A stretch of DNA of 37,878 nt, taken from Bacteroidales bacterium (GTDB lineage Bacteria; Bacteroidota; Bacteroidia; Bacteroidales; Prolixibacteraceae). The notes beneath the pieces are model-generated. The model was given only the letters and a program-made list of their open reading frames with translations, had not been told where the DNA came from and did not search any database. How positions within the stretch are numbered: the first letter of the stretch is position 1; the number at the start of each line of letters is the position of its first letter. Below are positions 1 to 37,878 of this stretch, piece by piece. The stretch covers positions 1 through 37,878 of the forward strand of contig JAISSS010000143.1 of the NCBI GenBank assembly GCA_031272965.1, written 5' to 3'. Both the position numbers and the translations under genes were made by a program.

Positions 1-834
1 TTCGCTACTACCGAAACCGGCGCCCAGACCGACAACTGCGGTCTGCAGTTCCTCACTATCCCGCCCTCCGCCGATTCGCTGCTCATGCCGCCCGGAACCG
101 TTTATGCCGACTATGCCAATTGTCATAACTATATCTGCCATCCCTCGTGGCCCGGACTGCACGACAACCAGACATGGCTGAGCGCCGCTACCGACAGGTC
201 ATGCCCCGTGGACGGGCTGTACGGCAACTATGGACGCACATGGCGCAATAAGTTCAACGGCTATTCCGAAGCAGAACTTGCCCGCCTGCCCCGCGTAACC
301 ACCGAAACGGGCATATCCCTGTCGCCCGAAACGCCCGAACTGACCGAAGAAATACAGGCGCGCATGTACATCAATCTCTATCTGTCGCAGTTTAAGCGCG
401 GCTGGAAATATACTGCCGTCTATCTGCTCAGAGGGCGCTCAAACGAGCCTGCACACGAGAGTTTCGCGTTCTATACCCTCGACTATCAACCCCGCCAAGC
501 CGCCCGCTACCTGCATAACATGACCGCTATTCTTGCTGACAGTCAGTCGCTTGCCTCATGCTCGCGGCTCAATTACTCAATACCCAACCAACCTGAAACT
601 GTTCACGACCTTCTCTTGCAGCGCAGCGACGGCGTCTTTATGCTCGTGCTGTGGGGCGAAAGGTTTGCCTCGCGCAAGCCTGACAGTGTCCGTGTCGCTT
701 TTGCCGCCACGCGCCCCCGCGTTACCGTTTACGACCCAACTGTCGGTACAGAGCCTGTACAAAAACTGATAAAAGTTCAATACCTTGACGTCGAACTCCT
801 TGACCACCCGCTAATTCTGGAAATATTACGCTGA
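1..834 (+). CDS. Probable glycoside hydrolase (TIM-barrel, clan A-like), 3' part only
   Basis: The reading frame is open from base 1, so the start lies outside the window; 277 residues are visible. The middle has the strand motif RVTTETGISL (about residues 96-105), which resembles the beta-7 nucleophile segment of clan GH-A glycosidases, where the Glu would be the nucleophile. After it comes an aromatic-rich stretch, a helix with PRQAARYLHNMTAIL typical of the last barrel helix in secreted glycosidases, and a beta-rich tail (GVFMLVLWGERFA, RVTVYDPTVG) like the small beta-sandwich often fused to GH5/GH39/GH79-type enzymes. The acid/base motif (usually NEP) is not in the visible part. Substrate and family number cannot be assigned. 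It converges with the minus-strand gene that ends at 868. The family call rests on general resemblance only. Confidence 0.55.
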   Translation, partial: FATTETGAQTDNCGLQFLTIPPSADSLLMPPGTVYADYANCHNYICHPSWPGLHDNQTWLSAATDRSCPVDGLYGNYGRTWRNKFNGYSEAELARLPRVTTETGISLSPETPELTEEIQARMYINLYLSQFKRGWKYTAVYLLRGRSNEPAHESFAFYTLDYQPRQAARYLHNMTAILADSQSLASCSRLNYSIPNQPETVHDLLLQRSDGVFMLVLWGERFASRKPDSVRVAFAATRPRVTVYDPTVGTEPVQKLIKVQYLDVELLDHPLILEILR

Positions 835-848
835 AGTGATATATTAAC

Positions 849-869
849 GTAATTTGGCAATTACTTTTT
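849..869 (+). terminator. Weak hairpin plus T-run between convergent genes
   Basis: GTAATT (849-854) and AATTAC (859-864) form a 6-bp stem with loop TGGC, followed at once by TTTTT (865-869). It sits 15 bases after the stop of the glycosidase-like gene and touches the stop codon of the convergent gene. The stem is AT-rich, so termination strength is doubtful. Confidence 0.35.
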
Positions 870-1683
870 AAAGTTTTTCGATAATCAAATTCGATACAAT
901 ATTTGTCAGTCGCTGCGCCATGTCGGTTTCGTCGCGGGCAATATGTATTATGAGTAATTGTTCAATTATACGGTACAGGAGAGCCTGCTTCGACAGGTAT
1001 GGGAACTCTGTTTCACCGGCGTTAATGCGGGTAATTGCGCCGCCATTACGCGGATTAATCCACAGTTGTCGGCGTCCATGAGCTGAGGTCTCTGTCAGCA
1101 CTATTTTTTCGGGGTCAATTTGTGGCGTTTTCACGGTGCAATGCAGCGATTTTTCGAGCACAAGCCGGTAAATGCAATGCAGGGTTGCCGGGTGGAGTTG
1201 GTGTGTTTTGAAGGCTGTCCCGATGAGCAGCGAATCGATTGTCGTCGCCCCGTCCGGCATTAATGAGAAATACGCATAAAAGTGGTGATTCACAACACTG
1301 AGCTTCTCAACTGTATCGCGGATTTTATGCAAATCGTCGGTGATTCGAAGAGACAGCATGTTCATGTTCTGTCGGAACATTTCGGTGTTGAAGAGCGGTT
1401 CGTAGAGTTGTGTAAGCCATATTAATACAGCTTCCAAAGGTAGCTCGTCTGCATTAAGGAACCAAGCTGTCAGCGCTTTGTCGGCGAGTTTTTCGCGGAG
1501 CCATAAAATGAGTTTTTCTGCGTGTTGACGGGTTATATCATTGAGGGTAGTCTCGAAAACATGCTCAAATTGTTGCAGCAGTTCTGCTGACGGCTCCATC
1601 TGTTTTATCATTTGCGAAAATTGCGCATAAATAGCAGGGTCAGGGTCGTCCAATAATGTCATGACATGGTCAGTGGTAAGCAT
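868..1683 (-). CDS. Degenerate transglutaminase-like (SirB1/Transglut_core2-type) protein
   Basis: This is a 271-residue cytosolic-looking protein without signal peptide or membrane segment. The order of segments matches the Bacteroidota transglutaminase-like SirB1 relatives: an N-terminal LLDDPDPAIYAQ (residues 10-21), a helical middle, a VVNHHFYAYFSLM segment where the family has the FFF/gF stretch, an LHPATLHCIYRLVLEKSL helix where the family has the nucleophile-helix motif GNPxSLxxLYLLIAQ, then LWINPRNGGAITRI for the family's YIDPFNGG strand, and a C-terminal RIIEQLLIIHIAR helix for the usual RxLxNLxxIY. The GHFL histidine strand of active members has no counterpart here, so I read it as a non-catalytic family member. 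It follows the nucleoside phosphorylase by 4 bases and is surely co-transcribed with it. Family placement is from pattern memory, not a search. Confidence 0.5.
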   Translation of the reverse strand: MLTTDHVMTLLDDPDPAIYAQFSQMIKQMEPSAELLQQFEHVFETTLNDITRQHAEKLILWLREKLADKALTAWFLNADELPLEAVLIWLTQLYEPLFNTEMFRQNMNMLSLRITDDLHKIRDTVEKLSVVNHHFYAYFSLMPDGATTIDSLLIGTAFKTHQLHPATLHCIYRLVLEKSLHCTVKTPQIDPEKIVLTETSAHGRRQLWINPRNGGAITRINAGETEFPYLSKQALLYRIIEQLLIIHIARDETDMAQRLTNIVSNLIIEKL

Positions 1684-1687
1684 CGGT

Positions 1688-2557
1688 TTATGAGATTAAT
1701 TTAGTTAACACAGTTTGTATCAGTTGTTTCATTTTTTCATTATATCCCACGTCGGCTTTCTTTCGGACGCGGTCCATAATTATCTGGCAGACGGCAATTG
1801 CCTGATGCCCCATCAAGGCGGCGAGGCCGTAAATGGGGGCACATTCCATCTCATAGTTGGTGATATGTGCGCCGTTATACACGAAAGATGCCAGTCGGCT
1901 GTTGACGTCGGGTATTGTCAGAGGCACCCGCAGGGCGCGTCCCTGCGGGGCGTAGAATCCGGGTGCAGTTGCGGTGATTCCGTCGGCAAAGCCAGTGCCG
2001 GAGAAGAGCGCATACAGTTCCGGTGAGCAGTCCACCACGTATGGCGTTGCCAAGCGAGCGGGCCAATTGGTATGTATTATAAACTGTTGTTCAAAATCTG
2101 CATCCGAAATACAGTCGCGTCCGTCATAGAAGTTCAGCAGGCCATCCAGTCCGACAGCTTTTTTGGTAATCAGGAAGTCGTTTAACCCAGCCGTGTCGGA
2201 GATGCAGCCGGACGTGCCGATGCGGACGATTCTCAACGTCCGTTTTTGCGGGGTCGATGTACGGGATTGGAAATCTATATTGGCCAGCGCGTCTAATTCG
2301 TTCATCACGATGTCGATGTTGTCGGCGCCGATGCCGGTTGACAGCGCCGTCAGCCGTGTGCCATTCAGCGTTCCTGTAACTGCCACAAATTCGCGGTTCT
2401 GTACCCGAAATTCGCAGGCGTCAAAGTAACCGGCCACAATATCAACCCTGTCGGGGTCGCCCACGAGTATAACCGTGTCGGCTAATTGCTCCGGCCGCAG
2501 GTGCAGATGGAACACACTGCCATCGCTGTTAATTATTAATTCGGACCTACCAATCAT
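1688..2557 (-). CDS. udp: Uridine phosphorylase-type nucleoside phosphorylase
   Basis: This 289-residue protein belongs to the PNP/UDP phosphorylase superfamily, which splits a nucleoside with phosphate into a base and ribose-1-phosphate for pyrimidine salvage. Visible marks are the phosphate-binding GDPDRVDIVAGYFD (about 32-45), the TGIGADNIDIVMNELDAL segment (about 73-90), the strand LRIVRIGTSGCI with the RxGTxG phosphate motif (about 107-118), and the ribose-binding ITNYEMECAPIYGLAALMG near residue 230, where Met-Glu contact the sugar. E. coli Udp has 253 residues; the extra length resembles other Bacteroidota members. Uridine is the likeliest substrate because of the ME-x-xxIYGLA pattern, but purine activity cannot be excluded. 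A -7 promoter box at 2580-2587 precedes it. First gene of a two-gene operon. Confidence 0.85.
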   Translation of the reverse strand: MIGRSELIINSDGSVFHLHLRPEQLADTVILVGDPDRVDIVAGYFDACEFRVQNREFVAVTGTLNGTRLTALSTGIGADNIDIVMNELDALANIDFQSRTSTPQKRTLRIVRIGTSGCISDTAGLNDFLITKKAVGLDGLLNFYDGRDCISDADFEQQFIIHTNWPARLATPYVVDCSPELYALFSGTGFADGITATAPGFYAPQGRALRVPLTIPDVNSRLASFVYNGAHITNYEMECAPIYGLAALMGHQAIAVCQIIMDRVRKKADVGYNEKMKQLIQTVLTKLIS

Positions 2558-2579
2558 AATTCTTACGTAAAATTTACGG

Positions 2580-2587
2580 CAAATATA
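2580..2587 (-). promoter_or_regulatory. Promoter -7 element for the udp operon
   Basis: On the minus strand the bases read TATATTTG, matching the Bacteroidota TAnnTTTG element, 22 bases before the ATG at 2557. No convincing -33 TTTG is seen. Confidence 0.45.
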
Positions 2588-2640
2588 ATAATTATTTTTA
2601 AGATTGCAGACATTTAATGCTGTGCATAAAAAATAAATTG

Positions 2641-2648
2641 TAATTTTG
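2641..2648 (+). promoter_or_regulatory. Promoter -7 element for the metal-efflux operon
   Basis: TAATTTTG matches TAnnTTTG and lies 22 bases before the TTG start at 2671. It is divergent from the udp promoter in the same 113-bp gap. No clear -33 box. Confidence 0.45.
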
Positions 2649-2670
2649 CGGTTGAAAATGAGTTGACAGT

Positions 2671-3066
2671 TTGACGCAGTTATATAAACACGGATTATCT
2701 AATGCTATCGGCCTGATGGTGCTGATACATAATACTGTTCCGCATCATCACGGCATACGGGATGTCTGTTTCTGTCCTTTTTTTGAACATTCTTCTGACC
2801 AGGGCGCAGAGCAGGACGGCGAGCCGCATCATCACGACTGTCCGGACGACCATTTGCCGGACGACTGTCAGATGAAAGTGTCAGACCCTTCGGATTCCAA
2901 AAAATCGTTCTTTTGTTATCCACTGCTGTTTTCAACAGCCGTTGTTAATATTATACTGCCTGTTTTTCAGGAAGTTAAAGCTGTTTTCAGGACTTTTCAA
3001 CAACCATATATCCCCTCACCGTATTTCAGGATTTGTTCTTTAAGAGCGCCCCCTTTATATGCTTGA
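2671..3066 (+). CDS. His-rich small secreted/membrane protein of RND efflux operons (DUF6769-like)
   Basis: This 131-residue protein starts at TTG; the only nearby ATG (2658) is out of frame and stops after two codons, and the in-frame ATG at 2716 would remove half of the N-terminal hydrophobic segment. It has a hydrophobic stretch (residues 9-23) running into VPHHHG, a cluster VCFCPF, a second acidic His/Cys patch (GEPHHHDCPDDHLPDDCQ, about 51-68), a second hydrophobic segment (about 84-98) and the ending SLRAPPLYA. Small proteins with an N-terminal PHHH and a C-terminal LRAPP are a familiar first gene of Bacteroidota heavy-metal RND operons. Metal capture at the periplasmic side is an inference from composition and context. 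It precedes the adaptor gene by 61 bases. Confidence 0.65.
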   Translation: MTQLYKHGLSNAIGLMVLIHNTVPHHHGIRDVCFCPFFEHSSDQGAEQDGEPHHHDCPDDHLPDDCQMKVSDPSDSKKSFFCYPLLFSTAVVNIILPVFQEVKAVFRTFQQPYIPSPYFRICSLRAPPLYA

Positions 3067-3127
3067 TATTCAGTGGCTTACTGCCATAAAATAGAAGTAT
3101 TTAAAAACTCTTAATTAACAACTTGAC

Positions 3128-4276
3128 ATGAATAAATCATTTTTTTTCATGGCAGTCGCTATTGTTATGAGCATGAGTGGTTGCCATTCAACACATGACA
3201 GACCGGAGTCCGATGTGGAGCATGAAGAGCACGAGTCGCCGGATATTATTCATTTTTCGGAAGCGCAGTTTCAGAAAGCCGGAATGGCGACGGAGGCCGT
3301 TCTGTACGGTTCTTTTGACTGCTCCATTCGATGCGTTGCGCAGCTTGTCCCTGTGAAGTCGGGCGAGCGGGCGTTGACTGCCGGTGTAGGCGGAGTGATT
3401 AATTTCGCGGTGGCGGAATTGGCAGAAGGGATGTCTGTAAAGGCCGGACAGCCGCTGTTCTTCATTGAGACCGGCAAATTGGCCGACAGCGACGGCAATA
3501 TGGCGTTACGCCTGCAGGAAGCGGAGACGAACTATACCCGCCTGAAAGCCGAATACGAGCGCAAACGCGAACTGGCACTGGCGCAGGTGGCCTCGGCCAA
3601 GGAGCTGCAACAGGCGGAAGCCGATTTCAACAAGGCCGATGCACTTGTGCGGCTCATGCGGGAAAATTTTGCCAATGGCCGTCAAACGGTATCCTCTCCG
3701 ATTTCGGGATTCATCCGGCAAATGGCGGTCAAAAGTGGCGAATATGTTCCTGCGGGCTATACGCTAATGACTGTGGCTCAGGATGATAATTTGCTCGTGG
3801 AAGCCCGTGTTCCCCAAAAATACCGTCCGATGTTGGCCAATATCAAGTCGGCCGACCTCCGGCTTGCAGGCGATGACCGTCTCATCCCGCTCTCTGACCT
3901 CGACGGCAAGCTGCTTTCTGTTAATAAGTCGCTTGAGGCAGGTCATTCGCTGTTGCTCGTTAATTTCCGTATTTCCAACAAGATGGACCTTCTTGCCGGA
4001 AGTTTTATCGAGGTTTTTATTAACATAGACAGTGGCGACACGACGCTGTCAGTGCCCACTGACGCGCTCGTTGAGGAGTTTGGCAACTACTTCGTCTTTG
4101 TGCATCATGGCGACGATGACTTTGAGAAGCGGCTCGTTATGACAGGCCGCACCAATGCGCGCCGCACAGAAATTACAGGGGGGCTTGTGGCAGGCGAGAC
4201 CATCGTCTCCAAACGTGCTATCCTGTTGAAATTGGCGCAGAGTGGTACGCCTGTCGAATCGGGGCATCATCACTGA
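3128..4276 (+). CDS. RND efflux periplasmic adaptor (CusB/CzcB family lipoprotein)
   Basis: The 382-residue membrane fusion protein links an inner-membrane RND pump to an outer-membrane channel. It has a lipoprotein signal with lipobox MSGC (Cys19), then an acidic His/Glu-rich segment (residues 20-40) of the kind that binds metal. A barrel/lipoyl half with GVGGVINFAVAELAEGMSVKAGQPLFFIET (written here as one region, about 84-113) precedes an alpha-helical hairpin (about 120-180), and the second lipoyl half is VSSPISGFIRQMAVKSGEYV. The C-terminal membrane-proximal part contains LSVPTDALVEE and the protein ends GHHH. All of this is standard for heavy-metal adaptors. The pump gene follows 19 bases after the stop. 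The exact metal cannot be read from the sequence; copper/silver is favoured by the pump type. Confidence 0.88.
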   Translation: MNKSFFFMAVAIVMSMSGCHSTHDRPESDVEHEEHESPDIIHFSEAQFQKAGMATEAVLYGSFDCSIRCVAQLVPVKSGERALTAGVGGVINFAVAELAEGMSVKAGQPLFFIETGKLADSDGNMALRLQEAETNYTRLKAEYERKRELALAQVASAKELQQAEADFNKADALVRLMRENFANGRQTVSSPISGFIRQMAVKSGEYVPAGYTLMTVAQDDNLLVEARVPQKYRPMLANIKSADLRLAGDDRLIPLSDLDGKLLSVNKSLEAGHSLLLVNFRISNKMDLLAGSFIEVFINIDSGDTTLSVPTDALVEEFGNYFVFVHHGDDDFEKRLVMTGRTNARRTEITGGLVAGETIVSKRAILLKLAQSGTPVESGHHH

Positions 4277-4295
4277 CGCAATTAATAATGAACAA

Positions 4296-7200
4296 ATGTT
4301 AAATAAAATAATAGATTTCTCGCTGAATAACAAGCTGTCAGTATTATTGGGCGCAGCAATACTGATGGTCGCCGGACTGCATATCACCAGCCGGATGGAT
4401 GTAGATGTGTTTCCAGACCTTACCGCGCCGACAGTGGTTGTCATTACCGATACAAAGGGCATGGCGGCGGAAGAGAGCGAGCGGTTGGTAACATTCCCCA
4501 TAGAGGCGGCAGTTAACGGCGCTGCTGACGTCAGGCGGGTGCGGTCGCGCTCCTCGCAGGGCAGCTCGTTTGTGTGGATAGAGTTCAATTGGGGCGCCGA
4601 CATCATGAAAGCGCGCCAGGTGATTGGCGAGAAGTTAGTAGCCTTGAGCGGCGCCTTGCCGGATGGCATTACGCCAGTTCTGGCGCCCCAGTCGAGTATT
4701 ATGGGGGAAATCCTGTTCATCGGGCTTCAGGCTGATTCCATGAGCATGATGCAGTTGCGCACGATGGCCGACTGGTATGTTAAGCCTGCCCTGATGGGGG
4801 TTGGCGGTGTATCGCAAGTAACGATTATCGGTGGCGATGTGCGGCAATATCAGGTATGCCCCAATCCGCATAAGATGGCCTACTATGGCGTAACCGATGC
4901 CGCGCTTGTCGAAGTGTGCCGCACTTTCAGCGATAATGCTTCCGGTGGCGTAATCCGCGACTTCGGGAACGAGTATTCGTTGCGTGGAATTGCCCGCACA
5001 AATGACATCGACGAGCTTGGCCGTACCTGCATTAAATTGGCGGGCACCACCCCCGTAATGGTGAGCGATGTTGCCGAAATATCCGTTGTGGCCGCGCCAA
5101 AGACGGGCTATGCCACTCAGAATGCCCGCTATGCCATTATTATATCGGTGGCTAAACAGCCGGATGTTAATACGCTGGAACTCACCCGCCGCATAGAACA
5201 GCGTCTTGAGGAATTGACAGCGTCGCTGCCGCCGGGCGTCCACATTGACACGGGCATCTTCCGGCAGGCCGATTTTATTGAGGCTTCTGTAAACAACGTC
5301 GGACGCGCCTTGCTGGAGGGGGCGGTATGTGTGGTCATTGTGCTGTTCCTTTTTTTAGCGAGTTTCAGGACTACAGTGATTTCCGTGATTGCCATTCCGC
5401 TGTCGCTGTTGGGGGCGGTCATTGTGTTACACTTTATGAAGCTGAACATCAATACGATGACGCTGGGAGGCATGTGTATTGCTATCGGTTCGTTGGTTGA
5501 CGATGCCATCATTGACGTTGAGAACGTGTATAAGCGGTTGAAGCAAAATATTTTAAAGCCGCCGTCCGAAAGGAGGCCTTCCATTGTGGTGGTCTATGAA
5601 GCGTCCGTGGAGATACGTGCCTCGGTACTGAATGCGACGTTCATAATTATAGCCACATTTATGCCGCTGTTTTTCCTGTCCGGTATGGAAGGTCGGATGC
5701 TGAAGCCGTTGGGGATTGCCTACATCGTTGCGCTGTTTATGTCGCTCATTGTAGCCATGACCGTAACCCCGCTTCTGTGTCGCATGCTTCTGTCGCAGGA
5801 GGATTATCTTGCCCGTCAGGGGCGGAAGCGGCTGTTAAGTGAGCGGCTGTCTGCGGAGTACCGCCGTTCGCTGCAGTTTGTGCTGCATCACGGCCGCATA
5901 GCGCTTGGCGGGTTCATTGTTCTGTTTATTATTGCATTGGCGCTGTTTTGCCGGATGGGGCAGAGTTTTTTGCCGGAATTTAATGAGGGGGCTTTAACCA
6001 TAAGCCTCGTTGCCAGGCCGGGAATTTCGCTGCATGAAACGGATGCTATCGGCATGATGGCCGAGAAAGAGCTGTTAGACGTTCCGGCAGTGGAATCAAC
6101 GGCGCGGCGAACCGGGCGCGGCGAATTAGATGAACATGCTCAGTCTGCGAATAGCGCGGAAATAGAAGTAAAACTCAATTCTAAGGACTTCAAAATCGAA
6201 GAAACTCTTGCCGAAATACGGCGCAGATTGAGCGCCATTCCGGGCGTGGCACTCAACATCGGCCAGCCGGTGGGACACCGCATCGACCACATCCTGTCGG
6301 GAACGCGGGCAAATATAGCGATAAAGGTGTTCGGCAGCGACTTGGGCCGACTGTATGTGCTTGGGAATCAGATAAAAACAGCTATCAACGGGGTTGTCGG
6401 CTTAGTAGATGTCAATGTAGAGCAGCAAATAGAGACGCCTCAAATACAAGTAAAAGCCAACCGGAACATGCTGGCACAATATGGTGCCGGAATCGCGCAG
6501 TTCAACAGCTTTATTACCCAACTCGTTGAAGGCGAGAATATCAGCGAAATTTATGAGGGTGACAAGCGTTTTGACCTCGTATTGCGCAGGCTGTCCGACC
6601 CCAATCTCGAATCGCTGCGGACGGCCCTGTTCGTTACCGATAATCATCTGCTGGTTCCATTAGGAGAAATCGCTGATATTCAATCAGTTGGAGGCCCAAA
6701 TACCATCAGTCGGGAGAACGTGCAGCGACTGTTGGTCATCTCAGCCAACGTTGCCGGAGTTGATGTAAAGCAGGCTGCCGATGAGATTAAACGTCTGATT
6801 AACAGTAATATAACGTTACCGGAAGGCTACAGCATCGAATATGGCGGGCAGTTTGAAAGCGCTGCGGCCGCGTCCCGAACGCTACTGGCGATGTCGTTGT
6901 TGGCCGTCGGAATAGTCTTTCTGTTGCTGTACGGCGAATTTAAGAGTGTACCGTTGGCGGGAATTATATTGCTAAATTTACCACTTTCTTTAATTGGCGG
7001 CCTATTCGCAGTATTTTTCACGTCAAATGTCATCAGCATACCGTCAATCATTGGCTTTATAACGCTGTTTGGCGTGGCTACCCGAAACGGGATACTGCTG
7101 ATTTCCCGCTACGAGCAGCTCTATAAGGCGCAAGTTCCATTGGGGGAAATCCTGCTGCGCGGCTCTGCTGACCGGCTGAATCCTATCCTGATGACCGCAT

Positions 7201-7373
7201 TAACGGCGGCATTGGCCCTGCTGCCATTGGTCATCATCGGCGATAAGCCGGGCAACGAAATCCAAAGTCCGATGGCGCTCGTCGTGCTTGGCGGGCTTAT
7301 AACTTCCACTATATTAAACAGTTATATTATTCCGGTTGTATATGGCGATTACCGGAAAGCGCACGGGAAATAG
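4296..7373 (+). CDS. Heavy-metal RND efflux pump (CusA/CzcA family)
   Basis: This is a full-length inner-membrane RND proton antiporter of 1025 residues. The chosen start, ATG at 4296, gives the classical beginning MLNKIIDFSLNNKLSVLLG; an upstream ATG at 4242 would overlap the adaptor gene and add 18 unrelated residues. Visible features are MDVDVFPDLTAPTVVVIT after TM1, the TM4 segment CIAIGSLVDDAIIDVENV with the proton-relay Asp and Glu, and the duplicated second half ending in TM segments around GVATRNGILLISRYEQL. The TM4 segment is closer to CusA (AIAIGAMVDAAIVMIEN) than to CzcA, which has a further Asp upstream that is Ala here, so copper/silver or related cations seem likelier than Co/Zn/Cd. 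No TolC-like channel gene follows, so the outer-membrane partner must be encoded elsewhere. Confidence 0.9.
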   Translation: MLNKIIDFSLNNKLSVLLGAAILMVAGLHITSRMDVDVFPDLTAPTVVVITDTKGMAAEESERLVTFPIEAAVNGAADVRRVRSRSSQGSSFVWIEFNWGADIMKARQVIGEKLVALSGALPDGITPVLAPQSSIMGEILFIGLQADSMSMMQLRTMADWYVKPALMGVGGVSQVTIIGGDVRQYQVCPNPHKMAYYGVTDAALVEVCRTFSDNASGGVIRDFGNEYSLRGIARTNDIDELGRTCIKLAGTTPVMVSDVAEISVVAAPKTGYATQNARYAIIISVAKQPDVNTLELTRRIEQRLEELTASLPPGVHIDTGIFRQADFIEASVNNVGRALLEGAVCVVIVLFLFLASFRTTVISVIAIPLSLLGAVIVLHFMKLNINTMTLGGMCIAIGSLVDDAIIDVENVYKRLKQNILKPPSERRPSIVVVYEASVEIRASVLNATFIIIATFMPLFFLSGMEGRMLKPLGIAYIVALFMSLIVAMTVTPLLCRMLLSQEDYLARQGRKRLLSERLSAEYRRSLQFVLHHGRIALGGFIVLFIIALALFCRMGQSFLPEFNEGALTISLVARPGISLHETDAIGMMAEKELLDVPAVESTARRTGRGELDEHAQSANSAEIEVKLNSKDFKIEETLAEIRRRLSAIPGVALNIGQPVGHRIDHILSGTRANIAIKVFGSDLGRLYVLGNQIKTAINGVVGLVDVNVEQQIETPQIQVKANRNMLAQYGAGIAQFNSFITQLVEGENISEIYEGDKRFDLVLRRLSDPNLESLRTALFVTDNHLLVPLGEIADIQSVGGPNTISRENVQRLLVISANVAGVDVKQAADEIKRLINSNITLPEGYSIEYGGQFESAAAASRTLLAMSLLAVGIVFLLLYGEFKSVPLAGIILLNLPLSLIGGLFAVFFTSNVISIPSIIGFITLFGVATRNGILLISRYEQLYKAQVPLGEILLRGSADRLNPILMTALTAALALLPLVIIGDKPGNEIQSPMALVVLGGLITSTILNSYIIPVVYGDYRKAHGK

Positions 7374-7573
7374 AGATATGGGAATATACCGCAGAGAATA
7401 ACCGCTTTTGCATCGACAACTTTGAGCATTACTTTAAGGGCGGTATCAGTGGACTGACCGGATTAATTTGCACTATGGTTTATAAAAATACTGCGAATAG
7501 CCCGATAATCACGCGATATATTCAACAACAAACGGGCAGCAGTCATGAAAATTCTTTTACGGAATAATGTACC
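7374..7573. other. Gap between the RND pump and DUF5686 genes, with an open frame but no recognised gene
   Basis: This 200-bp gap separates two convergent genes. No hairpin with a T-run was found. Frame 2 (plus) is open from within the pump gene to a TAA at 7565-7567, giving a stretch such as EIWEYTAENNRFCIDNFEHYF from 7373, but there is no ATG/GTG/TTG start outside the pump gene and I recognise no family. It may be chance or a decayed remnant. Confidence 0.4.
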
Positions 7574-10057
7574 TCACATTCCGAGATAGAATTTTGCACG
7601 GATGCCAATTTCGGGGGCATCATATATGGAAGTCGGATGTACGCGCCAGACAGCCTGAATTTGCAGGATGCGCAGGATGTTCTCAAATCCGGCGCCAAGT
7701 TCTATATATGGATTTTGCATGGCCGATACCCCCGCAGGCAAATCAAGCAGAGTTTGGTGGCGGGAGCTAAGGTCGCCCACCATGACCTTAACAGACATCA
7801 CTTCCCGCAGATTCAACTTGCTAATCAGCGGTATGCGTCGCAGCAGGAACCCGTTCAGGTGGTATGTGGCATAGAGATGGGTAAACTTGTCATGTACGAA
7901 CTCCAAATAATTCAGCATGTTAAAGTCATACGTAAAATAGCCCATCGTCTCATTTCCGCGGGGGATGTTCAGCATTGTATAGGGTAGCCGTCCGAAGTAG
8001 ATGCCTGATTCAACTACACAGTTCAGGCGCGTCTGGCCGAAATAGATGTCGTGTTTCAGCGTGGAGAACAGACGGCCATACCAGTCGTCGGTAGCGGCGT
8101 CAATGAATGTGTGTCCGGCGGCGACCGTGAAATGCAGCACGGGGAAGCGTCCTGCCTGGTACATGCGGTTGAATCCGAGGTCTATATACTGCTCGCGGAA
8201 TGACAGGCGGGTATCGAAGGCTATTTCTGCGGTTGCAACCGCCCCCACGGGCTGACTGCCGCTACGCATGAACGGATAAAATTCCGGCGAATAGTGCCGT
8301 CGGAACGTTCCTGCAAGACTTTGTTGCAAGCCGGGACGCCATTCCCGCTCATATGATATTTTGAATTTTTGTTCTCTATATATCTCGTCCATCTTGTCAC
8401 GCTTCATCATTTGCGCCACAATATTGTTCTCGGTAGTGGTCAGCGAATTTTCCCACAGGTAAAGGATGTCTTCACTCTCGCCATGCCGTATCATCTTGTC
8501 ATCAAACGACAGGTTCAACAGCTGTCGGAACGTCGAGGGGAATTTGTAGCCGATTCCGGCCATGCCGTTAAATTTTTTGTTGCGCACACCATAGCCTGCC
8601 CCTGCGGACAGGAACAGACGGTTGCTGATTTCGTCGCTGGTGCGTCCGCCAAAAAAGAAGTTCATTCCTTCCACTTCATTAATGTTGAACGCGCGATAGT
8701 ATGGTCCCAGTTCGAACTTGCCGAGGTCATAATACCCCGTCATTGTCATTTGCGCCACGCGGCTGGCAGTGTTCACGATGCCCAATTTCGAGAGCGAATC
8801 GATGAGCAGGTTCACGTCTTTCTGGTGCGGGGTGAGCCGTTCCTTGCGGTTTTCATCCCAATAGGTGGAATCTTTCTTCATGGCGTCGGGCATTTCGAGC
8901 GTCTCGTAACGCGCGTTGACATTCAAGCTCATCTCGCCTGTGTTCGTTGTGAAGTTATCGACAATCGTTGTATGTGTATAATTTATCGTCATCAGGTCGT
9001 TCTTCATGTTCTTGTAAGGAATCACGTCAAACAGGACTTCGGTTTGATGTCGACGGAAACAGGGTATTGAATCTTCTACAATCCCGTAACTTGCGTTGAC
9101 CTTGAAGGATTTCAGGAAATTAATATTCACCACTCCTGATATTTGGGCTTCGATGTCCACAATTGAGAAGAATCGGTTCTCGGTGATAAAATGGCCTTTA
9201 AAGGTGTTTTCGCTGTTGCGGCGCGGCTGAAAATGAACCACATATTCTTTGTATCCGTCTCTGCTGATACTGTCGGCCAGGAAATATTGATAATAGAACC
9301 ATCCGTTGGGGGCGATGGGGCTGATGAAGTTCTGGCTGTACAGTTGAATGTAACTGTCATAGAAATTTACGGACATGTTCAGGGCGCTGGTGAATCCGGC
9401 CAGCCGGAGTTCTTCGAGGATGCCGACGCCATGGGTTTTATCGGCGAGGACGGTGGAGCGCTGTCGCGGCGGATTTTTTTGCACTTCGTTGTCTGCAATC
9501 TGTTCGGAAAAGTAGAATGGCAGGTATCGGTTGCCGTTGGCCTCAGTGCGGAAGGCGTCGGAATAGGACCGCAGCAGCCGCGATTTTAGTAGCCGCTCGC
9601 TGACGTCCACGATGCGGTAGTCCCATTTGGAGTATTTACGATAGGCATAGCTTGACAATTTTTCGGGATTATTGCGGTCACGGTTGTCGGCGATATTGCG
9701 TAACAGCCGCCGTATGGGGCCATCGTCGGGACGTACTGTGATGACGTCTATGTCGAACTGCTCCGGCTGTAGCTTCACGAGCAGCGTATCAGGCGGACGC
9801 ACAAAGAGCTGCGTCTTATAGCCTACCGCCGACACCTGCAAGGTATCGGCAGTAGCATGTCGGGAGAGTGTGAAGGCTCCGTCATCGAGCGTTACAACGC
9901 CGTGCATGGTGCGCACATAGAGCACATGTGCATAATGTACAGGCTCACCCGTAGCAGCATCAATAACCTTTCCGGTAATCATTCCGCCCTGTTGTGCGTA
10001 CATATAACACGACAGCAGGCTGAAGAATATCACAATTCGGAAGTGCAGTTGTTTCAA
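7574..10057 (-). CDS. DUF5686 family outer-membrane protein with carboxypeptidase-regulatory-like domain
   Basis: The 827-residue protein has a signal peptide ending near YAQQ (residue 22), then a beta-sandwich of the carboxypeptidase D regulatory-like type (MITGKVIDAATGEPVHYAHV through VSAVGYKTQLFV, about 26-86). A linker motif VRPDDGPIRRLLRNIADNRDRNNP (region about 108-132) and YAYRKYSKWDY are typical of the DUF5686 family. The remainder alternates aromatic beta-strands and ends IGIRAKFYLGM, with the terminal hydrophobic-aromatic pattern of an outer-membrane beta-barrel. The family is widespread in Bacteroidota and its function is not established. It starts 24 bases after the permease gene and is the last gene of the tgt operon. 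Confidence 0.82.
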   Translation of the reverse strand: MKQLHFRIVIFFSLLSCYMYAQQGGMITGKVIDAATGEPVHYAHVLYVRTMHGVVTLDDGAFTLSRHATADTLQVSAVGYKTQLFVRPPDTLLVKLQPEQFDIDVITVRPDDGPIRRLLRNIADNRDRNNPEKLSSYAYRKYSKWDYRIVDVSERLLKSRLLRSYSDAFRTEANGNRYLPFYFSEQIADNEVQKNPPRQRSTVLADKTHGVGILEELRLAGFTSALNMSVNFYDSYIQLYSQNFISPIAPNGWFYYQYFLADSISRDGYKEYVVHFQPRRNSENTFKGHFITENRFFSIVDIEAQISGVVNINFLKSFKVNASYGIVEDSIPCFRRHQTEVLFDVIPYKNMKNDLMTINYTHTTIVDNFTTNTGEMSLNVNARYETLEMPDAMKKDSTYWDENRKERLTPHQKDVNLLIDSLSKLGIVNTASRVAQMTMTGYYDLGKFELGPYYRAFNINEVEGMNFFFGGRTSDEISNRLFLSAGAGYGVRNKKFNGMAGIGYKFPSTFRQLLNLSFDDKMIRHGESEDILYLWENSLTTTENNIVAQMMKRDKMDEIYREQKFKISYEREWRPGLQQSLAGTFRRHYSPEFYPFMRSGSQPVGAVATAEIAFDTRLSFREQYIDLGFNRMYQAGRFPVLHFTVAAGHTFIDAATDDWYGRLFSTLKHDIYFGQTRLNCVVESGIYFGRLPYTMLNIPRGNETMGYFTYDFNMLNYLEFVHDKFTHLYATYHLNGFLLRRIPLISKLNLREVMSVKVMVGDLSSRHQTLLDLPAGVSAMQNPYIELGAGFENILRILQIQAVWRVHPTSIYDAPEIGIRAKFYLGM

Positions 10058-10081
10058 GGCTTATCTGTTAAGGGTTAACAA

Positions 10082-11176
10082 TCAGTTACGTGCAGCATGG
10101 CGGTATATGAAGAATGCAAAGACCCCGAACCCGATATTGGGTATCCATACCGCCAGCCAGGCCGGCATGGACCCGGAAGTGGCAAATACCGTCGTGATTT
10201 GCAGGAACAGAATATATGAGAAGCTGATGAGTATTCCCAGCCCCAGATGCAGCCCCAATCCGCCTTTCACTTTCTTGGATGCCAGCGATACGCCAATCAG
10301 GGTAAGAATGAAAATGGAGAAGGCTGACGAGGTACGCTTGTGTTTTTCTATCTCATATTCGGTGGGATTCACCCCGCGCAGCCGCAAATCCTGTATTTCC
10401 TTGTTCAGTTTGGGCAAGGTCATGGTCTCTACCACATGTTTTATTACGCGGTAGTCTTCCGGTTTCATATTGATAAGGGTGTCCATTTCGGCGCCGGAAG
10501 TGAGGGTCTCGTGATAGCCGTCAATATCGCGGATATAGTAATCGTTGATGTGCCACGTTTTCTTCTCCCTGTCCCAGCGGATGCTGCTGGCCGTCAGCTT
10601 GCGCTTGAGTGTGCCATCCTTAAATTCCTCCATCGTGAAGCGGTGCCCCACATCGTTGGAGGTGTTGTAATAGCTCATGTAAATATACAGCCCCGGCGAT
10701 ATCTGGCGGTGAATATTCGTCTCATGGGTCTGCTGGTTAGTATAGACATATTTGTTGGAAAAATCAACCCGCTTTTTGTTGGCCGGCGGAATGATATAGT
10801 TGCTGAGGGTAAAAGTAAAGACTGCAATAATCAGCGCCGAAATCATGTATGGTCGGGTAAGCCGGTAGAACGAAATGCCGCTGCTCAGTATCGCGATGAT
10901 TTCTGTCTGGGATGCCATCTTGGACGTGAAATAGATGACGGCAATAAAGGTGAACAGCGAGCTGAACAGATTTGCAAAATATGGGATAAAGTTCAGATAA
11001 TACTCGAACACTATCTCTTTGGCGGAAGCTTCCTTTGAGAGGAAATCATCGAGCTTTTCCGACAGGTCGAATACTGTGGCGATGCTCACTATCAGGATGA
11101 TGGAATAGAAAAAAGTTCCGAGGAATTTCCTGATAATATAGCGGTCAAGTATCATCAATTTCAAATTTTTATTCAT
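10082..11176 (-). CDS. LptF/LptG-type permease (YjgP/YjgQ family)
   Basis: This 364-residue inner-membrane protein belongs to the permease family that extracts lipopolysaccharide from the inner membrane together with LptB and LptC. It has an N-terminal membrane segment after ILDRYIIRKFLGTFFYSIIL, two more hydrophobic segments around residues 45-115, a large periplasmic beta-rich domain (about 130-280), and three C-terminal membrane segments ending IGFGVFAFFIYRHAARN. This is the six-helix plus beta-jellyroll order of LptF/G. I start at ATG 11176, five bases after the tgt stop; an in-frame ATG at 11206 lies inside tgt and a later one at 11155 is also possible. Which half (F or G) it represents is not clear. 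Confidence 0.8.
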   Translation of the reverse strand: MNKNLKLMILDRYIIRKFLGTFFYSIILIVSIATVFDLSEKLDDFLSKEASAKEIVFEYYLNFIPYFANLFSSLFTFIAVIYFTSKMASQTEIIAILSSGISFYRLTRPYMISALIIAVFTFTLSNYIIPPANKKRVDFSNKYVYTNQQTHETNIHRQISPGLYIYMSYYNTSNDVGHRFTMEEFKDGTLKRKLTASSIRWDREKKTWHINDYYIRDIDGYHETLTSGAEMDTLINMKPEDYRVIKHVVETMTLPKLNKEIQDLRLRGVNPTEYEIEKHKRTSSAFSIFILTLIGVSLASKKVKGGLGLHLGLGILISFSYILFLQITTVFATSGSMPAWLAVWIPNIGFGVFAFFIYRHAARN

Positions 11177-11180
11177 GGGG

Positions 11181-12311
11181 TTAGAGTCGTTGTGAAAGTT
11201 TTTCAATGATTTCTGATTTCCATGCGGCGAAGTTGTCGGCGAGGATTTGTCGGCGGGCTTCGCAGACTAAACGGCGGTAGAAAGCGAGGTTATGGCGGCT
11301 TGCGATTTGGGAGCCGAGCATTTCGCCCGCAATTATGAGGTGCCGCAGGAAGGCTTTGGAATAGGCGTGGTCAACGAAGGAATCGCCGTCGGGGTCGATG
11401 GGCGAGAAGTCGTCAATCCACTTGTGATTTTTGATATTAATCATTCCGTTGGCGGTGAAGAGCATTCCGTTGCGTCCGTTTCGGGTAGGCATGGTGCAGT
11501 CGAACATATCCACGCCGCGTTCGATGGCTTCGAGCAGGTTGGCGGGGGTACCCACCCCCATCAAATATCGGGGTTTGTCGGCTGGCAATATCGGATTGAC
11601 CACCTCAATTATGCGGTACATGACCTCTTCCGGTTCGCCGACGGCTAATCCGCCGATGGCATAGCCGTCGGCAGGGATGTCGATGATATGGCGGGCGGCC
11701 TGCTCGCGCAGGTCGGCGTAGGCGCCCCCCTGTACGATGGGAAACAGCGACTGCTCATAGCCGTACAGCGGACGGGTCTGCTCCATGCGGTTGATGCAGC
11801 GGTCGAGCCAGCGCTGGGTAAGACCGAGCGCTTTGCGGGCGTACTCGTAGGAAGCATCGCCCGGCGCACACTCGTCAAATGCCATGATGATGTCGGCACC
11901 AATGCTGCGCTGGATGTCGATGACCGATTCTGAAGTGAACAGATGTCGCGAACCGTCAATGTGCGACTGAAACTTCACGCCCACTTCGGTGAGCTTGCGG
12001 ATGTCGGTGAGCGAGAACACTTGAAAGCCGCCGCTGTCGGTGAGCATCGGGCCGTGCCATCCGCAGAAGCGATGTAATCCGCCTGCCCCTTCGATGACTG
12101 CGGTTCCCGGACGCAGAAACAGGTGATAGGTGTTGCTCAAAATTATCTGTGCGCCGATGTCGTCTTTTAGCGTATCAACATGAATCCCCTTCACTGAACC
12201 GGCCGTCCCTACCGGCATAAATACCGGCGTTTCAACGGTCCCGTGAGCGGTATCAAATACGCCGGCCCGTGCCTGCGTCTGCGAATCCTGATGTATGAGA
12301 TTAAATAGCAT
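11181..12311 (-). CDS. tgt: Queuine/preQ1 tRNA-ribosyltransferase (Tgt)
   Basis: This 376-residue enzyme exchanges guanine-34 of the Asp/Asn/His/Tyr tRNAs for the queuosine precursor. It shows TPVFMPVGTAGSVKG, the catalytic DSGGFQVFSL, FDECAPGD, GGLAVGEPEE and the nucleophile region GVDMFDCTMPTRNGRNGMLF. The C-terminal zinc site of characterised enzymes (CxCxxC with a later His) is missing: the three cysteine positions are Gly309, Ser311 and Asp314, while the later His in SRHNLAFY is kept. To my recollection other Bacteroidota Tgts also lack the cysteines, so this is probably a lineage trait rather than inactivation. First gene of the tgt-permease-DUF5686 operon; a -7 box lies only 11 bases upstream. 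Confidence 0.92.
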   Translation of the reverse strand: MLFNLIHQDSQTQARAGVFDTAHGTVETPVFMPVGTAGSVKGIHVDTLKDDIGAQIILSNTYHLFLRPGTAVIEGAGGLHRFCGWHGPMLTDSGGFQVFSLTDIRKLTEVGVKFQSHIDGSRHLFTSESVIDIQRSIGADIIMAFDECAPGDASYEYARKALGLTQRWLDRCINRMEQTRPLYGYEQSLFPIVQGGAYADLREQAARHIIDIPADGYAIGGLAVGEPEEVMYRIIEVVNPILPADKPRYLMGVGTPANLLEAIERGVDMFDCTMPTRNGRNGMLFTANGMINIKNHKWIDDFSPIDPDGDSFVDHAYSKAFLRHLIIAGEMLGSQIASRHNLAFYRRLVCEARRQILADNFAAWKSEIIEKLSQRL

Positions 12312-12322
12312 AATTCAGGGCA

Positions 12323-12330
12323 CAAAGATA
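12323..12330 (-). promoter_or_regulatory. Promoter -7 element for the tgt operon
   Basis: TATCTTTG on the minus strand ends 11 bases before the tgt ATG. With the usual spacing, transcription would begin only a few bases before the start codon, so the leader should be very short. Confidence 0.5.
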
Positions 12331-12445
12331 CGCGAAAATTGTGAATTTGGAGTTATAAAATACATTTTATTATTGTCAATCCGCTTTTTTTATGCGGCCG
12401 TTCAATCCGTTCCCGGCGCATAGCTGTGATAAAGTGAACGCCGAT

Positions 12446-12919
12446 TCAGGGTATTATAATCATTTGTTCTCCGGTAGTTATTTTCTCGCAATATTTGCAT
12501 TTGAGGGCAAGATGTCCCTTGTTGCTCACCGTAAATGACGTGCGCACCGTCTCATGATTGGTTATGCAGGCCGGATTAAAACACTTGATGGCGCCTTCGA
12601 CGACATCCGGCAGCCCAATATCGCGTATTTTCCTGGTAACTTGATAGTTACGAATGATGTTCAGGCTGGCGTGGGGGGCAAACAGCGCTATCTTCTTGAT
12701 GTCGTCGCCCTCAAAAAACTTGTTGGCTATTTTGATAATTGCCTTTTTGCCCATCATTTTGCTGTCGAGGTTGGCGCCAAAAGTTACCTGGTTTGATGTG
12801 GCGTCGAGTTTCAATATGGAGATTACTTTAAACAGGTGGTCAGAGGGGATGTGGTCGATGACTGTTCCGTCCTGAATTGCGCTGACTTTCAGCTGTGTGT
12901 TTATGTCTTTCTGTTCCAT
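12446..12919 (-). CDS. pyrI: Aspartate carbamoyltransferase regulatory subunit
   Basis: This 157-residue subunit binds nucleotide effectors and joins PyrB trimers into the allosteric enzyme of pyrimidine synthesis. The N-terminal allosteric domain begins LKVSAIQDGTVIDHIPSDH, like E. coli PyrI, and the zinc domain has CFNPAC and a later CKYC pair, giving the C-x4-C ... C-x2-C arrangement. Length agrees with the family (about 153). It starts 12 bases after the pyrB stop, in the usual pyrBI order. Confidence 0.95.
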   Translation of the reverse strand: MEQKDINTQLKVSAIQDGTVIDHIPSDHLFKVISILKLDATSNQVTFGANLDSKMMGKKAIIKIANKFFEGDDIKKIALFAPHASLNIIRNYQVTRKIRDIGLPDVVEGAIKCFNPACITNHETVRTSFTVSNKGHLALKCKYCEKITTGEQMIIIP

Positions 12920-12931
12920 TTAGTTATGACT

Positions 12932-13864
12932 TTAGATATTTTTCAGGCCTAACGTATAAGCGATGATAGCTTCCCGTGTGAAGACGCCGTTTCGGGCCTG
13001 TTCGAAATAGTAGGCATGGGGATTTGCGTCCACATCTGGGGCGATTTCGTTAACGCGCGGTAGCGGATGCAGTATCCGCATCGTGTTTTTTGTGTTGGCT
13101 AACATGCTGTTTCTCAAGATATAGACGTTCTTCACCTGCTCGTATTCCATGGGTGTCGAGAAGCGCTCTTTCTGTACGCGCGTCATATATACGATGTCGG
13201 CCTGATTGATGACTGATGTAAATTCGGTATGCTCTGCGAAGTCGATATCCCGTTCATTGAGATACAGTCGGTATTCTTCGGGCAGGCGCAATTCCGGCGG
13301 GGCAATAAAATGGAACACCGGATTTTGGTACTGCGAAAGCGCCTGCAGAAGAGAATGTACGGTGCGGCCATATTTAAGGTCTCCGACCATACATATATTC
13401 AAATTGTCGAGACGCCCCTGAGTTTTGACAATTGAGTACATGTCGAGCAGGGTTTGGCTGGGATGCTGGTTAGCGCCGTCGCCGGCATTAATCACCGGCA
13501 CAGAGGCCACCTCGGCCGCATACCGTGCCGCCCCTTCCAGCGGATGCCGCATCACAATGAGGTCGGCATAGTTCGACACCATCCGGATAGTGTCGTGAAG
13601 CGTCTCGCCTTTGGTTACGCTCGACGAATTGGAATCGGAAAAGCCTACTATGCGTCCGCCAAGCCGATTAATGGCTGTCTCAAAACTAAGCCGCGTCCGC
13701 GTTGACGGCTCAAAAAACAGCACGGCGACAACCTTCCCCTGTAACAGCTGCTGATTCGGGGACGCCTCAAACTCAGCCGCCATGCGCATTATATGGTCAT
13801 ACTCTTCCTTAGTATAATCTGTAATAGATATTAAATCCCGCTTTCTTTGCGTCAATTTTTCCAT
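12932..13864 (-). CDS. pyrB: Aspartate carbamoyltransferase catalytic subunit
   Basis: The 310-residue enzyme condenses carbamoyl phosphate with aspartate in the first committed step of pyrimidine synthesis. Carbamoyl-phosphate-binding [13 protein letters not shown] (STRTR at residues 54-58), the [12 protein letters not shown] segment, the aspartate-side [11 protein letters not shown] and the HPLPRVNEI loop are all present. Length matches E. coli PyrB (311). It is first in the operon with pyrI. No attenuator or leader peptide is apparent in the 245-bp gap upstream, only a -7 box 22 bases before the ATG. Confidence 0.96.
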
Positions 13865-13886
13865 TTCTTTAACTTGTGAACAGGCA

Positions 13887-13894
13887 CAAAATTA
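13887..13894 (-). promoter_or_regulatory. Promoter -7 element for pyrBI
   Basis: TAATTTTG on the minus strand, 22 bases before the pyrB ATG. No good -33 TTTG at the expected spacing. Confidence 0.45.
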
Positions 13895-14046
13895 CAATTA
13901 TTTTCTTTGCCCGCATCATTCCCGCCGCAAAGTAATGAGTTTTTCCCGCGCTGTTTAAATGCCGTATCTTAATCTGTAAAATCACAGTAAATTTAATAAA
14001 AACTTAGGGAAAACCGGTTTAATGGCCTGCATTGCAAAATTTTCTC

Positions 14047-14054
14047 TAATTTTG
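14047..14054 (+). promoter_or_regulatory. Promoter -7 element for aconitase
   Basis: TAATTTTG lies 55 bases before the ATG at 14110, in the pyrB-aconitase divergent gap. The longer distance implies a leader of roughly 50 bases. Confidence 0.4.
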
Positions 14055-14109
14055 AACTCTGAAATGCCGGGACCGTAATATCAGACGCCGGTTTATTGAA
14101 TTTATAACT

Positions 14110-16374
14110 ATGTTCGACTTAAAATTAATAAAGACTGTTTATGCGGGAATGGCCGCACGGATGCCGAAAATCCGTCAAGCTATCGGGCGCCCGCTAACCC
14201 TGACCGAAAAAATACTGTATTCGCATCTATATACCGACGACGTGTGCGACTTTAAGCGTAACGCCGACTATGCCGACTTCGCCCCCGACCGCGTGGCCAT
14301 GCAGGATGCAACGGCCCAAATGGCGCTACTGCAGTTCATGAACGCGGGGAAGCCCGCCACTGCCGTTCCCACGACGGTACATTGCGACCACCTCGTGAAA
14401 GCCCGTACCGGCGGGCCGCAGGACTTGGCCGCAGCCCTCACTGCAAACCGCGAGGTGTATGACTTCCTCGCCTCCGTAGCCAATAAATACGGCATAGGAT
14501 TCTGGAAACCCGGCGCGGGAATCATCCATCAGGTAGTGCTGGAAAACTACGCTTTCCCCGGCGGAATGATGATTGGTACCGATTCGCATACCGTCAATGC
14601 CGGGGGCTTGGGAATGGTCGCCATCGGTGTGGGCGGCGCCGATGCTGTGGATGTGATGGCCGGACTGCCCTGGGAACTGCGCTTCCCCAAACTGCTCGGC
14701 ATCCGCCTGACAGGAAAACTCAATGGCTGGACCGCCCCTAAAGACATCATCCTCAAGGTGGCCGGACTGCTCTCCGTCAAAGGCGGAACCGGATATGTCA
14801 TAGAATATTTCGGCGACGGCGCCCTTACGCTCTCCGCCACCGGAAAAGCCACCATCTGCAATATGGGCGCCGAAGTGGGCGCAACAACATCCATCTTCGG
14901 CTACGACGCAGCTATGGAACGGTACCTGCAGGCCACCGGACGCGCCGAAGTGGCAACATTGGCCGCTCTCGTCCGCCACCACCTGACCGCCGACCCCGAA
15001 GTATATGAAAATCCCGAACAGTATTTTGACCATACGCTCGAAATAAATCTCGACGAACTCGAACCGTACATCAATGGCCCGTTCACCCCCGACCGCGCCA
15101 TCCCGATATCGCAGATGAAAGCCGAAGCTGCCAAAAACAACTGGCCAACCCGCATAGATGTTGGTCTAATCGGTTCCTGCACCAATTCGTCTTATGAAGA
15201 CATCACGCGGGCGGCGGCAGTAGCACGGCAGGCTATTGAGAAAGACATCGCCCCGCAAGCGGCGCTGACAATTACTCCCGGTTCCGAGCAGGTGCGCTAC
15301 ACCATTGAGCGCGACGGGCTTGTGAAAGTGTTCTCCGAAATCGGCGCTGACGTGTTCGCAAATGCCTGTGGCCCCTGCATAGGCCAGTGGGAGCGCCCCG
15401 ACGCCGACAAAGCCCTGCCAAATACCATCGTTCATTCTTTTAACCGCAACTTCGCCAAACGTGCTGACGGGAACCCGAATACCCACGCATTTGTGGCATC
15501 CCCCGAAACCGTCGTGGCCTTAGCCATTGCCGGCGACCTGACATTCAACCCGCTGACTGACCCGCTGCTAACCCGTAGCGGCCAGCAAATGTGGCTGACA
15601 CCACCGACAGGCGAGGAACTGCCCCCGCACGGCTTCGCCGTCGAAGATAACGGCTATCAGGCGCCTGCCGCTGACGGCTCTGCTGTTACTGTCCACATAG
15701 CCCCCGATTCCAAACGCCTGCAACTGCTGGCCCCATTTCCCGCATGGGACGGCCATAACATCGAAAATGCCCGTCTGCTCATAAAAGTTCAGGGGAAATG
15801 CACCACCGACCACATCTCTATGGCCGGACCATGGCTCAAATTCCGCGGGCACTTGGAACAAATCTCAAACAACATGCTCATCGGCGCCGTCAATGCCTTC
15901 AACGGCCAAACCAACAGCGTGAAAAACCAGCTCGCCGGATGCTATGGCGCCGTTCCTGACGCACAGCGGGCATACAAAGCGGCCGGAATCCCCACCGTCG
16001 TGGTGGGCGACCACAACTACGGCGAAGGCTCATCGCGCGAACATGCCGCTATGGAACCGCGATTCCTCGGCGTAAGAGCTATCATCGCCAAATCGTTCGC
16101 ACGCATCCACGAAACGAACCTGAAAAAACAGGGCATGCTCGCCCTGACTTTCGCCAACGAACACGACTACGACAAAATCCGCGAAGACGACAGCTTCGAC
16201 TTCCCCGACCTGACAGAGTTCGCCCCGCAACGGCAGCTGCATCTGCTCATCCGCCACATCGACAGCACGTCCGACAACATTGCCCTCAATCACACCTTCA
16301 ATGACCAGCAAATCAGTTGGTTCCGTGCCGGTTCCGCCTTGAACGAGGCAGGGAAGAAGCATAAAACCGTCTGA
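14110..16374 (+). CDS. Aconitate hydratase, mitochondrial-type
   Basis: The 754-residue [4Fe-4S] enzyme interconverts citrate and isocitrate. The length and sequence are of the mitochondrial ACO2 type common in Bacteroidota rather than the ~890-residue AcnA or AcnB. Cluster ligands are visible in [12 protein letters not shown] (about 356-367) and [10 protein letters not shown] (about 419-428). Substrate motifs include [15 protein letters not shown] near residue 153, [14 protein letters not shown] near 563, and the swivel-domain [19 protein letters not shown] near 634, where the SSREH serine acts as base. Monocistronic; its citrate-synthase and isocitrate-dehydrogenase partners are not in the window. 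Codon use is noticeably C-rich compared with the adjacent membrane-protein genes, as expected for a highly expressed enzyme. Confidence 0.95.
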
Positions 16375-16408
16375 ACATGACATTGTCGAAGATAAAACAC
16401 ACAAAATT

Positions 16409-16442
16409 TTTGGTGATTTATACTAAAAAGGTATTATCTTTG
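16409..16442 (+). promoter_or_regulatory. Promoter of the DUF5687-ABC operon (-33 and -7 boxes)
   Basis: TTTG (16409-16412) and TATCTTTG (16435-16442) are separated by 22 bases, within the range for the Bacteroidota vegetative promoter. The ATG follows 27 bases after the -7 box. Confidence 0.6.
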
Positions 16443-16469
16443 CAGCCCAAATAGAATAAAAAAAAGCGA

Positions 16470-17951
16470 ATGGTAATTTTATGGGAGCTACTGTTACAGC
16501 AGTGGAAGAAGTTCAGACGTGCCCGCAGTTTTTCGGGGCAATTAGCCGTGAAGATATGCATGGCAATAGGGGCACTCTATCTTGCCGCCCTGCTGACGTT
16601 GCTGGGGATTATGGCCGAAAGCGTACTGGGGGTTGCATGTCCGGAACTCGGCGTTGTGGAAGCGGCCAACAGCATGATGCTTTATGTATTGCTGTCGCTG
16701 TTCATAATGCGGTTTTTCGTGCAGGGCTTGACCCGGCTGAATCCGGAATGTTATCAGACGTTGCCGGTTAACCGGACTGTTCTGGCGGCGTTCATTGTGG
16801 TGCGGCAGCTCGTGGCGCCCGCAAACTATCTGTCGTTGTTTGCAATAATCCCGTTTGCGGTGCGATATATCGGCGTCGCAGCGGGGAGCGGAACCGCATG
16901 GCGCTTTATCATCAACGCCATATTGCTGATATGGCTTAATTCGATGTCCGCATCGTGGCTGAAGCGCAAAGTTGACAAGTCGGTTGCCGCCTCGGTCGTC
17001 ATCTTTCTGATTGCGGGCATACTGGCCGCTGGCGAATATTATCACCTGTTCTCTTTGCGGGGCGTCTCACTGATAATTTTTGACTGCATATTACAGCATT
17101 GGTTCATGACGCCATTACTGTTATTGCTTTCAGCAGGGATGTATTTTCTGAACATACGGTTCCTGACCGCCAATTATTATATAGACAGGTTTGTACAAAG
17201 CAGGCAGGATAAGACGGGCATGAAACAGCAGTTCTCGCTTTTGGAACGAATGGGCGCAACAGGCGCATTGATGGCCATGCAGTTTAAACTCATGCTGCGG
17301 AATAAGCGGCTCCGAAATAACGTGCTTTTTTCGGTCATCCTGTTAGCCTACGGACTGTTCTTCTATTCGCGGGGCACAGAGGCGCCTGCAATGAAGTTTT
17401 TTTATTCCTTTTTCCTGTCCGGCTTTCTGGTACTCAATTTGAGCAAGGTTATAATAAAGTGGGACAGCGACCACTTCGAGGCATTAATGACCCGAAACTT
17501 CCCCACACGCGCATATCTTCAGGCATATTATTACCTGCTGTTGATGGCCTGCGTCGCCAATTTCATACTGATAACTCCCTATTTTCTCTATGGCAGAGAA
17601 ATCATGGTGTTCCTGTTTTCGTCATTCATGATTCATATTGGGATTACCGTACCGTCGGTACTGTTTATGGCACTCTTTTCTTCGCGGGCGTTAAAGCTGT
17701 CGCGGACGTCGGTCATGAATCAGGAACCGTTTACATTTAAGCGATTTATAATAAATATGGTCGTAATGTTAGGGCCAATGAGTCTTGTGGTTTTCATATA
17801 CAAGAAATTCGGACTCTCCGCGGCCTGTGCAGTGTCGGTCGCAACAGGGATGGTAGGATTGGCGCTGCAAAAACTGTTCCTCAAGTTATGCACCCGTATA
17901 TTTCTTGCCCGCAAGTATATCCTCTTATCGGCGTTTCGGGAAAATGAATAA
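16470..17951 (+). CDS. DUF5687 family ABC-2-like membrane permease
   Basis: This 493-residue integral membrane protein has about ten or more hydrophobic segments. The N-terminal amphipathic start LLLQQWKKFRRARSF, followed by a long first membrane helix and the NPECYQTLPVNRTVLAAF loop, fits the Bacteroidota DUF5687 family, whose genes usually sit next to an ABC ATPase. A second Gln-Phe-Lys motif (MQFKLMLRNKRLRNN, about 271-285) starts the C-terminal half, suggesting an internally duplicated permease. The ABC ATPase gene starts 20 bases after the stop, so the pair should form one exporter. The transported substrate is unknown. It has its own promoter. Confidence 0.82.
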   Translation: MVILWELLLQQWKKFRRARSFSGQLAVKICMAIGALYLAALLTLLGIMAESVLGVACPELGVVEAANSMMLYVLLSLFIMRFFVQGLTRLNPECYQTLPVNRTVLAAFIVVRQLVAPANYLSLFAIIPFAVRYIGVAAGSGTAWRFIINAILLIWLNSMSASWLKRKVDKSVAASVVIFLIAGILAAGEYYHLFSLRGVSLIIFDCILQHWFMTPLLLLLSAGMYFLNIRFLTANYYIDRFVQSRQDKTGMKQQFSLLERMGATGALMAMQFKLMLRNKRLRNNVLFSVILLAYGLFFYSRGTEAPAMKFFYSFFLSGFLVLNLSKVIIKWDSDHFEALMTRNFPTRAYLQAYYYLLLMACVANFILITPYFLYGREIMVFLFSSFMIHIGITVPSVLFMALFSSRALKLSRTSVMNQEPFTFKRFIINMVVMLGPMSLVVFIYKKFGLSAACAVSVATGMVGLALQKLFLKLCTRIFLARKYILLSAFRENE

Positions 17952-17971
17952 TAATACAATTATACGATAAT

Positions 17972-18667
17972 ATGATTCAGGTATTTGACTTAAAAAAGGC
18001 ATACAATGGGATGCTGGCGCTGAACGTTCCTTCAATTACCATCCCGCAGGGCCAGAGCTTTGGATTAGTGGGCAACAATGGCGCGGGAAAAACCACTTTT
18101 TTCCGGCTGCTGCTCGACTTGACGGAATCCTCAAACGGGCATGTCGAAATCGACGGCCAAACGGTAGCGCGGAATGACGCATGGAAATCCTCTGTCGGCT
18201 CGTTTATAGACGACGGTTTCCTGCTTGATTTTCTCACTCCCGAAGAATATTTTGCCTTCGTTGGCAAGCTCTATGGTAAAACTCCGCCGGATATTGCGGC
18301 CTTCTGCGATTCTATGACCGACTTCTTCAACGGCGAGATATTGAGTAAGCGCAAATTTATTCGCGATTTTTCACAGGGGAACCGCAAAAAAATCGGCATC
18401 GCGGCTGCATTGCTCGGCGCTCCTAAAATCCTCATCCTTGACGAGCCGTTCACGGCCCTTGACCCGTCGTCGCAAATCCGTATTAAACGGCTGTTGGCCG
18501 ACCTGCAGAAGCAGCAGAATATAACCATGCTTATTTCGAGCCATGATTTGAACCATATTTCGGAAGTATGCAGTCGCATCGTCGTCCTCGAACACGGTGT
18601 CATAGTGCGCGACATCATGACCGGAGCTGACACCCTCCGCGAACTCGAAAACTATTTTGCGGTATAA
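17972..18667 (+). CDS. ABC transporter ATP-binding protein
   Basis: The 231-residue nucleotide-binding subunit is complete: Walker A GNNGAGKTTF (about 34-43), signature segment FSQGNRKKIGIAAALLG in place of LSGGQ, Walker B ILILDEPFTALD, and H-loop ISSHDLNH. The Q-loop region reads SFIDDGFLLDFLTPEEYF without a clear Gln, as in several ABC-2 exporter ATPases. It is the partner of the preceding DUF5687 permease. Its last 16 bases overlap, tail to tail, the end of the convergent TatD gene. Confidence 0.92.
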   Translation: MIQVFDLKKAYNGMLALNVPSITIPQGQSFGLVGNNGAGKTTFFRLLLDLTESSNGHVEIDGQTVARNDAWKSSVGSFIDDGFLLDFLTPEEYFAFVGKLYGKTPPDIAAFCDSMTDFFNGEILSKRKFIRDFSQGNRKKIGIAAALLGAPKILILDEPFTALDPSSQIRIKRLLADLQKQQNITMLISSHDLNHISEVCSRIVVLEHGVIVRDIMTGADTLRELENYFAV

Positions 18668-19308
18668 TTGAACAACAGTTCAAAATTCCCCGCCAGCTTT
18701 GCCGCCAGCTCATAAACCGGAATCTTCAAAACATTCGCCGCCCGCGAATAAATCTCCGCGATACTGACATTTGCTGTGTCAGTTTCTAAAAACAGCCGTT
18801 CTGTAGGGACCGCCTCCAAATCGCACAGCTTGGCGCGTCGCAAAGCCGGTTCCCCCAGTGAGAAATATACCTCGTGTTTGAGGAGCTGTTCGGTGGTGCG
18901 GACATTCCCCGTATAGCCATGCAAAAGCCATGCCCGGGCAGGGTGGAACCGCTTTACGAGGCTGAGTATATCCGAATAGGCCCGTACAGCATGGATAATC
19001 AGTGGCTTTTGCAGTTGTTCGGCAAGCTGAATTTGCGATTCAAAAGCGGCAAGCTGTACTGCTAATGGTGCACCTTTGATGCGGTCGAGGCCACATTCGC
19101 CGATAGCAACCACCTGCGGGTCAATGCCATGCGCGGCGCATCGCTGAATTTGTGCGCTCACCGTATCAGGATTCAAGTGCCAGGGATGAAGCCCAAGCGA
19201 GTATAACACACCGCGGTCGGGCACAAAGGCGTCGGCAGCGTCATGATTCACGATGCAGCAGTCAGCTGCAGAATCAGGATGATGGGTGTGTATATTTATT
19301 AATTTAAT
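18652..19308 (-). CDS. TatD family metal-dependent hydrolase, probable ATT start
   Basis: TatD proteins are two-metal TIM-barrel nucleases/hydrolases. The first conventional start, GTG 19251, would give 199 residues but would cut off the family's first metal-ligand motif. Upstream in the same frame the codons read KLINIHTHHPDSAA, containing the expected HxH. No ATG, GTG or TTG lies between this motif and the TAA of the upstream gene (19321-19323); ATT at 19306-19308 stands exactly where other members have the initiator of MKLI(D/N)xHTH, giving 218 residues. The remaining ligands are present: Glu in AIGECGLDRI, His in LIIHAVRA, His in LLHGYTG and Asp in FLETDTA. The reading frame is the same as that of the upstream HPRT-Adk gene. 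Alternatives are readthrough of that TAA or a truncated product. Confidence 0.8.
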   Translation of the reverse strand: MKLINIHTHHPDSAADCCIVNHDAADAFVPDRGVLYSLGLHPWHLNPDTVSAQIQRCAAHGIDPQVVAIGECGLDRIKGAPLAVQLAAFESQIQLAEQLQKPLIIHAVRAYSDILSLVKRFHPARAWLLHGYTGNVRTTEQLLKHEVYFSLGEPALRRAKLCDLEAVPTERLFLETDTANVSIAEIYSRAANVLKIPVYELAAKLAGNFELLFNYTAK

Positions 19309-19320
19309 TTTCGTACTGTT

Positions 19321-20460
19321 TTATTGGCGGTGCAATTTTTTGAGGCCGGTCTCTATGGCGGCTTTCAGGCGCTGGCCGATTTCTTCGATGGCGCCCATAC
19401 CGTCGATGTGGAAATGCTTTCCCTGGTTGGCATAGTACTGCTTTAAAGGGGCTGTTTTTTCATGATACACCTGAATACGGTTTTCAATGACCGCAGCATC
19501 CCGGTCGTCGCTGCGGCCGGACGTCTGGCCGCGATTAAGCAGGCGGGACACGAGTTCCTCCTTTTCGACTTCGAGCGACAACATGCCGGATACGGGAATC
19601 CCAAGTTCTTCGAGCATGCGGTCTAATTCTTCGGCCTGCTTTACCGTGCGCGGGAAGCCATCAAAAATAAACCCGTGTGCATCACGGTGGCTCTCAATTC
19701 GGTGCTTTATCATGCCGATAACTACGGCGTCGGGCACGAGTTCTCCCTTGTCCATGAAAGTTTGGGCCTGGCGGCCAAGCGGTGTATCCGCGGCAATTTC
19801 GCTGCGTAACAAATCGCCGGTTGACAGATGCGTAAGCCCGAACTCCCGGATGAGAAATTCCGCCTGGGTGCCTTTGCCGGCTCCGGGCGGACCAAATAAG
19901 ACAATATTCAACATTGGCTCTGTATTTTTGATTCTGTATATTTCCGGTAAATTACGGGCGAATCCGTCATAATCCAGCCCGTAACCGATGATAAAATCGT
20001 TGGGAATCTCAAGGCCGACATAATCGGGCACGACGTTGCATTTTAGCGCGCCGGGCTTGAAAAGCAGTGCCGCTGTTTGAACTTCTGCAACATTCAGCGC
20101 CTGAAACTGCTTCATCAGGTATGAAATCGTAACACCTGTATCAATAATGTCTTCGAGGATGACCACCGTATGCCCGGCAATATCTTCGCTCAGGCCGATG
20201 AGTTCCTGCACCGCGCCGGTGGACGTCTGCCCGCGATACGAGGCAAGCCGTATGAACGAAATCTGTGCCCCTTCCACCGTGATACGCCGGAACAGGTCGG
20301 CGGCAAACATAAATGCCCCGTTTAATATGCACATAAACAGCGGAGGTTTACCCGCTAACCGGCGATTCATCTCCATTGCCATGCGCGTAACAGCCGCTTC
20401 AATCTCGACCGCCGACAGATACCGCTCAAATGTCTTGTCTAAAATCTTGATGACATCCAT
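19321..20460 (-). CDS. Fused hypoxanthine phosphoribosyltransferase / adenylate kinase
   Basis: A single 379-residue frame joins two purine enzymes. Residues 1 to about 178 are an HPRT: MDVIKILDKTFERYL start, LNGAFMFAADLFRRI, the flexible-loop RLASYRGQTSTG, and the PRPP motif VVILEDIIDTGVTISYL; it ends with the family-typical GLDYDGFARNLPEIYRIK. After only four residues (NTEP) comes a complete short-type adenylate kinase: MLNIVLFGPPGAGKGTQAEF (P-loop), HLSTGDLLRSEI, FIFDGFPRTVKQAEELD and GRSDDRDAAVIENRIQVY, without a zinc LID insert. HPRT makes IMP/GMP; Adk equilibrates AMP, ATP and ADP. I start at ATG 20460; an ATG at 20502 lies upstream of the promoter box. The Adk could also be made separately from its own Met at 19914. 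Confidence 0.9.
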   Translation of the reverse strand: MDVIKILDKTFERYLSAVEIEAAVTRMAMEMNRRLAGKPPLFMCILNGAFMFAADLFRRITVEGAQISFIRLASYRGQTSTGAVQELIGLSEDIAGHTVVILEDIIDTGVTISYLMKQFQALNVAEVQTAALLFKPGALKCNVVPDYVGLEIPNDFIIGYGLDYDGFARNLPEIYRIKNTEPMLNIVLFGPPGAGKGTQAEFLIREFGLTHLSTGDLLRSEIAADTPLGRQAQTFMDKGELVPDAVVIGMIKHRIESHRDAHGFIFDGFPRTVKQAEELDRMLEELGIPVSGMLSLEVEKEELVSRLLNRGQTSGRSDDRDAAVIENRIQVYHEKTAPLKQYYANQGKHFHIDGMGAIEEIGQRLKAAIETGLKKLHRQ

Positions 20461-20470
20461 TTTTTTTTTG

Positions 20471-20478
20471 CAAAAATA
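20471..20478 (-). promoter_or_regulatory. Promoter -7 element for the HPRT-Adk/TatD operon
   Basis: TATTTTTG on the minus strand, separated from the ATG at 20460 by ten bases, C followed by nine A. The transcript should therefore be leaderless or nearly so. The box also excludes the longer start at 20502. Confidence 0.5.
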
Positions 20479-20542
20479 CATGAAAACTTTGAAATCACAC
20501 ACACATAGCGAAAAAAATATCCCCGTGCAGCATTTTATTTAG

Positions 20543-20550
20543 TATTTTTG
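20543..20550 (+). promoter_or_regulatory. Promoter -7 element for folE
   Basis: TATTTTTG, 18 bases before the ATG at 20569, divergent from the HPRT-Adk promoter. The TTG at 20548 lies inside this box, which argues against it as a start codon. Confidence 0.5.
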
Positions 20551-20568
20551 CAGCCTCAAAATTTAAAT

Positions 20569-21156
20569 ATGTATAACAGGGACGACAATTACGATGAGGA
20601 ATTAACAGGGCAGTTAGCCGGACACTACAGGCAGATATTGGCGTTGCTTGGCGAGGATGCCGGGCGCGAGGGGTTGCTGAAGACCCCCGAACGTGTAGCA
20701 AAAGCCATGCAATTTCTGTTGCAGGGATATGACCAGGAACCGGATGAAATCCTGCAACAGGCCATGTTTAAAGAAGATTATCGCCAAATGGTCATCGTAA
20801 AAGATATTGAGATTTTTTCCCTCTGCGAGCACCACCTGCTGCCCTTTATCGGCAAGGCTCATGTGGGCTATATCCCCAACGGGTATATCACCGGACTGAG
20901 CAAAATAGCACGGGTGGTTGAGACTTTTGCACGACGGCTGCAGGTGCAGGAGCGCCTCACCACACAAATTAAAGACTGTATTCACAACACACTGCATCCG
21001 CTGGGCGTGGCGGTAGTGATTGAAGCTCAGCACCTCTGCATGCAAATGAGAGGCATCCAAAAACAGCACTCCGTAACCACCACATCCGACTTCACAGGCG
21101 CATTCACCCGCGCCGCAACCCGAAACGAATTTATCAGATTAATAAAAACCTGCTGA
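20569..21156 (+). CDS. folE: GTP cyclohydrolase I
   Basis: The 195-residue enzyme converts GTP to dihydroneopterin triphosphate for folate or related pterins. Zinc ligands are seen in [10 protein letters not shown] (Cys and His) and [11 protein letters not shown] (second Cys); [16 protein letters not shown], the [19 protein letters not shown] segment and the C-terminal RNEFIRLI are also typical. Length fits bacterial FolE (about 190-220). I start at ATG 20569 because an upstream TTG falls in the promoter box. It appears to be transcribed alone. Confidence 0.95.
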
Positions 21157-21194
21157 TGGAACTGTCGATTATCCTGCCGGACAATGCAGCCCTC

Positions 21195-21232
21195 AAAAAA
21201 ACACGGGTTCCGTTGCTATAACAGAACCCGTG
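21195..21232 (-). terminator. Strong intrinsic terminator of the SusCD operon
   Basis: CACGGGTTC (21202-21210) and GAACCCGTG (21224-21232) form a perfect 9-bp stem. On the minus strand the stem extends four more pairs (UGUU with AACG, one U-G wobble) to a 5-base loop, and is followed by seven U from the A-run 21195-21201. On the plus strand there is no U-run and the extension has a C-A mismatch, so it serves the minus-strand operon that ends at 21266, not folE. Confidence 0.85.
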
Positions 21233-21265
21233 AAAAAATATTTGCTAACTAAACATGGAAGCGCT

Positions 21266-23116
21266 TTAGAAGAAGGTCAGTTCTCCAACGTATGTGTAGC
21301 TGAAGTTTGGTTTATCCCATGGCGACCATGCTGTAGTAATCGACAGTTTGACATAGCGTCCTGTAACAGGCGCATCAGCGCGAAGGTCGGTATCCTTTTT
21401 GGTTCCTTCAGTTCCTCTCTCCGCACTATATTTTGCCACATCGATACCGTTAGGCAGTTCGGTTTCGATAAACTTTGTCCATGGGCCATCCTTGCTGTCT
21501 CCGATTTCGAAGAAGACATTACGCGGGCCGGAATTAATGTCGTCGCCTCCCAGCCAGCTTGCATGACTGCGGGGGCGATAGGTAACGCCGCTGATAGTTG
21601 CAGTTTTGCCGAGGTCAATAACCACCCACAGAGGATTGGTAGCAGAGCCATTTCGTCCGGTAGCGGAGTTCCATGCTTCATTTTGGTTGTCCCACATGTG
21701 ATATATAGGTGTAATTGAACTGCCGTCGTTAGTGCCTGCGGAAGTCCATTCTGCTTTCGGAGGTATTGCCGTGGCCGCGTCGTAGTTGGTCAGCGTTAAC
21801 GGTATAGCAGCTTTGTGGTTGGCGGCCGCATCCTGGTTCCACTTTTCAGTTCTGACAGTGGGGCCGTCAATAGATTTAACTGTCCAGTAGAAGATGTCGC
21901 CTTTCAGCGTTGTGCCGAGCAGCGAGGACAACTGTTCCTGTGTCAGCGTCAGTTCGGTGGTGGTAGCGGCAAACTCTACGGAATCCACAAAATTGAACCC
22001 GTAGGCTGACCCGGCTGTCGTCCCGGCCCTGAAGAACTGGTATTTGCCGATAATGAGTTTGTATCCGCTGGGCGCAGTGCCTTCGGTTACTTCCCATGTG
22101 AATTTGAGACCATCGGTAAGGTCGCCAATAGCCTTAACTGCGTAGGGCTCGGGACCGGTTTTCTGGATAGTTACAGAGGCGGCCTGTGTTCCCTGAGTGA
22201 TTTTCACGGTTTTTGTGGTTCCGGTGTAGTCGGTCAGGAAGAAAGTAACATCCGATTCGCGGGTGGCGGCGCCGTCGTTAGCCTCGCCGGTGAGAGTAAC
22301 GGTGGTTTCCGTCTGGGCGGTAACGGTGAGCCAGGTGTCGCCTTCGGGGATGTCGATTTCCCACGGGTCGCTGGATTCGATTTCTAATATCACGCTACTT
22401 CCGGCGGCGCCGATGGCGGCGGTTGCGGGTGTGATGGTGAGTACCGGTTCATAGGCGGCCTGGGTAACGACGATTTCCTTCTTGACGGTCGGGTAGTCTG
22501 TCAGGGTGAACACGACGAGGGCTTCGCGGGCTTCGATGGTGAAGTTCGAATCGGATGCGAAGACGACCTCTGAATCGGTCTTTGAATCGGGCACTACCGA
22601 GAGCCATTCCGTGGCGGTCTCAGGGATGGGGCTGACAGTTACGTCCCAAGCATCGCCGTTAGAGCGCACCTCAAAGGAGAGGGTGTCGGCGGCGGCGGGC
22701 AGTTCAACTGCGTCGTCCGTGAGGGGCGGGTCGGCGGTAACGGTCAGGGCGGTGCCGTGGGGGTTTTGGGTTACTGTAACGGTAGCCAGCACGGTGCCGT
22801 CGATTTTGAACTCCACTTTGCCGGAGCGTTCTTCGATGGTGGCGTTTGCAGCGGCCGTTAATTTCACTGTGGCGGTGCCGTCGCCCTCGGCGGGCGTAAC
22901 GGTCAGCCAGGCGGCGTCTTTGGTGGACGTCCATGCCTTGTTGGCGGTAACGGTCAGCGATTCGTCGCCACCGTCCGCGTTAAATACTACACTTTGCCGT
23001 GATACGGAAAGTTTACCGGCTTCGTCTTCCGGTGTAGTGTTGTCCTTGCAGGCGAAAGTTCCCAATGCCAGCGACAGGATTAACACGCTTCTAAACAATG
23101 ATGTAAATTTACTCAT
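21266..23116 (-). CDS. Surface lipoprotein with three BACON domains and a discoidin-like domain
   Basis: This 616-residue lipoprotein (lipobox LGTFAC, Cys23, followed by KDN) should be anchored in the outer membrane. Three BACON-type beta-sandwich repeats occupy about 32-117, 120-218 and 220-310; each has a W-x-TV/SV core strand (DAAWLTVTP, TEWLSVVP, DTWLTVTA) and ends in VTVTQN, IVVTQA or VKITQG. A fibronectin/SusE-like domain (about 311-420, FTWEV through IFYWTVKSID) follows. The C-terminal 180 residues resemble an F5/8 type C (discoidin) carbohydrate-binding domain: PLWVVIDLGKTATISGVTYRPR, FFEIGDSKDGPWTKF, GRYVKLSITTAW. A role as glycan-binding protein of the SusCD operon is inferred. Last gene before the terminator. 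Confidence 0.8.
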   Translation of the reverse strand: MSKFTSLFRSVLILSLALGTFACKDNTTPEDEAGKLSVSRQSVVFNADGGDESLTVTANKAWTSTKDAAWLTVTPAEGDGTATVKLTAAANATIEERSGKVEFKIDGTVLATVTVTQNPHGTALTVTADPPLTDDAVELPAAADTLSFEVRSNGDAWDVTVSPIPETATEWLSVVPDSKTDSEVVFASDSNFTIEAREALVVFTLTDYPTVKKEIVVTQAAYEPVLTITPATAAIGAAGSSVILEIESSDPWEIDIPEGDTWLTVTAQTETTVTLTGEANDGAATRESDVTFFLTDYTGTTKTVKITQGTQAASVTIQKTGPEPYAVKAIGDLTDGLKFTWEVTEGTAPSGYKLIIGKYQFFRAGTTAGSAYGFNFVDSVEFAATTTELTLTQEQLSSLLGTTLKGDIFYWTVKSIDGPTVRTEKWNQDAAANHKAAIPLTLTNYDAATAIPPKAEWTSAGTNDGSSITPIYHMWDNQNEAWNSATGRNGSATNPLWVVIDLGKTATISGVTYRPRSHASWLGGDDINSGPRNVFFEIGDSKDGPWTKFIETELPNGIDVAKYSAERGTEGTKKDTDLRADAPVTGRYVKLSITTAWSPWDKPNFSYTYVGELTFF

Positions 23117-23191
23117 GTCTGATGGATTTTAAATTAATAACTATACTAAAAAACACTAAATATTATGTTGTCTATTTATTTGACTGCTCTG

Positions 23192-24592
23192 TTATTTGGC
23201 CACAATTTTGAAGTTGCGGATAATAAGCTCGTAGTTAGGATTGGTGGGAATGCCATCATTATTGCCGGCCACGTCAAAGCGGATGAAGTGGTTGGCAGGT
23301 GCCTGCCCGCCGGAGCTGTCCAATCCCCATCCGGCCATCGGGTTGGCGTCGGGGTTGGCAGGCCAGGTAATCTTGTACTCGAAGGTTTTCCAGTTGTCAG
23401 CGGCTTCAATTACGATGTTCTGGCCGGTGGAACGTTCTCCCTGCGGGCCTCCGGCAACGCACCAGAAGAACTCGGCATGGCTGATTTTGCGGTTGAGCTT
23501 GTAGTCGAAGGTAATATAATAATTACGCTTGATGTTCAGCATGGTACCGAGTTTGGATGTGTTGATGTATGAATCGTTGCCAACAACGGTGAGTTTCACC
23601 GAGCCGTCGGAGAGTTCTTCGGCAGTCAGTGCATTTGCGGTGCTGACGAGCAGGCTCAGCTGTATTGGTTCCGGCAGGCCGTCCTGGACGACGTTCAGCG
23701 TCCGGGTGATGGTGGGATACTCTTTCAGGCTGAACCTGACGGCCGATGTGCGCTGTGCGGCCGGATTCTGGATGGCGGTGAGTTTCACGGAGCTTGCTGT
23801 AACATCCGACTTGGTGAGCCATGTGTCGTTGGCGGGAATTGATACTTCCCACTGCTCGTCGGCAGTAACGGTAACTGTGGTAAAGTCGCCGATGTCTTCA
23901 AGCATGGCTTTGTCGGCGCTCACTGTCAGCACGGGCGCGTAAGGGTCTTGAGTGAAGGTGATTTCCTGCGTGATGTCGGGATAGTTTTTCAGGGCGAAAG
24001 TAACCACGGCGGTGCGCTTGTCCAAGGTGCGGTTCTGTGTGGCGACGAATTTCACCGAATCGGCAGTGAGGCCGGTTGTGGAGAGCCAGCTGGCGGATTT
24101 GGGGATTGACACTTCCCATTCGTCCTTGTTGGAGACCACGTAGAAGGCGCGCTCGGTGGTTCCGCCGTTCACGGTGAACGCGGCGTTATCGGGCGTTACC
24201 GCTATTGCGGGGCCGTACTTGTTCTGGGTAACGTCAATATACCACATCTCTTCGAAGTTCATGATGAACAGGATACGTGCGGTGCGGTCAACGGTGGTGG
24301 CGTTCTTCTTCACTGAAATGGAGATTTTGCTTTCCTCCGTGCCGTCGCCGGAAGTGGGGGTAACGGTGAGCCAGTCGGCGTCGTTGGTGATAGACCACGG
24401 GCCATTAGCCCATACGGAGAATGTGGATACGGCGTCATCTTCGGCATTGAAGAGGGCGGTAGAGACCGGCCCGACTACCATGCGCGGTTCGGTTGTTTCC
24501 TTCTCCTCGCAGGCGGTGATAGCAAGCATTGACAGGCTCGCCACGACCGCGGTGAAGCAATTAAAGGTAAAATAATTAATGAACCTTTTCAT
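23192..24592 (-). CDS. BACON-repeat lipoprotein with C-terminal jelly-roll-like module
   Basis: This 466-residue lipoprotein (lipobox AITAC, Cys28) has three BACON-type repeats (about 36-130, 130-222, 222-308), with cores ADWLTVTP, ASWLSTTG and DTWLTKSD and closing strands IDVTQN, ITFTQD and LNVVQD. The C-terminal ~155 residues (DGSVKLTV through RNFKIVAK) form a separate beta-rich module with ITFDYKL, AEFFWCVAGGPQGERSTGQN and NHFIRFDVAGNNDG. The same motifs recur inside SusD2 of this operon. The module may correspond to a Pfam family such as DUF4979, which I could not check. Glycan binding at the cell surface is inferred from BACON domains and the SusCD context. No enzyme motif is seen. Confidence 0.78.
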   Translation of the reverse strand: MKRFINYFTFNCFTAVVASLSMLAITACEEKETTEPRMVVGPVSTALFNAEDDAVSTFSVWANGPWSITNDADWLTVTPTSGDGTEESKISISVKKNATTVDRTARILFIMNFEEMWYIDVTQNKYGPAIAVTPDNAAFTVNGGTTERAFYVVSNKDEWEVSIPKSASWLSTTGLTADSVKFVATQNRTLDKRTAVVTFALKNYPDITQEITFTQDPYAPVLTVSADKAMLEDIGDFTTVTVTADEQWEVSIPANDTWLTKSDVTASSVKLTAIQNPAAQRTSAVRFSLKEYPTITRTLNVVQDGLPEPIQLSLLVSTANALTAEELSDGSVKLTVVGNDSYINTSKLGTMLNIKRNYYITFDYKLNRKISHAEFFWCVAGGPQGERSTGQNIVIEAADNWKTFEYKITWPANPDANPMAGWGLDSSGGQAPANHFIRFDVAGNNDGIPTNPNYELIIRNFKIVAK

Positions 24593-24614
24593 CTTTTTTG
24601 TATTAAACTGTTAA

Positions 24615-25610
24615 TTAATAAACGGTAAGTTCTTCGGCATACGTGTAGCTGGCGCCATTATCGTTTTTAATGATAGTCCAGCGCAGATACTGGCCTGTAG
24701 TCGGCTCATCTAAGGGGATGTTGGTATCGGCGGTAACTGATTTGCCTGAGGGCAACTTGGCCACAATAACGGTTGTCCAGTTGATTTTATCCTCGCTGAT
24801 TTCGAAGGTAACATCAATCGGGCTGGCGTTGGTATCGCCGTCATCGCCATGTCGCGGGGTATAGATGATGCCGTTGACGGTGGCGAGGCTGCCGAAGTTG
24901 ATTACTAACGACATGGGGAAGGTTATTTTGGTGCCGGTGTGCCATGCTGCGGAGGTACCGTCAATGAGGTTCTCCACTACATATTCATCGCTCAGCTGGC
25001 CGTTTGAGTAGTCCTCAATAGTCCATGCCGATTTCGGGGGTATTTCGCGGGGCTGGTCAGCGGCTAATGCGACCACTTTCAGTACGATATATTCCGTTTT
25101 CAGGTTCTCGTTGAGGGGCAGTCCGTCCGGCGCGGAAGCCGACTTGACGCTCACGGGAATCAGGTAATTAGTTCCCGGCTCCAGCAGGGCGTTGTTCTTG
25201 ACGGTTATTTGCAGCGGTTCGGAGGCGAACGTTCCGGCGGGAATTGTCAGCGTGGAGCTGAGCGATACGGCGCCCGCGGGTATGGCGACATATTCTGTCG
25301 CGTTGCTCGCGTTGTAGGCGGCCACAAGGGAGGGGTCAACCTCGACCACCGCGGTGATGTCGGTAGAATAGGGCTGTGTGGTCCCCCCGTAGCGCAGTCC
25401 GCCGATGGTAACGGTAGTGTCCCGTCCCGTTTCAGTACTGATGCTCAGCGACTTGGGCGTGGATGTGGCGCCGGCGAGCCAGAGGTATTTAAAATCCTCA
25501 AATTCCAGCGTTCCGTGCTTCCATTCTTTCTGGCATGACGCCAGGGTGGTCAGAGCGGCCAGCGTTATCATGCCGGTATATACTTTTGATAAAAGTGTTT
25601 TAAGTTTCAT
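24615..25610 (-). CDS. DUF1735 / F5/8 type C domain surface lipoprotein
   Basis: The 331-residue lipoprotein (lipobox LASC, Cys26) starts with the DUF1735 (BT_3987-type N-terminal) domain, seen in VEVDPSLVAAYNASNATEYV, IPAGAVSLSSTLTIPAGTF and LLEPGTNYLIPVSVKSAS (about 85-160). A proline-rich connector (PREIPPKSAWTIEDYSNG) leads to a discoidin-like domain of ~130 residues with LVINFGSLATVNGIIYTPR, VTFEISEDKINWTTVI and TTGQYLRWTI, ending YTYAEELTVY, which resembles the YTYVGELTFF end of the last operon gene. Such proteins often accompany SusCD pairs as additional glycan-binding factors. Substrate unknown. Confidence 0.85.
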   Translation of the reverse strand: MKLKTLLSKVYTGMITLAALTTLASCQKEWKHGTLEFEDFKYLWLAGATSTPKSLSISTETGRDTTVTIGGLRYGGTTQPYSTDITAVVEVDPSLVAAYNASNATEYVAIPAGAVSLSSTLTIPAGTFASEPLQITVKNNALLEPGTNYLIPVSVKSASAPDGLPLNENLKTEYIVLKVVALAADQPREIPPKSAWTIEDYSNGQLSDEYVVENLIDGTSAAWHTGTKITFPMSLVINFGSLATVNGIIYTPRHGDDGDTNASPIDVTFEISEDKINWTTVIVAKLPSGKSVTADTNIPLDEPTTGQYLRWTIIKNDNGASYTYAEELTVY

Positions 25611-25639
25611 CTTAAATAGCAGTTAAACGGTTAAAAATA

Positions 25640-27973
25640 TCAGTTCCATCCGGGATTTTGCCAGCTTTCGCCGGTGTATTCCTGCATTTTCAGCACTTCG
25701 CTTTGCATGATGGGGAACATGAGATACTTGTCGGTATTTGTTCCGCGTTCTTTAAGTTTTATGCGGGTGTAGTCGAAAGTATTGCTGCTGTTTTTAGTTA
25801 TTTTCATGCCGGTAACGAAGTTGTCGGTTTGGCTGAGGATTTTCCAGCGGCGCACGTCGAAGAAGCGGTGTTCTTCGAAGGCGAGCTCTACGCGGCGTTC
25901 GTTACGGTAGCGGGCTTCGAAGTCTGACTTCGACAGTCCTGCGGGCAGTTTTGGCATTTGAGCCCGCAGGCGGAGCGAATCCACGGCATCGATAGCCGAG
26001 AGGGAGAGGCCTCCGGCCACTTTGGCGGGGACCACCGTGCTGGGGCTTCCGGCGTTGTAAGCCGCCTCGGCGAAGTTGAGATACAGCTCACCCATTCTGT
26101 AGAGGCGGATGATGGGGTCAACGGATACGCCGACGGCAGATTTATAGTTGTTAAATTTGCGCAGGTAGTATCCCGTGCGGGTGTAGCGGGTATCTGTAAC
26201 CCTGTCGGATATGCCGCAGTTGCCGCCCACGAATGTCTCCACACTCACGATTGGCGGGGGCGGGGTATAGCTGACAATCATGGGGCTCTTGATGGTCAGG
26301 GTAACGCCTATCTGGTTATTGACGAAGTCAAAGCGCAGGAAGTGCTGTTCCACGGGTTCGCTGCCGGCTACGGTCATGTCGGCATTTCCGAATCCGTAGT
26401 CGCCGTCCACATTGCCGCCGATTTCATGCTCGAAATGTATCCATTCTCCGGGTTCGGTTTTCACGATGGTCATATTCTGGCCGGTGCTTCTGCCGCCTTC
26501 GGGGCCGCCTCTCACACAGAAGAAGAACTCTGCATCCCACACGTTTCCGTCGCACTGGTAGTCAAAAGATACTACACGCTTGACGGCTTTTACGATAGGT
26601 TTGCCGATGTTGGTGAAATAGTAGTATGCATCGGCGCCGGTGGATGTGGCGGTTATCGAGCCGTCCGCGTTGACGGTAACGGTGCATCGGGAGGGGTTGT
26701 CGCCGGGTGATGGCGGGGTACGGTATCCCATGGTGATTTTGCCGAGGGTGTCGTTCTTACCCAGCAGTGCGCGGTCGGAATTATTGTAGTAAATTGAGGC
26801 GTAGAAGCGCGGGTCACGTCCCTCGTAGGGATTTGCGGGGTCGTAGTCGGTGGCTAAGGGGTTGTAGATTGGGATGAGGTGGTCGGCGTCAGCATAGCCC
26901 AGAATTGGGGGTACGCCGGTGCTCTGCATCTCATAGCTGTCCACGAGTTCCTGCGAAGGCCCCGCCCCTGCCGCATTCTGGCCCTCAGTAACGGGGGTTC
27001 CCGCATTTATCCACACGTTAGAGCGGCTACCGGCGCCATAGATGGTTTCCTTATCCACGGCGCGGCTGGCGTCAGAGGTAACCACGCAACAATAGTAGTC
27101 GTAGGCACTGCGGGCGATGTCGCTTGATGGGGTGATATTAAACAGGCGGAAGCCGTGAGCATAGCACTCGTCGAGGGCTTCTTTGGTGATTTCCAGCGCC
27201 TTGTTCCAGTCATATTTACTGCCGCTGGCATACCATAAGGGGCTTGCCGCATAGAGGGCGGCCTGCGATTTCACCGCCCAGGCGAAGGCGCGGGTGATGG
27301 TGCCGTTCTCGTTGTCGCTCAAGTCCCAGCGGAATCCCACAGTAGAGCGGGATGATATTGGCAGGGCCAGCGCCGAATCGCACGAGGCCATGATGAAGTC
27401 CACACATTCCTCGAAAGAGGCTCTGCGGTCCTGCGTAAAGTCGTAGCCTATTTCGTATGGTTTGTCCATTATCGGGACGCCGCCATAGCGCTTGATAAGC
27501 TGCAGGTAGTAGAACCCGCGCAGGGTATATACTTCTCCAATCCAGCCGCTAAGCTCGTCGGCTTCGATGGCGGCGGTGAATATTTCGGGGTCGTTGATAT
27601 ATGTCAGGAAAGAATTACATTTCCGTATTCCCTCGAAATAATGCTGCCACACGTCGCCCACGGGGTTTGAGAACACTGATGTGCGGTTGTTATACCAGTT
27701 GTTGGGGCTGCTGCTCACGCCGTCGGCGGCGTCGTGGGCCTCGTCGCTGTAGGAGGCCAGCAATGCGCCGCCATTATTGAATCCGGGCGTGATGATGTAG
27801 TCGCGGCACCGGTCGTGGTAGTTGCGCACCCGATAGTATTCGCTGAAGACAGTTTCTATCGTCAGGCGGCCGTCGGAGGGCAGGTCGAGGTCGGCACAGG
27901 CGGGCATTCCCGTCAGCACGACTGCAGTGGTCAGGATATTAAGAATACTGCGTTTTAAGTCTTTGTTTATCAT
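25640..27973 (-). CDS. SusD/RagB family lipoprotein with an inserted module (SusD2)
   Basis: This 777-residue outer-membrane lipoprotein (lipobox MPAC, Cys26) is the lid/binding partner of SusC2. The SusD fold is clear: WQHYFEGIRKCNSFL, the TPR-like EVYTLRGFYYLQLIKRYGGVP, RAFAWAVKSQAALYAASPLW, PSQELVDSYEM, GRDPRF and the C-terminal FEARYRNERRVELAFEEHRFFDVRRW, ending GESWQNPGWN. It is ~160 residues longer than SusD1 (615). The extra length lies at about residues 410-570, between GRDPRFYASIYYN and ETFVGG...RTGYY; in SusD1 the same two landmarks are about 25 residues apart. The insert has DYQ..., AEFFFCVRGGPEGGRSTGQN, WIHFEHEI and QHFLRFDFVNNQIG, matching the C-terminal module of the BACON lipoprotein at 23192-24592. 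It starts 11 bases after the SusC2 stop. Confidence 0.92.
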   Translation of the reverse strand: MINKDLKRSILNILTTAVVLTGMPACADLDLPSDGRLTIETVFSEYYRVRNYHDRCRDYIITPGFNNGGALLASYSDEAHDAADGVSSSPNNWYNNRTSVFSNPVGDVWQHYFEGIRKCNSFLTYINDPEIFTAAIEADELSGWIGEVYTLRGFYYLQLIKRYGGVPIMDKPYEIGYDFTQDRRASFEECVDFIMASCDSALALPISSRSTVGFRWDLSDNENGTITRAFAWAVKSQAALYAASPLWYASGSKYDWNKALEITKEALDECYAHGFRLFNITPSSDIARSAYDYYCCVVTSDASRAVDKETIYGAGSRSNVWINAGTPVTEGQNAAGAGPSQELVDSYEMQSTGVPPILGYADADHLIPIYNPLATDYDPANPYEGRDPRFYASIYYNNSDRALLGKNDTLGKITMGYRTPPSPGDNPSRCTVTVNADGSITATSTGADAYYYFTNIGKPIVKAVKRVVSFDYQCDGNVWDAEFFFCVRGGPEGGRSTGQNMTIVKTEPGEWIHFEHEIGGNVDGDYGFGNADMTVAGSEPVEQHFLRFDFVNNQIGVTLTIKSPMIVSYTPPPPIVSVETFVGGNCGISDRVTDTRYTRTGYYLRKFNNYKSAVGVSVDPIIRLYRMGELYLNFAEAAYNAGSPSTVVPAKVAGGLSLSAIDAVDSLRLRAQMPKLPAGLSKSDFEARYRNERRVELAFEEHRFFDVRRWKILSQTDNFVTGMKITKNSSNTFDYTRIKLKERGTNTDKYLMFPIMQSEVLKMQEYTGESWQNPGWN
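26260..26745 (-). other. Jelly-roll-like module nested in SusD2
   Basis: This codes for about residues 410-570 of SusD2, from GKITMGYRTPP to the proline linker SYTPPPPIVS. Flanking proline/glycine-rich joints (TPPSPGDNPSR before, TPPPP after) look like inter-domain linkers. Homology to the module at 23192-23660 is by eye over about 140 residues. Confidence 0.75.
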
Positions 27974-27984
27974 GTCTGAACATT

Positions 27985-30900
27985 TTAGAAGTTAACACTA
28001 AGACCGAGATTATAGACCCTGTAGGGCTGATACATCGTCATCGAGAATATTTCGGGGTCGATGTATTTGGTTTTCATATTGTCGATAGTGAACACGTTAT
28101 GCACGTTGATTGCGAGGCGTACCCGCTCGGAGCGGATTTTGCGGGCGATATTGTCGGGCAGCGTGTAGGCTAATTCCACATTTTTGAGGCGCACAAACGA
28201 GCGGTCTTGCAGGAAGTAGTCGCTGTTCTGGTGGTTTGAGGATGTGGAGAGCGACAGGGCGGGGAAAGTGATGCTTTCGCCTGCCGCATAGCGTTCGGGC
28301 GTCCATGCGTTCTGGTGCAGGTCGCTGTAGTAGCCGTAACGGGTTGCTGTTTCCTTGACGCCCACTAAGCTGGTGGTGAATGATGACCAGTTGCTGACGC
28401 CCTGAAAGAACAGCGCTATTTCCCAGTTCTTCCATGTAGCGCCCAGATTGAGGGCATATTCTACTTCGGGATATGAGGGATAGCCCATCGGGACGACGTC
28501 TTTGGCGTCAATCACGCCGTCGTTGTTGAGGTCTATATACTTGAGGTCGCCCAAGCGGGGTGCGCCGAATGAGTATGTCAGGCCGGAAGTGGCCAGCTCG
28601 TCGGCAGAGTTGAACATTCCGTTGCCGTTGCTGTAGTCAACAAGGTAGCCCCATTGCTGTCCCCAGCGGTAGCCTTCGGAATGATAGCGGTATGGATAGT
28701 CCGTGTCGTAGGGGGCCTCGTCCACATCTATCACCTTGTTACGGGCGAAGGTATAGTGGAAGTCGGCGTTCACGGCAAGTTCCTTATTAAAGTGTTTGTT
28801 GAATCCCAGCGTCAGCTCGTATCCGGCGTTCTCCATCTTGCCGGCGTTGATTTTCGGGTAGTATCCCAGCGCAATTCCCTGATATTGAGGAATGCGGTTG
28901 CTGCCGGAAATCAGCATATTGTCAACCTTGTCGGTAAAGTAGTCGAAGCCGACGGTAACCATGTCGAACAGTCCGAGGTCGATACCTAAGTTGAGCTTTT
29001 TGATTTTCTCGGCTTCTAATTTCGGGTTTCCGTATTCGAGTTCACGGCCGTCGGCGCGGATATTTGTCAGGTAAGCGAAGCGGGTACCCATCTGGTCGTT
29101 GGCAGTGATGCCGTAAGAGGCGCGGAGTTTGAGCAGGCTCACGTAATCGTTCTCAAAGAAGTCTTCTTTGGAGAGGATGTATGCGGCCGAAATCGCGGGG
29201 GTTGCCGTATAGCGGTAGTCCGGATGGAACTGTTCGGAGCCGGAATAGCCGATATCGCCCTTGAGGAAATAGCGGTCTTTGTAGCCGTAAAGCACACTGA
29301 GGCCGAAGTTCTGCCGTTTATATGGCAGAATTGAATTGCCGGAGCCGGTGGCTTCCTTTTCCTGCAGCAGGTAATAGGTGTGGGCGGAGGCGTCAATGCT
29401 GTGCTCGCCAAAGCGGCGGTTATATTCAGCGTTGGCAAACAGGTCTAAATAGTAGAAGAATACATGTCCTTTCCCGTATGCTAACGGTGTGTCCTCGTAG
29501 GTTTTATACACCGAGAAGTTGTCTAAGCGGTCGAAGCTGTTGTCACGGATAACCCGCACGTAGCTTTGGGTGGTGGTGGTGGCATTACGCACGTATGTTT
29601 GATATGCCATTGCGCCGCTCACTGACAGCCCTTTTGTGAGGAAGCTCATGTCAACTTTCAGGCCGACCTGGGCTATCACGTTGGTCTCGATGACCTGCGT
29701 ATAGCCGCTGCGGTTGAGGATGCCATAGACGGACGAGTCGAAGCCGTCCACCACTACCGCCTTGTTGCTGACAGTGGGCTCATCTTCGATGATAGGCGAG
29801 ACGGGGCCGAACATTGTCGGCGGGGCGTTGAACAGTTCGCTGTAGATGTTCCATCCCATCGTGCCGCCGCCGGAGAGCTGTTCGCGTTTGATGCTGCCGG
29901 TAAGGCGCATATACCCCGACACATATTTGCTGAACTTGGCGTCCATATTTGAGCGGAAGTTCACAATCTTCACATTCGGAGTGGGGTCATAACTGCGGTC
30001 CGGTTCGTCAGTGATTTTGAAGGGTTCTTCCTGGTTCACGAATCCGATGTCCGAGAAATAGTGGAATGTGTCGTTGCCCCCGATAACATTAACGCCCACA
30101 CGCTGTCGCGTTACCGCCTTGCGCATGTAGATGTCGTACCAGTCGTTATTCGGGTATGAGATGTCGTCGCCGGCGGCGAAGTGGTCAATTTCGTCCTGTG
30201 AGAACTGGGAATATGGTCCCAGTCCGTCACGTTCACCGGCTTCGTTCCGCAGTTCGGCATAGCGGGCCGAGCCATAGAACGGGGGACGCCGGGTCATCTG
30301 CTGGACGGAGAAGTCGCCGTAGGCCTCTATCTTTTTAGGGCCGCTGTAGCCGCGCTTGGTCGTGATAACTATTGCGCCGCTGGCGCCCTGTATGCCGTAT
30401 ATTGCGGTTGCGGAGGCGTCTTTGAGGGCCGTAATACTCGCGATTTCTTTGGGCGAGATGAACTCATAATACTGGGTAGGCGTAACTACCCCGTCGATGA
30501 TTATCAGCGGGCTGGCGTCATTGTTTGAATAGCGGCCGCGTATTCTCATGCTGGTATTGTTGTATCCGAAGAAGGTCAGTTCGGGGATTGCCGAGATTGT
30601 TGATACGCCGGTGAGGCGTCCCTGATAGGTCTCTGACAGCACGTTTGAAGGGGTGCGGTTGATGACATCGCCACTGACCGTGGCCACAGCCCCCGTAAAC
30701 GATTCGCGGCTGTGCAGGTCATAGCCGGTGTTGATATAGCCGCCCTGATTGTGGTTGTCGAACTTCAGCACGATTTTCTCCAGCTTATTGAGCTGCTCTA
30801 CGGATATGCGCTGGTTTAAATAGCCTGCCGCAGAGACGGTTACAAAGCTGCTGCCGTCATTGATTATCAGCATGTATATGCCTGTTTTCGGCGTGAAGTA

Positions 30901-31062
30901 CTGATTGTCGCCAAATTCGGAGACCAGCAGGGCGCCGCCTATCGGCTGGTCGAAGATGTTGACCACCCTGTTCTGGACTTCCTGGGCTACAGCCCCCTGC
31001 CCCACCAGCACGGCCATCGTGCAGAGCGCTGCATATCTGATATATTTGTAGAAAATATTCAT
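27985..31062 (-). CDS. SusC/RagA family TonB-linked outer-membrane transporter (SusC2)
   Basis: The 1025-residue barrel imports the ligand captured by SusD2. A signal peptide ends near GAVAQ (residue 26). The N-terminal extension (about 30-105) is a divergent carboxypeptidase-regulatory-like domain. The plug has SNVLSETYQGRLTGVS, the family signature MRIRGRYSNNDASPLIIIDG and IASITALKDASATAIYGIQG followed by ASGAIVITTKRG. The barrel strands follow, and the protein ends YRVYNLGLSVNF with the terminal Phe of outer-membrane proteins. It lies 40 bases after SusD1 and 11 bases before SusD2, so translation is probably coupled to the latter. Confidence 0.95.
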   Translation of the reverse strand: MNIFYKYIRYAALCTMAVLVGQGAVAQEVQNRVVNIFDQPIGGALLVSEFGDNQYFTPKTGIYMLIINDGSSFVTVSAAGYLNQRISVEQLNKLEKIVLKFDNHNQGGYINTGYDLHSRESFTGAVATVSGDVINRTPSNVLSETYQGRLTGVSTISAIPELTFFGYNNTSMRIRGRYSNNDASPLIIIDGVVTPTQYYEFISPKEIASITALKDASATAIYGIQGASGAIVITTKRGYSGPKKIEAYGDFSVQQMTRRPPFYGSARYAELRNEAGERDGLGPYSQFSQDEIDHFAAGDDISYPNNDWYDIYMRKAVTRQRVGVNVIGGNDTFHYFSDIGFVNQEEPFKITDEPDRSYDPTPNVKIVNFRSNMDAKFSKYVSGYMRLTGSIKREQLSGGGTMGWNIYSELFNAPPTMFGPVSPIIEDEPTVSNKAVVVDGFDSSVYGILNRSGYTQVIETNVIAQVGLKVDMSFLTKGLSVSGAMAYQTYVRNATTTTQSYVRVIRDNSFDRLDNFSVYKTYEDTPLAYGKGHVFFYYLDLFANAEYNRRFGEHSIDASAHTYYLLQEKEATGSGNSILPYKRQNFGLSVLYGYKDRYFLKGDIGYSGSEQFHPDYRYTATPAISAAYILSKEDFFENDYVSLLKLRASYGITANDQMGTRFAYLTNIRADGRELEYGNPKLEAEKIKKLNLGIDLGLFDMVTVGFDYFTDKVDNMLISGSNRIPQYQGIALGYYPKINAGKMENAGYELTLGFNKHFNKELAVNADFHYTFARNKVIDVDEAPYDTDYPYRYHSEGYRWGQQWGYLVDYSNGNGMFNSADELATSGLTYSFGAPRLGDLKYIDLNNDGVIDAKDVVPMGYPSYPEVEYALNLGATWKNWEIALFFQGVSNWSSFTTSLVGVKETATRYGYYSDLHQNAWTPERYAAGESITFPALSLSTSSNHQNSDYFLQDRSFVRLKNVELAYTLPDNIARKIRSERVRLAINVHNVFTIDNMKTKYIDPEIFSMTMYQPYRVYNLGLSVNF

Positions 31063-31101
31063 AATTACAATTCTTAATAATGAACAGTTGTTATTAAATA
31101 A

Positions 31102-32949
31102 TTACCAACCCGGGTTTTGCCATTTCGTTTGCGTAACGGCTTCGAGGTTTGAAGCCTCATCGAAGGGAAGCGGCAGCAGCAGGTCTTTGTTTTGCCAGCC
31201 GCCCCGCGGGTTCTCGCGGATAGAGCGTCGGGTATAAGTATAGTTTGAGCCGTTCTTTTCAATCTGCATGGCCGTAAAGTATTTGCAGGTGGCACTGAGG
31301 TCTCCGTCAGGCGTTTGCCAGCGGCGCAGGTCAAAATAACGGTTTTCTTCCCATGCCAGCTCTATGCGGCGCTCATTGCGGATACGCAGGATGAGGTCTT
31401 CCTTCGACAGTCCGGCGGGCAGGTCGGGCATGCCGGAGCGGGCACGTACCTCGTTGGCGGCGGCAGCGGCCTCGGCGAAATGGCCTGCTTCTGCGGCGGC
31501 CTCGGCTAAGTCAAGCAGCAGCCCTCCAAGACGGTAATATTTCCAGTTGGAGTTGTTTATCTGGATGGCATTACTCGATTTTGGCGTAACCATTTTGTAG
31601 TGGTAGTATCCCGTGCGGGAATGGGTGCGGTTGTTGATGTCCCAGCTCGGCTCATGCGCCCCGCCCATGTATGTCTGTATCTCTATGTCCCAACTCGTGA
31701 ACGGCGCTTTCGGTTCCATTTCTATATGGACACCGTTATAGAGTACGTATTCTGCGAACCGCGGGTCACGGTTTTCGTAGGGGTTATTGGGGTCATAGAG
31801 GGTGTTATCCCTATTGTAGTTCGGTTGCAGGTGCCGCTCGTCAAGATAGGGTTTTGCCAGGTCGAGAACGGGCTTGCCGTCGATGGTCTCGAAAGCGTCC
31901 ACGAGTTCCTGGGTGGGACAGGTGCCGCACTTGTATGTGTTCGGGTGGTCGCAGCCGATATAGCCGATGTGCCACACGAAAGTGCCGCCGTCGCGCACCT
32001 GGAAGATGGTTTCCTTATCGCGCGGGGTTGCCGAGTAGTCGGCATTATTGCAGACCAACTGTCGCAGGGCGGCCGCAGGGCCGGTGCCGAAGCCTGCTTG
32101 ATTCGTGCAGGCGGTAAACAGCTCATAGCCATTGGCTTTGAGCAGCTGAACGGAGTTGCTGATTTCCTGGTAGGCCTCTTCCCAGAGGTTCAGGCCGTCG
32201 TTATGCAGGGGGCTTGCCGCAAAGAGCATGGCATTCGCCTTGAGGGCGCAGGCCAGCGCTTTGGTGGTTCGCATGGCGTCCGCGCTATTGTCGATGCGCC
32301 ACGGCAACATCGGCTCGGCGAGGGCTTCCGTACATTCCTTAACGATAAACCGTGCCACTTTAGCTACCGAATCGCGGCGGTAGGTGGTAAAATCGGCGTC
32401 GTAGGACACCGACCCTTCAATTACCGGTACCCGTCCGAACCACTTCACAAGTTCCATGTAGAAGAAGGCCCGCAGCACTTTGGCTTCGGCTTTGAAGCGG
32501 CCGCGGTTGGCCGGTTCCGACACGGCGGTGGTCTCCTGGTCTATCAGCTCAATGAACTGCGAGCAGAGGTGAATTTGCTGCCACGACCGCTCCCAATAAG
32601 CGGCATTATAGGTGGCAGGCGTGTGGTTATCGGCCGGCCAGTCGCGCAGCCAGTGCTTGGCGGCCGTGTTATTGTCATTATAGCAGCCTGTAACGCTCTG
32701 GTCGGCGGCGTCATCGGACGACCACCCGTCATCGGAGCAGGCCACCACTAATGGGTCAAAGAACCAGTAAACGTATCCTTTTCGCGGGATTTGATTATAG
32801 CAGGCGTTGAGCAGCGCCTCGACGCGGAGCGGGTCCGAAAGGATTTCATCCATTTGCAGCAACCCGTCTGGAGCGCGGTCAAGCACATCGGTGCAGCCGC
32901 CAAACAGTGCGCCTGCAAATATCATTAATATAAGAGTATATTTTTTCAT
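31102..32949 (-). CDS. SusD/RagB family lipoprotein (SusD1)
   Basis: The 615-residue lipoprotein (lipobox FGGC, Cys19) is the partner of SusC1. Visible SusD features are SDPLRVEALLNACYNQIPRKG, WERSWQQIHLCSQFIELI, AEAKVLRAFFYMELVKWFGRVPVIEG, KALACALKANAMLFAASPLHN, CPTQELVDAFE, NRDPRF, RTGYYHYKMV and the C-terminal LILRIRNERRIELAWEENRYFDLRRW. It ends in QTKWQNPGW, near identical to the SusD2 end, showing the two SusDs are related. Length is near the top of the normal range and no extra domain is apparent. Confidence 0.94.
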   Translation of the reverse strand: MKKYTLILMIFAGALFGGCTDVLDRAPDGLLQMDEILSDPLRVEALLNACYNQIPRKGYVYWFFDPLVVACSDDGWSSDDAADQSVTGCYNDNNTAAKHWLRDWPADNHTPATYNAAYWERSWQQIHLCSQFIELIDQETTAVSEPANRGRFKAEAKVLRAFFYMELVKWFGRVPVIEGSVSYDADFTTYRRDSVAKVARFIVKECTEALAEPMLPWRIDNSADAMRTTKALACALKANAMLFAASPLHNDGLNLWEEAYQEISNSVQLLKANGYELFTACTNQAGFGTGPAAALRQLVCNNADYSATPRDKETIFQVRDGGTFVWHIGYIGCDHPNTYKCGTCPTQELVDAFETIDGKPVLDLAKPYLDERHLQPNYNRDNTLYDPNNPYENRDPRFAEYVLYNGVHIEMEPKAPFTSWDIEIQTYMGGAHEPSWDINNRTHSRTGYYHYKMVTPKSSNAIQINNSNWKYYRLGGLLLDLAEAAAEAGHFAEAAAAANEVRARSGMPDLPAGLSKEDLILRIRNERRIELAWEENRYFDLRRWQTPDGDLSATCKYFTAMQIEKNGSNYTYTRRSIRENPRGGWQNKDLLLPLPFDEASNLEAVTQTKWQNPGW

Positions 32950-32968
32950 TTCTGTCCTGTTTTACGAG

Positions 32969-35900
32969 TTAAAATGTAACGTTAATACCGAAGTTTACCA
33001 TCTTGGTTAAGCCATAGCTCAAGGCATAGCTCATTTCGGGGTCAACCACATTGACGGGGAGTTTTGTCCATGTCCAGAGGTTGTTGCCATTGACATATAT
33101 TCTGGCGCGACTCATGTTGATGGATTTCAGCAGGGTTTTGGGGATATTGTAGCCCAGTTCGATGTTCTTCAGGCGCAGGAAGGAGCGGTCCATAATGAAC
33201 ACGCTGTTGGCGCGCTGGCTGACGCCCTGGGAGGTTCCCAAAGCGGGATATGTAATTTTGTCGCCTTTCACGTAGCGCTCAGGCGTCCACGCATTGCGGT
33301 GCCATCCCGAATAGAAGCCCACAAGTCCGAACTCGGTAACGCCCCAGTCGGTCTGCGTCCAGCTGCTCTGGCCGATGCCGGTAAAGAGGAAAGAGAAGTC
33401 GAAGTCGTGGAACTCTAAGGAGCCGGAGAATCCGTATGATATGCGGGGAACGCTGGGATAGCCTATCGGGGCGATGTCGCGGTCGTTAACTACTCCGTCC
33501 GGTTCAGGGCCGTCGGGGCCGCTGACCCCTGCGATGTCCTTATACATGAAGTCGCCCAGACGCGGCACCCCGCCTACCGCATAGGTCGGCAAATTGTCAA
33601 GTTCACTTTGGGTATTGATATAGCCGTTGCCATTGCTGTAGTCTATCAGGTAGCCCCACTGTGTGCCGATGCTGTAGCCGGTGCTGCGGAAAGGATAGGC
33701 ATAGTCGGAACCATAGCGTACCTCGTCGGCAAATATCACCTCATTGCGGTTATAGGCAATGTTGCCTTTCACGTTGAAGCTGATGTCGTTAGTGATATTT
33801 TTGCGGTAGCCGACTTCCAGTTCTGCGCCCTTGTTATCGACAATACCAAGGTTTACTTTCGGTATATTGCTTATCGGCACTCCCTGCAGTATCGGCACGG
33901 TTTTGCGGGTGATGAGGATTTTGTCGCGGTGTTCCGAGAACACGTCCGCGGTGATAGTGATGGCATCGAACAGGCCTATCTCAAGTCCGGCGTTCTTCTT
34001 TTCGGCTTTTTCCCACTGGACGTGGTCATTGCCGATAAGCCCCTGGTTCACCTGCTGGCCGCGTCCGAGGCTGCTGTAGATGCCGCTCCCCATCGTTATG
34101 GAACTCTGGTAGAGGAAACGTCCCTGACCGCTGTCATTACCGGTGATGCCGTAAGAACCGCGTATCTTGAGGAACGAAATCACGGGGTTGTCTTTGAGGA
34201 ACTCTTCGCGGCTGGCCACCCATCCTATCGAATAGGAGGGGAACGAGCCGAAGCGGTTGGCCGGAGCGAACTGCTCTGAACCGTTACGCCCGTAGTTAAA
34301 CTCGGCTAAATAACGCCCCGCATAATCGTAGGTTACGCGGGCTATCATACCTATAACATTATGGGGCACGGCGGCGCCATAATCCTGGTGGTCGCGCTGG
34401 TAGAGCAACATGCCGGTAACGTTGTGGTCTTCGGCAAAGGTACGGGCATAGTTGAGCGACAGCTGATAGTTGGTATAGTAGCTGGTACTCATATTCTTGC
34501 TGATAGAGATGGATGTGTCCTGGTTGCTGTTAATCGGTGAATAGGAACTTATTCCACCGGCTTCGCGGGCCACCGTAACAGAATAGCTGTCAAGGTCTTT
34601 ATGGCCTTCCAAAACGGTATTGGCGCTGGTGTCGAAAGCCACTAATCCTTTGAAGCTCAATCCTTTAGTGATAAAGTTCAACTTCCAGTCCACGCCGAGC
34701 GAGGAGTTGAGGGTGGTGCTGGTCTGCTGGCGGTATCCACGGCGGTTGATTTCGCCGTAAGTGTTACGGTCCTGGCCGGACTGTGCCACTATTTCTCCGG
34801 CCGGTACGCCATAGCCGGCGGCGGTCAGCGGGCCCGGGTCGGTGGGCGGGGTAGCCCACGTATAGGCTATCATGTTCTCAATCATGGTCGTTACGCTGCC
34901 GCCAAACAGTTGCGTCGTTTCCGGAGTGTTCATCCGCTGCAGATAGCTCGAAATATTCAGCGAGAACTTCAGGTCGTCAATCGGTTTGTAGTCGATGTTG
35001 CCGCGGAAGTTATAGCGGTTCATTTTATAGCTGGGGTCGTAGCCCAATTTGCTCTCCGGCTCGGTCTTGAAGTTACCCCCCTGCCCTATGTAACCGGCAT
35101 TGAGGAAGTAAGTAAAGTCTTTCTGGCCGCCGTTAAAGTTGGCATTAAGCCGGGTTTGGGGCGCCCAGTCGCGGAAGTAGTCATGAAACACGTCGCGGTC
35201 GGGATAGAACACGGGGTCTTCGCCACTGCGGTACATGTCAATCATATACTGTGTAAAGGGGTAAGTGCTTTCGCTGGCTGTAGGGTTGGAATTTTTGTAT
35301 GCCTGGTTGCGCAGTTCGGCAAATTCCCACGAATGGAGTCTGTCGGCATGGACGATGAACTTTTGCAGGCTGTAGTCGGCCGAGATGCTCAGTTCCGCTT
35401 TTCCGGCCTCGCCGCGGCGGGTGGTGATGAGGATAGCGCCGTTAGCGCCGCGCACACCGAATACGGCCGTGGCCGAGGCGTCCTTGAGGATAGATATTGA
35501 TTCCACCTCGTTGGGGTCGAGCATGCTGATTCCACTGCGCGGCACCCCGTCAATGAGGATGAGCGGTGTGGCGTCATTAAGGGTTCCCAGTCCGCGCAGA
35601 TAGAGGTTCACCACATCGTTGCCGGGCTGTCCCGACCGCTGCATGACCGTCAATCCGGGCAGCCGTCCCTGCAAGGCAGTAGAAAGGTTGGCTTGCGAGC
35701 TCTGTTTCAGCTCCTTGGTCTGCACTGTAGATATTGCGGCCGTAACCGATTCCTTCTTCTGTACGCCATACGCCACTACCACAACCTCGTCAACGCTGGC
35801 CGTTTCTACGGCGAGCACAACATTGATGGACGAGCGGGCGCCAACCGGCTGCTCTTGCGTCTGGAATCCTATGAAGCTGAATACCAGCACATCGGATTCC

Positions 35901-36145
35901 TTCGCCTGAATTGCATATTTGCCGTCCGCGTCAGTTACAACTCCGGTTGAGGCACCCTTTATCTGTATTGTAGCGCCGGGTAGCGGCTCGCCGTCCGCCG
36001 TCTTCACCATTCCGGTGATACGACGCTGCGGCTGCTGCATATCCGCTTCGTTTTTTGGCGCAGCACCCACTGTGAGCGCTAACGCGGCGGTGAAAAGGAA
36101 GCCCAAAACCGCTTTTGTAATTGATTCAGTGATACGTAGTTTCAT
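32969..36145 (-). CDS. SusC/RagA family TonB-linked outer-membrane transporter (SusC1)
   Basis: This 1058-residue first gene of the operon has a signal peptide (to about residue 28), a classical carboxypeptidase-regulatory-like domain (RRITGMVKTADGEPLPGATI through VLVFSFIGFQTQEQPV, about 41-103), a TonB-box-like VDEVVVVAYGVQKKESVT (about 117-134), and the plug with LSTALQGRLPGLTV, YLRGLGTLNDATPLILIDG and VESISILKDASATAVFGVRG. No STN signalling domain lies between signal peptide and plug, so regulation by a SusC-sensed anti-sigma factor is unlikely. The barrel ends LTKMVNFGINVTF. SusD1 starts 19 bases after its stop. Confidence 0.96.
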   Translation of the reverse strand: MKLRITESITKAVLGFLFTAALALTVGAAPKNEADMQQPQRRITGMVKTADGEPLPGATIQIKGASTGVVTDADGKYAIQAKESDVLVFSFIGFQTQEQPVGARSSINVVLAVETASVDEVVVVAYGVQKKESVTAAISTVQTKELKQSSQANLSTALQGRLPGLTVMQRSGQPGNDVVNLYLRGLGTLNDATPLILIDGVPRSGISMLDPNEVESISILKDASATAVFGVRGANGAILITTRRGEAGKAELSISADYSLQKFIVHADRLHSWEFAELRNQAYKNSNPTASESTYPFTQYMIDMYRSGEDPVFYPDRDVFHDYFRDWAPQTRLNANFNGGQKDFTYFLNAGYIGQGGNFKTEPESKLGYDPSYKMNRYNFRGNIDYKPIDDLKFSLNISSYLQRMNTPETTQLFGGSVTTMIENMIAYTWATPPTDPGPLTAAGYGVPAGEIVAQSGQDRNTYGEINRRGYRQQTSTTLNSSLGVDWKLNFITKGLSFKGLVAFDTSANTVLEGHKDLDSYSVTVAREAGGISSYSPINSNQDTSISISKNMSTSYYTNYQLSLNYARTFAEDHNVTGMLLYQRDHQDYGAAVPHNVIGMIARVTYDYAGRYLAEFNYGRNGSEQFAPANRFGSFPSYSIGWVASREEFLKDNPVISFLKIRGSYGITGNDSGQGRFLYQSSITMGSGIYSSLGRGQQVNQGLIGNDHVQWEKAEKKNAGLEIGLFDAITITADVFSEHRDKILITRKTVPILQGVPISNIPKVNLGIVDNKGAELEVGYRKNITNDISFNVKGNIAYNRNEVIFADEVRYGSDYAYPFRSTGYSIGTQWGYLIDYSNGNGYINTQSELDNLPTYAVGGVPRLGDFMYKDIAGVSGPDGPEPDGVVNDRDIAPIGYPSVPRISYGFSGSLEFHDFDFSFLFTGIGQSSWTQTDWGVTEFGLVGFYSGWHRNAWTPERYVKGDKITYPALGTSQGVSQRANSVFIMDRSFLRLKNIELGYNIPKTLLKSINMSRARIYVNGNNLWTWTKLPVNVVDPEMSYALSYGLTKMVNFGINVTF

Positions 36146-36191
36146 ACATACTTATCAAAATATTTATTTAATACAAACCATCTGTCTGACC

Positions 36192-36219
36192 GTCCCAAAA
36201 AACGTTCCTTCCTTGGGAC
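36192..36219 (-). repeat. 28-bp hairpin element, copy A
   Basis: On the minus strand, arms GTCCCAA and TTGGGAC enclose GGAA-GGAACG-TTTT. As RNA the stem is 11 pairs, two of them G-U, with hexaloop GGAACG. It lies just downstream of the expected SusC1 transcription start, hence in the mRNA leader. Copy B is at 36416-36443 in the opposite orientation. Confidence 0.7.
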
Positions 36220-36229
36220 AATCGCGATG

Positions 36230-36237
36230 CAAAAATA
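36230..36237 (-). promoter_or_regulatory. Promoter -7 element for the SusCD operon
   Basis: TATTTTTG on the minus strand, 84 bases before the SusC1 ATG. This predicts a leader of close to 80 bases containing hairpin copy A. The 8-bp palindrome ATCGCGAT (36221-36228) adjoins it. No -33 TTTG at normal spacing, as expected for an activator-dependent promoter. Confidence 0.5.
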
Positions 36238-36341
36238 GTAATTTTTATATTTGGGAAATGTTAAAAACCAATTTTAACAGTCGTTTTTTTTTTTTTTGTT
36301 TTAAATATCTGGAAATCAATACTTTACATAGATAACATATA

Positions 36342-36369
36342 CTTAATATAAAAATATACGTATATTAAG
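36342..36369. repeat. AT-rich inverted repeat upstream of the SusC1 promoter
   Basis: CTTAATATA (36342-36350) and TATATTAAG (36361-36369) are perfect 9-base arms with a 10-base spacer, which itself overlaps the palindrome TATACGTATA (36355-36364). It is centred about 120 bases upstream of the -7 box and could be a regulator site; AT-richness raises the chance of coincidence. Confidence 0.4.
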
Positions 36370-36415
36370 AATATTTATTTTTGAACTATTGTTCACTAAA
36401 AATACGCAAACAGGT

Positions 36416-36443
36416 GTTCCAAAAAAGGAACGTTTTTTGGAAC
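36416..36443 (+). repeat. 28-bp hairpin element, copy B
   Basis: GTTCCAAAAAA (36416-36426), loop GGAACG (36427-36432), TTTTTTGGAAC (36433-36443): a perfect 11-bp stem. Including the flanking T and A (36415, 36444 region reads G/TGTTCC...GGAACA) one more pair may form. It matches copy A at 24 of 28 positions when copy A is read on the minus strand. Confidence 0.7.
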
Positions 36444-36669
36444 AGTTGCATAAATACAAGTTTTTATCAATCTATCCTGCGCCCCCTTTCCGAAGGGAAA
36501 GGAGAAAATGATTTTTGGTACACACGCAGGTGTGCCACTGTCCCAGCAATCCTCTAAATATGTCCGTTTATCTGCTTATCTATAAACATACACCTCTTTT
36601 CAAGGGCGAAGTATAACCTCTCTTTGACAGTGTGAGTGATAGAGGTGTCATACATTATATAATAGTTGT

Positions 36670-37638
36670 TCATTGATTCAGCATTGCAAGGCGCTGTTCC
36701 ACCACTTCAAAATCGGCGTCTTTAATGAGGATGCGTTTTTGCTCGTCCAGCAGATAGAGAGTGGGGATTGCTTTGAGGTCGTAGAGTTCTGTTTTTTGGA
36801 TAACTGCACCCTTATCGTATCCGTCGAGCCAAGTTGTGGGGACGTCAGCGGCATGTCGTTTCCAGATTTCCAGGTCCTCGTCGGGATATACCGAAACAAT
36901 TTTCAGCCTGTTTTGCTGCTGTAGCGTTCCGATGAGCTGCGAATGTTTGATTTTTTCAATTACCTCGGCGCAAGTGTGGCAGTCGGGGTTATAGAACATC
37001 ATCAGGGTATAAGGCGCTTTGGCGTTGTAGAGGGTAGTTTTTTGGCCGTTGCGCAGGATGTAGGAGAAGTCGGAGGCGGGTTCTCCGAGTCTGTTTTTCA
37101 GCAGCAGTTTCAGCCGGTATTTTGAGCGCTCGCGCGTGGCCTCGTCTGTTTTTGGGTGAGCAATGAGGTATTCTGCTATGGGGATGTAAAATTCCTCGTT
37201 GCGGACGGGCGATTGCGGGTCGCGGATGTAGTCGTCAAACAGCTTCAGGAAATACTCCCTCATGCGGCCGGTTGGTTCTGCTTCGGTCTTTTTCAGGATG
37301 GCATTGATGGCGTCAAAGGCCGTTGATTTGGCGGCAATGGGGAGTATCAGGGCGAAGTCGGCGAAGGCTTGTGCGGTTACTTCCGGCAGCCGGGTATAAA
37401 CGGTGTCCATAAAATCCATGTTGTCCCAATAGTGCTTCACTAAATAGTTAGCTCTGTCAGCGGGGGCAGTCAGTATGTCAGGGATTTCCGGCATCCTTAT
37501 TTTGCGCTTTTCAGGCTCTGCTACACCTTTAATAACAGTATTCGTCGGGCGGCCACTGCACGCCGCAATCACTGCAAAAACGACCGACAGCAGCCCGAAA
37601 ATCCGACACCCCGTCGTTATTAAATGTCTCTTTCTCAT
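36670..37638 (-). CDS. Thioredoxin-like lipoprotein (DUF5106-type N-terminus)
   Basis: This 322-residue lipoprotein (lipobox VIAAC, Cys27) has an N-terminal helical domain of about 150 residues (ADRANYLVKHYWDNMDFMDT, ...REYFLKLFDDYIRDPQSPVRNEEFYIPIAEYL) as in DUF5106 proteins of Bacteroidota. A TlpA/thioredoxin domain follows, with GEPASDFSYILRNGQKTTLY, the redox motif CHTC near residues 219-222 in MMFYNPDCHTC, and the cis-proline KAIPTLYLLDEQ. A periplasmic thiol-disulfide role is expected, but the partner is unknown. It has its own promoter box and is transcribed away from the gene at 37760. Confidence 0.85.
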   Translation of the reverse strand: MRKRHLITTGCRIFGLLSVVFAVIAACSGRPTNTVIKGVAEPEKRKIRMPEIPDILTAPADRANYLVKHYWDNMDFMDTVYTRLPEVTAQAFADFALILPIAAKSTAFDAINAILKKTEAEPTGRMREYFLKLFDDYIRDPQSPVRNEEFYIPIAEYLIAHPKTDEATRERSKYRLKLLLKNRLGEPASDFSYILRNGQKTTLYNAKAPYTLMMFYNPDCHTCAEVIEKIKHSQLIGTLQQQNRLKIVSVYPDEDLEIWKRHAADVPTTWLDGYDKGAVIQKTELYDLKAIPTLYLLDEQKRILIKDADFEVVEQRLAMLNQ

Positions 37639-37663
37639 ATCTGTATTTCTTGAAATAACGCGG

Positions 37664-37671
37664 CAAAAATA
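37664..37671 (-). promoter_or_regulatory. Promoter -7 element for the thioredoxin-like gene
   Basis: TATTTTTG on the minus strand, 25 bases before the ATG at 37638. Confidence 0.45.
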
Positions 37672-37732
37672 TAAATTTTTTCAATGCGAAAGAAAAATCC
37701 ACACATCGGGCCGTGTATAACTGAATTTTTTC

Positions 37733-37740
37733 TATCTTTG
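37733..37740 (+). promoter_or_regulatory. Promoter -7 element for the gene at 37760
   Basis: TATCTTTG, 19 bases before the ATG at 37760. It supports the reality of the short partial gene at the window edge. Confidence 0.45.
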
Positions 37741-37759
37741 TCGCCGGAATAAATATATC

Positions 37760-37878
37760 ATGCTTACGCGGTTACGGACATACGTTTTCTCATTTTTGTT
37801 GGCACTGGCGGGCCCGGTTGGGGCTTTGGCGCAGGCGGGGACGAGCTTTAACACGCCGATACTGTTCCTGCCCGCCCT
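37760..37878 (+). CDS. Secreted or outer-membrane protein, 5' end only
   Basis: Only 39 codons are visible. ATG at 37760 opens a typical signal peptide: RLRTYVFSFLLALAG core, small residues VGALA and Gln at the expected cleavage (ALA-QAG), followed by TSFNTPILFLPA. A -7 box lies 19 bases upstream. The mature part is too short to assign a family. Confidence 0.6.
   Translation, partial: MLTRLRTYVFSFLLALAGPVGALAQAGTSFNTPILFLPA

Follow-up and report, generated by a model that had tools for sequence, protein, structure and literature searches.

SusD2, a 777-residue lipoprotein encoded at 25640–27973 on the minus strand of the window (the whole stretch of 37,878 nucleotides analysed here), hosts a nested domain with a predicted beta-sandwich fold like that of carbohydrate-binding modules (CBMs). 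In close relatives, the same loop of the SusD body carries this domain (module A), an unrelated domain (module B) or only a short linker. We think it probable that the loop is a permissive site that takes a CBM-like cassette, adding a second glycan-binding surface to the SusD lid.

A domain nested in SusD2

The genes around SusD2 all lie on the minus strand. SusC1 (32969–36145, TIGR04056) and SusD1 (31102–32949, identified by Pfam and BLASTP), which has no insert, are followed by SusC2 (27985–31062, TIGR04056), a TonB-dependent transporter that is a conserved neighbour in relatives and the presumed partner of SusD2. Beyond SusD2, Pfam identifies the lipoprotein P0003 (24615–25610), with a BT_3987-like_N and an F5/8 type C domain, then the lipoprotein P0004 (23192–24592), with three BACON domains, and the lipoprotein P0005 (21266–23116), with three BACON domains and a C-terminal F5/8 type C-like domain. 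Elsewhere in the window, an open reading frame at 19321–20502 on the minus strand appears, from its sequence, to encode a hypoxanthine phosphoribosyltransferase-like domain fused to an adenylate kinase-like one.

The body of SusD2 belongs to the SusD/RagB family (PF07980, PF14322): both profiles cover it, and its gene adjoins that of a SusC TonB-dependent transporter, in the same order as in relatives. By analogy with the family, SusD2 would serve as a glycan-binding lid on SusC. It resembles other family members in its body, its predicted SusD fold and its place beside SusC2, but differs in having a beta-sandwich of ~160 residues nested in the loop after GRDPRF.

A BLASTP alignment of SusD2 with SusD1 gave two aligned blocks, covering SusD2 residues 6–397 and 576–776. 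The blocks are separated by 178 residues in SusD2 and by 16 in SusD1, i.e., ~162 extra residues in SusD2, inserted after GRDPRFYASIYYN and before ETFVGG. The original prediction, which placed about 160 extra residues between these landmarks, was therefore accurate; for SusD1 it was right that the insert is absent, and the spacing of about 25 residues that it gave is close enough to the measured 16. With the insert in place, Pfam detected SusD-like_3 (E 3e-13) and SusD_RagB (E 3e-41), the latter as two partial matches, whereas the removal of residues 404–576 produced a single continuous SusD_RagB match (profile positions 21–297, E 2e-43). The two-block alignment and the continuous match after excision indicate that the insert is real, in frame and precisely placed. 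In BF3747 (3qnk), the closest solved sequence relative of SusD2, only ~30 residues separate the matched blocks at this site. The base composition of the insert gave no distinct signal, its GC content (56%) being equal to that of the whole gene.

The folded part of the insert, module A, comprises residues 411–569 (26267–26743), in nearly exact agreement with the interval of 26260–26745 proposed beforehand. It is joined to the body by an N-terminal linker (residues 399–410, 26744–26779), delimited by alignment with insert-free SusDs, and by a C-terminal proline-rich joint, TPPPPIVS (residues 570–577, 26243–26266), evident from its sequence and from the same alignment. An AlphaFold2 model of full-length SusD2, built on 21 aligned sequences, consists of a helical SusD body, which matches SusD chains in the PDB at Z 15–20, and a separate all-beta domain at residues 411–569, with pLDDT mostly >75 and lower in two loops. 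The loops of the SusD body around the insert are of low confidence because the alignment is shallow. Folded alone, the insert was predicted as a confident beta-sandwich (pLDDT 82, pTM 0.80). The structure prediction that had been proposed as a check thus supports a nested, independently folding, jelly-roll-like domain that is distinct from the helical body.

What does this fold resemble? The best solved matches of module A are almost all CBMs (CBM29, CBM30, CBM11, CBM6, CBM15 and CBM35), with the top matches at a Foldseek E of 2.5e-5 and a VIA Z of ~10 over 124–149 residues. Module A shares the fold and size of CBM29, CBM30, CBM11, CBM6 and CBM15, as well as their habit of joining glycan-active proteins; on the other hand, its sequence identity to them is ~10–13%, with no profile match, and it is nested in a SusD, whereas they are appended to enzymes. 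It also matches surface glycan-binding protein B of B. thetaiotaomicron (7kwc and 7kwb, Foldseek E 6e-5), a PUL surface protein with a similar beta-sandwich, just as module A also forms the end of P0004; however, the identity is 16%, and that protein is a separate lipoprotein and not a SusD lid. Jelly-rolls of phage baseplate and tail proteins and of Cry toxins also come near Z 9–10, so the fold alone is no proof of glycan binding. In structural terms, module A has the character of a CBM, being a discrete predicted beta-sandwich joined to glycan-active proteins (SusD, lipoproteins, DUF5722 proteins and others).

Sequence searches of Pfam (up to E 1), NCBIfam and the PDB assigned the insert to no family. 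A link to the profiles of CBM29, CBM30 or CBM11 yielded no match in Pfam (to E 1) or in PDB profile searches, which distant members could escape. DUF4979 (PF16351), which had been suggested as a family for the insert, was rejected, as it matched neither SusD2 nor 13 members of the module family and had no match anywhere in the genome at E 1. Neither module A nor module B, each a protein domain family, has a Pfam entry.

Module A in the genome and in relatives

The insert has a homologue in its own operon, a recurrence that the original prediction did not include. The C-terminal domain of P0004, the BACON lipoprotein two genes downstream of SusD2, aligns with it by BLASTP (E 1e-18, 35% identity), and a profile search also places this copy at residues 312–463 (23204–23659, minus strand). 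When the insert was used as a single-sequence query against relatives, matches outside its own genome were at chance level, several of them GH20-like by eye, and a five-member profile was needed to find relatives of module A. We used two profiles: A1, made from five diverse module A copies, and A2, made from module A of the SusD type. Profile A1 found six copies in the genome itself: one each in SusD2 and P0004, one in each of two DUF4998 lipoproteins encoded close to further SusCD pairs, and one in each of two tandem NAGPA-type proteins. The last two (L108:7604–10156 and 10161–12467, on contig C97 of this genome) are homologous to each other, each with a module A, and carry a NAGPA phosphodiester-glycosidase domain or a homologue of it; the one tested combines Big_2 with NAGPA. 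Whether module A is inserted into the NAGPA domain of P0013 was examined by excision; as this did not lengthen the NAGPA match toward the start of the profile, nesting is not proved, and we claim only that the module is adjacent to NAGPA.

With profile A2, we found module-bearing SusDs on eight contigs of the genome collection, from Maribellus sp., a Prolixibacteraceae MAG, Draconibacterium aestuarii, Parapedobacter defluvii, Proteiniphilum acetatigenes, Sphingobacterium psychroaquaticum and two other MAGs. On all eight, the SusD is 55–60% identical to SusD2 and carries the module at the same place, and the order SusD1–SusC2–SusD2 is kept wherever the contig reaches far enough. The orthologues belong to Prolixibacteraceae, Dysgonomonadaceae and Sphingobacteriaceae. 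That the insert aligns with a separate protein encoded in its own operon, and is retained in orthologues on eight contigs from several families, indicates that it is not a chance feature. Its distribution is patchy, with module A in 19 of 140 genomes of the family and in few of the order and phylum samples. P0001 had no match at E 1e-60 among 344 other genomes of the class, and the SusD subfamily is therefore rare.

Could the extra segment be merely a long, variable SusD loop that lacks a fold of its own, or else an artefact of assembly? Among SusDs without an insert, the length of the loop that follows GRDPRF is indeed variable, with 4–25 residues between the marks. Nevertheless, this explanation is already contradicted by the homologue in P0004, by the orthologous SusDs on eight contigs and by the beta-sandwich predicted for the isolated insert; moreover, homologous domains occur in other proteins, and the module-bearing SusDs are intact single open reading frames on contigs of up to 1 Mb, including those of Parapedobacter, Proteiniphilum and Sphingobacterium isolates. 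We regard it as highly improbable.

Module A is not confined to SusDs. On three of the eight contigs, a downstream protein has an N-terminal module A, and the two that were tested are both DUF5722 proteins. DUF5722 proteins (PF18989) resemble the SusDs in carrying module A, often in the same locus, but in them the module is terminal and not nested; it stands at the N-terminus of many such proteins and is triplicated in some. Three tandem copies occur in L125 and L127 (genome G737), where they form the N-terminal part of DUF5722-like proteins, and in L030/L042 (G034). A sulfatase-like open reading frame, identified by its sequence, lies beside another G737 copy (L123). The host range of module A, i.e., P0004, DUF4998 lipoproteins and DUF5722 proteins as well as a position beside NAGPA, is, as far as the sequences tell, a CBM-like distribution.

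Module A, module B or a linker at one SusD loop

The closest SusDs among the genomes of the family show three states at one site, an exchange that is likewise absent from the original prediction. Those of L063–L065 carry module A, those of L066–L069 carry module B (~123 residues, with the motif CPSWGNxxGNLTxSLYKW...VGVWKW) and in that of L086 nothing but a linker of about nine residues takes their place. Profiles of modules A and B showed no detectable similarity when compared (E 0.32). L064 (module A) and L086 (linker) come from one genome, G083, and have 89% identical flanks at the site, which strengthens the earlier claim of a precise insertion point; the flanks of L064 and L067 (module B) are 86/83% identical. 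Judging from these alignments, the SusD loop has a cassette architecture, and cassettes have been gained, lost or replaced between close relatives. The linker of L086 may be the remnant of a deletion of module B as opposed to an ancestral empty site, as suggested by the resemblance of its LNQPM to LDQPL, the start of the module B insert in L067.

In a tree of SusD bodies from which the insert had been removed, the state of the site changed at least four times. L065 (module A) and L066 (module B) are sisters at 100/99, and a single clade of all module A carriers was rejected (p-AU 8e-67). In the tree of the modules themselves, the inserts of L063–L065 group with DUF5722 modules, and the P0004 copy falls among the main group of SusD inserts. 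A clade of SusD inserts alone was rejected (p 0.0015), whereas a clade that also includes P0004 was not rejected (p 0.19). Hence either two acquisitions of module A by SusDs or one acquisition with a transfer to P0004 is possible.

Beyond SusDs, the two modules are found in lipoproteins and enzymes that often belong to the same loci, and module B is again nested in enzymes. A putative enzyme whose body has no Pfam class contains a nested module B (L101, 34–2535, and L115:7217–9718), and a homologue of it without the insert (L052:10570–12381), whose matches flank module B at 1–236 and 364–743, provides a second clean pair of presence and absence. A weakly GH130-like protein, encoded at L109:4456–6132 (contig C90 of this genome) and in L106, likewise has a nested module B; the L109 frame adjoins a sugar transporter and a nucleoside hydrolase.

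It is conceivable that the module serves docking or assembly, with its copies on SusD, lipoproteins and enzymes binding each other or SusC instead of glycan. Such a function would fit its presence on several proteins of one locus, and stable four-component complexes of SusC, SusD, enzyme and surface glycan-binding protein exist (PMC7618045). However, the N-terminal and triplicate copies on DUF5722 proteins and the match of the fold to CBMs speak against docking, and the exchange of module A for the unrelated module B, or for nothing, on 86% identical SusD bodies would be awkward for an obligatory assembly contact. We consider a docking role unlikely.

A different explanation is that the inserts are neutral or purely structural, the tolerant loop gathering domains that add volume to the lid but have no part in binding. 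Consistent with this, the flanks differ little whether the site holds module A, module B or a nine-residue linker, and the identity between the inserts of SusD2 and L060 (39%) is lower than that between their bodies (66–72%). On the other hand, SusDs from distant families retain an uninterrupted, in-frame module A in which motifs such as EFFFCVAGGPQGG are conserved, and modules A and B are found again on glycan-active proteins encoded in the same loci. To us, neutrality seems decidedly unlikely.

A possible glycan-binding cassette on the lid

We therefore return to the permissive loop that accepts a CBM-like cassette. In the SusD2 subfamily, one surface loop would accept whole domains, and the cassette would place a second glycan-binding surface on the lid, beside its own site and tuned to the substrate of the locus. 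The lid cassette could then retain long chains at the transporter as adjacent lipoproteins and enzymes, through the same or the partner module, grip the same polymer. Glycan binding by module A, the identity of the glycan and an outward-facing position that does not block closure of the lid are what we infer. The GH127, GH78 and DUF5722 genes found beside SusCD pairs in the loci of relatives suggest that the substrate may be a complex plant or algal polysaccharide.

SusD of the levan system closes onto oligosaccharides where it meets SusC, with R368 and Y395 of BT1762 contacting the ligand, and the W85A substitution, which weakens the ligand site of SusD, left growth unimpaired (PMC7782687), so a further binding site there need not affect uptake. 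The surface glycan-binding protein of that system projects outward and catches chains (PMC7618045). A CBM-like module on the lid could bring this capture function onto the transporter itself. The role in glycan capture proposed beforehand is plausible.

SusDs and CBMs are already known, and SusD is usually treated as a single-domain lid. A search of an open-access library of papers yielded no SusD with an inserted domain. A CBM-like domain nested in a SusD, at a site that holds an unrelated domain or none in close relatives, is new with respect to that literature.

More broadly, the loop may be a site of cassette exchange, at which PULs recombine unrelated glycan-binding modules among the lid, the surface lipoproteins and the enzymes of the same locus, an extension that we put forward tentatively, at a little under an even chance. 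If it is true, uptake specificity would be re-tuned by domain swapping instead of point mutation. The natural near-isogenic sets, with module A, module B or only a linker on bodies up to 89% identical, are suited to testing the disputed role of SusD in glycan binding. A lid with interchangeable CBM-like cassettes that also occur on its partner enzymes and lipoproteins would give Bacteroidota a concrete means of changing their glycan specificity.
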